DNA of 64,000 nucleotides from Pararcticibacter amylolyticus (lineage in GTDB: Bacteria; Bacteroidota; Bacteroidia; Sphingobacteriales; Sphingobacteriaceae), in contig NZ_QEAS01000001.1 in assembly GCF_003130405.1 (NCBI RefSeq), positions 2,310-66,309 on the forward strand. Reading direction: 5' to 3'. The notes below the pieces were generated by a model. The model saw only the letters and a list, made by a program, of their open reading frames with translations, searched no databases and had not been told where the DNA came from. Shown one piece after another: positions 1-64,000 of the stretch. Numbering within the stretch: position 1 is the first letter of the stretch; every line of letters starts with the position of its first letter. The position numbers were made by a program, and so were the translations under genes.

Positions 1-1775
1 AAGATTACCGCAGGGAGACCTTTAGATGCTTCGCCAACGTTATTTGTGACATAATAAGTTGTAGTCCCGTAAAATCTATCCTGATCATTTCTATATCCGT
101 CATAACCAACTTCCGATCGCAAATTTAAATTATCAATCACGGTATATGTCAGCGCCCCATTTAGGTTATAGGTTTTACGATCAACATACTGATCGTTATC
201 CGAGATAGACACCAGTGGATTAATAAGATTAAAATCAGGATCTGTATCGGTAGAGTTTGTAAGTCCAAATACAGGCATAGGAGGGTAAATCATGGCATTT
301 TTCAAACGTGAATCCGCTGATGATTTCTCGTTCTGCTCATTCGCACCCCCTCCTTCCGTTTTAGTATTAGCATAACGCAATCCTAAATCCAGACTGAGAC
401 GGTCATATAGTTTATGATTTAATTTAAAGTTGAGGTTCTGCCTTTCAAAACCAGACATCTGCATAATAGCCTTATCCTTCACGAAACTATGACTTACGCT
501 GAATTTGGTTTTTTCACCTCCTCCACTAATATTTAAATTTTGATTAAAAGTAGTTCCAGTCCGCCCAAACACCATTTCTTGCCAATCATTCGCCGGCAGA
601 TTTCTGTAGAGATCTATATCCTGAAAATTTCCAAAATATTTAGTGTAATCACTCAAGCTATTGTTATCAAGCAGAGCGCGCTCATATTGCCACGATACAT
701 AGTCGTACGGAGATAGCACGTCAAGCTTTTTTGCTAAATTCCGAATCCCGGTGAACGCATTATAGCTGATACTTGTCTTGCCAGCTTTTCCACTCTTTGT
801 CGTAACAACTACTACACCATTAGCCCCTCTTGATCCATAGATCGCAGTAGAAGATGCATCTTTAAGAATATCAATAGATTCAATATCCGCAGGTGCAATA
901 TCTGAGATCGAACTTAAAGGGAATCCATCGACAATATATAAAGGAGAATTATCTCCCGTGATAGATCCTCCTCCTCTCACTCTTACCACCATTTCAGCGT
1001 CCGGAGACCCTTCCGTTGTTGTGATCTGGACTCCGGATACCCTTCCTGATATAGCTTCAAGGGCTGAAGATACTGGAGCAGCTGCAATGACATCTGCATT
1101 TACAGAAGATACCGGTCCCGTTAAATCCTTTTTCTTAACAGTACCATACCCAATAACCACCACCTCATCTAACTGACTATTCGAGCCTTTCAGTACCACT
1201 CTCAGAGTCTTTTTTCCCTGCAAAGGCACTTCTGTGGTCTGATAGCCTACATAAGTGAAAATCAGAGTAGCATTTTCCGGGGCGGTTAGCTTAAAACTTC
1301 CGGTTACATCAGTGGATGCTCCGCGGGTCGTACCCTTTACTTTAACGGATACTCCGATAAGCTCCTCACCCTTTTCGTCAACAACTTTTCCCGTAACCGA
1401 AATATCGGCTAAAGATTCAGCCTTATTCCTGATCACGATCAGGTTATTCTCAAGGATCTGATACGTCAGATCGGTTCCTTTTAACAATTCTCCCATGGTG
1501 GCATCAATAGTAGCACCGGAAAGAGTTACGGAAACTTTATTTCTTATTCCTTCAAGGTTCTCGTTATAAAGAAACCTGTAAGATGTCTGGCTTTCAATCT
1601 GGCTGATTATACTCGCTATCGCCGACTTCTTTACCTCCAGGTTTATCTTATTCTGAGAAAAACCTGCCGCTGACACAGAGACTGTAAAAATGAAGATCAG
1701 CAAGATGGTTAGTTTCATGGATAGGACAAGTTTTTGTAATAACGATTTTTCTGAAATCGTAAAAAAACATTTCAT
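1..1775 (-). CDS. SusC/RagA-type TonB-dependent outer-membrane receptor with STN domain (3' end outside window)
   Basis: The reading frame is open from the ATG at 1775 to the left edge, giving about 591 residues, so the C-terminal part of the barrel is missing. It begins with a signal peptide; a second Met at residue 20 is an alternative start. An STN (secretin/TonB short N-terminal) domain lies at roughly residues 45-115, then a carboxypeptidase-like beta-sandwich, then the plug region containing VVVIGYGTVKKKDLTG and SRGANGVVVVTTK, which are typical of SusC proteins. SusC proteins import glycans through the outer membrane with a SusD lipoprotein, which would lie beyond the left edge. The STN domain normally signals to a FecR anti-sigma factor, and one is encoded just upstream on the same strand. 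The pectin genes nearby suggest a pectic oligosaccharide as substrate; this is inference. Confidence 0.93.
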   Translation of the reverse strand, partial: MKCFFTISEKSLLQKLVLSMKLTILLIFIFTVSVSAAGFSQNKINLEVKKSAIASIISQIESQTSYRFLYNENLEGIRNKVSVTLSGATIDATMGELLKGTDLTYQILENNLIVIRNKAESLADISVTGKVVDEKGEELIGVSVKVKGTTRGASTDVTGSFKLTAPENATLIFTYVGYQTTEVPLQGKKTLRVVLKGSNSQLDEVVVIGYGTVKKKDLTGPVSSVNADVIAAAPVSSALEAISGRVSGVQITTTEGSPDAEMVVRVRGGGSITGDNSPLYIVDGFPLSSISDIAPADIESIDILKDASSTAIYGSRGANGVVVVTTKSGKAGKTSISYNAFTGIRNLAKKLDVLSPYDYVSWQYERALLDNNSLSDYTKYFGNFQDIDLYRNLPANDWQEMVFGRTGTTFNQNLNISGGGEKTKFSVSHSFVKDKAIMQMSGFERQNLNFKLNHKLYDRLSLDLGLRYANTKTEGGGANEQNEKSSADSRLKNAMIYPPMPVFGLTNSTDTDPDFNLINPLVSISDNDQYVDRKTYNLNGALTYTVIDNLNLRSEVGYDGYRNDQDRFYGTTTYYVTNNVGEASKGLPAVI

Positions 1776-1903
1776 ACTTTTACATTAGGTTAAATTAAAC
1801 ATACCCAGCCCGTCACAGTTGGGGTTCCACTTCAAAAATTTAATCTTTATTGAACGGAGGATGCGTCACCATTCTCCGTTTTTTCCCTTAACCGGGAGTC
1901 AGA

Positions 1904-2989
1904 TTATTCAGATGATTTAATAAATATTTCGCGCCCATATATTTTAAATTTAAACGAGGCAACTTTCTGCATTGCAAGAAAAGCTTCCTCAATCGTCTCT
2001 TTTTCGAACGATCCGTTAAGTTTGATCTGCTTTACTCCGGCGTCTTCAAATACTATCTTAATATCATACCACCGTTCAAGTTTCCTTGCCAGTTCTTCAA
2101 AGGTCTCCCCCCTGAATTCTACGCGGTTATACACCCAGGAAGTCTCTATATGCTCATCTTCTTTCAGTTTATCATCCAGGTTTAAAACCTTAAAGTCTTT
2201 CTTTTCGGGCAACAGCGAAAGATCTTCCTCGGCAGGTACAATTAGTTTCTGATTAGGCTTCAGTAATATCCTGGACGCTGCAATGGATTCTTCTCCGTTC
2301 TTGGAAACTTCAACACTGCCTCTAAGAAGCGTCGTCTCGATGTTCTTGTCGTCTTTATAGCACTTTACGTTGAATGCCGTACCCAAAACTCTTATCCGAA
2401 TGTCGCCCGCTTCAACAATAAATGGCTGATTAACTTTCTTTGCGACATCAAAAAATGCCTCTCCCACAAGCTTTACCCTCCTAACCTTTCCGTTAAAGGT
2501 GGAGTCGTAAAAAAGTTTAGAATCGCCGTTTAACCAAACGCTCGTCCCGTCAGGAAGGAGGATCTTCGTTCTGGAACCATTTTTAACAGCTACCACTTCC
2601 TCTCCCTTTTCTGCTGGAGAAGCAACTGGTTTATGATAAAAAAACAATATGGCAGCAACTGCTATAGAGGCGGCATACAGGAGCTGCATAGATTTGCCGG
2701 TAAAAAACCGCCATATAGTCTTCGGAGCTTCATCGGTCTCATCCTCTTCTACCCTTTCTTCTTCCGCTCGCTTCAGGATATTCCTGACATGTATTTTTTC
2801 GTTGCCTGTGTCAGCGATAGTGTCGTAAGGGTCAGATTCAAGTCCCCATAGTTCTTTCATCACCAGATATTGCCGGCGCAACTCAGGGTCGTGTTTGAAA
2901 CACACAGAAAGTTCTTCAACTTCCGCCTGATTAGCCTCGCCACTTAGTGTCCGGGCCATTAATATCCATATCCTGTCGTCAGTGTCCAT
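1904..2989 (-). CDS. FecR-family anti-sigma factor
   Basis: The protein has 361 residues: a cytoplasmic N-terminal part (about 1-98), one membrane segment at about 101-118 (LLYAASIAVAAILFF), a periplasmic FecR domain (about 135-235, with LPDGTSVWLNGDS), and a C-terminal DUF4974 domain (about 290-358). This is the normal Bacteroidota layout. The gene lies between the ECF sigma factor gene at 3063-3662 and the SusC gene, all on the minus strand, forming a sigma / anti-sigma / transducing-receptor unit. It should hold the sigma factor inactive until the SusC STN domain signals ligand binding. No key part appears to be missing. Confidence 0.95.
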   Translation of the reverse strand: MDTDDRIWILMARTLSGEANQAEVEELSVCFKHDPELRRQYLVMKELWGLESDPYDTIADTGNEKIHVRNILKRAEEERVEEDETDEAPKTIWRFFTGKSMQLLYAASIAVAAILFFYHKPVASPAEKGEEVVAVKNGSRTKILLPDGTSVWLNGDSKLFYDSTFNGKVRRVKLVGEAFFDVAKKVNQPFIVEAGDIRIRVLGTAFNVKCYKDDKNIETTLLRGSVEVSKNGEESIAASRILLKPNQKLIVPAEEDLSLLPEKKDFKVLNLDDKLKEDEHIETSWVYNRVEFRGETFEELARKLERWYDIKIVFEDAGVKQIKLNGSFEKETIEEAFLAMQKVASFKFKIYGREIFIKSSE

Positions 2990-3062
2990 TTAGGATTTAT
3001 ATCCTGGTTTATAGTAAAGACAGGCGTAAGAAGATAATCTACTAAAGAAATTTACAGTTTTT

Positions 3063-3662
3063 TTATTTTACCTGAACAACAGGCGCTTTCCGGTCCTTTT
3101 CTACCCCAAGAGAGGCACAAAGTCTCTTCACCGCGATAGCCATCTGGGCATCAATCGTGTTAACAGAGATATTCAGGATCTGGGCTATTTCCTTATACCG
3201 TAATCCGTCCTCGCGTGCTAACTGGAAAATTATTCTGCACCTTTCGGGTAAAAGATCCATCGCTCTCTGTACAGATTGCATTACTTCGGAGGTAACTAAT
3301 AGGTCGTGGGGTGTTGAACCTTCAGCAATACTATCATGATCCGCAATATCCAGTGCTTCCGTGACAAATCTTGCTGCATTCGAGGACAGAGCATTAAGTG
3401 ATTTGTTCTTCGTTGCTGAATAAAGGTAAACGTTTAGGTTTTGGATATAGATGATCTCTTCTCTTTTACTCCAGAGCTTTACAAAAACATCCTCCACCAC
3501 TTCTTCCGCATGTTCCCTGGATTTCAGAAAGTTCTTTGAAAAAACAACAAGTTTTCTGTAGTACCGAAGATAAACTATCTCAAATGCACGCTGATCCCCC
3601 TTTGAAATCCGCAATTGCAGATCTTCAAGCCCTTCGTTAAAATCCTTCATTTCCCCTTTCAT
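3063..3662 (-). CDS. ECF-type RNA polymerase sigma factor (SusC-associated)
   Basis: The protein has 199 residues. Sigma-70 region 2 spans about residues 25-90 (FEIVYLRYYRKLVVFSKNF, then EEVVEDVFVKLW). Region 4 spans about 130-185, with the helix-turn-helix sequence LRYKEIAQILNISVNTIDAQ. The start may be the ATG at 3662 or Met5 at 3650. It is the first gene of the minus-strand unit with fecR and susC, and should direct transcription of the SusC/SusD operon when released by FecR. About 370 bases separate it from kduI, so it probably has its own promoter. The sigma class is certain; its target genes are inferred. Confidence 0.95.
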   Translation of the reverse strand: MKGEMKDFNEGLEDLQLRISKGDQRAFEIVYLRYYRKLVVFSKNFLKSREHAEEVVEDVFVKLWSKREEIIYIQNLNVYLYSATKNKSLNALSSNAARFVTEALDIADHDSIAEGSTPHDLLVTSEVMQSVQRAMDLLPERCRIIFQLAREDGLRYKEIAQILNISVNTIDAQMAIAVKRLCASLGVEKDRKAPVVQVK

Positions 3663-4030
3663 ACCGTGAACTCAAGAATTGAATCATAAACCTAAGAACA
3701 GAATGTCTGGCTTATAATTGTTTAGAACCCTTTCCTAATCTACGTTTATTCTATTGTTACTGCAAATAAAAGAAAAAAAGTGAAACAGACCTAATCACAA
3801 ATGGATCGAAAGGTTATGTAACAGTCTATCTCTTCTGGACACCCAGACTTCTTAATACATATTCTTTAATACTTTAAAGATCTCGCCGGCTGATTAGGGA
3901 TTAAAGAATGCTAAAATAAGAAAGCGAATTAATAGTTACCTTGCAGGACACTTGCTTCCAAAGAAAAGAGGATATCTCCTCTTCAGAAATATCCTCCTTC
4001 TTTATTCCGGGATATCCCGGATATTTACGT
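3663..4030. other. Intergenic region between the sigma factor gene and kduI
   Basis: This 368-base, AT-rich stretch holds no convincing gene on either strand. Its left half should contain the minus-strand promoter of the sigma factor gene, though I see no clear TAnnTTTG element. Its right end holds the kduI terminator hairpin (3968-3996) and a perfect 14-base palindrome, CCGGGATATCCCGG, at 4007-4020. A smaller hairpin (TTTACG / CGTAAA) overlaps the kduI stop codon. Confidence 0.7.
3968..3996 (-). terminator. Probable terminator of kduD-kduI
   Basis: GAGGATAT (3968-3975) pairs with ATATCCTC (3989-3996). On the minus strand the stem is followed by TTTTCTTT, which gives a moderately T-rich tail 3' of kduI. 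The perfect palindrome at 4007-4020 may contribute to the structure. Confidence 0.55.
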
Positions 4031-4867
4031 TTATCGTAAATCTTTAATCGCTACAGCATCCATATCAGAGTACACGAGGTTTTCACCGCACATAGCCCAG
4101 ATAAAGCCGTAGTTAGAAGTACCGCCGCCAGAGTGTATTGACCATGGAGGAGATATAATAGCCTGGTGATTCTGAACTACCAGGTGACGTGTTTCCTGGG
4201 GCTGGCCCATGAAGTGGAATACCACCTGATTTTCAGGAACGTCAAAATAGAAATAAGATTCCATCCTGCGGTCGTGGACGTGTGAAGGCATTGTATTCCA
4301 AACACAACCGGTACTTAATATCGTTAAGCCCATCACCAGCTGACAGCTTTTTGCTCCTTCCAGGTGGATGTACTTATAAATAGTTCTTTCGTTGGCTGTA
4401 TCTTTACTTCCAATAGTAGTAGGGAATGCGTCTTCCTTTTTAATCAGCTGATGAGGGAATTCCTTGTGCGCAGGAACAGAGTATAAAAAGAACTTTGCGG
4501 GGTTTCCGGCAGAAACACTTTTAAACTGAACCGACTTAGTTCCTTTACCTACATAAACGGCATCAAGCTTATTAACCTGGTATGTTGTTCCGTCAACAAT
4601 CACTTCTCCGTCGCCGCCAACGTTAATAGCTCCTAACTCGCGTCTTTCCAGGAAATAATCAGCTCGAAGATTCTCGTATACCGGAAGTTCAAGCACTTCG
4701 TTAGCAGGTGCTACACTGCCGATTATCGCTCTGTCATAGTGCGAATACGTAAAACTGAACTGATCAGCCTGCATCAGGTCTTCCAGCAAAAAGTTTGCAC
4801 GGAGCTCCGCGGTATTCAATCCCGCCACCTCTTTAGGGCTCTGCGCGTATCTCTGATTCATTATCAT
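4031..4867 (-). CDS. kduI: 5-dehydro-4-deoxy-D-glucuronate isomerase (KduI)
   Basis: The protein has 278 residues, the usual KduI length. It converts 5-keto-4-deoxyuronate, the product of unsaturated galacturonate from pectin lyases, to 3-deoxy-D-glycero-2,5-hexodiulosonate. The cupin metal ligands are visible as H196, H198 and E203 (in MPSHVHDRRMESY) and H245 (in PPWSIHSGGG). These positions equal the zinc ligands of E. coli KduI as I recall them. The gene lies 37 bases downstream of kduD on the same strand and works immediately before KduD in the pathway. The cytoplasmic location fits the lack of a signal peptide. Confidence 0.97.
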   Translation of the reverse strand: MIMNQRYAQSPKEVAGLNTAELRANFLLEDLMQADQFSFTYSHYDRAIIGSVAPANEVLELPVYENLRADYFLERRELGAINVGGDGEVIVDGTTYQVNKLDAVYVGKGTKSVQFKSVSAGNPAKFFLYSVPAHKEFPHQLIKKEDAFPTTIGSKDTANERTIYKYIHLEGAKSCQLVMGLTILSTGCVWNTMPSHVHDRRMESYFYFDVPENQVVFHFMGQPQETRHLVVQNHQAIISPPWSIHSGGGTSNYGFIWAMCGENLVYSDMDAVAIKDLR

Positions 4868-4904
4868 ATTAAAACTAATTTATTTATAGTCAACTTAATT
4901 CTCT

Positions 4905-5675
4905 TTATCGTCCCATCCATCCGCCGTCTACTGTCAGGATTGTCCCATGCACATAATCGGAAGCACTGGATGCAAGGAAAACCACCGGCCCTCTGAAGTC
5001 CTCCGGTTCGCCCCATCTGCCTGCCGGAATACGACCGAGGATCGCATTGCTGCGCTCGGGATCGTTCCTCAGGTCTTCCGTATTATCAGTCGAAATATAC
5101 CCGGGTGCAATGGCATTTACATTTACTCCTTTCGATGCCCATTCATTTGCCAGCGCCTTCACCAGACTCCCGATAGCTCCTTTACTTGCTGCATATCCGG
5201 GAACATTCACTCCTCCCTGAAATGTCAGCAATGACGCAGTAAAAATAATCTTTCCCTTTCCTTGTTTCAGCATTCTTGATCCAATTTCCCTGGTGATCAG
5301 AAACTGGCTGTTCAGATTGATATCAATTACCTTGTCCCAATATTCATCAGAATGCTCAGCAGCAGGCTGGCGCATAATGGTTCCGGCATTGTTCAGCAGG
5401 ATATCAATCCTCTCATTTTCACCGAGCACCTTTTCCAGGAAACCGTACACAGACAGCCTGTTGCTCAGATCGCACTGGTAGGCCTTAAACTGCCTGCCCC
5501 TTGCAGTCACTGCCTGTTCTGTTTCGCTGCCGCTTAAAGCAATGGAAGAAGAAACACCGATAATATCGGCTCCGGCTTCAGCCAGGGCAACTGCCATGGC
5601 CTTTCCTATCCCCCGGTTGCAGCCCGTCACCAGCGCAATTTTTCCTGACAGATCAAATAAAGAATTGTTGCCCAT
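4905..5675 (-). CDS. kduD: 2-dehydro-3-deoxy-D-gluconate 5-dehydrogenase, SDR family (KduD)
   Basis: The protein has 256 residues and is a classical short-chain dehydrogenase. The nucleotide-binding motif TGCNRGIG is at residues 17-24, NNAG at 95-98, and the catalytic residues are S148, Y161 and K165 (YAASK). It reduces 2,5-diketo-3-deoxygluconate to 2-keto-3-deoxygluconate, taking the KduI product. Its place directly upstream of kduI supports KduD over other SDR functions. The region 5676-5966 separates it from a divergent second SDR gene and should contain promoters for both. Confidence 0.92.
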   Translation of the reverse strand: MGNNSLFDLSGKIALVTGCNRGIGKAMAVALAEAGADIIGVSSSIALSGSETEQAVTARGRQFKAYQCDLSNRLSVYGFLEKVLGENERIDILLNNAGTIMRQPAAEHSDEYWDKVIDINLNSQFLITREIGSRMLKQGKGKIIFTASLLTFQGGVNVPGYAASKGAIGSLVKALANEWASKGVNVNAIAPGYISTDNTEDLRNDPERSNAILGRIPAGRWGEPEDFRGPVVFLASSASDYVHGTILTVDGGWMGR

Positions 5676-5860
5676 AATTTAAGAGGTTAATGCGGCCGCA
5701 AATTAGCGTTTATAGATAAGATATGGAACACCGATCTTCGTTTTAATAAAGCATTAACCTTAATCGCTATTGGCTGATGTGTATTTGAAATTTTGCATTA
5801 AAAAGCTGCTCTTTAGAAAAAAGTGAAAAAGATTTTTATTAAATATTTTAAATATCGCTC

Positions 5861-5868
5861 TATATTTG
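5861..5868 (+). promoter_or_regulatory. Candidate -7 promoter element for the SDR gene at 5967
   Basis: TATATTTG fits the Bacteroidota -7 consensus TAnnTTTG and lies about 100 bases before the start codon. No good TTTG -33 element is visible at the usual distance, so the call rests on the -7 box alone. Confidence 0.4.
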
Positions 5869-5966
5869 CTCTGCTTAATTAAACGGATGAGTTTCGGAGA
5901 CCAACGCCTGAAAGCTCAATTCAAAAGACTAATTTTTAATTCTTGAATATTAAATAAACCACAAAT

Positions 5967-6755
5967 ATGTCACTTTCACTTTTTGATCTTACAGGTAAAA
6001 GAGCACTGGTAACAGGTGCAACACACGGCCTCGGAATGGCTATGGCAACTGGTCTCGCAAAAGCAGGTGCTGAAATAATTATTAACGATATTTCTCAGGA
6101 AAAGCTGGACAGTGCCATTCAGGAATATGCAGCAAACGGAATCAAAGCACATGGATTTGTGTTTGATGTTACTGATGAAGCTGCCGTTAAAGCTCACGTT
6201 GATAAAATTGAAAAGGAAATAGGCCCGATCGATATCCTGGTAAACAATGCCGGTATCATCAAAAGAATTCCCGTTGTAGAAATGGAAGTTGCCGACTGGG
6301 AACAGGTATTGAAGATCGACCTTACCGGTCCTTTCATTATGGCTAAGGTGATTGGAAAATACATGATTGAAAGACGTGCCGGTAAAATTATCAACATGTG
6401 TTCGATGATGAGCGAAGTAGGCAGAAATACAGTTAGTGCTTATGCAGCTGCAAAAGGCGGGCTGAAAATGCTGACCAAGAACCTCGCAACTGAATGGGCT
6501 CAGTTCAACATCCAGGTAAATGGTATCGGTCCTGGTTACTTTGCCACTTCACAGACTGCGCCTATCCGTGTAGACGGACATCCTTTCAATGATTTTATTA
6601 TCAGCCGTACTCCTGCTGCACGCTGGGGCGAGCAGGAGGACCTTCAGGGAGCTGTGATCTTCCTTTCTTCTAAAGCTTCTGATTTCGTAAGCGGTCATAT
6701 TCTTTACGTAGACGGAGGGATCCTTGCATCTCTCGGTAAAGCTGCAAACGAATAA
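5967..6755 (+). CDS. SDR-family oxidoreductase, gluconate 5-dehydrogenase-like
   Basis: The protein has 262 residues. TGATHGLG (17-24), NNAG (93-96) and the catalytic residues S146, Y159 and K163 (YAAAK) mark a classical SDR. The conserved end FVSGHILYVDGG is typical of gluconate 5-dehydrogenase / KduD-like enzymes. It is divergent from kduD and seems to be a paralogue, probably acting on a keto-deoxy sugar acid or on gluconate/5-ketogluconate in uronate catabolism. The exact substrate cannot be read from the sequence. It starts at an ATG 11 bases after an in-frame AT-rich leader and is followed by two hairpins. Confidence 0.85.
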   Translation: MSLSLFDLTGKRALVTGATHGLGMAMATGLAKAGAEIIINDISQEKLDSAIQEYAANGIKAHGFVFDVTDEAAVKAHVDKIEKEIGPIDILVNNAGIIKRIPVVEMEVADWEQVLKIDLTGPFIMAKVIGKYMIERRAGKIINMCSMMSEVGRNTVSAYAAAKGGLKMLTKNLATEWAQFNIQVNGIGPGYFATSQTAPIRVDGHPFNDFIISRTPAARWGEQEDLQGAVIFLSSKASDFVSGHILYVDGGILASLGKAANE

Positions 6756-6767
6756 AATATTTTAAAA

Positions 6768-6851
6768 GGGGAAACTCCGGTCACCCGGAGCTTCTCCTTA
6801 TCACGTTTATTTACTTCCAAAGTTAAGCCGGATTTCACATGAATCCGGCTT
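6768..6851 (+). terminator. Two hairpins after the SDR gene, probable terminator
   Basis: The first hairpin (6768-6797) has CTCCGG / CCGGAG as its core. The second is a perfect 10-bp inverted repeat, AAGCCGGATT (6825-6834) and AATCCGGCTT (6842-6851), with a 7-base loop. There is no long T run after either, so termination may be partial and the GH43 gene could receive read-through. Confidence 0.5.
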
Positions 6852-6873
6852 CATTATGTGCAGCGGTAAAAAC

Positions 6874-6887
6874 CGGGAACGATTGCA
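6874..6887. promoter_or_regulatory. Candidate LacI-family operator upstream of GH43
   Basis: CGGGAACGATTGCA occurs here and, in reverse complement, at 12569-12582 between the pectate lyase gene and the lacI gene. A shared 14-mer in two promoter regions of one catabolic locus with an adjacent LacI regulator is the expected pattern for its operator. No binding data are available. Confidence 0.5.
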
Positions 6888-6978
6888 CAAAAATTTCTAT
6901 CTCTTTTGTTCGTTTGCCTGGCTAAACTTATTAATCTTGCTGTGAGCCTTGCTAATTGTAAACTTCAGAAACTAACAG

Positions 6979-7056
6979 ATGGATAATAAACTAAATGAAC
7001 GGGCGATGGCTCTCCACCAGGCAATTGAACTCATTAATCAACAGACAAGATCATGA
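6979..7056 (+). CDS. Small ORF (25 aa) overlapping the start of the GH43 gene
   Basis: An ATG at 6979 opens a 25-codon frame (starting MDNKLNERAMALHQ) that ends at TGA 7054-7056. The stop overlaps the GH43 start codon in the arrangement ATGA, which is typical of translational coupling. The peptide is hydrophilic and predicted helical, with no signal peptide. I do not recognise it. It could be a leader peptide, a remnant of a longer gene, or a chance ORF; the exact ATGA overlap is the only reason to list it. Confidence 0.3.
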   Translation: MDNKLNERAMALHQAIELINQQTRS

Positions 7057-8705
7057 AGCAACTGAGCATTTGTATATCACTGTTTTTCCTCGGTGTAAGC
7101 GCCTTTGCACAACAAAATAGAATTAAAACAGGCGAAGATAAGCTGGCCTCAAAAGTATGGGTGGCCGACCTGGGAAACGGGAATTATAAAAACCCGGTTC
7201 TGAATGCCGATTATTCAGATCCTGATGCGGTGCGCGTGGGGGATGACTTTTACATGGTAGCTTCCAGTTTCGATGCTGTTCCCGGCCTCCCTATCCTTCA
7301 TTCAAAGGACCTGGTAAACTGGACCATTCTAACCCACGCGCTGAAACGTCAGCCTCCTTTCGATGTGTTTGAGAAAACACAGCATGGCAACGGTGTTTGG
7401 GCTCCGTCTATCCGCTATCATAATAACGAATTCTATATCTATTACCCCGATCCTGATTTTGGCATTTATCTTACCAAAGCTAAAAAGGCGGAAGGCCCCT
7501 GGTCTGACCCCCTGTTGGTGGAAGCCGGAAAAGGCCTCATAGATCCTTGTCCGCTGTGGGATGAAGATGGGAAAGTATATCTCGTTTATGCCTATGCGGG
7601 CAGCCGCGCCGGAATAAAGAGTGTCATTGCGGTGAAGCAACTGAATGAGGATGGTTCGAAAACCCTTGACGAGGGTGTTATTGTATACGACGGGCATCAA
7701 AGTGACCCGACTATCGAAGGGCCAAAGTTTTATAAGAGAAACGGTTATTATTATATCTTCGCCCCTGCCGGAGGCGTTTCAACAGGATGGCAGCTGGTAC
7801 TTCGCTCAAAGAACATCTATGGCCCCTACGAACGCAAAGTGGTGATGGATCAGGGAAAATCTCCTGTCAACGGACCTCATCAGGGAGCCTGGGTAGATAC
7901 ACCGGGTGGGGAAGACTGGTTCCTGCACTTCCAGGATAAAGAAGCTTACGGCCGTGTAGTACATCTGCAACCAATGAAATGGGTGAAAGACTGGCCGGTA
8001 ATCGGGATTGATAAGGACGGCGACGGAAAAGGCGAACCTGTGCTCACTTACAGAAAACCTAACGTAAGTAAAAGCTATCCGGCTGCAACACCCGCTGAAA
8101 GCGATGAGTTCAATGACCTCAGGCCGGGCCTTCAATGGCAGTGGCAGGCCAATCCCCTCGCGACATGGTCTTTCATGGCTCCTATCAGTGGAACGCTGAA
8201 ATTGTATACTCATCAGGTGCCCAATGGCGCTAAGAACCTTTGGGATGTCCCCAATATACTGATGCAGAAATTCCCTGCTGACGAGTTTATGGCAACAACT
8301 AAAGTTACCTTCAGCCCTAATCCTAAGCTGGAGAATGAAAGAACCGGGCTTGTGGTGATGGGCCTGAGCTATGCGGGGATCAGTATCCGAAGTAAAAAAG
8401 ACGGTTTGTATCTGGTACACGGCGTTAGCAACAACGCTGAAAAAGGTAATCCGGAAAAAGAAACAATTATTACTAAACTAGCATCAGGAGAAGTATATCT
8501 TCGCGTGACAGTCCGCAATGGCGCAAAATGCCAGTTTAGTTATAGTACCGATAATAAGAAATACATCAATACCGGCGATGTCTTTCCGGCAACACCCGGA
8601 AAATGGATCGGAGCTAAACTCGGGATTTACGCCACGAGGGAAACGCAGATCAACGATTCCGGATGGGCTGACTACGATTGGTTCAGAATTGATGCGGTCT
8701 GGTGA
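7053..8705 (+). CDS. Glycoside hydrolase family 43 (beta-xylosidase / alpha-L-arabinofuranosidase type), secreted
   Basis: The protein has 550 residues with an N-terminal signal peptide (cleavage near SAFAQ, residue 20). The GH43 five-bladed propeller spans about residues 45-330, with the likely catalytic base in DYSDPDAV (D56), the pKa-modulating Asp in GLIDPCPLWD (D164) and the likely general acid in IEGPKFY (E222). A C-terminal beta-sandwich (about 350-550) is typical of xylosidase/arabinofuranosidase GH43 subfamilies. In this pectin locus an action on arabinan or xylogalacturonan side chains is likely; specificity is not decided by the sequence. A candidate operator lies 166 bases upstream, and a 25-codon ORF overlaps the start. 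Confidence 0.92.
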   Translation: MKQLSICISLFFLGVSAFAQQNRIKTGEDKLASKVWVADLGNGNYKNPVLNADYSDPDAVRVGDDFYMVASSFDAVPGLPILHSKDLVNWTILTHALKRQPPFDVFEKTQHGNGVWAPSIRYHNNEFYIYYPDPDFGIYLTKAKKAEGPWSDPLLVEAGKGLIDPCPLWDEDGKVYLVYAYAGSRAGIKSVIAVKQLNEDGSKTLDEGVIVYDGHQSDPTIEGPKFYKRNGYYYIFAPAGGVSTGWQLVLRSKNIYGPYERKVVMDQGKSPVNGPHQGAWVDTPGGEDWFLHFQDKEAYGRVVHLQPMKWVKDWPVIGIDKDGDGKGEPVLTYRKPNVSKSYPAATPAESDEFNDLRPGLQWQWQANPLATWSFMAPISGTLKLYTHQVPNGAKNLWDVPNILMQKFPADEFMATTKVTFSPNPKLENERTGLVVMGLSYAGISIRSKKDGLYLVHGVSNNAEKGNPEKETIITKLASGEVYLRVTVRNGAKCQFSYSTDNKKYINTGDVFPATPGKWIGAKLGIYATRETQINDSGWADYDWFRIDAVW

Positions 8706-8736
8706 TCGGGGCCGGCCAGTATACCGGAGATGAGGA

Positions 8737-9126
8737 TCAACGGATGATATTTTCGCACCGGGCTTTCAGCTCTCCGACAAACAGAGCCTCATCTTTAGGT
8801 GATATAAAGACCTCAGAGCCCTTGTACTTAATTCTCAACCTTTTAAGGGAAAGAGCAGGAGATGCCATGAAATGATATTTACCATGAGCATCTACTGCTG
8901 TAATATCTTTTAAAGGGATGGAAGGGCCAAAAGGCCTGACCAACAGTTCTTCCTGGGTTAACACATAACTGATATTAAGAAAAAACCAGAGCAGCAAAGC
9001 GCAAACACCCGTAAAAATGGCTCCCGCCAGAAGATCGCCTGTCAGCCAAAAATATACGGTAAGAGCGAGAAAAAAGACGATGTAAATATACGCCCAAAGC
9101 CCCATCTTGCTTTTGTAGGTCATCAT
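8737..9126 (-). CDS. Small membrane protein with bacterial PH-like domain
   Basis: The protein has 129 residues. Two membrane segments lie at about 10-29 and 33-51, followed by a soluble domain whose pattern (YVLTQEELLVRPFGPSIPLKDI, shortened here) resembles bacterial PH-like domains that follow a membrane hairpin. Met1, Met2 and Met8 are all possible starts. It sits convergent to the GH43 gene with 31 bases between them, and has no evident tie to pectin use. Function is unknown; the domain call is based on pattern alone. Confidence 0.7.
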   Translation of the reverse strand: MMTYKSKMGLWAYIYIVFFLALTVYFWLTGDLLAGAIFTGVCALLLWFFLNISYVLTQEELLVRPFGPSIPLKDITAVDAHGKYHFMASPALSLKRLRIKYKGSEVFISPKDEALFVGELKARCENIIR

Positions 9127-9180
9127 GGTTTATAACTTTTCGTTTATTTAAACCGGGCATCCTTAAATGTCCGCATTCTT

Positions 9181-9241
9181 TAGTCTAATTGTATTATACA
9201 TATATAGTAACAATTTAAGACTAAAAAAATGATCATGATCA
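9181..9241. repeat. Imperfect inverted repeat plus a 12-base palindrome in an intergenic region
   Basis: TAGTCTAATTGT (9181-9192) is mirrored by ACAATTTAAGACTA (9210-9223) around an AT-rich centre. TGATCATGATCA (9230-9241) is a perfect palindrome. They lie upstream of the minus-strand gene at 8737-9126 and downstream of the pectinesterase gene, so they may be an operator for the former or part of a terminator for the latter. Confidence 0.4.
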
Positions 9242-9306
9242 CTTTAGATGCATTACATAAAACGCAAGGGGTCAGTATGCTGGCACGGCATAAAGTGCGA
9301 AGCGTT

Positions 9307-10266
9307 CTATTCTGGATTCCAGCCGCGGAACACCTTTTCTAACGTGTACTCCCCTGCCTCCTCTTTTGTCAACTGATGCGACCAGGCAACGCGCTGTTTC
9401 GGCCGGAACCCTTCACCCCGGTTATTATACTCAGCATAAAATGAAGTTTTCTCATTGCTCACTTTGTCCCAGTTATGCCAGCCTTCGGGGCGAATGTGCT
9501 TTCCAAGGTCGCAATTCATAAACACCACTTTAGAAAACGGGCGCCAGGGCCTTCCCAGATAAAAGGAGTTTACTGAACCGTCTCCCCTTATCCTGCAGTT
9601 CATAAAAACATAGCCATACTTTACCGAATCGGGCGTGGAAGCAGCCGTTACATACCCTTGCTTTTTGCAGAAAATATCACAATCCTTAAATACCGCTGTT
9701 GAGGATCCGAATATGAAATCTACAGTACCTTCAATATAACAATTGAAAAAGTACTGCCGGCTGCCATACCCATACGTATAGAGCGTATCCTGGAATCCCA
9801 GGAATCTGCAATTTTTAAATTTCATCCTGTCGCCTGCTGACCAAACGGCTACAGCCTGCCCCACCGGCCCCGAGGAATTCGCGAAAGTGATGTTTTCGGC
9901 ACTGAAGTCATCACCATAAATGTAAAAACTGGCAGAGCCAGATGTTCCCATTTCTTCGCCGAACCGGTTCTTTTTTGACGCGTAATCATCGTAGGTGAGG
10001 ATCGTTTTGTCCGGGCTCTCGCCAATCAGCCTTACCATCCTTTTCGATGGCGCCAGAAGCAGTTTCTCTTTATAGACGCCATTCTTAATAAAGATGACTG
10101 TCTGTACCTTCCGAAAATCGGGCACGGCATTAATGGCTTCCTGCACTGTTTTAAAATCTCCGCTCCCGTCCTGTGCGACGGTAAAATGTCTTTCCTGCGC
10201 ACTTAGCAATGCAGGCCCGCATAAAATACTAAAAAGAAAAAATAAGAATACTTTCATAGGATTCAC
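9307..10266 (-). CDS. Pectin methylesterase (carbohydrate esterase family 8)
   Basis: The protein has 319 residues with a signal peptide ending near LLSAQ (residue 24). The right-handed beta-helix esterase motifs are all present: GQAVAV with Q138, the catalytic Asp pair D160 (FLGFQDTLYT) and D183 (GTVDFIFG), and R239 in YLGRPWRP. It removes methyl esters from homogalacturonan, making it open to pectate lyase. It is the last gene of a minus-strand operon with the acetylesterase (21-base gap) and the PL1 lyase, so the operon encodes a complete de-esterify-and-cleave set. Met4 is an alternative start. Confidence 0.95.
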   Translation of the reverse strand: MNPMKVFLFFLFSILCGPALLSAQERHFTVAQDGSGDFKTVQEAINAVPDFRKVQTVIFIKNGVYKEKLLLAPSKRMVRLIGESPDKTILTYDDYASKKNRFGEEMGTSGSASFYIYGDDFSAENITFANSSGPVGQAVAVWSAGDRMKFKNCRFLGFQDTLYTYGYGSRQYFFNCYIEGTVDFIFGSSTAVFKDCDIFCKKQGYVTAASTPDSVKYGYVFMNCRIRGDGSVNSFYLGRPWRPFSKVVFMNCDLGKHIRPEGWHNWDKVSNEKTSFYAEYNNRGEGFRPKQRVAWSHQLTKEEAGEYTLEKVFRGWNPE

Positions 10267-10287
10267 TATAACAAAGGGACGGCAAAT

Positions 10288-11028
10288 TTACTTTTCTCTT
10301 AAATAGCGAACCAGCTCAACTTTCGCTTCTTTTAAGCCCTCAGCAGCCAGAAGTGCGATTTGCTTCGCTCCTTCGGGGCTGAGGTGGGTGTCGTCTTTTT
10401 TTCCGTCGGGATAGTTTTCCGTACCTGGAGGTACGTGGTTGAATAACTTCACAGAGCCTTCATCCCCCAAAGAACTTAACAATCTTTCTGTCTTTTTCTG
10501 CATGTCGACCAGCGGTACATGGAGGCTGTCGGCCACTTTTCTGACCGCATCAGGATAACCGAGATGAGTATCGGTTAATTTGCCGTTCTGGAAGTTGCGG
10601 CGCACAATAGGGGTCATCAATACCGGAATGGCTTTCTTTGCACGTGCTTCGCTGACAAAGGTTGCAAGGTTCGCCTTATACTGTTCTATAGTGGTTCCAA
10701 CTCCCGGCTTATTGATCTTTTCATCATTATGGCCAAATTCTATCAGGACATAGTCGCCCTCCTTCAGATTATCGTAAACAGCCTGCCAGCGTTTTTCATT
10801 GATAAACGAGAGAGTGCTTCTGCCATTCATCGCCCGGTTGTCTACGGTTACTTTCTTGTTGAAGAACGTTGAAAACGGCATGCCCCACCCCGTTTCAGGA
10901 TAAGCTTTTGGCTGCTTTACGGACATAGTGGAATCTCCTATCATCCACACGGTGATTTTATGATTTTGTATTAATGCGAATGACATTAATACGATGGAAA
11001 ACAAAAAGAGAAAGATTTTCCTGTTCAT
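10288..11028 (-). CDS. Rhamnogalacturonan acetylesterase (SGNH/GDSL hydrolase, CE12-like)
   Basis: The protein has 246 residues with an N-terminal hydrophobic signal or anchor (about 1-20). The SGNH blocks are clear: GDST with nucleophile S33, a Gly in block II (NRAMNGRST), FGHND as block III, and DDTHLSPEG with D213 and H216 or the adjacent pair as the acid/base residues. This set with the DDTH signature is typical of rhamnogalacturonan acetylesterases, which remove acetyl groups from pectin. It sits 13 bases after the pectate lyase gene and 21 bases before the pectinesterase gene, clearly in one operon. Confidence 0.92.
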   Translation of the reverse strand: MNRKIFLFLFSIVLMSFALIQNHKITVWMIGDSTMSVKQPKAYPETGWGMPFSTFFNKKVTVDNRAMNGRSTLSFINEKRWQAVYDNLKEGDYVLIEFGHNDEKINKPGVGTTIEQYKANLATFVSEARAKKAIPVLMTPIVRRNFQNGKLTDTHLGYPDAVRKVADSLHVPLVDMQKKTERLLSSLGDEGSVKLFNHVPPGTENYPDGKKDDTHLSPEGAKQIALLAAEGLKEAKVELVRYLREK

Positions 11029-11041
11029 TCTATTTATCTGT

Positions 11042-12385
11042 TTATTTAAGTACTAAGCTGTTTAAATACACTTCAATATTGGTATACTCCTTACTAAGTG
11101 TGTATCCGGCGGCATCAGCCGGATCAGACGGGTTCAGGTTGTTCTTCTTTTCCCATTCGTCAGCAATTCCATCCTTGTCCGAATCCAACGGAGCAGGAAG
11201 AGACCTGAGTTCCGGCCAGCCCTCCACATCTTTGGGCGAATCAATAATTCCGTTTTTCAGTTTGCCGGCTGCGGAACTTCCGGTCCTGACTTCTTCGGTA
11301 AGGCGGACATCCGCCTTATCCCGTCTAAAGCTTGCCCCTGCAAGTTTCAGTACGCTTGCGTACGCTTTTGCGGCATCCTGGCATCCAACAGCCTCCGTAG
11401 TAAAGGCTTGTTCTGTTTTTGCAGAATCGGGGTGATCAGCTTTGACTCCTGTCCAGTTATCTTTTGAAACCTTCTTATTGCCCTCCAGAACATTCCCGCA
11501 CAAATAAAACTGCCCGTATGGCGACCAGGGATTCAGTATTTGCTGCTTCTTGGAGGCAAGAGTGGCAGGGCCTGCTTTAAAATAGTTGCTCACGACATTA
11601 TACCGTCCGCGCTCTCCCCCGTATACGCTGTTTATTTCCCAGTTATAAATAACATTATTTCTAAAGTCCACCAGTTCGTCCTTTGAGTTGGGAGTGGTTG
11701 AGGAGCCGCTAAAGCGGGGTGTACGGCTTTTATGACTGGCGATCAGGTTATGATGAAAAGACGCTCCCTCTCCTCCCCAGATCCCGCCATACCCGTGTTC
11801 CCCCTTTGCGTGGACGGATGAATTGAGACTTTCTGCTATGATACACCATTGCATCGTAAAGTTCCGGTTATGATAGAAAGAGGCACATTCATCCGTTGCC
11901 CAGCTCATGGAGCAATGATCAATGATAATATTGTTATTGCCTTTGTTGGCTCCCAGAGCATCTGCTTCGACTTTCTTTTCATCTCCCATCCGGAAACGCA
12001 TATAGCGGATGATTACGTTATCGGCTTTTATACTTACCGGATAGTTCTTAATACAAATGCCGTCACCAGGAGCTGATTGTCCTGCAATGGTGACATCCCC
12101 GTTATTGATATCCAGAGGCCCCTCAAGGGCAATGGTTCCGGAGACAGAAAAGATGATGGTCCTTGGCCCCTTGGCCTGTATGGCTTTTCTCAGGCTGCCT
12201 TCGCCTGCATCATTCAGGTTACTGACATATATTACCCGGCCCCCTCTCCCTCCGCTGGCATGTCTGCCAAAGCCTTCTGCGCCGGGGAATGCAGCCGGAC
12301 TTTGTGCACAAACCGGGTACGATGCTCCACCGAGGAGCAACATTGTTGTTACGAGCCTTAAAGTTCCTAAAAGATTAATTTCCAT
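11042..12385 (-). CDS. Pectate lyase, polysaccharide lyase family 1
   Basis: The protein has 447 residues with a signal peptide ending at about PVCAQ (residue 28). The start of the mature protein, AFPGAEGFGRHASGGRGG, is the usual Bacteroidota PL1 signature. The beta-helix motifs IIIDHCSMSWATDE and HHNLIASHKSRTPRF contain the expected calcium-binding Asp residues and the catalytic Arg. It cleaves de-esterified homogalacturonan by beta-elimination, giving the unsaturated uronates that KduI and KduD process. A C-terminal stretch DSDKDGIADEWEKKNNL resembles a calcium-binding thrombospondin type 3 repeat. It is the first gene of the operon, and lies divergent from lacI across a 303-base region. 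Confidence 0.95.
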   Translation of the reverse strand: MEINLLGTLRLVTTMLLLGGASYPVCAQSPAAFPGAEGFGRHASGGRGGRVIYVSNLNDAGEGSLRKAIQAKGPRTIIFSVSGTIALEGPLDINNGDVTIAGQSAPGDGICIKNYPVSIKADNVIIRYMRFRMGDEKKVEADALGANKGNNNIIIDHCSMSWATDECASFYHNRNFTMQWCIIAESLNSSVHAKGEHGYGGIWGGEGASFHHNLIASHKSRTPRFSGSSTTPNSKDELVDFRNNVIYNWEINSVYGGERGRYNVVSNYFKAGPATLASKKQQILNPWSPYGQFYLCGNVLEGNKKVSKDNWTGVKADHPDSAKTEQAFTTEAVGCQDAAKAYASVLKLAGASFRRDKADVRLTEEVRTGSSAAGKLKNGIIDSPKDVEGWPELRSLPAPLDSDKDGIADEWEKKNNLNPSDPADAAGYTLSKEYTNIEVYLNSLVLK

Positions 12386-12688
12386 TTCATTTTAGCTGTT
12401 ACCCACGCTAAAAAACACTGTTTACTCTCCCGGTTTATCGGAAAAATATTTTGTTTTTAAGCCCCAATGCTATTTTTATAAGTTTACGAGTATCTGGTTT
12501 ATAAGCAATTACAAACAATATTAGGTTTTTGCAGTGATAGTTGTACCCGGATGATTAAACTATATTTATGCAATCGTTCCCGCAATCGTTATAGTTGTAA
12601 GACAGAGCAGGGTCAGACGGCTTGGCGATTCCTTCTTGTCAATATATATAAGTATATTAGCGTTTTAGAAAATCGTTCTAAAATTCAG
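12386..12688. other. Divergent promoter region between pectate lyase operon and lacI
   Basis: The region is 303 bases long and has no convincing gene. A longer open frame extends lacI upstream to 12551, but the extra 46 residues look unlike any LacI N-terminus, so the region is treated as non-coding. It contains the paired GCAATCGTT repeats described at 12569-12590. Confidence 0.65.
12569..12590. promoter_or_regulatory. Candidate LacI operator with tandem GCAATCGTT half-sites
   Basis: TGCAATCGTTCCCG (12569-12582) is the reverse complement of the 14-mer upstream of GH43 (6874-6887). A second GCAATCGTT copy follows at 12582-12590, 12 bases from the first. The site lies 184 bases upstream of the pectate lyase start and 99 bases upstream of the chosen lacI start, so it could control both. 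Confidence 0.5.
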
Positions 12689-13723
12689 ATGAAGTTCAAT
12701 ACGGTAACTATTAAGGATATAGCGAAAGCGTTAGGGCTTTCAACATCAACCGTCTCCAGAGCGTTAAGAGGAGGGTATGAGATTAGTGAAGAAACAAAAA
12801 AGATTGTTCTTGAATACGCCGAGAAAATTAATTACCGTCCTAATCCCATTGCACTCAGCCTGAAAGAGCGAAGGAGTCATTCAATAGGTGTTGTGGTCTC
12901 TGAGATTGCAAACAACTTCTTCTCGCAGGCAATTAATGGTGTTGAGTCTGTGGCATACAACCGGGACTATCATGTTATTATTACTCAAAGCCATGAGCGC
13001 TTTGACCGGGAAGTGATGAACGTTGAACACCTGGCATCGCGCTCCGTTGATGGATTGCTGATCTCCCTTTCTTCTGAGAGCTCGGATATTTCTTATCTCA
13101 AATCTCTTCACGATAAAGGGTTGCCGATGGTGTTCTTTGACAGGATCACCGAGGAGATTCATACTCACCGGGTTATTGCAGATAACCTGAAAGGCTCTTT
13201 CGAAGCTACTGAGTATCTGATCAGCCTGGGGCATAAACGGATTGCTCATATTACGAATGCCTCACATTTATCCATTACCAGGGAAAGACTTGAGGGATAT
13301 AAGGCCGCTCTTCAAAGATACCAGCTGCCGTTTAATGAGGACTATGTGAAACATGGGAAGTCGCAGGGGATTGAGCAGGAAGAAATAGACCAGGCAATAC
13401 GTGAACTATTCGAGTTGCCTGAACCTCCTGAGGCTATATTTATTGCCCAGGATAAGCTTAGCCTTTTCTGCCTGATGGCAATTAAGAAGCTTGCTCCTGC
13501 ACACCTGGAAGACATTGCTATTGCCGGTTTTACGAATGCAAATGTTGTCGACTTATTTTCTCCTTCCATTACTGCTGTGAGACAGCCTGCGTTTGACATG
13601 GGAAAAACAGCTACTGAACTGTTGCTGCAGCTTATAGAAAGCAAAAGGCCTGTCGAAGAATTCCAGACGAAGGTCTTCAATACTGAACTGATCTTCACCA
13701 ACAGTCACAGGATTTCAGGGTAA
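12689..13723 (+). CDS. LacI-family transcriptional regulator
   Basis: The protein has 344 residues from the ATG at 12689, the normal LacI length. The N-terminal helix-turn-helix TIKDIAKALGLSTSTVSRAL starts at residue 6, and the hinge helix ends near NYRPNPIALSLK. The sugar-binding periplasmic-binding-protein-like domain follows, ending FNTELIFTNSHR. The frame is open back to 12551, but LacI proteins begin just before this helix, which decides the start. Its position next to the pectate lyase operon suggests it represses pectin genes until a uronate intermediate binds. Confidence 0.93.
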   Translation: MKFNTVTIKDIAKALGLSTSTVSRALRGGYEISEETKKIVLEYAEKINYRPNPIALSLKERRSHSIGVVVSEIANNFFSQAINGVESVAYNRDYHVIITQSHERFDREVMNVEHLASRSVDGLLISLSSESSDISYLKSLHDKGLPMVFFDRITEEIHTHRVIADNLKGSFEATEYLISLGHKRIAHITNASHLSITRERLEGYKAALQRYQLPFNEDYVKHGKSQGIEQEEIDQAIRELFELPEPPEAIFIAQDKLSLFCLMAIKKLAPAHLEDIAIAGFTNANVVDLFSPSITAVRQPAFDMGKTATELLLQLIESKRPVEEFQTKVFNTELIFTNSHRISG

Positions 13724-13730
13724 ATTATTC

Positions 13731-13776
13731 GACGAACGGCCGTTTTCTGTTGAGGTGCCAAAAACTGCCGTTCATC
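13731..13776 (+). terminator. Long imperfect hairpin after lacI
   Basis: GACGAACGGCCGTTTT (13731-13746) pairs, with two mismatches, with AAAACTGCCGTTCATC (13761-13776). It directly follows the lacI stop codon. The T run is poor, so termination efficiency is uncertain. Confidence 0.5.
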
Positions 13777-13822
13777 TAATATTCTATGCACTTAGTCTAA
13801 TTAATTTTCAAATAAGGGAAAG

Positions 13823-13853
13823 TTGCTGTTGCTTTGATTATCAATAACAGCAA
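13823..13853 (+). promoter_or_regulatory. Inverted repeat just before the start codon of a small membrane protein gene
   Basis: TTGCTGTT (13823-13830) is the exact reverse complement of AACAGCAA (13846-13853), and the ATG follows at 13855. In RNA the hairpin would cover the ribosome landing site; as DNA it could be an operator. Confidence 0.4.
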
Positions 13854-13854
13854 A

Positions 13855-14028
13855 ATGAAAACAGCAACTAACTCAATATCCCCCTTTATTATACTACTGG
13901 TTCCGGTGATCCTGGCCATCGTGCTCACCATAAGCTATGCAAAGCCAGAGTTGAATCCCGAAAAGTATGAAGCAGCCTCTTATTTCAGGATGCCCTCATG
14001 GACGGGTGTGGTACAGGCAATATTCTAA
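13855..14028 (+). CDS. Small single-pass membrane protein, unknown function
   Basis: The protein has 57 residues from the ATG at 13855; an in-frame ATG at 13834 would add 7 residues but sits inside the inverted repeat. Residues 9-28 (SPFIILLVPVILAIVLTISY) form one membrane segment, followed by a hydrophilic tail of about 28 residues. I do not recognise a family. It lies between lacI and the convergent MBL-fold gene, whose stop codon is 11 bases away. The clean membrane segment and charged tail favour a real gene, but there is no functional clue. Confidence 0.5.
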   Translation: MKTATNSISPFIILLVPVILAIVLTISYAKPELNPEKYEAASYFRMPSWTGVVQAIF

Positions 14029-14039
14029 GTCCGTGCTGC

Positions 14040-15443
14040 TTATTCCAGCTCTTCCATCTGGTGTTGTCCGGGAATACGGACTTCTTTGAAGCCAATATCT
14101 AAAAGACGGTTCCTGAAGACGGTCTGAGTGTCATACTCCCCGTGAACGAGATACAGGGCTTTTACCTTTTCAGGGTCCTGGCAGGAAAGAAATTTAAGAA
14201 GATCATCACAATCTCCGTGGGCACTCATAGATCTTATGACCCGTACTTCTGCCCTCACATCATATTCATCTCCAAAAATTGAAACCACCTTTTTCCCTCT
14301 GATCAGCTCTCCGCCTAATGAAGACGGTTCGCAGTAGCCTACCATGAGAATAGTGTTCCTGTCGTTGCTCACCACACTCCTTATATGGTGTTTTACCCGT
14401 CCGGCTTCGGCCATCCCTGAAGAGGAAATAATAACAGAGGGCCGCGGATCGTTAACAAGAGCCCGGGATTCCTCTACCGACTGGATAAACTTCAGCCCTT
14501 TAAATTTAAAGACATCATCATCCTGTTTCATTACTTCTTTAACCCCGCGGTTGAGGACATCCGTATGTTCCCTTAAAACTTGTGTTGCTTTCTGGGAAAG
14601 CGGACTGTCTACATAATAGGGAAAATCAGGCAAAAGTCCCCTTAACTCCAGCGAGTTGAGGGCATACAGCAATTCCTGTGTCCGCCCGACGCTGAATGCG
14701 GGAATAACCAGCTTTCCTCCCTTCAGGTTACAGGTCTGATTTATAATCTCCTGTAAACGTTCTTCAAGTGGCTCCATATCCTGGTGAAAGCTGTCACCAT
14801 AAGTGGATTCGAGAATAATATAGTCTGCCTGTGGGAAGCTTTGCGGGTTCTTCAGCAGCAAATCGCCATACCGGCCTACGTCTCCACTGAATGTGAGCTG
14901 GGTATATTTCGCATCTTCGAGAATTGTCAAATGCACGGCGGCGCTTCCGATCACATGCCCTGCGTCGGTAAAGCGAAGCTTGATCCTGGGCTCGATCTCA
15001 AAATCGGTATTATAGTCAACTATTTTAAAAAGCCTCATGGCTTCCATCACATCCTCTTCCGTGTAAAGCGGCTTGAAAAGAGATAAACCACGCCTGGTCC
15101 GCATTTCATTTATGGATTCTGTTTCCTGCTGCTGGATTCCTGCTGAGTCATCCAAAAGCACCCGTGCCAGGTCCATCGTCGGTGCTGTGCTGAAGATCGT
15201 CCCCTTAAACCCTTCGGCAACCATCCTGGGAATTAAACCACAATGATCGATATGCGCATGAGACAATATAAGATAATCCACCTTTGCAGGGTTAAATCCA
15301 AAATGTCCGTTAAGGTCCTCTGTTTCTTCTCCCATTCCCTGGAAAAGGCCGCAATCAAGCAGAATCTGAGTACCGTTGTTCAACTTTATTAAGTGTTTGC
15401 TGCCGGTTACACATCTGGCAGCACCATGAAACGTTATCGTCAT
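14040..15443 (-). CDS. MBL-fold / beta-CASP RNA-processing hydrolase (RMMBL domain)
   Basis: The protein has 467 residues from the ATG at 15443 (MTITFHGAARCVTGS), which is where this family begins; the frame is open 22 codons further up. The metallo-beta-lactamase zinc motif LSHAHIDHCG is in the N-terminal third, with further ligands in DAGHVIGSA and FSGDVGR. The beta-CASP domain contains SSSGMAEAGR and HHI. The C-terminal RMMBL part has MSAHGDCDD and LVHGEYDTQ. These features match CPSF73-like or YsiA-like bacterial proteins expected to cut RNA. It is divergent from the blaI-like gene. The exact RNA target is unknown. Confidence 0.9.
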   Translation of the reverse strand: MTITFHGAARCVTGSKHLIKLNNGTQILLDCGLFQGMGEETEDLNGHFGFNPAKVDYLILSHAHIDHCGLIPRMVAEGFKGTIFSTAPTMDLARVLLDDSAGIQQQETESINEMRTRRGLSLFKPLYTEEDVMEAMRLFKIVDYNTDFEIEPRIKLRFTDAGHVIGSAAVHLTILEDAKYTQLTFSGDVGRYGDLLLKNPQSFPQADYIILESTYGDSFHQDMEPLEERLQEIINQTCNLKGGKLVIPAFSVGRTQELLYALNSLELRGLLPDFPYYVDSPLSQKATQVLREHTDVLNRGVKEVMKQDDDVFKFKGLKFIQSVEESRALVNDPRPSVIISSSGMAEAGRVKHHIRSVVSNDRNTILMVGYCEPSSLGGELIRGKKVVSIFGDEYDVRAEVRVIRSMSAHGDCDDLLKFLSCQDPEKVKALYLVHGEYDTQTVFRNRLLDIGFKEVRIPGQHQMEELE

Positions 15444-15519
15444 AAATGTATCTTCTGATAAAGGTTTACACACAACACGCCAGTGAATTTTAAGTTTGGA
15501 ATCATACAAACTAAAAGAA

Positions 15520-15553
15520 TAGTTGTATAACTAAATATTCAATTATACCTTTA
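15520..15553 (+). promoter_or_regulatory. Candidate promoter and overlapping operator of the blaI-like gene
   Basis: GTTG (15522-15525) and TACCTTTA (15546-15553) are separated by 20 bases, fitting the Bacteroidota -33/-7 layout. The inverted repeat TAGTTGTATAACTA (15520-15533) overlaps the -33 element, where a BlaI-type repressor would block transcription. Autorepression is the usual mode for this family. Confidence 0.5.
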
Positions 15554-15577
15554 ACTTATCATTTAAGCATACGGGCT

Positions 15578-15949
15578 ATGAAAGAGTTAACGAGAGCAGA
15601 AGAGCAGATCATGCAGGTTTTATGGAAATTGGAGAAGGCCTTTGTAAAGGAGGTAATCGATGCATTGCCGGAACCCAAACCGGCGTATAATACGGTTTCA
15701 ACTATCATCCGGATCCTTGAAACAAAAGGCTTTGTGGATCATGAGGCTTTTGGAAAGAGTCACCGGTACTTCCCGGTGATCAGTAAAGAACAATACAAGA
15801 GCTTTGCTACCGAAAAGTTGCTGACCAACTATTTCAGTAATTCGATAGAAAAGATGTTTTCTTTCTTCGTAAAAAAAGAGAAGATTGACCTGAACGAAGC
15901 TGATGAAATTCTGAAACTTATTGAAGACCTCAAAAATAAAAAATCATGA
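15578..15949 (+). CDS. BlaI/MecI/CopY-family transcriptional repressor
   Basis: The protein has 123 residues, normal for the family. The N-terminal winged helix (LTRAEEQIMQVLWKLEKAF, then PAYNTVSTIIRILETKGFV) binds DNA, and the C-terminal part dimerises. Its stop overlaps the ATG of the BlaR1-like gene (ATGA at 15946-15949), the standard repressor/sensor-protease pairing. No beta-lactamase is encoded nearby, so the regulated process is unlikely to be classical beta-lactam resistance. The upstream inverted repeat at 15520-15533 may be its own operator. Confidence 0.92.
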   Translation: MKELTRAEEQIMQVLWKLEKAFVKEVIDALPEPKPAYNTVSTIIRILETKGFVDHEAFGKSHRYFPVISKEQYKSFATEKLLTNYFSNSIEKMFSFFVKKEKIDLNEADEILKLIEDLKNKKS

Positions 15950-17177
15950 CATGGTTTGCTTACCTGGTTCAGGTGAATGTTTACCTGACACTTTTCTATG
16001 CGTTCTATTTCATTTTTCTCCGGAATGAAACTATTTCACGTTAAACAGGATCGTCCTGGTAGGTTCGGGCACCTTCTCCTTTATAATCCCCTTAATACAG
16101 TCTGACCATATCCGGTCCTATTTCATAACGAATACAGTGTATCAGGCGGCCAGGTCCGTTAAGACTATCTATTTAACGCCGGCGAACGTACTTTTACAGG
16201 AGCAAAACGATACGAACTGGCTTTTAGTTATTTATGTCTCAGGCATGGCGCTGTTTTTGGGCAGATTTCTCCTGCGGCTCTTCAGTGCTTTACGCTACCG
16301 TCCATCGGAGGCTACGCAGCCCTATTCGTTCTTCCACCGGATTGTCGTTCCGGATCATATCAAGGTTAAAGAGCCTGTCATGAAGCATGAAGAAATCCAT
16401 GTAAAGCAATGGCATTCAGCAGATATTATTTTATTTGAGCTTATTTCAGCTGTTAACTGGTTCAACCCGGTTACTTACTTATACAAAAAGTCTATCCGGT
16501 CGGTACACGAATTTATTGCTGACGGCTCTGCTGTAAAGAAAGCAGGCAGCGTGTCCGACTATTCATTATTGCTGCTTGGCGAAACCCTGGGCACTCCGGC
16601 ATCTTTCCTCGCTAACAATTTCTTTAACGAATCACTCCTAAAAAAAAGGATAATTATGCTAACCAAAACAAAATCAAAAAAATCTGCCTTGATAAAATAT
16701 GGGCTGACTGCGCCCTTGTTTCTCCTGATGATCATCTTTTCCTCCGCAACACTGGACGCCGGCTCAGTGATCCGCAAAACAAGAATAAATGTAGATACTG
16801 CAGGAAAAAGCACAGCAGCGGGCGATACATCCATCCACGATTTTGCAGCCATTGATGTTCTACCCAATTTCCCGGGAGGCATGCCGATGTTCTATCAGTA
16901 CGTCTCAAAAGAATTCAAATATCCTTTGGAGGCTCAGAAAAACAAGATAACCGGCAGATTGATCATCAATTTTGTCGTGGAAAAAGATGGGAGTCTGAAT
17001 GGGATAAGGGTTCTGCGCGACCTGGGTAACGGATTGGGAGAAGAGGCGGTAAAGATGCTAAAAAACTCGCCTAAATGGGTACCCGGCACCCAAAACGGGA
17101 AGCCGGTCAGGGTAATGTATACACTTCCTATCATGGTTCAGCCCAAACCGGAAACCTCTACTCCTCCGAAGCAATAG
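15946..17177 (+). pseudogene. BlaR1/MecR1-like M56 metallopeptidase with TonB C-terminal domain, frameshifted near codon 30
   Basis: The ATG at 15946 overlaps the blaI stop, and the first 29 codons (MTWFAYLVQVNVYLTLFYAF...) form the first membrane helix of this family. The frame then hits TAA at 16042-16044. Shifting frame at 16033-16037 (ATTTC) restores TLNRIVLVGSGTFSFIIP, and the frame is open to 17177, so one base, probably a T, is missing. The remainder has the M56 zinc motif HEEIH, SVHEFIADGSA, membrane segments, and a TonB_C-like domain (about the last 90 residues, from FPGGMPMFYQY). Without correction only a product from an internal start such as GTG 16137 (346 aa) could be made. It may be a true lesion, a sequencing error, or slippage. 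Confidence 0.82.
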
Positions 17178-17223
17178 TAGCAGGCGAAAGAACGTTATTT
17201 CGTACAAAAAGCCATTAAAAAAA

Positions 17224-17256
17224 TAAGAGCCCTGCGCAAATGCATCAGGGCTCTTA
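17224..17256 (-). terminator. Terminator of sdhB
   Basis: TAAGAGCCCTG (17224-17234) pairs with CAGGGCTCTTA (17246-17256). On the minus strand the stem is followed by a run of seven T residues, a strong intrinsic terminator for the sdhCAB operon. It may also stop transcripts from the blaR1-like gene on the plus strand. Confidence 0.85.
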
Positions 17257-17285
17257 AAGTTTCCTCCTTGCCTCGTGGCACAAAA

Positions 17286-18056
17286 TTAGTTAATTTCTTC
17301 TTCTTTAAAAAATTTGGCTGTAAAATAATCGCGCCTCATTCTGTTAATATTTGTTAAAGAAATTCCCTTCGGACATTCTATCTCGCAAGCCCCGGTATTG
17401 GTACAGCTTCCAAAGCCTTCTGCATCCATCTGAGCAACCATTGCCTGAACACGGCGATATCTTTCCGGCTGTCCCTGTGGTAACAACGCCAACTGCGATA
17501 TCTTAGCAGAAACGAATAAGGCTGCTGATGCATTTTTACATGCAGCCACACAAGCCCCGCACTGAATACATGTGGCAGAATTAAACGCTTCGTCGGCTAT
17601 TACTTTAGGAATCGGGATTTCATTTGCATCAGGAATTCCTCCTGTATTAACTGAAACGAAACCGCCTGCTTCCTGGATTCTGTCGAAGGCAGTTCTGTCT
17701 GTTGCAAGATCCTTGATCACCGGGAAGGCTTCAGCTCTCCAGGGTTCAATGGTGATGGTTTCACCATCATGGAAGCTCCTCATGTGGAGCTGACAGGTAG
17801 TGATCCCTCTCTTTGGCCCGTGAGGACGACCATTAATATAAAGAGAACACATGCCACAGATACCTTCACGGCAGTCGTGATCAAAATGAATCGGATCCTC
17901 CCCCTTCTTCACTAATCTCTCATTCACCACATCCAGCATTTCCAGAAATGACATATCGGGAGAAATGTCATCAGCTTTATATGTTACAAATCTGCCCTTA
18001 TCGGCGACGTTCTTTTGTCTCCAGACATTCAGGGTTAAATTCATGTTTCCGCTCAT
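17286..18056 (-). CDS. sdhB: Succinate dehydrogenase / fumarate reductase iron-sulfur subunit
   Basis: The protein has 256 residues. The 2Fe-2S ligand motif CREGICGMC is in the N-terminal half, and the cysteine clusters [11 protein letters not shown] and [14 protein letters not shown] bind the 4Fe-4S and 3Fe-4S centres. It carries electrons between the FAD subunit and the quinone site in the membrane subunit. It is the last gene of sdhC-sdhA-sdhB, 68 bases after sdhA, and is followed by a strong terminator. The Bacteroidota enzyme can act in either direction, so the SdhB/FrdB naming is conventional. Confidence 0.97.
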
Positions 18057-18124
18057 AATATTTTTAGTTTTGAGATTGAGATCAGAAGCCAGACGAATGT
18101 CTCACTTTCTAATCTCTCAATACT

Positions 18125-20059
18125 CTATTTATAACTTCTTTGTGTTAACTTGACGTTTTCAAAGATTAACTGCTCCTTGTGAAGCTCTGCTGCTGCATCA
18201 TCTCCTTTGTATTCCCATGCAGATACATAAGCAAAGTTTTCGTCATCACGTTTTGCTTCACCTTCTTCTGTCTGACTTTCTTCACGGAAGTGCCCGCCGC
18301 AGGATTCTTTACGCTCCCTGGCGTCGTCAACCATTAGTTCTGCCAGTTCCAGGAAGTCAGCCACACGTCCGGCTTTCTCAAGGGACATATTCATTTCCTC
18401 GTTTTCACCAAGAACAATTGCATTTTTCCAGAAATCCTCACGCAGTTCGCGAATCATTTGCTTGGCTTTTGCCAATCCGGCTTCATTACGGGCCATACCA
18501 CAGTATTCCCACATAATATGTCCGAGATCCCGGTGATATTCGTCGACAGTTTTGGTTCCTTTCATTGAGAGGAACTTGTTGATGCGGTCCTGAGTATCTT
18601 TCTTAGCCTGCGCAAATGCCGGATGAGAGTTATCTACAGGTTTGGGTCCGATTGTAGCCAGGTAATCTCCCACAGTGTAAGGAATAACGAAATAACCGTC
18701 GGCAAGTCCCTGCATCAGTGCTGAAGCACCCAGTCTGTTCGCTCCGTGGTCCGAGAAGTTAGCCTCTCCCAGGCAATATAATCCCGGAATTGTAGTCATC
18801 AGGTTATAATCCACCCAAAGTCCGCCCATGGTATAGTGAACAGCAGGATAAATACGCATCGGCATCTCGTATGGATTTTCATCCGTTATCTGATAATACA
18901 TATCAAACAGGTTTCCATACTTTGCTTCTACAGCAGCCCGGCCTAAACGCTGAATAGATTCAGCAAAATCGAGGAATACAGCTTTGCCGGATGCACCAAC
19001 GCCACGTCCGTCATCAGCCGCTTCCTTGGCATTACGTGAAGCTACGTCACGCGGAACGAGGTTACCAAAGGAAGGATACTTGCGTTCCAGGAAGTAATCC
19101 CGGTCTTCTTCCTTAATGTCTGAGACCTTGATTTCACCCTTACGAAGCCTCTCAGCCATCTCCCTGGTCTTAGGCACCCAAACTCTTCCGTCATTACGTA
19201 ATGACTCGGACATGAGGGTAAGCTTAGACTGATGGTCTCCCGTTACCGGAATACAGGTTGGGTGAATCTGGGTAAAGCAAGGATTTCCAAAGAAGGCACC
19301 TTTCTTATATGAGCGCCAGATAGCTGTGGTGTTACAGCCCATCGCATTCGTGGACAGATAGAATACGTTTCCATATCCTCCTGTACACAGCAGAACTGCA
19401 TGGCCGGCAAATGTTTCAACTTCACCAGTGAGCAGGTTACGGGTCACGATACCCTGCGCCTTACCGTCTGCAACCACGAGATCAAGCATTTCATGGCGGT
19501 TGTACATCTTCACTTTCCCTTCATGAATCTGACGATTCAAGGCAGAGTAAGCACCGAGCAGCAACTGCTGTCCTGTCTGACCGCGGGCATAGAATGTACG
19601 GGAAACCTGAGCTCCCCCGAAAGAACGGTTATCAAGCAGGCCTCCGTATTCACGCGCAAACGGAACACCCTGGGCCACACACTGGTCGATAATATCTACA
19701 GAAACTTCGGCAAGCCGGTGCACATTGGCTTCCCGTGCGCGATAGTCTCCTCCTTTTACTGTATCATAAAAAAGCCGGTAAACGCTGTCCCCGTCATTAC
19801 GGTAGTTTTTCGCCGCATTGATACCGCCCTGAGCCGCAATGGAGTGAGCACGGCGGGCGCTATCCTGATAGCAAAACGCTTTTACGTTATATCCCAGCTC
19901 TGCCAGTGAGGCAGCAGCAGATGCTCCGGCAAGACCAGTACCTACAACGATGACAGTATACTTTCTCTTGTTCGCAGGGTTAACCAGCTTCAGATTGAAT
20001 TTATGTTTTGACCACTTCTCTGCCAAAGGGCCTTCAGGAATCTTTGAATCTAATACCAT
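18125..20059 (-). CDS. sdhA: Succinate dehydrogenase / fumarate reductase flavoprotein subunit
   Basis: The protein has 644 residues, typical of the type B enzyme of Bacteroidota. The dinucleotide-binding motif [12 protein letters not shown] is at residues 38-49, and the FAD-linking histidine is H72 in [12 protein letters not shown]. Active-site sequences QIHPTCIP and LVPRDVASR are present, as is the late FAD motif [13 protein letters not shown]. It oxidises succinate (or reduces fumarate) on the cytoplasmic side of the membrane complex. It lies between sdhC (39 bases upstream) and sdhB. Confidence 0.97.
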
Positions 20060-20098
20060 TTCAGAAATATTTTATTGTCCCTTACGGGGTGATTCATT

Positions 20099-20884
20099 CT
20101 ATTTGAAAAAATAAACGTAAAGAGGCATCGCCGCAAAAACTGCGGGAATGATGATACCGAACACCCAGAGGCCCAGAACATCAATTATTGGCTTATACTT
20201 TTTATGATCCCAGCCCAGGGTCTGAAATCCGCTCTGGAAACCGTGGTATAAGTGAAAGCCCATCGCGATCATAGAAATCACATAGAGAGCTACATACCAT
20301 TCTTTCTTGAAAAGCTCCATTACCAGTATATAGAGGTCCTTTGCAACTACCACTTGTGTACCTGCCTGGGTATCTACATACTCTGAATGAACCAATGGCT
20401 TTCCTTCATACGGAATATTGGTCACCTTCACATCCTCAGGATTTGTAAGGCTCATTTCATATTTTGCGTACGGAAGGCCTCCCCAGTGATATTCAGCCCA
20501 GAAGTTGCTCATATGAGATACAATGAAGACCAGTAAAACCGTCCCGAGGATCCCCATATTCCTTGAGCTCCAGGAACTGTTTGCAGAACCTTTATAAACG
20601 GCATACTTTACTTTTCTTGCCTTTCCATTACCAATAGTAATAACCAGGGCATAAACAGCATGCAATACTATAGATAGATATAATAGATAAGAGATGATTT
20701 TGATAGGTGCAAAATGCGTCATAAAGTAGGAATACTCATTAAACGCTTTGCCCCCATCGTGTTTAAATAATTGTAGATTACCAAGAAGATGGATAATGAG
20801 AAACAGGGATAAGAACAAGCCTGTCAAACTCATGATCAATTTCTTCCCTAACGTCGACGAGAAAGCTTTAGTGAAACTGCTCAT
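20099..20884 (-). CDS. sdhC: Succinate dehydrogenase / fumarate reductase cytochrome b subunit
   Basis: The protein has 261 residues with about five membrane segments, and conserved His residues in FLIIHLLGNLQLF, HAVYALVI, IVSHMSNFWAEYHW and MGFHLYHGFQS that would bind two haems. It is the single-chain membrane anchor of type B succinate:quinone oxidoreductases, so no sdhD is expected. It anchors SdhA/SdhB and passes electrons to or from menaquinone. It is the first gene of the operon and has a good -7 promoter element 26 bases upstream. Confidence 0.96.
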   Translation of the reverse strand: MSSFTKAFSSTLGKKLIMSLTGLFLSLFLIIHLLGNLQLFKHDGGKAFNEYSYFMTHFAPIKIISYLLYLSIVLHAVYALVITIGNGKARKVKYAVYKGSANSSWSSRNMGILGTVLLVFIVSHMSNFWAEYHWGGLPYAKYEMSLTNPEDVKVTNIPYEGKPLVHSEYVDTQAGTQVVVAKDLYILVMELFKKEWYVALYVISMIAMGFHLYHGFQSGFQTLGWDHKKYKPIIDVLGLWVFGIIIPAVFAAMPLYVYFFK

Positions 20885-20910
20885 TACCTTTCATTTATTT
20901 GATTGTGGTA

Positions 20911-20918
20911 CAAAAGTA
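20911..20918 (-). promoter_or_regulatory. Candidate -7 element of the sdhCAB promoter
   Basis: On the minus strand the sequence reads TACTTTTG, a full match to TAnnTTTG, 27 bases before the sdhC start codon. A matching -33 box at the usual distance is not obvious. Confidence 0.5.
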
Positions 20919-20986
20919 TTATTATGGACGCAATAATATGACCTATTTTGCTATCTAACATTTTATTTAAGTTATTTAGAACAAAT

Positions 20987-21640
20987 CTAAGATGAAAGCA
21001 TCATAATCTTATCTTTCATCACTACAAAAGTGATATCAGCCTGGTTGACAGCGATACAGCAGTTACCGGTAAAACGACCGAATGCGGGCAGAACAGCTTG
21101 TTTTTCACCAAAATGAAAGCATGGTAAAATGAGCGACTGCCGGCCTTTCCCCCGCAGCCGGACAGCGGGGTGTATGTGCCCGCTTATAACATAGCCATTA
21201 CCGGACTTTTCTAAAGGTTCATGCGAGAAAATATACGGAGAGAGATGCAACGATTCACAGACTGTAAAGCCGGCTTCCCTGTAATATTTATCGTGGAGGA
21301 TATCATGGTTCCCCCTGACCAGGATCATTTCAGTGCTGCTGAAAAGCTCGCACCACAGCTTAAGCCAGTCCCAGTCATTATTGATATCACTGTGAAAAAG
21401 ATCTCCCAGAAAAATGATCTTTTCAGGCTTCACAAGGTTTACGAGATCTGAAAGCACAGCAAGGTCTTCCTGCTCGAGCAGCTTAGGTATCGCGATCCCG
21501 GCCTTCCGGAAGTGGCCGACCTTCCCGATATGCAGGTCGGCGACAATCAAGGCCCTCTCTTCTGCCCAGTACATTGCTTTTTGAGGAAAAAGGATAATTT
21601 CCTGGCCGAGCAGCTCCCATTTCATTCCCGCCGTCATCAT
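20987..21640 (-). CDS. pdeM: Ligase-associated DNA damage response endonuclease PdeM-type metallophosphoesterase
   Basis: The protein has 217 residues (Met1, Met2 and Met5 are all possible starts). The calcineurin-like phosphoesterase motifs are DLHIGK, FLGDLFHS, RGNHD, SHEP and GHIHP, in the order expected. The N-terminal ELLGQEIILFPQKAMYW and the DLHIGK variant fit the PdeM family, which in many bacteria is encoded with a DNA ligase, a helicase and an exonuclease. None of those partners lies in this window, so the family name describes ancestry more than context here. Function on DNA is inferred. Confidence 0.85.
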   Translation of the reverse strand: MMTAGMKWELLGQEIILFPQKAMYWAEERALIVADLHIGKVGHFRKAGIAIPKLLEQEDLAVLSDLVNLVKPEKIIFLGDLFHSDINNDWDWLKLWCELFSSTEMILVRGNHDILHDKYYREAGFTVCESLHLSPYIFSHEPLEKSGNGYVISGHIHPAVRLRGKGRQSLILPCFHFGEKQAVLPAFGRFTGNCCIAVNQADITFVVMKDKIMMLSS

Positions 21641-21653
21641 CCTCCAAATATAC

Positions 21654-21690
21654 CAAAAAAGCCCCCTGCTTTCACAGGAGGCCTCTTATT
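21654..21690 (-). terminator. Terminator of the htrA gene
   Basis: GCCCCCTG (21661-21668) pairs with CAGGAGGC (21675-21682) with one mismatch, and on the minus strand the stem is followed by six T residues. It lies 18 bases beyond the htrA stop codon. Confidence 0.65.
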
Positions 21691-21707
21691 TGACATTTAT
21701 TATCCTC

Positions 21708-23228
21708 TTAATTGGTAACAGGGAACGTCATCATGATCCTCGATCCATCAGGTGAAATTCCGTTCAGGCGGATCATATTGTTCCTGCTTGATGAAAGAGC
21801 AGCATCAATATCATCGGGTTTACCAACAGCTTTACCGTTGATGCTGGTAATGATGGTGCCCTTCTCTATCCCGTTCTCAGCAAAAACACCACCCCGTCTT
21901 ACCTCGGTGATGACTACACCTGAGCTAATATTATAGCGCTGTTTCTGAGCTGAAGGCAGAGGTGAGAAACTGGCTCCCAGCCTGTTATACAATTCCTCCG
22001 CTGACCGGCCACTTCCACCTGCTATTTTCACTTCATCCTCGCCTTTAAGCGTTACGGATACGGTACGTTCTTTTCCGTCGCGTACGTAAGTAAGCTGAAC
22101 CTTATCACCGGGACGCAGTCTCGCTACCCTCTCCTGCAGATCAGACGAGCCCATGATCCTTGCTCCGTCAACTTTGGTGATCACATCCCCTTTTTTAATT
22201 CCGGCAGCTGCTGCTCCCCCGCCTTCAACGACTGTATTGACATAAAGACCGCTGATCTCGTTTACACCAAGTTCTTTTGCACGGCTTGAATTAAGTTCCT
22301 GGAAGGTCACTCCAACAAAACCCCGGCGTACAGCACCGTATTTGATGAAGTCGTCCATGATCTTCTTGGCCAGATTAACCGGAATAGCAAATCCATAGCC
22401 CGCATAATATCCGGTCTGGGAAGCAATTGCAGCATTGATACCAATGAGCTCGCCTCTTGTATTCACCAGTGCACCACCGCTGTTACCGCGGTTGATAGCT
22501 GCATCCGTTTGTATAAACGACTCAATTGCCGAATTGACCCTCGGCTGGTTGCGGTCGAAATTACGGCCTTCCGACTCATCCTGACCAAGGATACCGATTG
22601 CACGCCCCTTTGCGCTTACTATACCTGCGGTTACAGTTGTATTTAAGGTAAGCGGATAACCAACTGCGAGCACCCATTCTCCAACCTGTACATTATCAGA
22701 GTTCCCGAGTTTAACCACAGGCAACTTTGTACCGGCCACTTTAATAAGTGCTAAGTCGGTATTAGGGTCACGTCCGATAACCTTAGCCTGAAAAGAACGG
22801 TTATCGGGCAGTATCACCTCAATCTTAGTGGCATCTTCCACTACGTGATTGTTTGTGACGATATAACCATCATCAGTTACAATCACGCCGGATCCCGACG
22901 CCATTGCCGGAGGTCGCTGGGCGTTCCTCGGAGAGCCAAAAAAGTCTCTGAACATATCCTCAAAAGGATCCCCGCCGCCGGCGTCCCGGCCCTTTCCTTC
23001 ATAGGTGGTCTGGATGTGAACGACTGCCGGTGTTACAGCAGCTGCTGCCTGAACAAAATCGACATCGCCTGCGGACGATACATTCATTGGATTACTGGCA
23101 AAATAAACTTTCTGCTTGTCCTCAATACCCATCTTATCGGTATTGTTGCTTTCGACAAGCTTATATCCGCCTATTGCTACTGCACCTCCAAAAAATGCAG
23201 TAAGAAGAGTTATTCCTGTCTTTCTCAT
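21708..23228 (-). CDS. htrA: Do-family periplasmic serine protease (HtrA/DegP)
   Basis: The protein has 506 residues. An N-terminal membrane/signal segment (about 5-22) sends it to the periplasm. The trypsin-like catalytic triad is H128 (VTNNHVVED), D158 (NTDLALIK) and S250 (RGNSGGALVN). Two PDZ domains follow at about 300-390 and 410-500. It degrades or refolds damaged envelope proteins. A flexible Gly/Asp/Pro-rich loop (about 78-110, GRDAGGGDPFEDMFRDFFG) matches the DegP LA loop. It is a single-gene unit with its own promoter and terminator. Confidence 0.95.
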   Translation of the reverse strand: MRKTGITLLTAFFGGAVAIGGYKLVESNNTDKMGIEDKQKVYFASNPMNVSSAGDVDFVQAAAAVTPAVVHIQTTYEGKGRDAGGGDPFEDMFRDFFGSPRNAQRPPAMASGSGVIVTDDGYIVTNNHVVEDATKIEVILPDNRSFQAKVIGRDPNTDLALIKVAGTKLPVVKLGNSDNVQVGEWVLAVGYPLTLNTTVTAGIVSAKGRAIGILGQDESEGRNFDRNQPRVNSAIESFIQTDAAINRGNSGGALVNTRGELIGINAAIASQTGYYAGYGFAIPVNLAKKIMDDFIKYGAVRRGFVGVTFQELNSSRAKELGVNEISGLYVNTVVEGGGAAAAGIKKGDVITKVDGARIMGSSDLQERVARLRPGDKVQLTYVRDGKERTVSVTLKGEDEVKIAGGSGRSAEELYNRLGASFSPLPSAQKQRYNISSGVVITEVRRGGVFAENGIEKGTIITSINGKAVGKPDDIDAALSSSRNNMIRLNGISPDGSRIMMTFPVTN

Positions 23229-23280
23229 ACTTTATTTTTTCTATGCGTGTTTCTTATTTACTTATTCAAATTCCTTTGTT

Positions 23281-23313
23281 CAAAAGTAATACCACTAAAA
23301 CTGATTATGCAAC
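23281..23313 (-). promoter_or_regulatory. Candidate htrA promoter
   Basis: On the minus strand GTTG (23310-23313) is followed after 21 bases by TACTTTTG (23281-23288), close to the Bacteroidota -33/-7 pattern. It lies 53 bases before the htrA start codon. Confidence 0.55.
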
Positions 23314-23472
23314 TCCTTGGTATTGCAATTTGTGTTAAAAAATGTTAAAGATAGATTCGGATGTCAGGCACCGGATTTGACATATGAGCAAAGTTTAAGG
23401 GTTGTAAAGAGCTTTTGTTATCTTTACATCCTGTTCCGTTAAATATAAAAAGTGCAGCGAAACTCAATTCTC

Positions 23473-24282
23473 ATGTCTGACATCTCAACACTTCATTTCT
23501 ATAAATACCAGGGGGCCGGAAACGACTTTATTCTGGTAGACAACCGTAATATGGCTGTAAATCATCATAATCCTGCATTTATCGCCGCGCTTTGTGACAG
23601 AAGGTTTGGGATCGGAGGAGATGGAATGATGTTCCTGCAGACGAAAGAAGGGTACGACTTTGAAATGGTTTATTATAATTCTGACGGAAACCCAAGCAGC
23701 ATGTGCGGAAACGGGGGACGGTGCATAGTGGCTTTCGCCAGACATCTCGGGGTTATCGGCGAAGAAACTAACTTTTTGGCAGTCGACGGCCCTCACTATG
23801 CCACAATTTCAGGATCAGGCGACTGGGTTAGCCTGCAAATGATAGATGTAGACGAAATTAAAAATGACGGAGATGCCTTCGTTTTGAATACTGGCTCTCC
23901 TCATTATGTGTGCAGGACTTCAGAACTAGCTTCAGCGGACGTTTTTGCCGAAGGCAGAAAGATCAGATACAACGACCGGTATAAAGAAAAAGGAATTAAT
24001 GTCAATCTGGTGGAACCTGAGGGAGAAGGGTACTTTGTCAGAACCTACGAAAGAGGAGTGGAAGATGAAACATACGCATGCGGTACCGGCGTTACAGCCG
24101 TAGCTCTTGCTATGGCGAAGCAAAACGGTCAAAAAGGAGAAATCAGTACGCCTGTAAGAGTTCTTGGCGGCAACCTGAATATCCGGTTTCACTATGACGG
24201 ACAGCGGTTTACAAATGTTTTCCTCGAGGGGCCTGCAGAATTCGTCTTCGAAGGGGGAATAAAAATACCTGCTGGCTCTTAA
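23473..24282 (+). CDS. dapF: Diaminopimelate epimerase
   Basis: The protein has 269 residues from the ATG at 23473 (MSDISTLHFYKYQGAGNDF), placing the family's conserved start close to the N-terminus; an in-frame ATG at 23452 adds 7 residues. The two catalytic cysteines are C78 (MCGNGGRC) and C202 (YACGTGVTAV). It converts LL- to meso-diaminopimelate for peptidoglycan and lysine synthesis in the cytoplasm. It stands alone, with its stop codon 4 bases from the end of the convergent lipoprotein gene. A weak -7 element, TATCTTTA, lies at 23419-23426. Confidence 0.96.
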   Translation: MSDISTLHFYKYQGAGNDFILVDNRNMAVNHHNPAFIAALCDRRFGIGGDGMMFLQTKEGYDFEMVYYNSDGNPSSMCGNGGRCIVAFARHLGVIGEETNFLAVDGPHYATISGSGDWVSLQMIDVDEIKNDGDAFVLNTGSPHYVCRTSELASADVFAEGRKIRYNDRYKEKGINVNLVEPEGEGYFVRTYERGVEDETYACGTGVTAVALAMAKQNGQKGEISTPVRVLGGNLNIRFHYDGQRFTNVFLEGPAEFVFEGGIKIPAGS

Positions 24283-24286
24283 GTAG

Positions 24287-24490
24287 TTATTTCTCTCTTC
24301 TTACACTATCGGGAAGCCCTAAGCCGCTCGTATCGCTTCCGGGTGCTTTTATAGTATCTTCATCTATATTCCTTTCGGTACCGCGTGGGATAGGATTCTG
24401 CCCCGTGGGGTCTACAGATTTCTGGACACTGTTGCAGGCAATCACCGAGGCACAAATAAAAGCAGTCAGAAGAGAGGTCTTTAGTTTCAT
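24287..24490 (-). CDS. Small predicted lipoprotein, unknown function
   Basis: The protein has 67 residues with a lipoprotein signal peptide: hydrophobic residues 5-18 and lipobox SVIAC with C19. The mature part of about 48 residues is hydrophilic and rich in Pro, Asp and Thr, so probably disordered. No family is recognised. It is convergent with dapF and divergent from aspS. The lipobox makes a real gene likely. Confidence 0.65.
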   Translation of the reverse strand: MKLKTSLLTAFICASVIACNSVQKSVDPTGQNPIPRGTERNIDEDTIKAPGSDTSGLGLPDSVRREK

Positions 24491-24608
24491 ACGAAGATCT
24501 ATATCCGGTTAAACAAATCCCGTTGCAGGTAGTTTTAGGAAAAAATTCATTTACTGAACCTTATCCTTCACCAAAAAAAGTACTTTTGCAGGTCAAACAA
24601 CAAATTTT

Positions 24609-26354
24609 ATGCATAGGACACATACTTGCGGCGAATTAAATCTGAACGATCTGGGCAAGATAGTAACTCTTGCCGGCTGGGTACAGAAATCACGGGACCT
24701 GGGAGGAATGACATTCATCGATGTTCGTGACCGCTACGGAATCACCCAGTTGCTGTTCAACATGGATGAAAACACAGATCTATGTGAACAGGCAAGGCAA
24801 TTGTCTCGTGAATTTGTCATTAAAGTTACGGGACAGGTAGTTGAACGCTCTAACAAGAACCCCAGGATTGCCACGGGAGATATTGAGATCAAGGTATCGG
24901 CCCTGGAAATACTGAATACAGCTAAGCTTCCTCCTTTTCTTATTGAGGATGATACTGATGGAGGCGATGATCTCCGGATGAAATACCGGTATCTCGACCT
25001 TCGCCGCAATCCGGTACGCAACAATCTCGTTCTGAGGCATAAAACCGCTCAGGAAGTCCGAAAATATCTGGATCTGCAAAACTTCCTCGAAGTCGAAACT
25101 CCTGTACTTATCAAGTCAACGCCTGAAGGTGCACGCGACTTTGTGGTTCCAAGCCGTATGAACCCGGGAGAGTTTTACGCTTTACCGCAATCTCCTCAGA
25201 CGTTTAAGCAGCTTCTGATGGTATCGGGCTTTGACCGCTATTTCCAGATTGTTAAATGTTTCAGGGACGAAGATCTGAGGGCCGACAGGCAACCGGAGTT
25301 CACCCAGATTGACTGTGAAATGGCTTTCATTGAGCAGGAAGATATATTAAATACATTTGAAGGATTAATCAGACACCTCTTTAAAACACTCAAGGGCATT
25401 GAACTTGAAGCGGTTCCGCGGATGTCTTACCAGGACGCAATGCGGATGTATGGTTCTGACAAGCCCGACACCCGTTTCGGAATGTTATTTACCGAATTAA
25501 ATGACCTGGTAAAGGGCCATAGCTTCCCGGTATTCGACAATGCAGAACTTGTTGTTGGAATAAATGCTAGTGGATGTGCCCATTACACACGTAAACAGGT
25601 GGACGAACTGACCGACTTCGTTAAACGCCCGCAGATTGGAGCTACAGGCCTGGTATATTGCCGTCACAATGATGATGGATCATTAAAGTCTTCCGTTGAT
25701 AAGTTTTACAGTGAAGATGAACTGAAAAAATGGTCGGCAGCATTTAATTCTCAGCCAGGTGATTTAATGCTGATTATGGCAGGGCCGGCAGACAAGGTAA
25801 GGAAACAGCTCAATGAACTTCGTCTTGAAATGGGTAACAGGCTGGGACTTCGCGATAAGAGCAAATTCTCTACATTATGGGTAGTAGATTTTCCATTGCT
25901 CGAATGGGATGAAGAAACGGGTAGATATCATGCCATGCACCACCCCTTCACTTCTCCGAAGCCGGAAGACATCGCTTTGCTGGACACTGATCCGGGCGCA
26001 GTGAGAGCCAACGCCTATGATATGGTGATCAATGGTACTGAAGTGGGCGGAGGATCTATCCGTATCCATAACAAAGACCTGCAGTCTCTGATGTTTAAAC
26101 ATCTCGGCTTTACTCCTGAAGAGGCACAAAAGCAGTTTGGATTCCTGTTGAACGCATTCGAGTACGGAGCGCCGCCTCATGGAGGGATCGCTTTCGGTTT
26201 CGACCGGCTGGTGTCTCTCTTCGCGGGACTGGATTCTATCCGGGATGTAATTGCATTCCCTAAAAACAATTCAGGAAGAGATGTCATGATCGATTCCCCT
26301 GCTACGATATCGGATGAGCAGCTAAAAGAACTGAGTATTAAAACAACGGTGTAA
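24609..26354 (+). CDS. aspS: Aspartate-tRNA ligase
   Basis: The protein has 581 residues, normal for bacterial AspRS. An N-terminal OB-fold anticodon-binding domain (about 1-105) begins [11 protein letters not shown]. Class II motifs follow: motif 2 [18 protein letters not shown] and motif 3 [15 protein letters not shown], with the bacterial GAD insert domain between. The flexible segment GGGSIRIH is also present. It charges tRNA-Asp. It is a single-gene unit ended by a strong terminator; the sequence TACTTTTG at 24581-24588 may be its -7 element. Confidence 0.97.
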
Positions 26355-26370
26355 AAACCGGAAGAACCAT

Positions 26371-26404
26371 AAACAAAAAAGGGGCGGATGCCCCTTTTTT
26401 GTTT
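26371..26404. terminator. Strong bidirectional terminator between aspS and rfbA
   Basis: AAACAAAAAAGGGGC (26371-26385) pairs perfectly with GCCCCTTTTTTGTTT (26390-26404) around a GGAT loop. Both strands end in a T run, so it serves aspS on the plus strand and rfbA on the minus strand. Confidence 0.92.
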
Positions 26405-26419
26405 ATCAGAACCAGGATT

Positions 26420-27280
26420 CTATCCCAGTATCTTAAGTAAATATTGTCCGTAACCGCTCTTTACAAGCGGCTGCGCCGCAACCCGAAGCTCTTCATCAGA
26501 AATAAAACCCATCCTGTATGCGACTTCTTCTATACAACCGATCTTCAGCCCCTGCCGTTCTTCGATAACCTGGACAAACTGTCCCGCCTGCATTAAAGAG
26601 GTGAAGGTTCCGGTGTCCAGCCATGCTGTGCCCCGGCTCAGCACCCCAACCTTCAGTTGTCCCCGTTTAAGATATTCTTTATTCACATCAGTGATCTCAT
26701 ATTCACCCCTGAATGAGGGCTTTATATTCTTTGCAATCTCTACAACAGAATTATCGTAGAAATAAAGACCTGGAACTGCGTAATTAGACTTGGGATTTTC
26801 CGGTTTTTCTTCTATGGAAATGACATTATTATTTTCATCAAACTCAACCACTCCGTATCTCTCAGGATCGGATACCGGATACGCAAATACAACACCTCCT
26901 TCGGGATCATTCAGTTTCTGAAGAAGCACAGAAAGGCCATCGCCATAAAATATGTTATCTCCCAGGATCAGGGCGACACTGTCATCTCCTACAAACCTCT
27001 CTCCAATGACAAACGCCTGCGCCAGCCCATTAGGCTGCTCCTGTACTGCATAAGAAAAGTGACAACCTATCCGCGAACCATCGCCCAATAGCTTCTCAAA
27101 GTTAGGAAGATCATGCGGGGTCGAAATAATAAGAATCTCCCTGATTCCGGCAAGCATCAGAATTGACAAGGGGTAATAGATCATCGGCTTGTCGTAAACA
27201 GGCATCATCTGTTTACTGGTAGCAAGGGTGAGGGGGTGAAGGCGGGTGCCCGATCCGCCTGCGAGTATAATACCTTTCAT
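26420..27280 (-). CDS. rfbA: Glucose-1-phosphate thymidylyltransferase
   Basis: The protein has 286 residues, typical of RfbA/RmlA. The N-terminal nucleotide-binding signature [11 protein letters not shown] and the following [17 protein letters not shown] are diagnostic, as are LGDNIFYG and GTAWLDTGT. It makes dTDP-glucose from glucose 1-phosphate and dTTP. It lies 21 bases after rfbD on the minus strand. The two intermediate dTDP-rhamnose genes, rfbB and rfbC, are not in the window and must lie elsewhere if the pathway is complete. Confidence 0.96.
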
Positions 27281-27301
27281 TTTTAAGTGTTTAGTAAATA
27301 A

Positions 27302-28231
27302 TTATTCGCCATTAGCATTCAAACGGTTTATACAAGTCTCCAGACTGTCACGCCAGTATGGAATCTTCATAGCAAAAGTATTCTTTATCTTTGACTTATC
27401 CATTACCGAAAAAGCTGGCCGGGCGGCTTTGGTAAAATATTCGAAGGTTTTAAGAGGCCTTACATTGACCTGAAGTCCGCCTACCGCAAAGATTGCCTTT
27501 GCGAAATCATACCACGAGGTAAGTCCTTCATTGCTGTAATGATAAGTCCCATATTCACTAGACCCCGACTGAATAATATCAAAGATCGCTTCCGCGAGAT
27601 CAATGGCGTAGGTTGGAGTACCAACCTGGTCAGCCACCACCGCAATCTCCTCACGCTCCTTCCCTAATCTCAGCATGGTTTTCACGAAATTATTCCCATA
27701 TTCCGAATACAACCAGCTTGTCCGGAGGATGAAATATTTATGAAAGATCCCTGCTATAGCGGCCTCGCCCTGAAGCTTGGTGATCCCATAAATATTAATG
27801 GGCCTTGCCGGATCACTTTCTACCAGCAACTTTGGAATTTCACCTTCGAAAACAAAGTCAGTCGATATATGGATCAATGTAGTATGATGGGACCGGCAAA
27901 CAGCTGCTAGATTGGCCGGGCCATCCCTGTTAATACTGCGGGCGAGCTCAATTTCATCTTCAGCTTTATCCACTGCAGTATATGCAGCACAGTTGATGAC
28001 ATAAAGCGGCATTTCATCCGCCAGAACCTGTGCAATCGCGTCCTTGTCCAGAATATTGGCACGCTCTTCCGGAAGAAAAAGAATATTTTTAATTCCTCTT
28101 TGTATAGCAACATGCTGCAGACATTGTCCAAGCTGACCCGATGCCCCGAAGACGACTATCCGTGAACCAAGATCTACGGGTACCCCGCCTCTGTCCAGCA
28201 GCGAAAAATTTCTATGTTCGTATTCACTCAT
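27302..28231 (-). CDS. rfbD: dTDP-4-dehydrorhamnose reductase
   Basis: The protein has 309 residues. The NAD(P)-binding motif VFGASGQLGQ begins at about residue 28, after an N-terminal extension of about 24 residues not usual for RfbD; no internal Met would remove it cleanly. The catalytic sequence YGITK, with STDFVFEG before it, marks the RfbD family. It makes dTDP-L-rhamnose. It is followed by rfbA, and the upstream DUF3109 gene ends 23 bases away, so the three may be cotranscribed. Confidence 0.92.
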   Translation of the reverse strand: MSEYEHRNFSLLDRGGVPVDLGSRIVVFGASGQLGQCLQHVAIQRGIKNILFLPEERANILDKDAIAQVLADEMPLYVINCAAYTAVDKAEDEIELARSINRDGPANLAAVCRSHHTTLIHISTDFVFEGEIPKLLVESDPARPINIYGITKLQGEAAIAGIFHKYFILRTSWLYSEYGNNFVKTMLRLGKEREEIAVVADQVGTPTYAIDLAEAIFDIIQSGSSEYGTYHYSNEGLTSWYDFAKAIFAVGGLQVNVRPLKTFEYFTKAARPAFSVMDKSKIKNTFAMKIPYWRDSLETCINRLNANGE

Positions 28232-28254
28232 ATTTGGTGGTGTGATAAGATCGT

Positions 28255-28818
28255 TTATGACAGGGAAGCAGCTCCGTCGAGCTCATTGTACCAGTCCTCG
28301 CCATATTTACGGATAAGCGGCTCTTTCAGAAAGCGGTAAACAGGTACCTTAAGCTCTCTCCCGTATGAGCATGCAGCTTTACATATATGCCAGCGGTCGT
28401 AATTTAATATCTCAAATTCCGGGTAAGCAGTTATCCTGATCGGATATAAGTGACAGGAAATGGGTTTTTTCCAATGAACCTTGTTCTCAAGATATGCTTT
28501 TTCAATGGCACATTTACTGACACCGCCCTCCCAAATAACATAAGCGCATTCCTTATTCCCGTCAACGCACGGAGTAGTATAATCCCCGTCCTGATCCCGC
28601 ACCCAGGTCCCCTGCTGTTCTATAGTCTCAATACCCTTCTCTGTCATAAAAGGTTTTACATGGGGATAAATCTCCTCCAGTATCTTAAGTTCGCTACGCT
28701 CAAGCGGAGCACCGGCATCTCCTTCTACACAACACGCTCCTTTGCATTTATCAAGATGACACACAAAACTCTCTTCTAAAATATCCTCATGCACCAAAGT
28801 GTGCTGTACTTCAATCAT
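28255..28818 (-). CDS. DUF3109 family cysteine-rich protein
   Basis: From the ATG at 28818 (MIEVQHTLV) the protein has 187 residues; the frame is open to an ATG at 28893, but the family starts near the chosen site. Cysteine clusters [25 protein letters not shown] and CHLYPI...CKAAC suggest a metal centre, as in YkgJ-like proteins. The function is unknown. It lies directly upstream of rfbD on the same strand and follows the DUF3108 gene, without an evident functional link. Confidence 0.85.
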
Positions 28819-28935
28819 ATTCAATCCCATTGCTGCGTAAAGGTCGTAAATATTTTTAAAAATAGTAATGGCAGGAGGATGTGAGATGAGCAATATGTAA
28901 ATACAGGCTTTTAAAGGCGGGAAGGGCAGGCTTAA

Positions 28936-29700
28936 TCAATACTTTAGCCCTTTGGCTGAAGTAACTTCAAGGGTGACAGAGCCTACAAGAATCTCTACCT
29001 GGGCTTTTACAGGGATACGATTCCCGTCGTCTGTAATCCAGAGATATAATTTGCTGTCTTTCCTGAAGATACGGCCCGGCTTAATCGACGGGTTAAATTT
29101 CAGACAATTAAACGTACCTATAGGAGTTTTGATTGTCTCCTTACCTACGTAAGTGATCTTCATATCGGCCACTTCATCATCCAGGAAATAAGGAATAGTG
29201 AACAAAGTACCCGGCCGGACGCCTGAGAGATCAAGACTCCTTGCAAAGAAAAAAGCGGATACCAGATCGAATGTCTTATCCCTTCCTTTGAATGTCCCCT
29301 TATTACCAACTACTTTATTTTGATCCTGGTAGAAACGTACTTTATCGGTACGCCGGTAATTAGCCTCCCTGATATTTTCTGTATAGAGGTAAGGTGTGAG
29401 GTCTTTACGATCGATATAAGAGTCGTATCTGTTCCTCACCTTATAGAAAAGATTAAAAGACGCCGCTGTTTTGCCCTGGGCGACCAGGTGAAACACCGGC
29501 TTATTATCAAACTTAACATCTGAATCGAGTACATTCAAAGTGGCTTCTGCTGCAGTGATAAACCCGTACCTGAGACGATACTTCAATTCTTCTCCGGGTT
29601 TAAACGCCGTCTCTTTGCGGTTCTCCAGCTCCTGGGGAAACACTAACTGAATAAATAGAAAAAGCGGAAGAAGCAATACAAATTTTCTCATACTATACAA
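28936..29700 (-). CDS. DUF3108 domain-containing secreted protein
   Basis: The protein has 254 residues with a signal peptide (about 1-22, ending FPQ; Met4 is an alternative start). The remainder is rich in beta-strand pattern and contains the DUF3108 sequences GEELKYRLRYGFITAAEATL and TPIGTFNCLKFNP. Members are periplasmic or outer-membrane proteins of unknown function. The neighbours on the minus strand are the DUF2480 gene upstream and the DUF3109 gene downstream. Confidence 0.85.
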   Translation of the reverse strand: MYSMRKFVLLLPLFLFIQLVFPQELENRKETAFKPGEELKYRLRYGFITAAEATLNVLDSDVKFDNKPVFHLVAQGKTAASFNLFYKVRNRYDSYIDRKDLTPYLYTENIREANYRRTDKVRFYQDQNKVVGNKGTFKGRDKTFDLVSAFFFARSLDLSGVRPGTLFTIPYFLDDEVADMKITYVGKETIKTPIGTFNCLKFNPSIKPGRIFRKDSKLYLWITDDGNRIPVKAQVEILVGSVTLEVTSAKGLKY

Positions 29701-29774
29701 TAGAGCAAAGAGATCAGCCGGTTATCATTCCGGGCCCCGTCACTACTTCAAACTTAAACGTACTGTCAATCACA

Positions 29775-30299
29775 TTAGTCTTTTCTCTTAAAAACAGGCA
29801 CGGTAGAACATGGTTCTCCGTACATAATACTTTTCGCCACTCTCGTCAGCTCAACAGTTATCGCCACAAACGCGGATTCGGGAACTGCGATATCACCGCA
29901 TCCCTTTATAACAACCCTCTTATCTCTAAAGTTTTCCATGTCCAGACTATCAATTTTTTTCCTGAATAAAACCGTCTCGAGCGCTTCCAGACTACCGAAC
30001 ATCACCTCTGCCGCATAAGAGGCCAGCTTGTTAGCCAGCAACATATAAGCCCAGGTGGGCACGATAGCATCTGCCGAGCAGGTAATTGCAACGTTCTTGC
30101 CTTCATATTGAGACCAGTCATGTTCTTTCACAAATTCGCGAAAGTCCTTCTCTTTAAGGATCAACCCGTGAAATAAGTTATTCTTGATATCATAAACTAC
30201 CCTTTCACCAGCGGGGTAAAGATCGGCAAGATCGAAAGTCACCAGCCCGCTTTGAGCTACTCTGTTTACTATGTTTTCCTGAATATTCATTTTCTGCAT
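29775..30299 (-). CDS. DUF2480 family protein
   Basis: The protein has 174 residues, Bacteroidota-specific, with no signal peptide or membrane segment. The pattern of this family is visible in ITFDLADLYPAGER-like and FREFVKEHDWSQYEGKNVA segments. Met1 at 30299 or Met4 at 30290 may be the start. Function is unknown. It lies between ppiD (separated by a terminator) and the DUF3108 gene. Confidence 0.83.
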   Translation of the reverse strand: MQKMNIQENIVNRVAQSGLVTFDLADLYPAGERVVYDIKNNLFHGLILKEKDFREFVKEHDWSQYEGKNVAITCSADAIVPTWAYMLLANKLASYAAEVMFGSLEALETVLFRKKIDSLDMENFRDKRVVIKGCGDIAVPESAFVAITVELTRVAKSIMYGEPCSTVPVFKRKD

Positions 30300-30400
30300 G
30301 TTTAGTATGCAAAGTTCAGATCTTGAAATTCAATTCCTATAAGCATAAAGTAAAAACTTTAAACGGCATAATGTTTTAAAACAAATTTGCCTAAACATAA

Positions 30401-30433
30401 AAAAAGGTCTGAAGGGAACCTCCAGACCTTTTT
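30401..30433 (-). terminator. Terminator of the coaX-lptC-ppiD unit
   Basis: AAAAAGGTCTG (30401-30411) pairs with CAGACCTTTTT (30423-30433). It lies 16 bases past the ppiD stop codon, and the A run upstream gives a T run on the minus strand. Confidence 0.88.
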
Positions 30434-30448
30434 GCGATATATAATTTT

Positions 30449-32560
30449 TTAAAAGAACTTCAGACGATAGTCCTTTATATCTGCTTTTTCACGCAGCACT
30501 TCCATCACCTGTCCCTGCGCTCTCTGTCCTACAGTCTGATACATTTGCTGTTTTTGGCTGAAGGTGTTAGTGAGAGGGGCAGGATTGGTAAATCCGTTCA
30601 CCTGAACTACATAGACTCCCTGCTCACCTTCAATGACTTTAGAAAGCTTCTTCGGCTCAAGGCCAAACACGGTACCTACTACCTTATTTTCCTGGGCAAT
30701 TCCGGGAATAATAGGATTAGCAAACACAACGTTCTGAACAGGTTGAACAGGACGGCCGAGCTTTGACGCAACCTGGTTGATAGTAGAAGCGCCGGAAAGT
30801 GCTTTCTGCATCTTCTCCGACAGCATTCTGGCTTTAACCAGATTTCTTACCATTGGTTCGATATCCTTCTTTACTTTCTCTACAGGAAGAATTCCTTTCT
30901 CTCTTACGTCGGTAAGGCAGGCTACCACATAAGTGTTCTCGGATTCAAACACCTTATCAGAAACATCTCCTCTATCTGCCTCAAAAGCCCATCTTACGAT
31001 CTCCCTGGGATTTTCAATACCTGAGACCATAGACTGTGAAGGGGTAATATTCTCTGCGACAAGTTTACGCAGCTTCGATTTCTGGATCTGCTCATTAAAA
31101 GATTCAGCATCTTTTACATTCGACAGAAATGCAGAAGCCTTACCGTAAGCGGCCTGCTGAGTCTGACTGCTACTGGCAACGGCTTTATCTACTATTGCTA
31201 CTTTAGCAACTCTGGAAGAGCCCACCTGCTTGTCTATCCGTATAACGTGTACACCGAACTGGGTTGTGATCACTTTCAGTTCACCGGGCTTCCCGTTAAA
31301 TACAGCTTCCTCGAACGCCGGAACCATGGCACCGCGGGCAAATGTTCCGAGCTCTCCGCCTTTATCTTTCGTGCCGTCTGATCCGAATTTTGCAGCCTGC
31401 TCAGCAAAGTTACCTCCCTTTTGTAATATAGCCAGAAGAGAATCAGCAATATTCTTTGCTTTGTCCACTCCTCCAACTGTAGCCGGATTGATCAGAATGT
31501 GACTTGCCTTAACAGAGTCGGGGCTCATCCTGACGTCCACAACCTTCGCAACCTTAAAGGCACCGTTACTGAATACCGGACCGATTACTGTGCCAGTTGA
31601 AGCTTTGAAAACTGAAGAATCCAGTGCCGGATCCAACTGTCCCTTTCTTACATATGCAACAGGAGCTTTGGTATCAGAATTCACACTTACAAAAAGGGAG
31701 TCGTTGGTAGTAGTTCTGAAATCTGCTGCCAGCTTGTTTATTAAATTCCGGGCATCTGCAGAATCGGCTTTTGAAGGGCTCGCATCAAATATTACATATT
31801 CAAACGTCCTGGATTCCTCCCGGTTAACGAATCTCTTTTTATTCTTATTATAATATTCCTGATAGTCACCATCCGTCAGCTGAACCTTATTGTCAGGAAT
31901 GGAAGCATATTCAAGATTAACATAATTGAAATTTGCAAGTTTATTACGCTGGGAGTAATCTTCTCTCGCTTCCAGAGAGGTCACATAGATTGAATTCTTC
32001 ACCAGACCGTTATATTTCTGAAAGAGACGACCTCTTTTTATCGACAAAAGAAAGTTTCCCCACTGTTGTCCCATTGCACTACCCGGATCCTGGGATTTCA
32101 TATTTGAAATAAAAGCACTTAACTGCGACCTGTTTATTTGTCCGGTCTGGGGATCAGCAAAAGCTTGCACAACCTGCGGATCAGGGTTTTTACCTGTGAT
32201 CATATCGGCTAACTCATTTTCACCAACCTCGATACCAATGCGTTTAACCTCCTTATTCAGGAGCACAGTCATCACTTCCTGGTTCCACGTATTCTCCACA
32301 ACATAGGAGGCCATTTGCGGATTAAGGGCACCTTGCCCCATCTGCTGCTTAAACTGTGCCTCGTTCTGCTCCACTTTCTGACGAAAATCATCAATATTGA
32401 TCTTTTCTCCGGCAACTTCACCAACGTCGGTTTGGTTGCCTCTCATAAAGGGACTGCCGATCTTGATAGCGTCTCCTAATAAAAAGGCTACTATTGCCAA
32501 ACCTATTGCACCTACAAGGATAACACCTGCACGGTTTCGCAAAAAACTCATTATTCCCAT
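30449..32560 (-). CDS. ppiD: Membrane-anchored SurA/PpiD-type peptidyl-prolyl cis-trans isomerase
   Basis: The protein has 703 residues. One N-terminal membrane helix (about 12-31, AGVILVGAIGLAIVAFLLGD) anchors a periplasmic part. A SurA-like N-terminal chaperone region covers about 35-250. A parvulin domain lies at about 345-450, with VKASHILINP, GELGTFARGAMVPAFEEAVF and FGVHVIRIDKQ. It assists folding of envelope and outer-membrane proteins. It follows lptC by 92 bases; both belong to outer-membrane assembly. The symbol is by architecture. Confidence 0.9.
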   Translation of the reverse strand: MGIMSFLRNRAGVILVGAIGLAIVAFLLGDAIKIGSPFMRGNQTDVGEVAGEKINIDDFRQKVEQNEAQFKQQMGQGALNPQMASYVVENTWNQEVMTVLLNKEVKRIGIEVGENELADMITGKNPDPQVVQAFADPQTGQINRSQLSAFISNMKSQDPGSAMGQQWGNFLLSIKRGRLFQKYNGLVKNSIYVTSLEAREDYSQRNKLANFNYVNLEYASIPDNKVQLTDGDYQEYYNKNKKRFVNREESRTFEYVIFDASPSKADSADARNLINKLAADFRTTTNDSLFVSVNSDTKAPVAYVRKGQLDPALDSSVFKASTGTVIGPVFSNGAFKVAKVVDVRMSPDSVKASHILINPATVGGVDKAKNIADSLLAILQKGGNFAEQAAKFGSDGTKDKGGELGTFARGAMVPAFEEAVFNGKPGELKVITTQFGVHVIRIDKQVGSSRVAKVAIVDKAVASSSQTQQAAYGKASAFLSNVKDAESFNEQIQKSKLRKLVAENITPSQSMVSGIENPREIVRWAFEADRGDVSDKVFESENTYVVACLTDVREKGILPVEKVKKDIEPMVRNLVKARMLSEKMQKALSGASTINQVASKLGRPVQPVQNVVFANPIIPGIAQENKVVGTVFGLEPKKLSKVIEGEQGVYVVQVNGFTNPAPLTNTFSQKQQMYQTVGQRAQGQVMEVLREKADIKDYRLKFF

Positions 32561-32652
32561 ATAATCTAACTTTATTCGTATTCAAAAAGAGCGCGCAAGA
32601 TACAACTTTTCAAAAAAAAATGACAATATTTACACTAAGAACCTTTTAGCAA

Positions 32653-33228
32653 TCACTCAATTAAATTCGTGCCTGAAGGGAAGTTTCCTGTTGCGTCTGT
32701 AAGCTGCCAGCGCTTAAAACGCTCATCACTGGAAAAACCGTTCCCAAAAACTATATTTCCGTTGGGCTGAGTGATCGTCACCAGTTTATTTGAGTATACG
32801 GGCTCCTTTTTCCCGGGATCCCAGATTAGTTCATCAGATTTAAATACATCGCCCTTAGCGCTTGTGCCAACTACATTCTTTCGCATTTCTACCACACGCG
32901 AGGTTTCATACTGAAGTGCGTAATCTGACACGATCCTGCTGCTCTCCTTCAGGTTTTCGTCAAAGAATATAACAGTAGCTCCCTTGGGCATCTCGTAATA
33001 AGGTTTATCTACTTTATAGTAATTAAGCAGGGGGGTGAGTATCCTGGCCTTTACACGCGCAGAATCACTATAGATGATCTCTACACCTTTAGATTTATCC
33101 ACTCTGACTGAAGAGCCTTTTGCAGAAATCTTCTCTACTTCCCTGAGGTCATTTTCACAGGCCGTCAGAGAAAAACACACAATTATCAGAATGATACCAA
33201 AAACCCGGTACTGCGCCAACTTAATCAA
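32653..33228 (-). CDS. lptC: LPS export ABC transporter periplasmic protein LptC
   Basis: The protein has 191 residues with a lipoprotein-like signal: hydrophobic residues 9-22 and SLTAC with C24. The OstA/LptC-type beta-strand pattern runs through the mature part (KGVEIIYSDSARVKARILTP, VVEMRKNVVGTSAKGDVFKS). LptC takes lipopolysaccharide from the inner-membrane LptBFG to the periplasmic bridge. Its start overlaps the end of the outer-membrane protein gene by 8 bases, indicating coupling. The likely lipidation site at C24 differs from the E. coli protein, which has an uncleaved helix. Confidence 0.9.
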   Translation of the reverse strand: MIKLAQYRVFGIILIIVCFSLTACENDLREVEKISAKGSSVRVDKSKGVEIIYSDSARVKARILTPLLNYYKVDKPYYEMPKGATVIFFDENLKESSRIVSDYALQYETSRVVEMRKNVVGTSAKGDVFKSDELIWDPGKKEPVYSNKLVTITQPNGNIVFGNGFSSDERFKRWQLTDATGNFPSGTNLIE

Positions 33229-34522
33229 ATTTATACTTACGGAACCACTGATCGTTCAGTGTAAAGCCAAAGTGTATATTTACATACCGTTCACGCACCA
33301 AATTGTTTGATAATGTTCCGCGCTGTCCGAGTTCAGCTGAAACGTTTATTTTATAGAAAGTGGTTCGGGTAGGACTTGCCTGTAAAGGAAAACCAAATCC
33401 GAAGGTTACAGCCATTTGCTCAATATCTGTATTATTATACCTGATATTGCTCTTATCATATGAAAATCCAAGCCTGTAATCGATAACCTTAAAATAACTG
33501 CCCACAGAATTTATGTCCGGGGTGATCTGTCCCCCTACCGAGAAACCATAAGAGTTCTGAAGATTATCAGGATTGGAATTCCCCTCCCGGTATTTACTCC
33601 ACTGCCCCATTCTGACATCCGCTCCTACCAGCCAGTGATTTGCCTTCTCTATGGTAAACCCAGCAGTATGGGTAAGAGGAAGCTTTAAGGTTTTGGTGGC
33701 ATACTTCTTCTCCGAACCTATAGAATCAGTCGCTACACCCTCTTCTCCTCCGGTGCCCTTGGTATAACGGTAAAAAACCATCTTATCGTCCTGGTCCAGC
33801 TTGGATGCCAGGGTTCCCGAATAACCAAGTACCAGTCTCAGCTTGTTTGAAAGAGCTCCTGAATACTGGAGTCCGTAATCGAAGTTGAAACCACCTATGC
33901 TGCTGGAAGTTTGCATTCTGGAACTATAAGCAGAATAATCATATACAAACTCATGAGACTCGGTTTCTTCAAGCTTGCCGAATATGTAAGAAACGTTTGC
34001 ACCTACACTGAAATTTTTCCCTAATTGAACGCCATATCCCAGATAAGCTTTAGACAACCCACCGTCTCCTGCATAAATATTATCAACGGTCACCGTATCC
34101 GCACTGTTCGGCTCCCGGGTTTGGAAACCCTGGCTGCTGAAAGGAATTATACCAAAACTGAGTGCCGATGTTTTATTAACAGGAACTCCAAATACCAGAT
34201 GGCTGAGAGATCCGGTGAAATCTCCTTCAGAACGGTTGCCCTTACTTCTGGTTAAAAACTCTCCTCCGATACCACCATCAAAGGTTGTCAGGAGGATAGA
34301 CGAATACGAAGCCGGATTGGCCAGATTGATGTTGCTGTAAGCCCCCGCTCTCCTTATCCCTGCGGAGATCCCTCCCATTGCACGGTTCTGGGGAAGCACC
34401 GGCCGGTTTAACAAACCTATCCCCAACTGAGAATATGTAGAACCGGTTGTAGTCTGTGCATTCGTATCCAAACTGAGCACTAATACCAAAGAGAAGAATA
34501 TATACTTTATAAATTTAATCAT
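33221..34522 (-). CDS. Predicted outer-membrane beta-barrel protein (FadL/PorV-like fold)
   Basis: The protein has 433 residues with a signal peptide (about 1-22, ending TNAQ). The mature part alternates amphipathic strands and aromatic ends, as in FadL-like barrels: YSQLGIGLLNRPVLPQNRAMGG near the N-terminus, then GVQLGKNFSVGANVSYIFGKL and AVTFGFGFPLQ. It overlaps coaX by 8 bases and lptC by 8 bases, so all three are translated together. No specific ligand can be named. This coaX / barrel / lptC order seems common in the phylum, as far as I recall. Confidence 0.75.
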   Translation of the reverse strand: MIKFIKYIFFSLVLVLSLDTNAQTTTGSTYSQLGIGLLNRPVLPQNRAMGGISAGIRRAGAYSNINLANPASYSSILLTTFDGGIGGEFLTRSKGNRSEGDFTGSLSHLVFGVPVNKTSALSFGIIPFSSQGFQTREPNSADTVTVDNIYAGDGGLSKAYLGYGVQLGKNFSVGANVSYIFGKLEETESHEFVYDYSAYSSRMQTSSSIGGFNFDYGLQYSGALSNKLRLVLGYSGTLASKLDQDDKMVFYRYTKGTGGEEGVATDSIGSEKKYATKTLKLPLTHTAGFTIEKANHWLVGADVRMGQWSKYREGNSNPDNLQNSYGFSVGGQITPDINSVGSYFKVIDYRLGFSYDKSNIRYNNTDIEQMAVTFGFGFPLQASPTRTTFYKINVSAELGQRGTLSNNLVRERYVNIHFGFTLNDQWFRKYKFD

Positions 34523-35258
34523 TATACTGATGAATAACTTCGTTTAAACCAATAAGAACCAGGTTGGGCTCAGCTTTTATGCTGGCCGCAAAGATGCTAT
34601 TTTTCAACCGTCTATCAAAAAAATTAACATCTCCACCGCAAAGAAGAACCTTTGCCTGCGGCCAGTTCCGGCTATATTGTTCTATAAATCCTTTCACTTC
34701 AAAGAAAATCCCATTATTAACGCCCGACAATAATGCATCGGCTGTATCCAGCCCGTACTCTTCCTGAAATGATTCGTCGAACTCAATTAACGGCAGGCGG
34801 CCTGTAAAAGTATTCATGGCCCTGAACCGCATTCCGATTCCCGGGGAAATACTCCCGCCCCAATAGTTCCCTTTGCTATCTATAAAATCATAGGTGATAC
34901 ACGTCCCGGCATCTATCACGAGGCAATCTCTCTCCGGAAGCAAAGCTTTAGCTCCAATGACTGCTGCATATCTGTCCAGCCCAAGGGTAGACGGCGTTTT
35001 GTAATGATTAATTATTCCTGCGCTTATCTTCGTACTGAATTCGATATAACGACAGCGCGACTGCAAAAATGCACCAGGCTCCCCGGCATCCTTTCTCACG
35101 GTCGACAGCACAGCGTTACTGAGAGGATATTTTTGAAACCAGCCTGCCAGATGATCAGCGCTGAGATTTTCAGAAACCTCCAGTTCCAAAATCTGACGAT
35201 CTTTAAACACCGCAACTTTAGAGAACGTATTCCCTATATCCACAACCAGATTAAACAT
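34515..35258 (-). CDS. coaX: Type III pantothenate kinase
   Basis: The protein has 247 residues. The ASKHA phosphate-binding motifs are DIGNTFSKVAVF at the N-terminus, GLDRYAAVIGA in the middle and VIDAGTCITYDF, all typical of CoaX. It phosphorylates pantothenate, the first step of coenzyme A synthesis, and is cytoplasmic. It is the first gene of the minus-strand unit leading to lptC and ppiD. The 113-base region upstream should hold the promoter; no clear -7 match was found. Confidence 0.95.
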   Translation of the reverse strand: MFNLVVDIGNTFSKVAVFKDRQILELEVSENLSADHLAGWFQKYPLSNAVLSTVRKDAGEPGAFLQSRCRYIEFSTKISAGIINHYKTPSTLGLDRYAAVIGAKALLPERDCLVIDAGTCITYDFIDSKGNYWGGSISPGIGMRFRAMNTFTGRLPLIEFDESFQEEYGLDTADALLSGVNNGIFFEVKGFIEQYSRNWPQAKVLLCGGDVNFFDRRLKNSIFAASIKAEPNLVLIGLNEVIHQYND

Positions 35259-35371
35259 CAGATAATAAGCATTTTATTATCGAAACCAACATATTGCAAA
35301 GCTATTCAAATTTTAATTGGCTGTTACCGGAGAAATGTTAAAAAAGGTTAATTGAAATACCCGGATCTGCA

Positions 35372-36346
35372 TCACACGAATTGGAAGTATATAATAAAAG
35401 CCGCCAAAATCAGGTAAAGGCTTTCATAAAACCAGCGTTTGGTTGAACTTGTAAAAAAGTGAGCCATCAGGATAGCCAGCGGAGGCATCGCCAGCAGAAA
35501 ATGGTGAATGTTGTACTCTCTCGTGATGTTGAAGGATACGATTGTAAACAAGACAAGAAAAATCAATATGAAGTACGATTTACGTACGTGTACATTGCTC
35601 CTGTAAAACTTCTGCTGGAGCGTAAAAACAGACAGGATCAGGATCACTGCAACAGGAATGAGCACAATATAATCATATAGGTTAACGTGAAAACCTGTGC
35701 GAAAACGGGTAACCCGGGGAAGAATGTTCACAAAACCGCCCAGGGAATCCGTGAGATAATAGATGGTGCAGAGAAAAAAAACAACCGCTATAAATCCAAC
35801 CAGGCCGGCAACCCATTCGCGCCAGTTAAATGGCCTGAAAATCACCAGAGAGACCCACAATAACGGCATCATTCCTATGAAAGGAAAATAAATCAGGGTG
35901 CCCAGCGCTGTGATCATCCCGAGATCGAATAACACCGGAAGTACACTTTCGCGCCGGTAAATGCTGAAAAACTTCTCGATCATCCACAAAATAAGAAAAT
36001 TGGCTATCAGAACGGGATTCAGTACAACAAAGGGCTCAAGCATGGCTGAAACGGTGACATACATCAAAGCGGGCAGAAAAGAAGGCTTCCCTAAAAGATT
36101 GTAACTATTTACAATGCGGTTTAGCACCATCGCCTGAAGGAGGATGATGACTGTTGAATAGAAAATGTTGCTGAAAGGTGAGAAAAGATCTTCAGGCAAC
36201 TGGATCAGGATTCCTGCATAGGGTTCAAAGAGAGAAAAATCCAAATGATCAGGCAATTGCAATAACACCCCTATCCTTAACACAAAGGCTATCACAACTA
36301 GCAATATCAGATTTACAGGATTTAAATTTCTGAACTGATTAATCAT
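35372..36346 (-). CDS. DUF6427 family integral membrane protein
   Basis: The protein has 324 residues with about eight to nine membrane segments and almost no soluble part. The N-terminal sequence MINQFRNLNPVNLILLVVIAF and the DUF6427 membership are recognised by pattern; the family is often found beside upp in Bacteroidota. It is divergent from upp across 136 bases. Function is unknown; no transport or enzymatic motif is visible. Confidence 0.78.
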   Translation of the reverse strand: MINQFRNLNPVNLILLVVIAFVLRIGVLLQLPDHLDFSLFEPYAGILIQLPEDLFSPFSNIFYSTVIILLQAMVLNRIVNSYNLLGKPSFLPALMYVTVSAMLEPFVVLNPVLIANFLILWMIEKFFSIYRRESVLPVLFDLGMITALGTLIYFPFIGMMPLLWVSLVIFRPFNWREWVAGLVGFIAVVFFLCTIYYLTDSLGGFVNILPRVTRFRTGFHVNLYDYIVLIPVAVILILSVFTLQQKFYRSNVHVRKSYFILIFLVLFTIVSFNITREYNIHHFLLAMPPLAILMAHFFTSSTKRWFYESLYLILAAFIIYFQFV

Positions 36347-36482
36347 ACCACAAACAGGGTGTTAAAAAAAGCAATATTAGGATAAAAGCCGCAGAAGCAG
36401 AAAATTTATTAATTCCCGAATATGTAACATTTGCCAATTATTTATCTTTAAAGCCGTTGGAATTGATTAATTTTAACATAAT

Positions 36483-37124
36483 ATGTACATTCTGAGCGAC
36501 ACTCCATCTATAGGGAATAATTTTTTAGCTGAATTACGCGATGCCCAGATCCAGCAGGACAGCATGCGCTTTCGAAGAAATCTGGAACGCCTGGGTGAGA
36601 TCTTTGCGTTTGAGATCAGCAAAACACTGAGCTATAGTGAGACCGAATTTGAGACGCCCCTGGGAACCGCTTTAGTTCCGGTAATATCCGAACAGCCGGT
36701 CCTGGCAACCATTCTTCGCGCAGGACTGCCCCTGCACCAGGGATTGCTCAACTATTTTGACAAAGCTGATTCTGCATTTATAGCTGCATACCGTCAGCAC
36801 ACTAAAGGAGATGGATTTGTTATCCAGAAAGAATATGTAACAACACCGGATCTTAACGATAAGATCGTAATTGTTGCAGATACCATGCTGGCGACGGGCA
36901 GAAGCATTGTGATGAGCTGTAAAGAACTTCTCGATCAGTATACCATAAAACAATTACATATCGTTTCTATTATTGCGAGCAGTGAAGGAGTGGCCTATGT
37001 TAAAGCTAATTTACCTAAAGCCAGGCTATGGCTTGGAGCTATTGACGAAGAAATGACCACGAAGGCCTATATTGTCCCGGGACTGGGTGATGCCGGCGAC
37101 CTCGCCTATGGAACAAAAGAGTAA
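36483..37124 (+). CDS. upp: Uracil phosphoribosyltransferase
   Basis: The protein has 213 residues, normal for Upp. The PRPP-binding loop is IVADTMLATGRSIV, and the C-terminal uracil-binding segment YIVPGLGDAGDLAYGT is conserved. It salvages uracil to UMP. The stop codon is one base before the start codon of the HAD phosphatase, which probably acts on nucleotides, so the two belong together. A partial promoter (TTTG and TATCTTTA at 36443-36450) has too short a spacer to be sure. Confidence 0.96.
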   Translation: MYILSDTPSIGNNFLAELRDAQIQQDSMRFRRNLERLGEIFAFEISKTLSYSETEFETPLGTALVPVISEQPVLATILRAGLPLHQGLLNYFDKADSAFIAAYRQHTKGDGFVIQKEYVTTPDLNDKIVIVADTMLATGRSIVMSCKELLDQYTIKQLHIVSIIASSEGVAYVKANLPKARLWLGAIDEEMTTKAYIVPGLGDAGDLAYGTKE

Positions 37125-37125
37125 G

Positions 37126-37818
37126 ATGCAATATAAACATATCTTCTTTGATCTTGATCACACTCTTTGGGATTTCGATAAGAATGCGGAAGAAACCCTT
37201 CATGAGCTGTACCAGTCTCATCAGCTCAGATCTTTGGGAGTTTCCTGCCCTTATACATTCATAGAGACTTACACCCGGAACAATCATGCTCTGTGGGCAT
37301 CCTATCATACCGGTAAAATCTCAAAAGAATATTTAAGGACTACAAGGTTCAGAAAGACCTTTATCGACCTCGGGGTGAAACCAGACGCAATTCCATCCCT
37401 GTTTGAGGAGGACTACGTCAGGATCTGCCCAACAAAAACGGGCTTATTCCCCGGAACTCACGATATATTACAATATCTTAACAGGAGATATCGTCTTCAC
37501 ATAATATCTAATGGCTTCACCGAAGCCACCACTACCAAGATTAAGGTATGTGAACTGGCCGGGTATTTTACAACAATAGTAATCTCTGAAAAGGTTGGTT
37601 CCAATAAACCTGACAAGGCCATTTTTGAATATGCATTAAGAGAAGCCCGCGCAGAGAAGAATGAATGTATCATGATTGGAGATAGTCTGGAAGCAGATGT
37701 ACGCGGTGCATTGGATTATGGAATAGATGCTATCTATTTTAACCCTGCAGACAAACCCAAGCCCGAAGACGTACCGGTTCAGATAAAGAATCTGGATGAA
37801 TTAAGATCTTTATTATGA
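37126..37818 (+). CDS. YjjG-family noncanonical pyrimidine nucleotidase (HAD superfamily)
   Basis: The protein has 230 residues from the ATG at 37126 (MQYKHIFFDLDHTLWDFDKN), one base after the upp stop; the frame extends back into upp, which rules out the earlier ATG. The HAD motifs are FFDLDHTLW (nucleophile Asp), HIISNG, KPDKAIFEYAL (Lys) and CIMIGDSLEADVRGA. The insert DFDKNAEETL is typical of YjjG/YfnB, which remove phosphate from damaged or noncanonical nucleotides. It overlaps the following DinB gene by 4 bases. Confidence 0.88.
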   Translation: MQYKHIFFDLDHTLWDFDKNAEETLHELYQSHQLRSLGVSCPYTFIETYTRNNHALWASYHTGKISKEYLRTTRFRKTFIDLGVKPDAIPSLFEEDYVRICPTKTGLFPGTHDILQYLNRRYRLHIISNGFTEATTTKIKVCELAGYFTTIVISEKVGSNKPDKAIFEYALREARAEKNECIMIGDSLEADVRGALDYGIDAIYFNPADKPKPEDVPVQIKNLDELRSLL

Positions 37819-38345
37819 GTATGGGGATAAATGCACGTTCTATCCTGGATATCACCAGTGAATATCAGGAAATTCTGAAAAATCTCACAGATGAGGAATT
37901 TTGCCGTCAGCCTGAAGATGGAAGCTGGTCCTGTTCGGAAATCTTCTGCCATATTGTGCAGGTTAACGTGCGTTCCCTGCTGGCCATTGAAAAATGCATC
38001 TACGGCAAGCAGCAACAAAGGAGGCATGGACTTCCGCTTGTTACCAGGCTTATCCTCTATTTCGGGCGATTTCCACCGGGCAAGCTCAATATCCCTTCGA
38101 ATATACTGGCACTTGTGAGGGTGACAACCCGGGAAGAGGCAAAAAATGACATGATCAGATTCACCGTGAAACTGAAGGAGCTGTTACCCAAAATATCAAA
38201 ATGTTCATCAGAGCAAAGAATTAAACATCCCAGACTAGGGATGCTCAATTGTATTCAGTGGCTCCGGTTTATGGAGATTTACAGCAGATATCATTTAAAG
38301 AAATTGAAAAAAAGTTTAAAACGCAACGGACTGCACGCTGGTTAG
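37815..38345 (+). CDS. DinB-like domain protein
   Basis: The protein has 176 residues, overlapping the HAD gene by ATGA. Four-helix DinB/DfsB-like features are DGSWSCSEIFCHIVQVNVRSLL, with a His for the metal site, and MEIYSRYHLKKLKKS near the C-terminus. Such proteins may be metal-dependent thiol transferases. The gene product is basic near its end. Its role is not known from the sequence. A terminator follows 80 bases later. Confidence 0.8.
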   Translation: MSMGINARSILDITSEYQEILKNLTDEEFCRQPEDGSWSCSEIFCHIVQVNVRSLLAIEKCIYGKQQQRRHGLPLVTRLILYFGRFPPGKLNIPSNILALVRVTTREEAKNDMIRFTVKLKELLPKISKCSSEQRIKHPRLGMLNCIQWLRFMEIYSRYHLKKLKKSLKRNGLHAG

Positions 38346-38424
38346 ATAAACTAAAATGTCAGAAACAGCGTTATCTCTACATAGCGTTATTTTAATGCTG
38401 TTGTTAAATAAAGTTTGATTTGGT

Positions 38425-38455
38425 GGGGAGCTACGGCGTAGTTCCCCCCTTTTTC
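38425..38455 (+). terminator. Terminator after the upp / HAD / DinB unit
   Basis: GGGGAGCTAC (38425-38434) pairs with GTAGTTCCCC (38438-38447), including one G-T pair, with a GGC loop, followed by CCTTTTT. A second weaker hairpin (GGAACCC / GGGGTCC) lies at 38471-38496. Confidence 0.8.
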
Positions 38456-38498
38456 ATTTATACGGCATGAAGGAACCCTTCTGTTATTCGGGGTCCTC

Positions 38499-38530
38499 TT
38501 TACATTCTATTTTAGATTTCTTTATCTTTG
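38499..38530 (+). promoter_or_regulatory. uvrB promoter candidate
   Basis: TTTA (38499-38502) and TATCTTTG (38523-38530) are 20 bases apart. The -7 box is a full TAnnTTTG match. The uvrB start codon is only 7 bases after it, so the message would have almost no leader. Confidence 0.6.
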
Positions 38531-38537
38531 ATATTTC

Positions 38538-40565
38538 ATGGATTTCAAATTAATATCTGACTACCAGCCTGCCGGCGATCAGCCTGAAGCAATCAGGCAA
38601 CTCGTTGAGGGAGTCCGGAATGAGGAAAACTACCAAACCCTCCTCGGGGTTACAGGATCGGGAAAAACATTTACTGTGGCAAATATCATCCAGCAAACGC
38701 AGAAGCCTACGCTGATCTTAAGTCACAATAAAACACTGGCAGCACAGCTCTACGGTGAGTTCAAACAGTTCTTCCCGGAAAACTCGGTTAACTACTTCGT
38801 TTCCTATTATGATTATTATCAGCCTGAGGCATATATAGCTACCACTAATACCTATATTGAAAAAGATCTTCAAATCAATGACGAAATAGAAAAATTACGG
38901 TTACGGACCACGTCATCCCTTATGTCGGGAAGAAGGGACATCATAGTAGTTTCATCTATCTCCTGCATATATGGTATGGGGAATCCTGAGGACTTCTATA
39001 ATTCTGTATTCCGCTTCGCAGTCGGAACCAGGGTCAGCCGTAACGCGTTTCTTCACCGCCTTGTCGAAATCCTCTATTCAAGGACTACAGCAGATTTCAA
39101 ACGCGGAACGTTCAGGGTTAAGGGGGATACAGTCGATATCTACCCGGCTTATCTTGATTATGCTTACAGAGTGTCTTTTTTTGGGGATGATATTGAAGAA
39201 TTAAGTGTGATTGACCCCGGAACAGGAAAAACACTTGAAAAGATGACCGAAATGGTGGTCTATCCGGCAAACCTGTTTGTTACGCCAAAAGACCGTTTTA
39301 ATAAATCAGTATGGGCAATTCAGCAGGAGCTCGAAACACGTAAGCAGCAGCTGATTTCAGATCAGCGGTTCCTGGAAGCTAAACGGCTTGAAGAAAGGGT
39401 AAATTACGACCTGGAAATGATGCGGGAACTGGGATACTGCAGTGGTATAGAAAACTATTCACGCTTCTTCGATGGACGCAGCCCGGGAATGAGACCATTC
39501 TGCCTGCTCGACTATTTTCCTGAAGACTATTTAATGGTTATTGATGAAAGCCACGTAACTGTTCCTCAGGTAAGGGCAATGTACGGCGGAGACCGTTCGA
39601 GAAAAATGTCGCTCGTAGAGTATGGATTCCGTCTTCCTGCGGCGCTCGACAACCGGCCTTTGAATTTTGAGGAATTTGAACGCCTGGCACCTCAGACGAT
39701 TTATGTGAGTGCCACCCCTGGCGACTTTGAACTTGAGAAATCAGGAGGTGTAGTGGTGGAACAGGTGATCAGACCAACCGGCCTGCTTGACCCAACGATA
39801 GAGATCAGGCCGATCATCAACCAGGTGGATGACCTCCTTGACGAAGTAGACCGGACCGTAAAACAGGGAGACCGGGTATTGGTGACAACACTGACCAAAA
39901 GAATGGCGGAAGAGCTTACAAAATACATGGACAGGCTGGGTGTAAAAGTGAGATACATCCATTCAGAGGTGAAGACCCTGGAAAGGGTTGAAATCCTGAG
40001 AGGCCTCCGTCTCGGCGAATTTGATGTACTGGTCGGGATTAATTTACTGCGGGAAGGACTGGATCTTCCGGAGGTATCACTCGTCGCAATACTCGACGCC
40101 GATAAGGAAGGATTTCTGCGTTCAGAACGTTCTCTCATCCAGACCATCGGCCGGGCTGCCAGGAATGATCGCGGAAAGGTAATCATGTATGCTGATACGA
40201 TCACCGACAGCATGCGTATTACAATTGACGAAACGAACCGGCGCCGCGAAAAACAGATTAGATATAATGAAGAACATGGCATTATTCCGAAAACAGTTGG
40301 CAAGTCCAAAGAAGCCATAATTGAGCAAACATCGGTGGTCGACTTTAAAGGGGGAGTCCAGAAGGTGTATGTAGGAAACGACGAAGTAAGATCTGTGGCA
40401 GCAGACCCGATAGTGCAATACATGAGCAAACCGGAGCTCAAAAAGGCTATCGAAAAGACAAAAAAGGATATGCTTGCTGCTGCAAAAGACATGGACTTCT
40501 TACTTGCTGCAAAGCTCAGGGACGAAATGTTCGCCCTGGAGAAAGAGATGGAAGGAAGAGGCTAA
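38538..40565 (+). CDS. uvrB: Excinuclease ABC subunit B
   Basis: The protein has 675 residues, within one or two of the standard length. The Walker A motif GVTGSGKT is at about 39-46, and the beta-hairpin YYDYYQPEAY, which inserts into DNA, begins at about 92. Helicase motifs IDESHV, SATPG and QTIGRAARN are present, and the C-terminal UVR motif (KDMDFLLAAKLRDEMFALEKEM, shortened) binds UvrC. It verifies damage in nucleotide excision repair. It is a single-gene unit. Confidence 0.98.
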   Translation: MDFKLISDYQPAGDQPEAIRQLVEGVRNEENYQTLLGVTGSGKTFTVANIIQQTQKPTLILSHNKTLAAQLYGEFKQFFPENSVNYFVSYYDYYQPEAYIATTNTYIEKDLQINDEIEKLRLRTTSSLMSGRRDIIVVSSISCIYGMGNPEDFYNSVFRFAVGTRVSRNAFLHRLVEILYSRTTADFKRGTFRVKGDTVDIYPAYLDYAYRVSFFGDDIEELSVIDPGTGKTLEKMTEMVVYPANLFVTPKDRFNKSVWAIQQELETRKQQLISDQRFLEAKRLEERVNYDLEMMRELGYCSGIENYSRFFDGRSPGMRPFCLLDYFPEDYLMVIDESHVTVPQVRAMYGGDRSRKMSLVEYGFRLPAALDNRPLNFEEFERLAPQTIYVSATPGDFELEKSGGVVVEQVIRPTGLLDPTIEIRPIINQVDDLLDEVDRTVKQGDRVLVTTLTKRMAEELTKYMDRLGVKVRYIHSEVKTLERVEILRGLRLGEFDVLVGINLLREGLDLPEVSLVAILDADKEGFLRSERSLIQTIGRAARNDRGKVIMYADTITDSMRITIDETNRRREKQIRYNEEHGIIPKTVGKSKEAIIEQTSVVDFKGGVQKVYVGNDEVRSVAADPIVQYMSKPELKKAIEKTKKDMLAAAKDMDFLLAAKLRDEMFALEKEMEGRG

Positions 40566-40682
40566 GGACACATGAATTATGTGTTATGAGTGACTAATAA
40601 CTTTAGTGCAAACAAGATAAACAATAACAGTCAGCCAGAAGCTAATTACCAAAAGCCAATTGCTGACAACTAATATCTAATA

Positions 40683-40883
40683 ATGAACGGACAATACAGA
40701 AAAGATATATTCCCGGGACTGGAGGTGGATATAATCCTCAAAAAAGATCAGCGCTCAGGTAAACTGACGCGGGGAATTGTAAAGAATCTATTGACAAGCT
40801 CAGCCTTTCACTCCCGGGGGATTAAAGTGCGCCTCGAAGACGGACAGATAGGCCGTGTAGCAGAAATAGTCGAAGAAGATTAG
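40683..40883 (+). CDS. ywbE: YwbE family protein
   Basis: The protein has 66 residues. The sequence GLEVDIILKKDQRSGKLTRG and the end HSRGIKVRLEDGQIGRVAEI match the small, widely conserved YwbE family, which is of unknown function and has a KOW-like beta-barrel pattern. It stands alone, 117 bases after uvrB and 85 bases before the DUF4834 gene. It is short but recognisable. Confidence 0.88.
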   Translation: MNGQYRKDIFPGLEVDIILKKDQRSGKLTRGIVKNLLTSSAFHSRGIKVRLEDGQIGRVAEIVEED

Positions 40884-40968
40884 CATTCCGAAATTCACGG
40901 GATTGTAAATGTTCCTTTACGGGTGTAATATTTAAAGAGTTTATTCGTCATATTTGTAACATATAAAA

Positions 40969-41238
40969 ATGACAGCATTACTAAAATTTCTTCTCATAAT
41001 AATCTGCGTACTTTGGCTTATAAGAATGCTTGTGCGCCTTCTCCTACCTATTTTGTTCCAAAAACTGGTAAATAAGGCACAGCAACGGGTTAACAATCCT
41101 TACCAGCAGCAAACGTATCAGCGGAAACAGAGTCAGCCATCCGGCAAATTAAATATAGATTATATCCCTCCCAAAGACAAGGAAGCCCGGGCTGCAGACA
41201 GAGCAGGCGATTTTATAGATTTCGAAGAAATTAAATAA
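40969..41238 (+). CDS. DUF4834 family small membrane protein
   Basis: The protein has 89 residues. One N-terminal membrane segment (about 5-28, LKFLLIIICVLWLIRMLVRLL) is followed by a hydrophilic tail rich in Gln and Lys, ending GDFIDFEEIK. The length and shape fit DUF4834, a Bacteroidota family with no known function. It lies between ywbE and the YfhO gene. Confidence 0.8.
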   Translation: MTALLKFLLIIICVLWLIRMLVRLLLPILFQKLVNKAQQRVNNPYQQQTYQRKQSQPSGKLNIDYIPPKDKEARAADRAGDFIDFEEIK

Positions 41239-41331
41239 ACGCAACCACTCACGTGCCTTATTTTTAAGGCTCCGTTTTCAAAATATTTCGCCCCAATAGT
41301 AAAAGCCGCTATAGCATAGGCTAAAAAATTC

Positions 41332-41339
41332 TATTTTTG
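41332..41339 (+). promoter_or_regulatory. Candidate -7 element for the YfhO gene
   Basis: TATTTTTG is a full TAnnTTTG match, 18 bases before the start codon. No clear -33 element is visible. Confidence 0.45.
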
Positions 41340-41357
41340 GTGACCAATATTTGAATA

Positions 41358-43868
41358 ATGAGTAACTGGTTTAAGCGAAATGGCATTCATATAGCCGTTA
41401 TAGTTTTTTTTATTGTACTGTGTTTTATCTATTTCAGCCCGCTTCTTCAAGGTAAGATTATTTACCAGGGAGATGTTTTGCAGGCCAAAGCCATGCAAAG
41501 GGAGATTATGGATTTCAAGGCCAAAGATGGAACAGCCCCATTGTGGACGAACGCTATGTTTGGAGGAATGCCATCTTACCAGATCTGGACACAATACTAC
41601 ATGAATGTAGCTTCTTATATAATACAGGCGTTCACTACATTCTTTCCTAATCCGATTCATATCGTTTTGCTGCTTCTGCTGGGATCATATCTTATGTTTT
41701 CACTGCTGAAGGTAAACCCATGGCTTGCCGCCGCGGGTGCCATAGCTTTTGCTTTTTCCACATATAATTTCACCATTCTTGAAGCCGGACACCTTAATAA
41801 AGCAATGGCTATTGCTTTCTTTGGTCCTATAACGGCGGGTATCATACTAACTTTCAGGGGTAAACACCTACTGGGAGCCAGTCTTACGGCACTGTTTATT
41901 GCTCTTGAAATCAGAGCAAACCACATCCAGATGACTTACTATCTGTTCCTGGTGCTGCTCATTCTTGGCTTCATAGAACTTTACCATGCTGTTAAGTCAA
42001 AAACAACATCAGACTTTTTGAAATCAGCGGTATGGATTGTGGCGGCAGTAATACTCGGAGCAGCGGTAAACGCAGGAACGCTTTGGACAACCTATGAATA
42101 CGGCCAGGAATCTATTCGCGGAAAATCTAATATCAAAACAGAAGGAGATAAACCATCCAACGGGCTTGACAGGGAATATGCTTATCAATGGAGCCAGGGT
42201 GTCGGCGAAACTCTGACGTTCCTCGTACCCGACGCCTATGGAGGTGAATCAGGTAAGAAGCTGGACAAAGATTCGAAAGTCGCAAAAGCACTGATGACAA
42301 AAGGTATTCCCGAAGCCCAGGTAGAAGGAGCTTTGCAGCAATTGCAGGGCATGGGGCTCGTTAATACCTATTGGGGCTCTAAGCCTTTCACTTCCGGACC
42401 ATACTATTTTGGGGCGGCTATCTGCTTTCTTTTCGTATTAGGACTGTTCATTGTGCGTGACCGGATCAAATGGTGGATCTTAAGCGCTACCATATTGACC
42501 ATGTTCCTTTCCTTCGGAAAGAATCTCCCTTTTGTCTCCGATCTGTTCTTCAATTATTTTCCTTTATATAACAAATTCAGAGCAGTAGAATCTATTCTGG
42601 CAGTCACGCAGTTACTATTCCCGGTTTTAGCTGTATTGGCTATAAAAGAAATTACAGACGGTAAACGTGACGCCAAAGAATTACTGAAGAATCTGAAATA
42701 TTCTGTCTATATAACAGGAGGCCTTTTGCTTATCCTGATAGTTATCCCGGGGCTTATTCTTAGTTTCAAATCCCCCAACAATGAATCAATCCTGCAGGGA
42801 CTTACACAGGTAACTGGCGGCGACCAGGGTTTTGCCAGTCTGTTAGTAAACAGCCTGGTAGACGACAGGACAAGCATTGCACGAATGGACGCCTTCCGGT
42901 CATTGATATTTGTACTGATCGGGGCTGCTATTTTGTGGATGCTGATTCAGAAAAAGATCAACTCACAACTGGCCTTCATCCTGATAGGATTGACAATCCT
43001 GATTGACATGTGGTCTGTCGATAAACGCTATCTGAATAACGATAAGTTTGTGGATCAGGCAACCATTAACCAGACTTTTAAAAAGCGCGAAGTGGATGAT
43101 CTCATTATGCGTGATACCAGTCCCAATTACAGGGTACTTGATCTCACCATTAATACATTTTCTGATGCCTCTGCCTCTTATTTTCACAACACAGTAGGTG
43201 GCTACCATGCTGCTAAGCTGAAGCGTTTTCAGGAAGTACTGGACAAGCAGTTTAACAATGCGATCAACGAAGACGTTCTCGATATGCTCAATACAAAGTA
43301 TGTTATTACGGCAGACGAGAAAGGACAATCACAGCGTATTCAAAACAGAAGTTCCGCATGTGGGAACGCCTGGTTTGTTTCAAATATCCTGTACGTTAAA
43401 AACGCGGAAGAAGAGATGACAGGCATTAACAGCTTCGACCCTCACAAAGAAGCTATTGTTGATGAAAGCTTTAAGTCTGTAATAGATACAAAAAAGGCAG
43501 GGACGCCGGACCCTAATGCTGTTATACAGTTAACAAATTATCATCCCGACCATCTCACCTATGAGTATTCCTGCGGCAAAGATATGATAGCGGTGTTCGC
43601 CGAAGTCTGGTATGACAAGGGATGGAACGCATATGTCGACGGAGAAAAAATCCCTCATTTCAGGGCAAACTATATTCTTCGCGCAGCACAGCTTCCCGGA
43701 GGGAATCATAAGCTGGAGTTTAAATTCGAGCCAACTTCATATTTTGCCGGAGAGAAAATTTCGCTGGCAGCTTCTATCCTTCTCATAGGGGGCCTTGGCT
43801 TTGCAGGTTTCAGAGAAAGGAAGCGGGGGGGAGAGCCTGATAATGAAAAGAAAAAGGCTAAAAGTTAG
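41358..43868 (+). CDS. YfhO family multi-pass membrane protein (GT-C-like)
   Basis: The protein has 836 residues with about a dozen membrane helices in the first two thirds and a soluble C-terminal domain. Motifs include QGDVLQAKAMQREIMDF, TNAMFGGMPSYQIW and YNFTILEAGHLNKAMAIA, which recur in Bacteroidota YfhO proteins. YfhO in Bacillus glycosylates lipoteichoic acid; here the acceptor is unknown. The position next to a surface-glycan locus makes sugar transfer plausible. A bidirectional terminator follows. Confidence 0.87.
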   Translation: MSNWFKRNGIHIAVIVFFIVLCFIYFSPLLQGKIIYQGDVLQAKAMQREIMDFKAKDGTAPLWTNAMFGGMPSYQIWTQYYMNVASYIIQAFTTFFPNPIHIVLLLLLGSYLMFSLLKVNPWLAAAGAIAFAFSTYNFTILEAGHLNKAMAIAFFGPITAGIILTFRGKHLLGASLTALFIALEIRANHIQMTYYLFLVLLILGFIELYHAVKSKTTSDFLKSAVWIVAAVILGAAVNAGTLWTTYEYGQESIRGKSNIKTEGDKPSNGLDREYAYQWSQGVGETLTFLVPDAYGGESGKKLDKDSKVAKALMTKGIPEAQVEGALQQLQGMGLVNTYWGSKPFTSGPYYFGAAICFLFVLGLFIVRDRIKWWILSATILTMFLSFGKNLPFVSDLFFNYFPLYNKFRAVESILAVTQLLFPVLAVLAIKEITDGKRDAKELLKNLKYSVYITGGLLLILIVIPGLILSFKSPNNESILQGLTQVTGGDQGFASLLVNSLVDDRTSIARMDAFRSLIFVLIGAAILWMLIQKKINSQLAFILIGLTILIDMWSVDKRYLNNDKFVDQATINQTFKKREVDDLIMRDTSPNYRVLDLTINTFSDASASYFHNTVGGYHAAKLKRFQEVLDKQFNNAINEDVLDMLNTKYVITADEKGQSQRIQNRSSACGNAWFVSNILYVKNAEEEMTGINSFDPHKEAIVDESFKSVIDTKKAGTPDPNAVIQLTNYHPDHLTYEYSCGKDMIAVFAEVWYDKGWNAYVDGEKIPHFRANYILRAAQLPGGNHKLEFKFEPTSYFAGEKISLAASILLIGGLGFAGFRERKRGGEPDNEKKKAKS

Positions 43869-43883
43869 CCTGGAAATAAAGTT

Positions 43884-43924
43884 AAAAAGAAAAAGCGTCC
43901 CCTTAGGAGACGCTTTTTCTTTTT
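43884..43924. terminator. Bidirectional terminator between YfhO and the GT2 gene
   Basis: AAAAAGAAAAAGCGTC (43884-43899) pairs perfectly over 16 bp with GACGCTTTTTCTTTTT (43909-43924). It overlaps the last two bases of the GT2 stop codon, so the minus-strand terminator starts within the coding end. Confidence 0.92.
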
Positions 43925-44699
43925 AGTCATTTGTTCTTCCATGCTTCAGATAATAAGCAAACAAGTTGATTGCAATAATAAAATGGTTTAACACATTTGG
44001 TATAAAGCCATAATGCTCACTAAAAATCTTAAACCGTTCTATAAGGCTCTGTCTGTGCTTCTTTTTTGACATCCCCCCTACCATGTATTTCGCAACAAAC
44101 ATCTTTGTATTAACCACTTTACCGGCCTTTTTTAAGGCTTTTAATATCCAGTCAATATCAGCGCTTAGCTGATATTCGGGATTGTAAGGTGAAGTAATAT
44201 CTCTTCTGATATAAATAGCCTGATGACTTACACTCATACCATACCGGAAGCTGTGATAAGTGAGTTGTTCCGGTGCTTTATGCCGCCTTACGCCCAGATT
44301 GTTCCAGTGTTCATCATACATCTCTGTCTCTCCATAATAAATGTCGGCATCAGAAGATGAATTGAATATACGCTCCACGGTATTTAAAGAATAAATTTCA
44401 TCGCCGGAATTCATAAAAAGCACATAATCTCCCGTAGCCAGATTAAGCCCTTTGTTCATGGCATCATATATCCCTTTGTCCCTTTCAGACCTGAGCACAT
44501 CAATTTTATCTTCGTACCTTTTTATGATATCTAAGGTACCGTCAGTTGAGGCTCCGTCAATTACTATGTATTCTATATTCGGATAAGTTTGATTGACAAC
44601 CGATAATACCGTCCGCTCAATACATTCAGCGTTATTAAAAACGACAGTGATAACGCTCAGCAGGGGCTTTGAATTATTCTTCATCGGCTTGGATGACAT
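43923..44699 (-). CDS. Family 2 glycosyltransferase
   Basis: The protein has 258 residues. The GT-A fold motifs are SVITVVFNNAECIERTVLSV, YIVIDGASTDGT and the metal-binding-like VLFMNSGDE (in place of a strict DXD). The tail SLIERFKIFSEHYGF is usual in WcaA/WcaE-like transferases. It adds a sugar to a lipid-linked or surface glycan; donor unknown. Its start overlaps the upstream GT4 gene by 26 bases, so both are translated from one message. Confidence 0.92.
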   Translation of the reverse strand: MSSKPMKNNSKPLLSVITVVFNNAECIERTVLSVVNQTYPNIEYIVIDGASTDGTLDIIKRYEDKIDVLRSERDKGIYDAMNKGLNLATGDYVLFMNSGDEIYSLNTVERIFNSSSDADIYYGETEMYDEHWNNLGVRRHKAPEQLTYHSFRYGMSVSHQAIYIRRDITSPYNPEYQLSADIDWILKALKKAGKVVNTKMFVAKYMVGGMSKKKHRQSLIERFKIFSEHYGFIPNVLNHFIIAINLFAYYLKHGRTND

Positions 44700-45972
44700 C
44701 AGTATTATTTAACAATTTCTTATAGAGCGCAATATGCTGCTCAGCAATAACCCTTTCTGAAAAATTCTCTTCGACCGTTCTTCTCGCAGACCTGTTAAGC
44801 ATTTCGCGGTCCCCGAATGATAATACCCATTCAATTCCCTGTGCGAAGCTCGCAGAAGATCTGTATTCCGCAAGATAGCCGTTTTCCTTGTGCCGCACCA
44901 TATCCGGAATTCCACCGGTAGTAAAAGCGACCACAGGAGTACCGCACGCGAGACTTTCCATCACGGTATTGGGTAAATTGTCTTCCAGGGAAGGGGTCAG
45001 AAAAACATCAGCAGCACTGTAAAACATCGCAAGCTGCTCATCGTCCGAAATAGTACCAAGAAAAGTTGCCTTTACCGGAAAATCAGGAACGTTTTTTTCG
45101 TCACGATTTCCGAACACCACCAGTTCTACGTTTTCAGGATCAATCCTCCCTCCATCAACCAGGAGCTGAAGAGATTCAAGGAGATAAGGAGTTCCTTTAT
45201 GAAGATCTTTGCGTGATGGCATAAACCCGCTGAGCATAATAAACTTTCCTGCTGAAAGTCCAGCTCTTCTCTTCGCCTCTGATTTATCGAGCGGCTTGAA
45301 AGTAGAGGTATCAAGGGTGTTCGGAATAACCTGTATTCCTGCATTTCCCAGAAGTTTACTTCTTTTAACCGATGCAGCCATCCATGTACTTGGTGCAATA
45401 ACCGACGGAAGAACTTTCTTATATGCATCTTCCTTAGCTTTCCAGATCCTGTGAGAAAGATCGCCGGGCGAGGATCGTTTCAGCAGGGGACACATACCAC
45501 ACTCATTTTCAAAATGTTCGCATGAGTAACGCACGTGACATCCGCCGGTAAAGGCGTTGCTGTCATGAAAGGTCCATACAACAGGTTTATTTAATTGCGC
45601 CAATTTGGCCACATCCCGCGGCCTGAGGAATGCATGGTTCACCCAATGCAGATGGATGACATCTGCATTGCTGAGCTCCTTATTGGCAGCTGCATTCTTG
45701 CCCCACACGGGGACTGAAAAGGGTACCTTGACCTTCTTCGAAAAAAAAGAAGTAATAAAGCGTTCGGTCAGGATGCAAAAAGCAGTAAAAGCTTTTGAAA
45801 AAAAACTATTGCTGAAGCTTTTTATACCGGGATCTTTCCCAAACTTATAATTCACTAAAACTTCCGAATCAATCCCCTCAGATCGCAGCGCTTCATTTAA
45901 CCGCAGGCAGGCACGTCCTGCTCCACCGTTTCCGTCATATGCATTTAGATGTGCAACTCTCACAACCGCCAA
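44674..45972 (-). CDS. Family 4 glycosyltransferase
   Basis: The protein has 432 residues with the GT-B fold. The N-terminal part has NAYDGNGGAGRACLRL and VIHLHWVNHAFL; the C-terminal donor-binding part has SLEDNLPNTVMESLACGTPV and TGGIPDMV, the family 4 E-x7-E signature. A Cys-rich loop (CHVRYSCEHFENECGMC) resembles WcaC-type colanic acid transferases. It is divergent from the methyltransferase gene, whose chosen start is 51 bases away. The donor sugar cannot be read from the sequence. Confidence 0.92.
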   Translation of the reverse strand: MAVVRVAHLNAYDGNGGAGRACLRLNEALRSEGIDSEVLVNYKFGKDPGIKSFSNSFFSKAFTAFCILTERFITSFFSKKVKVPFSVPVWGKNAAANKELSNADVIHLHWVNHAFLRPRDVAKLAQLNKPVVWTFHDSNAFTGGCHVRYSCEHFENECGMCPLLKRSSPGDLSHRIWKAKEDAYKKVLPSVIAPSTWMAASVKRSKLLGNAGIQVIPNTLDTSTFKPLDKSEAKRRAGLSAGKFIMLSGFMPSRKDLHKGTPYLLESLQLLVDGGRIDPENVELVVFGNRDEKNVPDFPVKATFLGTISDDEQLAMFYSAADVFLTPSLEDNLPNTVMESLACGTPVVAFTTGGIPDMVRHKENGYLAEYRSSASFAQGIEWVLSFGDREMLNRSARRTVEENFSERVIAEQHIALYKKLLNNTDVIQADEE

Positions 45973-46023
45973 AAATACAATTCATTAATGTCTTTCCTCT
46001 TTTTTTTCTTTCTTTGCACAAGT

Positions 46024-46770
46024 ATGTCTAATACACTCACTGACCGTAGCTTTTGGAGTAACTATTGGGAGTCTAAATCGGGTTTGGCCTTCCCTGTTGG
46101 CAGAAATTACCTGTTCCACCAGCAGCTGTCCGGGATCATTGCTGAAAACCATCCCCAAAACGCTATTGAGCTGGGAGGCTTCCCCGGATACTATGCTATT
46201 TTTCTTAAAAAGCACTTCAATATTAATAGTACACTACTCGATTATTTTGTTCACCCCGGCATATTAAAGGATGTGCTTCATGCAAATAACCTGTCATCAG
46301 GAGACATCCGGGTAATCGAAGCCGATCTTTTTAATTACGAAAGCAGTCAGCAATATGATCTGGTCCTGTCCTGCGGGTTAATAGAACACTTCCACGATAC
46401 AAAGGACATTATCGCCAGACATCTCAGCCTTCTGAAGCCTGGTGGACAATTATTTATTACGCTGCCGAACTTCAGGGGAGTCAACGGATGGGTGCAGAAA
46501 AAATTTGATCCTGAGAACTACGAAAAACACAATATCAACTCTATGGATATTGACCTGCTGAGGTCTATTGCCAACGAACTTGAGCTAAAGGATATAAAAG
46601 CAGATTATTTTGGAGGCTTTAGTTTATGGCTTGAAAATAAGGATCAGGTTTCCCCCTTCATCAGGGCATTTCTCAAATCTCTCTGGCTGGCCGGAAAGGT
46701 GCTGACAAAAACACTCCGGTTCGAGTCAAAACAATTATCCCCCTACATCATCCTTCAGGCAAGAAAATAA
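46024..46770 (+). CDS. Class I SAM-dependent methyltransferase
   Basis: From the ATG at 46024 (MSNTLTDRSFWSNYWES) the protein has 248 residues; the earlier in-frame ATG at 45949 would add a phenylalanine-rich stretch and overlap the divergent gene. The nucleotide-binding region NAIELGGFPGYYAIFL replaces the strict GxGxG, followed by LVLSCGLIEHFHD and LKPGGQLFITLPN, the usual methyltransferase motifs IV-VI. In this locus it probably methylates a sugar of the surface glycan. The acceptor is unknown. Confidence 0.85.
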   Translation: MSNTLTDRSFWSNYWESKSGLAFPVGRNYLFHQQLSGIIAENHPQNAIELGGFPGYYAIFLKKHFNINSTLLDYFVHPGILKDVLHANNLSSGDIRVIEADLFNYESSQQYDLVLSCGLIEHFHDTKDIIARHLSLLKPGGQLFITLPNFRGVNGWVQKKFDPENYEKHNINSMDIDLLRSIANELELKDIKADYFGGFSLWLENKDQVSPFIRAFLKSLWLAGKVLTKTLRFESKQLSPYIILQARK

Positions 46771-46811
46771 GTTAAAGCCCCGGCCTCTCACTCTTTCAGT
46801 ATACAATATAC

Positions 46812-46819
46812 TATATTTG
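46812..46819 (+). promoter_or_regulatory. Candidate -7 element of the pseudaminic acid operon
   Basis: TATATTTG is a full TAnnTTTG match, 33 bases before the start codon at 46852. It is the last good promoter element before seven closely packed genes. Confidence 0.5.
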
Positions 46820-46851
46820 CAGGTATGCTGGCTTAATGCCGGGGATTTACT

Positions 46852-47739
46852 ATGCTTGAGTCGATTTATAAACAGTTAGATAAATTTATTGCCTTAACTG
46901 TTTCCGTCATAACATCTACCTTAAAAATACTGGTAAGATCAAAGTTCGGATTAAAACTGCCGCCTGCAACAGGTTCCGTCTGTTCCGTTCTTGGAAACGG
47001 CCCTTCCCTGAATACCTCACTTGAAAAGGACATTGACTTTATAAAGAAGAACGAGATGTTCTGCGTCAATAATTTCATCCAGTCAGAGTATTTCGAAATT
47101 CTAATGCCTCAGAACTATGTTCTGCTAGATGGCTATTATTTTATATTTAACGACACCACTCACAACCGGGCAGATATAAGGGCCACATTCGAGCTTTTTA
47201 AAAATGTAAGCTGGGACATAAAACTGTTTGTCCCCTATACCGGGAGAAATTCCTATTTTATCAGGAATCTTCAGAAAGAAAACAAACATATTAAGGTTTT
47301 CTATTTTAACTATGTGATCACAAAAGGATTTAAATGGTTCACACACTTCATTTTCAGGAATGGCCTGGGAATGCTTCAATGCGAAAATGTACTCGCCTCC
47401 TGCCTGTATCTTGCCGTCAACCGGGGATTTAAGAAGATCTTTATATTCGGGGCCGACCATTCATGGCATGAGCAGTTTAAGCTGGAAGACAACAGGATCA
47501 TGATCTCGGATGTTCACTTCTACGACAAACAGCCGGTAAAACCTATATTGGTTCACGACCGGATCAACGACAAAAAGGTAACCATAGCAGATTGTTTCCT
47601 GTCTTTTCATAAAGCATTTAAAAGCTACCAGGTAATGAAGGAATATGCGGCATCGCAAGGGTCTGAAATTCTGAATGCCTCTGCCAAAAGCTATATTGAC
47701 AGTTTTGAAAGGGTGGAAATCACACAAACTAAAGAGTAA
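46852..47739 (+). CDS. MptE/DUF115- and GT42-like protein, candidate nonulosonic acid transferase
   Basis: The protein has 295 residues. The N-terminal LGNGPSLN (47-54) followed by FCVNNF (70-75) is the nucleotide-binding pattern of DUF115/MptE-like proteins and of GT42 sialyltransferases. A second conserved-looking stretch, GFKKIFIFGADHSW (192-205), matches the position of the GYKEIYLSGIDF-type motif of GT42 enzymes. The gene is first in the pseudaminic acid operon, and its stop overlaps pseB (TAATG). DUF115 proteins of the Maf type attach pseudaminic acid to flagellin in other bacteria. Transfer of the CMP-sugar is therefore a good hypothesis, but the similarity is read by eye. No membrane segment is clear, though residues 12-28 are hydrophobic. 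Confidence 0.65.
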   Translation: MLESIYKQLDKFIALTVSVITSTLKILVRSKFGLKLPPATGSVCSVLGNGPSLNTSLEKDIDFIKKNEMFCVNNFIQSEYFEILMPQNYVLLDGYYFIFNDTTHNRADIRATFELFKNVSWDIKLFVPYTGRNSYFIRNLQKENKHIKVFYFNYVITKGFKWFTHFIFRNGLGMLQCENVLASCLYLAVNRGFKKIFIFGADHSWHEQFKLEDNRIMISDVHFYDKQPVKPILVHDRINDKKVTIADCFLSFHKAFKSYQVMKEYAASQGSEILNASAKSYIDSFERVEITQTKE

Positions 47740-48755
47740 TGTTAGACTTAAACGAAAAATCGGTATTGATAACAGGAGGGACCGGATCCCTTGGAAAGCA
47801 TCTTACAAAGACGATCTTATCCCAGTATCCCGGGATAAAGAGACTTGTCATTTTCTCAAGGGATGAACAAAAACAGTTCCAGATGTCGCAGCTCTTCCCG
47901 AACTCAAAATATCCTGGTATCAGGTATTTTATAGGCGATGTGAGGGATGCGGATCGTTTAAAACGGGCTTTCAAAGACATTGATCATGTAATACATGCAG
48001 CTGCAATGAAGCATGTACCAATTGCAGAATATAACCCGAGTGAGTGTATTAAAACAAACGTCCTGGGTGCAGAAAATGTCATCAACGCTGCCCTCGAAAC
48101 GGATGTAAAATCCGTTGTTGCCCTGTCAACAGATAAGGCTGCTGCCCCGATTAATCTCTACGGAGCCACAAAACTAACATCCGACAAGCTCTTCATCGCA
48201 GCTAATAATATCCGTGGAAAAAGGAACATCAGGTTTTCAGTCGTCCGCTATGGTAATGTAATGGGCTCGAACGGCTCAGTTATTCCTTTCTTTATTAACA
48301 AAAGAAAGGATGGGGTGATCCCTATTACAGATCCGGAAATGACCCGCTTTAACATCACCCTCCAGGGTGGAGTGGATATGGTTCTCCATGCAATGGAAAC
48401 AGCCTGGGGCGGTGAAATCTTTGTCCCTAAAATTCCTTCCTACAGGATTACAGAGCTGGCAACAGCCATCGCCCCCGAATGCCGGCAGGAAATTGTAGGG
48501 ATCAGGCCTGGTGAAAAGGTACATGAGGAAATGATCACTTCGTCCGACTCATTCACTACTTATGATCTCGGAAAGTATTATGCGATTCTTCCCCAGGTAA
48601 CCAATTTCGATTTGAATGATTATATCAGGCACTTCGGTGCAAAGCCGGTGGAAAGGGGATTTCAGTATAACTCAGGGCAAAACTCCGAATGGGTATCGGT
48701 CGATGAGATCAGAAAACTTATCATTGAACATGTAGATCCTGATTTCAAAGCATAG
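47739..48755 (+). CDS. pseB: UDP-N-acetylglucosamine 4,6-dehydratase (inverting), PseB
   Basis: The protein has 338 residues. The NADP-binding motif ITGGTGSLG spans 11-19. The catalytic set D132-K133 (STDKAA) and Y141-K145 (YGATK) has the same numbering as H. pylori FlaA1/PseB as I recall it. It makes the first intermediate of CMP-pseudaminic acid by dehydration and C5 epimerisation. The start codon overlaps the previous stop. pseC follows after 3 bases. Confidence 0.96.
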   Translation: MLDLNEKSVLITGGTGSLGKHLTKTILSQYPGIKRLVIFSRDEQKQFQMSQLFPNSKYPGIRYFIGDVRDADRLKRAFKDIDHVIHAAAMKHVPIAEYNPSECIKTNVLGAENVINAALETDVKSVVALSTDKAAAPINLYGATKLTSDKLFIAANNIRGKRNIRFSVVRYGNVMGSNGSVIPFFINKRKDGVIPITDPEMTRFNITLQGGVDMVLHAMETAWGGEIFVPKIPSYRITELATAIAPECRQEIVGIRPGEKVHEEMITSSDSFTTYDLGKYYAILPQVTNFDLNDYIRHFGAKPVERGFQYNSGQNSEWVSVDEIRKLIIEHVDPDFKA

Positions 48756-48758
48756 AAT

Positions 48759-49931
48759 ATGAATCCAATTCCTTACGGACGTCAGACAATTACAGAATCA
48801 GATCTTGAAGCCGTTGTCAGCGTCCTTAAATCTGATTATCTCACGCAGGGGCCGGAAATTCCCGCCTTCGAAAACAAATTCGCAGAATATGTCGGCGCAA
48901 AGTATGCGGTTGCAGTATCTAATGGCACTGCTGCACTTCACCTCTGCGCAATGGCACTTGGCGTAAACAGCGTAAGCCGGGTGATCACCACCCCTATTAC
49001 TTTTGCCGCTTCCGCGAATTGCATAAAGTATTGTGGCGGAGAGGTCTGGTTTGCAGATATTGATCCTGAAACATATTTACTGGATATCAATAAAGTGAGG
49101 AGCTTGCTGGAAGCTCACCCCAAAGGTTTTTTCCAGGGTATCATCCCTGTAGATTTCGCGGGACAGGCAGCTGACCTCGAGGCCTTCAGGAAGCTGGCAG
49201 ATGAATATGGTCTGTGGATCATCGAAGATGCATGCCATGCTCCGGGCGGGTACTTTACAGACAGCCAGGGCAACCATCAGAACTGTGGAAACGGAAACTT
49301 TGCCGAGCTGTCCATTTTCTCTTTCCATCCCGTAAAACATATTGCAACCGGAGAAGGGGGAATGATTACCACAAACAGCAAACAGCTATATGATAAGCTG
49401 ATCCTTTACAGAACACATGGCATCACGAAAGATCCGTCTATGTTCCTCAATTCACCCGATGAGGTCGCCCAGGGAGGTTGGTATTATGAAATGCAGGAAC
49501 TTGGCTATAATTACCGGTTAACAGAGTTTCAGGCCGCTTTAGGTTCTTCGCAGCTCGGACGCGCAGAAGCAAACCTTGAGAGAAGAAGGGTGCTGGCAGC
49601 CAGGTATGATAAAGCGTTTGAAAACAGCCCCGTGATCAAGCCAGTAAATACGGGAGGGCACGCCTGGCACCTCTACGTCATCCAGGTTGATGACAGAAAG
49701 GGACTGTACGACTACTTAAGAGAACAGCATATCTATGCACAGGTACATTATATACCGGTGCATTTACTTCCTTACTATAAAGGACTGGGACACTCGAAAG
49801 GTGAAGCTCCGGCAGCTGAGGCTTACTACGAAAGGTGTCTGAGCATCCCGATGTATCACGCTTTAACAGACGAAGACCAGGACAGGGTAATTAATACCAT
49901 CCTGAGATATTTCAACCTTGCCGTTTTTTAA
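48759..49931 (+). CDS. pseC: UDP-4-amino-4,6-dideoxy-N-acetyl-beta-L-altrosamine transaminase, PseC
   Basis: The protein has 390 residues of the DegT/DnrJ/EryC1 aminotransferase family. The PLP-binding lysine is K193 in FHPVKHIATGEGG, with SNGTAALHLCAMAL binding the cofactor phosphate and DACHAPGG its ring. It aminates the 4-keto product of PseB. Its length and its place between pseB and a cytidylyltransferase gene support PseC over other sugar aminotransferases. Confidence 0.95.
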   Translation: MNPIPYGRQTITESDLEAVVSVLKSDYLTQGPEIPAFENKFAEYVGAKYAVAVSNGTAALHLCAMALGVNSVSRVITTPITFAASANCIKYCGGEVWFADIDPETYLLDINKVRSLLEAHPKGFFQGIIPVDFAGQAADLEAFRKLADEYGLWIIEDACHAPGGYFTDSQGNHQNCGNGNFAELSIFSFHPVKHIATGEGGMITTNSKQLYDKLILYRTHGITKDPSMFLNSPDEVAQGGWYYEMQELGYNYRLTEFQAALGSSQLGRAEANLERRRVLAARYDKAFENSPVIKPVNTGGHAWHLYVIQVDDRKGLYDYLREQHIYAQVHYIPVHLLPYYKGLGHSKGEAPAAEAYYERCLSIPMYHALTDEDQDRVINTILRYFNLAVF

Positions 49932-49945
49932 TAAAGCAGGACACT

Positions 49946-50671
49946 GTGAAGAATATTGGAATTATTACGCAGGCTAGAATGACAAGTACCCGGCTCCCGG
50001 GTAAAATATTCAGAGAGGCTCACGGTCGGCCTCTCCTGTCTTATCACATTGAAAGGCTGCAGAAAACAGGACTTGACCTTGCTATAGCAACAACCCTGAA
50101 TTCAACGGACGACTGTGTATCAGACTTCGCGGCTCAGAACAACTTAAAAGTTCACAGAGGAAGCGAAGAGAATGTACTGAGCCGGTTTTACGAAACGGCT
50201 ACCAAACACCATTTCGGTCTTATTGTGCGGGTCACGTCAGACTGTCCTCTCATCGACCCGCATCTAATAAGAAACAGCATAGAAAAGTATCTTAAAATCA
50301 ACAATGAGAACCTTTACATGAGCAATGCTATTGAAAGAACATTTGCCAGGGGTTTCGATTTTGAGATTTTCAGCTTTAAATTACTGGAAGAAGCATTTCT
50401 GAAGGCCGTTGACAAAGCAGACCAGGAGCATGTAACTCCATATATCTGGAAAAACACTTCGGGAAACACAGAGTTTTATCATATAAAGCAGGACACGGAT
50501 CATAGCAGCCTGAGAATTACAGTGGACACCCCTGAGGACTATGAGCTGATTAAGATATTAATTGAAAAGTATCAGGCTGACAAACTTGATTATCATAGTA
50601 TTGAGGAACTTTTGATAGGCCACCCTGAGCTGACGTCTATTAATGCTGATATTGAGCAGAAAAAAGTATAG
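49946..50671 (+). CDS. pseF: SpsF-like cytidylyltransferase in the PseF position
   Basis: The protein has 241 residues and starts at GTG 49946, 14 bases after pseC. The nucleotide-binding motif ITQARMTSTRLPGK (7-20) is that of SpsF-type NTP transferases, not the ARAGSKG type of classical CMP-sugar synthetases. RVTSDCPLIDPHLI is the metal-site region. In pseudaminic acid operons this protein usually occupies the CMP-transferase role, so the symbol reflects position and pathway need rather than direct similarity to Campylobacter PseF. Confidence 0.8.
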   Translation: MKNIGIITQARMTSTRLPGKIFREAHGRPLLSYHIERLQKTGLDLAIATTLNSTDDCVSDFAAQNNLKVHRGSEENVLSRFYETATKHHFGLIVRVTSDCPLIDPHLIRNSIEKYLKINNENLYMSNAIERTFARGFDFEIFSFKLLEEAFLKAVDKADQEHVTPYIWKNTSGNTEFYHIKQDTDHSSLRITVDTPEDYELIKILIEKYQADKLDYHSIEELLIGHPELTSINADIEQKKV

Positions 50672-50680
50672 GACTTCTTA

Positions 50681-52180
50681 TTGAAACAGGATATTATCAT
50701 AAGAGCAGACGGCGGAACTTCCATTGGAATGGGGCATATCGTCCGCTGTCTGGCACTCGCAGACATGCTCAAAGAACATTTTAGCATTAGTTTTGCCGTT
50801 CAGGAGCCCGGCAATCCGGTCATTGAAATGATCAGGGAAAGGGCGATTGAAATCATAGCCCTGCCGCAAACCTCCGATTTTGAAGAAGACTTCCTGAATT
50901 TTCAACCATATCTCCGGCCAGGAGTAATTGTTATACTGGATGGTTATGGATTCACTGCCAGGTATCAAAACGGGATAAAACGAAAAGGATGCAAACTGGT
51001 CTATATAGACGACCTGCATAGCTGGCGCCAGGTGGCAGATGTTGTCATCAATCACGCTGAAGGGATCTCACCTCTGGATTATGAGGCCGAAGATGATGTA
51101 CGCTTTTGTCTTGGCTCAAAATATGCCATGCTGAGGAAACCCTTTCTGGCCGATACCGAATCCCGCAAGCCCGGACCTCTGAGAAGTATTTTTATCAGCA
51201 TGGGGGCGGCAGACAAAGACAATCTGACCTGGAAGTTTACAGAGGCCTTACTGGATATCCGCCAAATTGAGGAAATTCACCTTATGCTGGGAGCGGTTAA
51301 TCCTCACCTTCAACAGATCCGGCATCTTGCCATGACTGTTACAGAGGTAAAGATCAGCATCCACATCAACATAGATGCAGCCGGCCTCCGGCAATTATTA
51401 GAAAGAAGCGATCTGGCAATCTGCCCTGCAAGCACGATTGCGCTGGAAGCTTGTGCTGTTGGTATAGGGCTGTTATCAGGGTTTTCGGCAGATAACCAAA
51501 AGTCCATTCTAAATGGCTTAAAGTCGGCACAGGTTCTGAAAGACCTGGGAGATCTGCAGAAGATCAGCACGAGCGGCATTAAGCTTCATGTAGAAAGCCT
51601 GATTAAAGAGCCGCATCAAATCTCCGGAATGATACAAAATCAGAAAAAGCTGATAGACGGCCGTTCCGCTGATAGATTGAGGAGTGTATTTGAAGAACTT
51701 AAGAATGAAAAACTTCATTTCAGGTTCGCGGAGGAGAAAGATGCCATGTTATATTTTAAATGGACGAACGACCCCGTAGTAAGAGCTAATTCATTTCAAC
51801 AGCACAATATCAGTCTTGAACACCATCTCCGGTGGTTTCATGAGCATATTCACGATCCTGATTATTATTTTTATCTCTTTCTGGATAAAGAGGGCTCTCC
51901 TGCCGGACAGGTCAGGATTAGCAGGGACGGAGTAGAAACCACTATCGGTATTTCAGTTGATGAGAACTTCAGAGGCCAGTCGCTGGCTCCTGAAATGATT
52001 AGGAAAGCAAGCAGGCACTATCTTGCCCACCATCCGGAAGAAAAAGTAAGCGCCTACATAAAGATAGAAAATACGGCGTCCTATAAATCGTTTATAAAAG
52101 CTGGGTTCATAACAGCGGCAATAACAGATATCAGCGGATGCAAAAGCTACAAATTGGAAAGGAAAGACATTTATGAATGA
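50681..52180 (+). CDS. pseG: Fused PseG UDP-sugar hydrolase and PseH-like GNAT acetyltransferase
   Basis: The protein has 499 residues and appears to start at TTG 50681. Residues 1-about 335 are PseG: RADGGTSIGMGHIVRC with H19 as the probable catalytic base, VILDGYGF, and the GT-B-like SMGAADKDN and CPASTIALEACAVG. Residues about 344-499 form a GNAT domain (LHFRFAEEKDAMLYFKWTND, VRISRDGVETTIGISVDENF and FRGQSLAPEMI), in the role of PseH, which acetylates the 4-amino group. The order of reactions is PseH then PseG, so fusion links consecutive steps. It overlaps pseI by 8 bases. Confidence 0.9.
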   Translation: MKQDIIIRADGGTSIGMGHIVRCLALADMLKEHFSISFAVQEPGNPVIEMIRERAIEIIALPQTSDFEEDFLNFQPYLRPGVIVILDGYGFTARYQNGIKRKGCKLVYIDDLHSWRQVADVVINHAEGISPLDYEAEDDVRFCLGSKYAMLRKPFLADTESRKPGPLRSIFISMGAADKDNLTWKFTEALLDIRQIEEIHLMLGAVNPHLQQIRHLAMTVTEVKISIHINIDAAGLRQLLERSDLAICPASTIALEACAVGIGLLSGFSADNQKSILNGLKSAQVLKDLGDLQKISTSGIKLHVESLIKEPHQISGMIQNQKKLIDGRSADRLRSVFEELKNEKLHFRFAEEKDAMLYFKWTNDPVVRANSFQQHNISLEHHLRWFHEHIHDPDYYFYLFLDKEGSPAGQVRISRDGVETTIGISVDENFRGQSLAPEMIRKASRHYLAHHPEEKVSAYIKIENTASYKSFIKAGFITAAITDISGCKSYKLERKDIYE

Positions 52181-53213
52181 TATTAAAATTGGCAATTTCA
52201 CAATAGGCGACCAGCACAAGCCTTTCGTAATTGCTGAAATGAGCGGTAATCACAATCAATCACTTGAGAGGGCGCTGGAGCTTGTGGATGCTGCAGCCAG
52301 GGCGGGGGCTCATGCACTGAAACTTCAGACCTATACGGCAAATACCATCACAATGCAGGGCGCTTATACCATTCATGATGAGAAGTCGTTATGGAACGGC
52401 CGCGAACTCTACGACCTGTATAAAATGGCGTATACTCCATGGGAATGGCATGAAGCGATCTTTGACAGGGCGAAAGAAAAAGGCATGGCTGCATTCAGCT
52501 CTCCTTTTGATGAAACAGCAGTAGACTTTCTTGAAAGTCTCAATGTCCCCGCATATAAGATCGCGTCTTTTGAAAACACGCACCATCCCCTTTTACGTAA
52601 AGTGGCCGCTACCGGAAAACCCGTGATCGTTTCTACCGGGGTAGCCACAATTGCAGATATAGACGAAACCGTCAGGGTACTCAGGGCTGCAGGCTGCAAG
52701 GATATCATCTTATTAAAGTGTACGAGCACATACCCGGCAAGTCCTGAAAATACCAATCTCCTGACCATCCCGCATCTCAGGCAACTACACAATTGCCTAA
52801 CAGGCCTTTCAGATCACACCATGGGGATAGGAGCCTCTGTAGCTGCGGTAGCGCTGGGAGCGCGCGTCATTGAGAAGCACTTTACACTAAGAAGAGCGGA
52901 TGGCGGGGTAGACAGTACGTTTTCTTTAGAACCGGAGGAGCTGCAGGCACTCGTCACAGAAACTGAAAGAGCGTTCCTTGCCCTTGGTCAGATCCAATAT
53001 GGCATCCAACCAGCAGAAGAGAAGAGCGTGTTCTTTAAACGCTCCATTTATGTATCAAAAGACATCAAAAAAGGGGAAGCATTTTCTGAAGATAATCTCA
53101 AAGTCATCAGGCCGGCTATAGGTCTCCCTCCAAAATTCATTGATTCTGTAATAGGAAAAACTGCAAATACGGATCTTAAAGCGGGAACTCCTTTAAGCTG
53201 GGAAAATCTTTAA
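52173..53213 (+). CDS. pseI: Pseudaminic acid synthase, PseI
   Basis: The protein has 346 residues. The NeuB-type TIM barrel (about 1-270) has AEMSGNHNQSLERALELVDA, FSSPFDETAVDFLE and GLSDHTMGIGASVAAVALGA. A C-terminal SAF antifreeze-like domain (about 285-346) begins RSIYVSKDIKKGEAF. It condenses the 6-deoxy-altrose sugar with phosphoenolpyruvate to give pseudaminic acid. AEMSGNH, rather than AEIGxNH, is typical of PseI over NeuB and LegI. It overlaps the pseG-pseH gene and precedes the flippase by 14 bases. Confidence 0.95.
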   Translation: MNDIKIGNFTIGDQHKPFVIAEMSGNHNQSLERALELVDAAARAGAHALKLQTYTANTITMQGAYTIHDEKSLWNGRELYDLYKMAYTPWEWHEAIFDRAKEKGMAAFSSPFDETAVDFLESLNVPAYKIASFENTHHPLLRKVAATGKPVIVSTGVATIADIDETVRVLRAAGCKDIILLKCTSTYPASPENTNLLTIPHLRQLHNCLTGLSDHTMGIGASVAAVALGARVIEKHFTLRRADGGVDSTFSLEPEELQALVTETERAFLALGQIQYGIQPAEEKSVFFKRSIYVSKDIKKGEAFSEDNLKVIRPAIGLPPKFIDSVIGKTANTDLKAGTPLSWENL

Positions 53214-53227
53214 CTTCGCCGCCAGTT

Positions 53228-54703
53228 ATGAACATGATCGGCAAGCAGACTATCAAAGGAAGCATTTATTCTTACCTCGGTGTAATTATCGGCTTCTTTA
53301 GCGTTACGCTTCTGCGGTCTCATGGGCTCAGTTCTGAGGAAAACGGATATCTGGAATTGATCATGGCCTTCGCTGTAATCCTTACACAGTTCGGGTCGCT
53401 TGGCTTTTTTTCTGCGAGTACCAGGTGTTTCCCCTATTTCCGGAATGCGGAGAAAAACCACCATGGATTTCTGTTCCTGATGCTTGCGGTGCCTCTTGTT
53501 GGCACCTTGATCATTTGCCTCCTCTTCCTCCTTCTGAAACCGGTTATTTTTGCGTATACTGACTACGAGGACTTCTTTAACAATTATTCACCGGTCATAT
53601 TGATCCTGACAACTGGAACTCTTCTTTTTAGTGCCTTTGACAACTATAATCGCGTGGCACTCCTTGATGCAGCAACAGGCTCAATATTAAAGGAATTTCT
53701 GCAGAAGCTGACTGTCGCCTGTGCCCTGGCGGTTGTGTTCTTCTATCCGCTTCCATTCTCGCAGTTTATCTGGATCTGGCTATTTGCCAACCTTATCCCG
53801 ACCGTTCTCATCATTATTAATGTAAAGAAGAAAGAAAAGATCAATCTGGCTCCCGACTTCAGTTTTCTGGACAAGCCAATCGTTAAAATGCTGAGCAGTG
53901 TAAGCCTTTTCGCCGTTATCACCGGGCTGACCACTATGATCATCCAGTACATTGACAAGATCATGATTAAAGATATGCTGAATACGTCCCTTACCGGGAT
54001 ATATGGAATCACGGCGTTCTTTGGCACTGTAATTTCTATGCCGGCACGGGTGATGTACCGGATCGGGGGTGTTATAGTCGCAGAAAAATGGAAATCGGAT
54101 GATCTGCCCGGAATCGCTTCTATATACAGGAAGAGCTGCCTGAATCAGTTGTTGATCGGACTGCTTCTATTCGTTGGCATCTGGGCAAATATTGACAACA
54201 TTTTAAAAATGGTCCCCCCTGAATATGCGCAGGGCAAATATGTCATCCTGTTTGTCGCCATGAGCGGCTTAATTGATATGGCGACCGGCATGAACGGAAT
54301 GATCCTTGCCACATCGCGGTACTACCGTTATGATACTTATTTCTTCCTGGGGCTGATTTTCGTAACAATACTTGCAAATTATTTTTTCATCCCCGTTTGG
54401 GGAATAGCCGGTGCAGCTGCAGCAAGTACCCTTACAACTCTTATATTCAATCTTTACAGGTATATATTTCTCTGGAAAAAATTCGGTTTGCAGCCCTTCG
54501 ATATACGAAATCTGTACATCATGCTGATAGGGTTTGCTATATTATTCCTCATACACTATCTGCCGGAGCTACCTCTTATTCCGGATATCATTATCAGGTC
54601 AGGAATTATCACGCTCTTATATACCGGAATCATATATTCTCTTAAGATCGCTCCTGAGATGAACGACACCATTGATGGTTTGAGAAAAAAGGTCTTTAAA
54701 TAG
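53228..54703 (+). CDS. Wzx-like polysaccharide flippase
   Basis: The protein has 491 residues with about 12-14 membrane helices and no large soluble domain. The N-terminal MIGKQTIKGSIYSYLGVIIGFF and internal GIYGITAFFGTVISMPARVMYRI match the MOP/polysaccharide exporter superfamily. It should flip a lipid-linked glycan carrying pseudaminic acid across the inner membrane. It is the last gene of the operon, closed by a strong terminator. No polymerase (Wzy) is evident in the window. Confidence 0.9.
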   Translation: MNMIGKQTIKGSIYSYLGVIIGFFSVTLLRSHGLSSEENGYLELIMAFAVILTQFGSLGFFSASTRCFPYFRNAEKNHHGFLFLMLAVPLVGTLIICLLFLLLKPVIFAYTDYEDFFNNYSPVILILTTGTLLFSAFDNYNRVALLDAATGSILKEFLQKLTVACALAVVFFYPLPFSQFIWIWLFANLIPTVLIIINVKKKEKINLAPDFSFLDKPIVKMLSSVSLFAVITGLTTMIIQYIDKIMIKDMLNTSLTGIYGITAFFGTVISMPARVMYRIGGVIVAEKWKSDDLPGIASIYRKSCLNQLLIGLLLFVGIWANIDNILKMVPPEYAQGKYVILFVAMSGLIDMATGMNGMILATSRYYRYDTYFFLGLIFVTILANYFFIPVWGIAGAAAASTLTTLIFNLYRYIFLWKKFGLQPFDIRNLYIMLIGFAILFLIHYLPELPLIPDIIIRSGIITLLYTGIIYSLKIAPEMNDTIDGLRKKVFK

Positions 54704-54848
54704 CAGTTAGCCCTTACAAAAATTTAAAAGTAAGAGACTGCCCGGAAAGTATCTTAAATAGCAAACTGACAAACTCTGTGTAATAAAGATCGCGGCTGAT
54801 GTAAATTCCGGATTACAAGGAAGGTTAATTATAATACTAAAAAACAAA

Positions 54849-54888
54849 AAAGAGGCTAAACTCACTTCAAATTGAGTTTAGCCTCTTT
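54849..54888. terminator. Bidirectional terminator between the pse operon and typA
   Basis: AAAGAGGCTAAACTCA (54849-54864) pairs perfectly over 16 bp with TGAGTTTAGCCTCTTT (54873-54888). It serves the flippase on the plus strand and typA on the minus strand. Bases 54704-54848 before it hold no gene. Confidence 0.92.
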
Positions 54889-54914
54889 ATATTAATTATG
54901 ACAGCTACTTTTGT

Positions 54915-56720
54915 TTAAACAAACTTTTTAGCATTTATCTTACGCTCATTTTCTGTCAGGTAGATCTTGCGTAACCGCATGCTCTTAGGAGTAATTTCAA
55001 TATACTCGTCATTCTGAATATATTCCATTGCTTCCTCAAGCGAAAATTTAATTGCGGGAGCAATCCTGACGTTGTCATCACTTCCGGAAGCACGCATGTT
55101 TGTTAACTGCTTGCCTTTTACGACATTTACTACCAGGTCATTATCTCTGATATGCTCACCCATGATCTGGCCTTCATAAACATCTTCGCCCGGTTCCACG
55201 AAGAACCGGCCGCGGTCCTGCAGCTTATCAATAGAATAAGCAGTCGTCTGCCCCTTTTCCATTGACACCAATACTCCGCTCAGCCTTCCGGGGATATTAC
55301 CCTTCCATGGCTCATAAGATTTAAAACGGTGCGCCATAACAGCTTCTCCCGCAGTTGCAGTAAGCACGTTATTTCTAAGTCCGATAATCCCCCTTGAAGG
55401 AATCTCAAATTCGAGATGCTGCAAGTCACCCTTAGGCTCCATCACCAAAAGCTCACCTTTCTTTTGAGTCACAAGCTCAATTACCTTACCGGCAACCTCA
55501 CCCGGAACATCTACGATCAGTGTCTCTACCGGCTCACATTTCACTCCGTCAATTTCCTTAACGATTACCTGCGGCTGACCAACCTGCAGTTCATATCCTT
55601 CACGACGCATCGTTTCTATCAGAACCGACAGGTGAAGAATTCCTCTCCCATACACAAGATATGCATCAGGGGAATCAGTTTCAACCACTTTTAAAGCAAG
55701 GTTCTTCTCCATCTCCTTATGAAGACGGTCACGAAGGTGACGGGATGTCACAAACTTACCTTCCTTGCCAAAAAACGGAGAGTTGTTGATAGTGAACAGC
55801 ATATTCATCGTCGGCTCGTCGATGTGGATCACTTCAAGTTGTTCAGGGTTCTCAAAGTCAGCGATAGTATCACCAATCTCGAAGCCTTCGATACCAACAA
55901 CAGCGCAGATATCACCTGATTTAACTTCCTGAACTTTGATCTTTCCAAGACCTTCAAATGTATACAGCTCTTTAATACGTGACTTCTGTATCTTGCCATC
56001 CCTTTTTACCAGGGATACCGGCATATTCTCCTTTATAAGTCCCCGTGCAACTCTTCCGATAGCGATACGGCCAACAAAGGACGAATAGTCAAGAGAAGTA
56101 ATTTGCATCTGCAGAGTACCTTCATTCACAGGCGCTGCAGGAATATGCTCCAGTATAGCATCCAGCAAAGGAGTGATATCCTCAGTCTGCTTCTTCCAGT
56201 CTGTGCTCATCCAGCCCTGCTTGGAGGATCCGTAAATAACAGGAAACTCAAGCTGTTCCTCTGTCGCTTCAAGATTAAAGAAAAGTTCGAATACAGCCTC
56301 GTGAACTTCGTCAGGACGGCAATTCTCCTTGTCTACCTTATTTATAACTACGATAGGCTTCAAACCTAACGCAAGTGCTTTCTGTGTAACAAAACGGGTT
56401 TGAGGCATTGCACCTTCAAATGCGTCCACCAGAAGTAACACACCGTCCGCCATTTTTAATACCCGCTCCACTTCTCCCCCAAAGTCCGCGTGCCCCGGAG
56501 TATCAATAATATTGATTTTTACTCCTTTGTAGTTTACCGACACATTTTTAGATACGATCGTAATCCCACGCTCACGTTCGAGATCATTGTTATCCAATAT
56601 CAGCTCACCGGTTTCCTGGTTGTCCCTGAATAGCTGGCATGTGTGTAAAATTTTGTCTACCAGAGTAGTTTTACCGTGGTCAACGTGTGCAATAATTGCA
56701 ATATTCCTAATGTTCTGCAT
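54915..56720 (-). CDS. typA: Translational GTPase TypA/BipA
   Basis: From the ATG at 56720 ([19 protein letters not shown]) the protein has 601 residues; an ATG 5 codons upstream exists. The GTPase motifs are [22 protein letters not shown] and [10 protein letters not shown]. Then come EF-Tu-like domain 2, EF-G-like domains, and the TypA-specific C-terminal domain. It binds ribosomes and helps large-subunit assembly and stress response. It is a single-gene unit. Confidence 0.97.
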
Positions 56721-56745
56721 GAAAAATGCTCTCAAAAAATTTCGG

Positions 56746-56753
56746 CAAAGATA
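56746..56753 (-). promoter_or_regulatory. Candidate -7 element of typA
   Basis: On the minus strand it reads TATCTTTG, a full TAnnTTTG match, 26 bases before the chosen typA start codon. The -33 box is not clear. Confidence 0.5.
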
Positions 56754-56825
56754 CGGTTTTAAATTCGTATTTCAGTGCTTTTGCAAAGCTTAAAAACAAA
56801 TGACAATCAGGCATTAAGATTATTT

Positions 56826-56833
56826 TACCTTTG
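56826..56833 (+). promoter_or_regulatory. Candidate -7 element of the FeoB-associated gene
   Basis: TACCTTTG is a full TAnnTTTG match and ends 4 bases before the ATG at 56838, so the message would be leaderless or nearly so if this box is used. Confidence 0.45.
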
Positions 56834-56837
56834 TGTT

Positions 56838-57008
56838 ATGGGAGCTCAGGAAATTATCGTTACCGGGTTATTTATCATAGCGCTCGGATATATTATCAGA
56901 ATCATCTACAGAAACCTCAATTCCAAAAAAGGTTGCGCATCCGGATGTGGCAAATGCGGCGTCGATTTCTCCGGTATACAGCCATCCCGCCCGGTAAAAG
57001 AAAAGTAG
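56838..57008 (+). CDS. FeoB-associated Cys-rich membrane protein
   Basis: The protein has 56 residues from the ATG at 56838 (MGAQEIIVTGLFIIAL); an earlier in-frame ATG at 56775 would add an unlikely extension. One membrane segment (about 6-25) is followed by the Cys-rich sequence GCASGCGKCGVDF, as in FeoB-associated proteins. Those act with the ferrous iron transporter, but no feoA or feoB is in this window. It is convergent with ispF. Confidence 0.8.
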   Translation: MGAQEIIVTGLFIIALGYIIRIIYRNLNSKKGCASGCGKCGVDFSGIQPSRPVKEK

Positions 57009-57025
57009 AAGCCTGATCGGTTCCT

Positions 57026-57502
57026 TTACTTTTCTATCAGGCACACCGCATGAGCAACTACACCCTCTTCCCTGCCTATAAAGCCCATTTGTTCATTGGT
57101 TGTCGCCTTTATAGACACATCCTCTTCTGAAATACCAATAGCTTCTGCAATATTCTTTTTCATTTGAGATACATGAGGATTGATCTTAGGGGCTTCCAGG
57201 CAGATCATCGCATCGATATTACCTGTACGCCAGCCCTTTTCAGCAAGAAGCCTGACACACTCTTTCAGCAATACAATACTGCTGATCCCTTTCCACCGCT
57301 CATCTTTGTTGGAGAAATGATAACCAATATCACGCAGATTAGCTGCACCCAAAAGGGCGTCGCAAATAGCGTGCAGCAGCACATCTGCATCCGAATGCCC
57401 ATAAGCTCCTGAATGATGATCAAGGGTTACTCCTCCTAATACAAAAGGATGTCCCTCCTTTAGCTGATGAACATCAAATCCAAATCCTACTCTAATCTTC
57501 AT
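57026..57502 (-). CDS. ispF: 2-C-methyl-D-erythritol 2,4-cyclodiphosphate synthase
   Basis: The protein has 158 residues, the usual IspF length. Metal and substrate motifs are GFGFDVHQL (Asp and His), AYGHSDADVLLHAICDALLGA and IKATTNEQMGFIGREEGV. It makes the cyclic diphosphate of the non-mevalonate isoprenoid pathway. Its ATG overlaps the porV stop by 4 bases, so it is probably translated from the porV message. Confidence 0.97.
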   Translation of the reverse strand: MKIRVGFGFDVHQLKEGHPFVLGGVTLDHHSGAYGHSDADVLLHAICDALLGAANLRDIGYHFSNKDERWKGISSIVLLKECVRLLAEKGWRTGNIDAMICLEAPKINPHVSQMKKNIAEAIGISEEDVSIKATTNEQMGFIGREEGVVAHAVCLIEK

Positions 57503-58647
57503 TTTATATTATATGTAAAAGTAAAACGCAGGGTGTTTGCCAGAGGGCTCCGCTGCTGACTCGCGATGAGGTATGAAAAATCAAGGTTAAAACGCCTGTA
57601 ACGAACTCCTCCGCCCAGGGTCAGGTACCGCCTGTCACCTTTATCCGGGTTTTCATAAAAATATCCGGTCCTTAAGGCAAATTGCTTATCATAAATATAT
57701 TCCATGCCAACTGACCACGCGATTTCCTTCAGTTCTTCTGAAAACCCGCCGGGAGCATCGGCAAAAGAGCCGAATATCGCGGCAGGCACCGACTTGTCAG
57801 GATCGCTTCCCTGTATAATGTTCCCATCAGGATCTCTCACCGGCGGAGACGGGACAAGCAGCTTATTCAGGTCCAGGGCAAATGTAAATTCACCTGGTCC
57901 GTCAAAAAGGGTCGCTGCAGTCCCCAGTCTTAAATTGGTTGGCAGAAAAAGTTTCTCACCATTGCCTGAGTATCCTATTTTATTCCCGATATTGGTAATG
58001 CTCGCACCAAAAGCAATGCGGCCATCCCTCCCCCAAAAATTTGCCGGCTGATGATAGTACGCTGAAACATCTGCGGCGAGCGCGGTCCCCGCATCTGTGC
58101 GCTGCCCCTGAAGAAGGACACCGTTAGAAAGATTGGAGTAAACGAACCGGATGTTCGATCCCAGCGAAAACCTCTCACCAAACTTTCTGGCAAAAGAGCC
58201 GTCAATCGCGAATTCATTGGGCGTAAAGGTTCCCGGAACATCATCAGGCCCCTCTCTCAGCTCAATATCCCCCGCAGTAAAATAGCGAAATGATAAGCCT
58301 GCCGTATTCCGGTTATCAATCCTGTAATGTGCACTCATATAAGCCAGATACATATCCGATGCCAGGTTATGCAGCCATGGGCTATATGACAAAGCAACAG
58401 AACAGCTGTCGGGTGTAAAAGCTAACTTGGCTGGATTCCAGTGCGCAGAATTCACATCGGGCGAGGTCGCTGCACCCACCTCACCCATTGCCCCCGACCT
58501 GGCATCTGGCGCAATGAGAAGGAAATCTGCTCCGGTGTCAATGCGTTTCGTTGTAGTGACAGACTGGGCCTGAATGCTTAAAGAAAAAAGCACACAGGCA
58601 ATCCCTGATATGCATCGTTCCATTACCTGAACTTTAACAAACGACAT
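57499..58647 (-). CDS. porV: Type IX secretion outer-membrane protein PorV (LptO)
   Basis: The protein has 382 residues with a signal peptide (cleavage near SIQAQ; Met9 is an alternative start). The N-terminal DTGADFLLIAPDARSGAMGE followed by DVNSAHWNPAKLAF is the PorV hallmark, and the rest is a FadL-type barrel. PorV receives secreted proteins from the type IX translocon and passes them to the PorU sortase. It overlaps ispF and is divergent from gldJ across 226 bases. porU is not in the window. Confidence 0.94.
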   Translation of the reverse strand: MSFVKVQVMERCISGIACVLFSLSIQAQSVTTTKRIDTGADFLLIAPDARSGAMGEVGAATSPDVNSAHWNPAKLAFTPDSCSVALSYSPWLHNLASDMYLAYMSAHYRIDNRNTAGLSFRYFTAGDIELREGPDDVPGTFTPNEFAIDGSFARKFGERFSLGSNIRFVYSNLSNGVLLQGQRTDAGTALAADVSAYYHQPANFWGRDGRIAFGASITNIGNKIGYSGNGEKLFLPTNLRLGTAATLFDGPGEFTFALDLNKLLVPSPPVRDPDGNIIQGSDPDKSVPAAIFGSFADAPGGFSEELKEIAWSVGMEYIYDKQFALRTGYFYENPDKGDRRYLTLGGGVRYRRFNLDFSYLIASQQRSPLANTLRFTFTYNIK

Positions 58648-58817
58648 GCATTAAAAGTATAAATTTTTTACGGAGGAAAACAATTTTTTAAAAAGCGCCG
58701 TATGAATGATACAGGCAAACTTACTATTAAACAATATGTTATTAGTGGAAATTTTAAATACGTGTAACCCACAGAATTAATTAACGTATAAACAGGCAGA
58801 ACACAGTTAATTTGATT

Positions 58818-58849
58818 TTTGTCACGCTGATGATTAATCACTATTTTAG
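58818..58849 (+). promoter_or_regulatory. gldJ promoter candidate
   Basis: TTTG (58818-58821) and TATTTTAG (58842-58849) are separated by 20 bases, a good fit to the Bacteroidota -33/-7 layout with one mismatch in the -7 box. It lies 24 bases before the start codon. Confidence 0.5.
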
Positions 58850-58873
58850 CATTTTTAGCTCTCAAAAAAATAA

Positions 58874-60475
58874 ATGAAAAGATTATCTATACTTTTTACC
58901 GCTGGGATGTGTGCATTGGGATTGCTGGGGACGTCCTGTAAAAGCAAAAGTAGCGGAGTTTCTTCCAAAACAGGTTGGTCCTACAACGATAAAAATAACG
59001 GGGGATTTTCGGTTGCGAGAAAAATAAAACCAGGTCCGGGACCCGGTCTTATCGCAATTGAGGGCGGAACATTTGTTATGGGAGGCAGTCTGAGTCAGGA
59101 TCTCGCCTATGAATATGACAACCTGAGAAGACGAGTTACAGTCGCCTCATTTTATATGGACGAAACAGAGGTTTCCAATGTCGACTGGCGCGAATACCTC
59201 TATTGGATACAGAGAAATTTCCCCGGAGACCGGGAATATTATTACAATGCCATGCCGGATACACTCGTTTGGCGCCGCCCGCTCTCCTATAATGAGCCGT
59301 ATGTAGAAAACTATCTCCGTCACCCCGCCTATCAGGACTATCCTGTAGTGGGAATCAGCTGGGAGCAGGCACGTGAGTATGCAGAGTGGCGTACAGACCG
59401 TGTTAACGAGCAGATCCTGCGGGAAAGAGGCATCCTTCTTGATTATAAAACGCTTGCTGCTAATACAAGAGGCGGAGCAGGTGCAACAGGAGGTGGTGCC
59501 GCCACCAAAGATCCTTTCAACACAGACATTTATCTGAACGGTCAGTATCAGGGTCAGGGCATTGACGGCAAAAGAATGCCAAAGAATTTGAATCCTTCAG
59601 CAAACGCTGCCGGAGCAACTGGCGGTACGGTACCGAGAAGGCCCGTAACCCGGGAAGATGGTGTACTAAAAGAACACTACCGCTTACCCACAGAGGCAGA
59701 ATGGGAATATGCTGCGCTCGCCCTGGCCGGAAACACTCAATATGAAAATATAGAAGATGGAAAGATCTATCCATGGAATGGCCTTGGAGTCCGCTCCGCT
59801 AAGAAGAAAACTCAAGGGATGATCATGGCCAACTTTAAACGTGGAGAGGGTGACAACATGGGTACAGGAGGATATCTGAACGATAAAGCAGACATCACAG
59901 CTCCGGTAAGAGCCTACCTTCCTAACGACTTTGGCTTATACAATATGGCAGGGAATGTGAATGAGTGGGTGGAAGACACATACAGAAAAATGTCATTCGA
60001 AGATTTTGAAGACTTCAATCCTTTCCGTGGTAATCAATACGTGAACAAGAGACTGGAAGACAAGAGCAAATGGACTTACGCTAAAGACAAATACGGCAGG
60101 CCGATAAAAGATGCTGCCCCTTCGCTTAGAAAACAAACCTGGGCTGAGTTGAATGGAACTGCTGACAGTACAGCAACTTCAAATAGTAAACCATTCAATC
60201 CCGATATGAGAGGATTCCAGGATACAGTTAATCATGAACTGTATGGCACGGTAACACTGGTGAACGACAGGTCAAAGGTATTCAAAGGAGGATCATGGAA
60301 TGACCGCGCTTATTGGCTGAACCCTGCAACAAGAAGGTTTATGCAGCAGGATGAAACAAGTGCCGAAGTCGGCTTCAGATGTGCAATGAACATGACGGGA
60401 TCTACAGAGATCTACACTAAAAACAAACCTCATTTCAAACAACCGAAGTCAAGGGCTTCCAGCAGAGCTAAATAA
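58874..60475 (+). CDS. gldJ: Gliding motility / type IX secretion lipoprotein GldJ
   Basis: The protein has 533 residues with a lipoprotein signal peptide (GTSCK, C22). The mature part is a SUMF1/formylglycine-generating-like fold: GLIAIEGGTFVMGGSL, FYMDETEVSNVDWREYL, YPVVGISWEQAREYAEWRTDRVNE, YRLPTEAEWEYAA and GGSWNDRAYW. The TDRVNE segment and N-terminal sequence favour GldJ over GldK. GldJ is needed for stability of the motor-linked GldK and for secretion. It is divergent from porV. Residues about 195-215 are Gly/Ala-rich, probably a loop insertion. Confidence 0.92.
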   Translation: MKRLSILFTAGMCALGLLGTSCKSKSSGVSSKTGWSYNDKNNGGFSVARKIKPGPGPGLIAIEGGTFVMGGSLSQDLAYEYDNLRRRVTVASFYMDETEVSNVDWREYLYWIQRNFPGDREYYYNAMPDTLVWRRPLSYNEPYVENYLRHPAYQDYPVVGISWEQAREYAEWRTDRVNEQILRERGILLDYKTLAANTRGGAGATGGGAATKDPFNTDIYLNGQYQGQGIDGKRMPKNLNPSANAAGATGGTVPRRPVTREDGVLKEHYRLPTEAEWEYAALALAGNTQYENIEDGKIYPWNGLGVRSAKKKTQGMIMANFKRGEGDNMGTGGYLNDKADITAPVRAYLPNDFGLYNMAGNVNEWVEDTYRKMSFEDFEDFNPFRGNQYVNKRLEDKSKWTYAKDKYGRPIKDAAPSLRKQTWAELNGTADSTATSNSKPFNPDMRGFQDTVNHELYGTVTLVNDRSKVFKGGSWNDRAYWLNPATRRFMQQDETSAEVGFRCAMNMTGSTEIYTKNKPHFKQPKSRASSRAK

Positions 60476-60501
60476 GATTTCTTAATGATATATAATATTA
60501 G

Positions 60502-60523
60502 AAAGGGCTTCGGCCCTTTTTTT
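60502..60523 (+). terminator. gldJ terminator
   Basis: AAAGGGC (60502-60508) pairs with GCCCTTT (60513-60519) around a TTCG tetraloop, followed by a run of T residues. It overlaps the end of the convergent DUF4159 gene by two bases. Confidence 0.88.
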
Positions 60524-61187
60524 ATTGGGTAAGGGCGTACTGAACAAGATTAGCGCCCATCTTTAAAGCCTTTTGCCGGGTAGCTTCAGAGTCGCCTGCA
60601 TAAGTTCCATAATCCTCCCACCCATTTCCCAAATCGCATTCATAAGTGTAAAAACAAACAAGCCGTCCTTTATAAACCAACGCGAATCCCTGGGGACGCT
60701 TCGCATCATGTTCATGTATCTTTGGAAGACCTGCAGGAAACTGAAACTTCTGCTTGTATACAAGGTGCTGCGGACTCAGTTCGGTAAAACTCAGCTCAGG
60801 AAGTACCTTCTTCATCTGGGGACGGATGAATTTATCGAGACCGTAATTATCATCAATATGGAGAAATCCCCCACCGGTTAAATACTTCCTGAGGTTTGCC
60901 GCCTCCTGGTCTGTAAAAACCACATTACCGTGTCCGGTCATATAAACAAAAGGATAGTTGAATAACCCCGGGCTACCCGCCTCAACAACCGCTTCTTCCG
61001 TATCAAAATTAGTTCCGATGTTCTTATTACAGAAAGCAACCAGGTTGGTCAACGCAGTACGATTAGCATACCAATCACCTCCACCGTTATACTTCAGGCG
61101 CGCCAGTTTATAGGAAGGCATTGTAAACCCTGCCGGCAGCATGGCGCCCGCAGCAAGAAGCACGCCCATGAATTCACGTCTCTTCAT
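60522..61187 (-). CDS. DUF4159 domain-containing protein
   Basis: The protein has 221 residues. An N-terminal signal-like stretch (residues 2-23; RREFMGVLLAAGAM resembles a twin-arginine motif only loosely) precedes the DUF4159 domain, with FVYMTGHGNVVFTDQEAANL and GGFLHIDDNYGLDKFI. The family has a glutamine-amidotransferase-like fold and unknown function. It is the last gene of the dedA/ppa/CNNM/rsmE unit, 2 bases after rsmE. Confidence 0.88.
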   Translation of the reverse strand: MKRREFMGVLLAAGAMLPAGFTMPSYKLARLKYNGGGDWYANRTALTNLVAFCNKNIGTNFDTEEAVVEAGSPGLFNYPFVYMTGHGNVVFTDQEAANLRKYLTGGGFLHIDDNYGLDKFIRPQMKKVLPELSFTELSPQHLVYKQKFQFPAGLPKIHEHDAKRPQGFALVYKGRLVCFYTYECDLGNGWEDYGTYAGDSEATRQKALKMGANLVQYALTQ

Positions 61188-61189
61188 CT

Positions 61190-61891
61190 CTACCTGTTTA
61201 AGAAATTGACCTCAAAACAAGCTTCAAGGCCGGCAGTCTCTGTACGTAGCCTGGATGTCCCTAAAGATATCGGAACAAAACCTTCTTTCAACGCACTTTC
61301 CAGCTCAGCCGGACTGAAATCTCCCTCCGGTCCTATTAAAATAATATAAGATGATTTAAGTTTTAAGCGTGTATTCAAAGGAGACTTCTCTCCTTCCATA
61401 CAATGAGCAATAAACTTCTGCTCCTGCGAATGGAGATGAATAAAGTCTCTGAACCGAACAGGCTCGTGAAGCACAGGATGATAAGCCTTAATCGACTGCT
61501 TTACAGCGGATGTAATAATTTTGCTCAGCCGGCCGGTTTTAACTTCGCGTCTTTCCGACCTGTCACAGATCAGGGGAGTAACCTCGTCTATACCTATTTC
61601 GGTCGCCTTCTCAAGGAACCACTCGAAGCGCTCAATATTTTTGGTTGGAGCGATGGCTACATGAAGATAATGCTCTCTCTTCCCATAGTCAGGAAGGTGC
61701 TCTTCAATTTCCAGAATCGTTCTCCGGGCATCCGGACTAACGATCCTGGCTTTATAAAAGCCCCCTCTCCCGTCTATAAGATGAATAATATCATCAGTAC
61801 CCAAACGCAAAACCTTAACACAATGCCTGCTCTCTTCCTCACTTAATTCGTATTGGCTGCCGGATATGTCAGGGGTATAGAAAAGATGCAT
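61190..61891 (-). CDS. rsmE: 16S rRNA (uracil(1498)-N(3))-methyltransferase
   Basis: The protein has 233 residues. The N-terminal PUA-like part has EESRHCVKVLRLGTDD, and the SPOUT methyltransferase knot at the C-terminal end has LIGPEGDFSPAELE and LGTSRLRTETAGLEA. It methylates 16S rRNA U1498. It is 11 bases after the CNNM gene and 2 bases before the DUF4159 gene. Confidence 0.96.
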   Translation of the reverse strand: MHLFYTPDISGSQYELSEEESRHCVKVLRLGTDDIIHLIDGRGGFYKARIVSPDARRTILEIEEHLPDYGKREHYLHVAIAPTKNIERFEWFLEKATEIGIDEVTPLICDRSERREVKTGRLSKIITSAVKQSIKAYHPVLHEPVRFRDFIHLHSQEQKFIAHCMEGEKSPLNTRLKLKSSYIILIGPEGDFSPAELESALKEGFVPISLGTSRLRTETAGLEACFEVNFLNR

Positions 61892-61902
61892 ACTGAATAC
61901 TT

Positions 61903-63228
61903 TTAACGTGTATCGATAGTATCTTCGTGATTGATGACAAGGTCTAACTTAACAGACTCAATATTTTGTTCCGTTTTCTTCAGAATAGTTATAACGTAAC
62001 CATAAAACTCCTTCCGTTCACCAACCTCCGGAATCTTTCCGAAAAGATCGCCCACAAGCCCGCCGACAGTATCATAATCCTCATCTTCTGGAAGATCATG
62101 TGGTAAATACTCGTTCACATCGTATATCGGGGCAGAAGCATTCACAATAAATTCATGATCCGACACCTTTTCTACTATCGGCTTTTCCTCATCGAATTCA
62201 TCCTGAATCTCCCCAACCAGCTCCTCAACAATATCTTCCAGCGTAACCATACCGGCAGTACCGCCAAATTCATCAAGAACAATTGCGATTTGAATCCGGC
62301 GTTGCTGAAACTCCTTCATCAGATCGTTAATTTTCTTGGTCTCAGGAATGAAATAAGGCTTACGGATAATATCCTCCAGCACCATTTCTTTTTTTCCGGC
62401 AAGTATGGGCAGGATATCTTTTGCATGAATTACCCCCACAATCTTGTCGATGGTTTCGTCATACACAGGTATCCGGGAATACCCTTCCTTCAGAATAGTA
62501 TCAAGCACTTCCTGCTCTGGCGTACTCTTCTCAATGCCCGATATCTTGGTTCTCGGAACCATGATATTCTTAACGATCCTTTCATTAAAATCGAAAACAT
62601 TTTTAATCAGCTCGTGCTCATTGATGTCGAGTACACCGCTTTCCTTCCCTTGCTCCAGAAGATATTGCAGCTCCTCCGAAGTATGCGCAGCCTCGTGGCC
62701 GTTTACCGTACTGATCCCGATCATTTTCAGGATAAGGTTGGCAAAACCATTTAAAAGCCAGATGAAGGGGCGGAATACTATATAAAAGAAATGAAGAGGC
62801 AGAGATACCCCCATGGTGACACCAATAGGACGCTGGATAGCGATAGACTTTGGTGCAAGTTCGCCAAAAACAATATGTAAAACGGTGATGATAACAAAAG
62901 CAATAATAGGTGCAGCTGTCTTTGTAAAAGAAGCCACAAATAAAGGCCCTGCACCAAATGCATACAGCAGATTACTCAGGAGATGCTCCATTACTTCCTC
63001 TCCTACCCATCCGAGACCAAGAGAAGCAAGCGTCACCCCCAACTGAGTAGCCGCAAGATAGGCATCCAGATGCTGGGTGATATGCTTTGCAGTTTTCCCC
63101 ATCCGGCTGCCCGACTTTGCCTGAATCTCTATCTGAGATGCCCGCACTTTTACAATCGCAAATTCGGCGGCAACAAAGAAACCGTTAAGTAAAACCAGGA
63201 AGAAAGTAAGAAATATCTGGAAGCCCAT
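61903..63228 (-). CDS. CNNM/HlyC-CorC family transporter with CBS domains
   Basis: The protein has 441 residues. An N-terminal DUF21 membrane domain (about 1-190) has FFVAAEFAIVKVRASQIE and ASLGLGWVGEEVMEHL. A CBS pair (about 205-330) has IMVPRTKI and YSRIPVYDETIDKIVGVIHAKD. The CorC_HlyC domain (about 345-430) ends the protein. Such proteins move or sense Mg2+ (or Co2+). It was formerly named hemolysin; toxicity is not implied. It starts 5 bases after ppa. Confidence 0.93.
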   Translation of the reverse strand: MGFQIFLTFFLVLLNGFFVAAEFAIVKVRASQIEIQAKSGSRMGKTAKHITQHLDAYLAATQLGVTLASLGLGWVGEEVMEHLLSNLLYAFGAGPLFVASFTKTAAPIIAFVIITVLHIVFGELAPKSIAIQRPIGVTMGVSLPLHFFYIVFRPFIWLLNGFANLILKMIGISTVNGHEAAHTSEELQYLLEQGKESGVLDINEHELIKNVFDFNERIVKNIMVPRTKISGIEKSTPEQEVLDTILKEGYSRIPVYDETIDKIVGVIHAKDILPILAGKKEMVLEDIIRKPYFIPETKKINDLMKEFQQRRIQIAIVLDEFGGTAGMVTLEDIVEELVGEIQDEFDEEKPIVEKVSDHEFIVNASAPIYDVNEYLPHDLPEDEDYDTVGGLVGDLFGKIPEVGERKEFYGYVITILKKTEQNIESVKLDLVINHEDTIDTR

Positions 63229-63233
63229 CTATC

Positions 63234-63785
63234 TTATAACTTTGGTGCAATCGTGGTGTTATACAACTCTATGCTATCTTTGATCACTTTATAAGCTTCA
63301 TCCCTTCCCATAAGTTGCTCAACTGTCACATTCTTATGTTCCAGGGCTTTATAATCCTGGAAAAAACGCACAATTTCCTTCATTGTATGAGGAGGAAGGC
63401 TCTCAAGATCATCAATATAATTAACCGACATATCATTCTTTGCTACCGCAATGATCTTATCATCCTGCTCTCCGTTATCCACCATATGCATGACACCGAT
63501 TACCTTCGCTTCAATGATAGACATCGGAAACACGTCCACAGAACACAACACAAGAATATCGAGGGGGTCTTCGTCATCACAGTAAGTCTGGGGGATAAAG
63601 CCGTAATTTGCAGGATACATCACCGACGAAAACAAGATCCGGTCAAGCCTCAGCAACCCGGAATCTTTATCAATTTCATACTTACCTTTAGAGCCTTTCG
63701 GAATTTCGATGATAGCGTTAACAAAAACAGGTAATTGATTGCCTGGAGACACTCGGTGCCAGGCATTGTCTTTACTCATAGTCAT
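63234..63785 (-). CDS. ppa: Inorganic pyrophosphatase, family I
   Basis: The protein has 183 residues; Met1 (63785) or Met3 (63779) is the start. The active-site sequences are IEIPKGSKGKYE, YPANYGFIPQTYCDDEDPLDILV and MVDNGEQDDKIIAV, with the Asp residues that bind Mg2+. It hydrolyses pyrophosphate and drives biosynthesis. It lies 25 bases downstream of the partial dedA gene and 5 bases upstream of the CNNM gene. Confidence 0.97.
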   Translation of the reverse strand: MTMSKDNAWHRVSPGNQLPVFVNAIIEIPKGSKGKYEIDKDSGLLRLDRILFSSVMYPANYGFIPQTYCDDEDPLDILVLCSVDVFPMSIIEAKVIGVMHMVDNGEQDDKIIAVAKNDMSVNYIDDLESLPPHTMKEIVRFFQDYKALEHKNVTVEQLMGRDEAYKVIKDSIELYNTTIAPKL

Positions 63786-63810
63786 TTATATTTTCGTTCA
63801 ACTTCTTATT

Positions 63811-64000
63811 TTAACTTTTGTTTAGAAATTTTCTCTTAAAAAAGGCCCAAACAAGAGGAATAGCAGTAACGAAGATAAAACCGATAATAATATATAAAAG
63901 ATATTCGTCTATCTCCTTCTCAAATCTTTTCCCCAAGAAAAAACCTAATAAAGTTAGTGATGCAACCCACAAAATAGCGCCGGCCACATTATAGAAAGTA
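63811..64000 (-). CDS. DedA-family membrane protein, C-terminal fragment (5' end outside window)
   Basis: The frame is open from the right edge to TAA at 63811-63813 and gives 62 residues: YNVAGAILWVASLTLLGFF, a short polar loop, and a second membrane helix LYIIIGFIFVTAIPLVWAF, then a basic tail. The NxxGAxxW pattern followed by GYFLG-type helix is that of DedA/SNARE-associated proteins, thought to move lipids or act on membrane potential. Only the last two helices are seen, so identity is likely but not certain. Confidence 0.8.
   Translation of the reverse strand, partial: TFYNVAGAILWVASLTLLGFFLGKRFEKEIDEYLLYIIIGFIFVTAIPLVWAFFKRKFLNKS

Follow-up and report, generated by a model that had tools for sequence, protein, structure and literature searches.

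The window (the whole stretch of DNA analysed, 64,000 nucleotides) carries a blaI/mecI-type repressor gene (15578-15949, forward strand) followed by a BlaR1-like gene of the M56 peptidase family (15946-17177, forward strand). The repressor has 123 aa and belongs to the Penicillinase_R family (Pfam PF03965), with 112.6 bits for a curated cut-off of 22.6. Its frame is intact, as the sequence-only reading of this DNA had stated, and it shares 88-89% identity with its orthologs in genomes G003 and G005. The pair is flanked by two conserved neighbours: (i) a divergent gene encoding an MBL-fold, RNA-exonuclease-like protein (14040-15509, reverse strand, start codon uncertain) and (ii) the convergent gene sdhB (17286-18056, reverse strand). 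No beta-lactamase or PBP gene was recognised directly beside the pair. Furthermore, two other blaI-M56 pairs with open frames are located on other contigs of the same genome. Hence, the sdh-linked pair is not the sole such system in the cell.

The ATG of the M56 gene at 15946 overlaps the blaI stop codon (TGA, 15947-15949), and the frame that it opens ends prematurely at a TAA (16042-16044), both as previously read. This 5' fragment (15946-16044, forward strand) has 32 codons, gives the product MTWFAYLVQVNVYLTLFYAFYFIFLRNETISR, which contains the first transmembrane helix, and matches residues 1-29 of all congeneric orthologs. The remainder of the gene (16032-17177, forward strand, 381 aa) begins with YFTLNRIVLVGSG and is open through 17174, its stop codon being located at 17175-17177. 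It lies in the -1 frame (equivalently +2) and not in the +1 frame that had been proposed. With a stop at 16042, the gene does not form one continuous frame from its start codon and is a broken member of its family.

This remainder encodes a Peptidase_M56 domain (PF05569; residues 103-210; 36.1 bits for a curated Pfam cut-off of 31) followed by one TonB_C domain (57.2 bits, cut-off 24.6). The zinc-binding motifs are kept in the alignment with relatives, HEXXH as HEEIH and EXXXD as EFIAD, which places the protein in the M56 family; these motifs are those of S. aureus BlaR1 (PMC9834060). After the protease, a search for a penicillin-binding sensor domain found TonB_C only. Moreover, the protein reaches 22.3 bits with the NCBIfam model sensor_BlaR1, for a cut-off of 1200, and thus falls outside the BlaR1 beta-lactam sensors. 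The initial description as BlaR1-like is therefore correct as far as the protease half is concerned but does not extend to the C-terminal part, which carries TonB_C and not a penicillin-binding sensor. Compared with its closest orthologs, the protein is also short, missing both an initial TonB_C-like domain and the SusC-signature tail of G003. This shortness need not indicate damage since other relatives, of 397-419 aa, are comparably short.

The downstream M56 part was searched in genomes of the genus, in genomes of the family and in named genomes. Outside its own genome, the best matches show 34-49% identity with an alignment that starts at the first residue of this part. Named hits come mostly from Pedobacter and Mucilaginibacter, which suggests that the organism belongs to Sphingobacteriaceae. 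All 27 relatives that were extended upstream have the M56 gene as a single unbroken frame beginning with an ATG. Counted back from the residue that aligns with position 16032, the start codon is exactly 29 codons away in 25 of them and 26 codons away in two more distant ones. These 29 residues correspond to the length supplied by the upstream fragment of the window up to NET. In the protein alignment, the relatives read NETFF-LNR, and the break in the window falls after NET and before YFTLNR. In the DNA alignment with five congeners, the window is the only row with a gap, being one base short at GAAAC/TATTTC. Such agreement cannot be produced by chance. The idea of a single missing base thus holds; its assignment to the ATTTC at 16033-16037 was too precise, the deficit, which requires a frame change of -1, being resolvable to about 16030-16037 (forward strand).

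The gene order indicates that true orthologs were compared. The blaI-M56 pair adjoins sdhB and then sdhA in G003, G005, G004 and G001, and the divergent MBL-fold gene is present at the locus in G005, G004 and G001. Even in G006, which belongs to another genus, sdhB, the M56 gene, blaI and the MBL-fold gene are all kept, with one small gene inserted. In G002, the pair sits in a different gene context. Identity in the M56 domain is 53-56% with G003 and G005 and 45-56% with congeners overall. When nearer relatives were sought at the DNA level, no match exceeded 68-77% identity and no genome of the same species was found.

Concerning the condition of the gene after the break, the claim that it is undamaged was supported: no further stop was found in the remaining M56 frame, and unusual residues are only slightly in excess. 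At 58 positions conserved across the other sequences, five deviations were counted in the window, one or two in congeners and up to 18 in distant members. The M56 identity of the window to G004, G001 and G002 is 0.45, little below the 0.45-0.51 of G003 and G005 to the same genomes. Since the M56 protein diverges fast in nearly all pairs, low M56 identity alone is no sign of decay. Long-standing pseudogene decay, considered as another explanation, is unsupported by these deviations and identities. On sequence grounds, the nearly undecayed remainder would fit either a lesion of recent date, with little or no relaxation since, or an error in the consensus. The sequence-only reading had offered both; the remainder is compatible with each and does not choose between them.

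We consider it probable that a real and recent deletion of one base, at about codon 29, inactivates the M56 protease and leaves the repressor uncleaved. Translation would end after 32 residues and no membrane protease would be produced. The intact BlaI-type repressor would then escape cleavage and its targets would stay repressed. This regulatory consequence is proposed by analogy with S. aureus, in which BlaR1 cleaves BlaI directly and this cleavage is needed for BlaI inactivation (PMC9834060): loss of the protease would leave the repressor in place.

Alternatively, the base may have been lost from the consensus by an assembly or sequencing error, the gene being intact in the living organism. 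This explanation, the main rival, is possible but less likely. The draft genome comprises 153 contigs and has N gaps, the catalytic motifs and the entire downstream frame are intact, and an error would explain the nearly undecayed remainder equally well. However, the site is no homopolymer, the nearest run of at least four identical bases being TTTTT at 16013, and similar frame breaks are not in excess within the window. A relaxed dicodon scan for frame switches, with a sensitivity of 38% in simulation, gave 15 candidates in 400 kb; the M56 site is the only one in the 64-kb window and the other 14 are unconfirmed candidates. A strict scan of the same length gave nine candidates, none at the M56 site and four in the window. 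Those that were read (the four in the window and two others) look like ordinary gene borders or like no convincing split gene. An assembly littered with indels, another possibility considered, is thus unsupported by both scans. With no sign of widespread indels and no homopolymer, the usual setting of platform errors, at the site, a real mutation is moderately favoured over an error.

It had also been suggested that the frameshift is tolerated, an active protease being obtained either by -1 ribosomal slippage or by internal initiation at GTG 16137. The downstream frame is indeed open for 381 codons and a product initiated at this GTG would retain the later helices and the active site, but the case for either route is weak and we regard it as very improbable. 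From the ATG to the stop, the 0 frame contains no X-XXY-YYZ heptamer of the kind used in programmed -1 frameshifting and, near the stop, no codon is able to re-pair one base back. The site includes no homopolymer of at least four bases and the downstream RNA structure is not significant (z = -1.36). Programmed or transcriptional slippage was rejected on this absence of motif and homopolymer and on the weak structure. As for internal initiation, GTG 16137 is the first ATG, GTG or TTG in the downstream frame and is located 92 bases past the stop. It opens the longest ORF with a common start (16137-17177, forward strand, 346 aa), a candidate whose product would lack the first two helices. In G003 and G005, the matching codon is an internal ATC (Ile) or GTG (Val) within one frame. 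Moreover, the split is shared by none of the 27 relatives. Annotation should record a frameshifted M56 gene or a resequencing site and not a 346-aa protein starting at GTG 16137. Lastly, two separate genes, the small ORF encoding a conserved membrane peptide, have nothing in their favour beyond the existence of this ORF and are refuted, both parts being fused in one frame with the same spacing in all relatives examined; such a conserved split, named beforehand as the result that would overturn the frameshift, was looked for and is absent from all 27.

The preferred reading, a real deletion in the sensor-protease gene, can be compared with known systems. As in BlaR1/MecR1-BlaI/MecI systems of Staphylococcus and Bacillus, a Penicillinase_R repressor gene adjoins the gene of a membrane gluzincin of family M56 that carries the HEXXH and EXXXD motifs. 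Unlike them, the window encodes TonB_C in place of the penicillin-binding sensor and its gene is frameshifted. Indels that truncate blaR1 have been described in clinical S. aureus, and every blaZ-positive isolate retained an intact blaI (PMC9413241). The blaR1 alleles of these penicillin-susceptible strains resemble the window in that the sensor protease is truncated by an indel and blaI is intact; however, their indels occur mostly in an 8-adenine tract (PMC9413241), whereas the window site has no homopolymer. The M56 frameshift is ordinary gene damage or one sequencing error and not a new mechanism.

Another frameshift was observed in the ortholog from G004 (L043:3146-4944), which has its own one-base shift at a GGGG run in TonB_C, the other frame being open to about 4944. 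The adjacent blaI is intact and the M56 gene of its sister G001 (83% identical DNA) is unbroken. This different frameshift suggests that the M56 gene can be lost. Two broken M56 genes among six syntenic loci hint at dispensability, in a small sample that may include errors. That the protease of the sdh-linked pair is repeatedly lost and the repressor kept, as a selected 'locked repressor' state, is in our opinion unlikely by a wide measure. Should the loss prove both real and recurrent, the strains concerned would offer natural knock-outs with which to identify the targets of TonB_C-bearing BlaI-M56 pairs in Bacteroidota. Nothing specific was found in the literature on Bacteroidota M56-TonB pairs, including what TonB_C-bearing BlaI-M56 pairs regulate.

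Other Bacteroidota BlaI-M56 pairs carry TonB_C and sometimes a SusC-signature tail, for instance the orthologs of 624-627 aa from G003 and G005 and a pair from Pedobacter sp. V48. Those of G003 and G005 are direct orthologs that share gene order with the window, but the window copy has one TonB_C, has no tail and is out of frame after residue 29. The domain content 3' of the protease differs widely in the M56 family (window 16032-17177 versus L041:3136-5010). In the G003 ortholog (L041:3136-5010), residues 570-623 form a short SusC/RagA-like segment (NCBIfam TIGR04056 and TIGR04057). Such an end, resembling an outer-membrane receptor, can occur in BlaR1-like M56 proteins of the clade and is odd for an inner-membrane sensor protease. 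In addition, the contig of the M56 gene (C1) encodes a separate TonB_C protein in a 282-aa open frame (L013, 81217-84555). Its TonB_C domain and the one in the M56 gene share 58% identity, and similar proteins are encoded by all five congeners.
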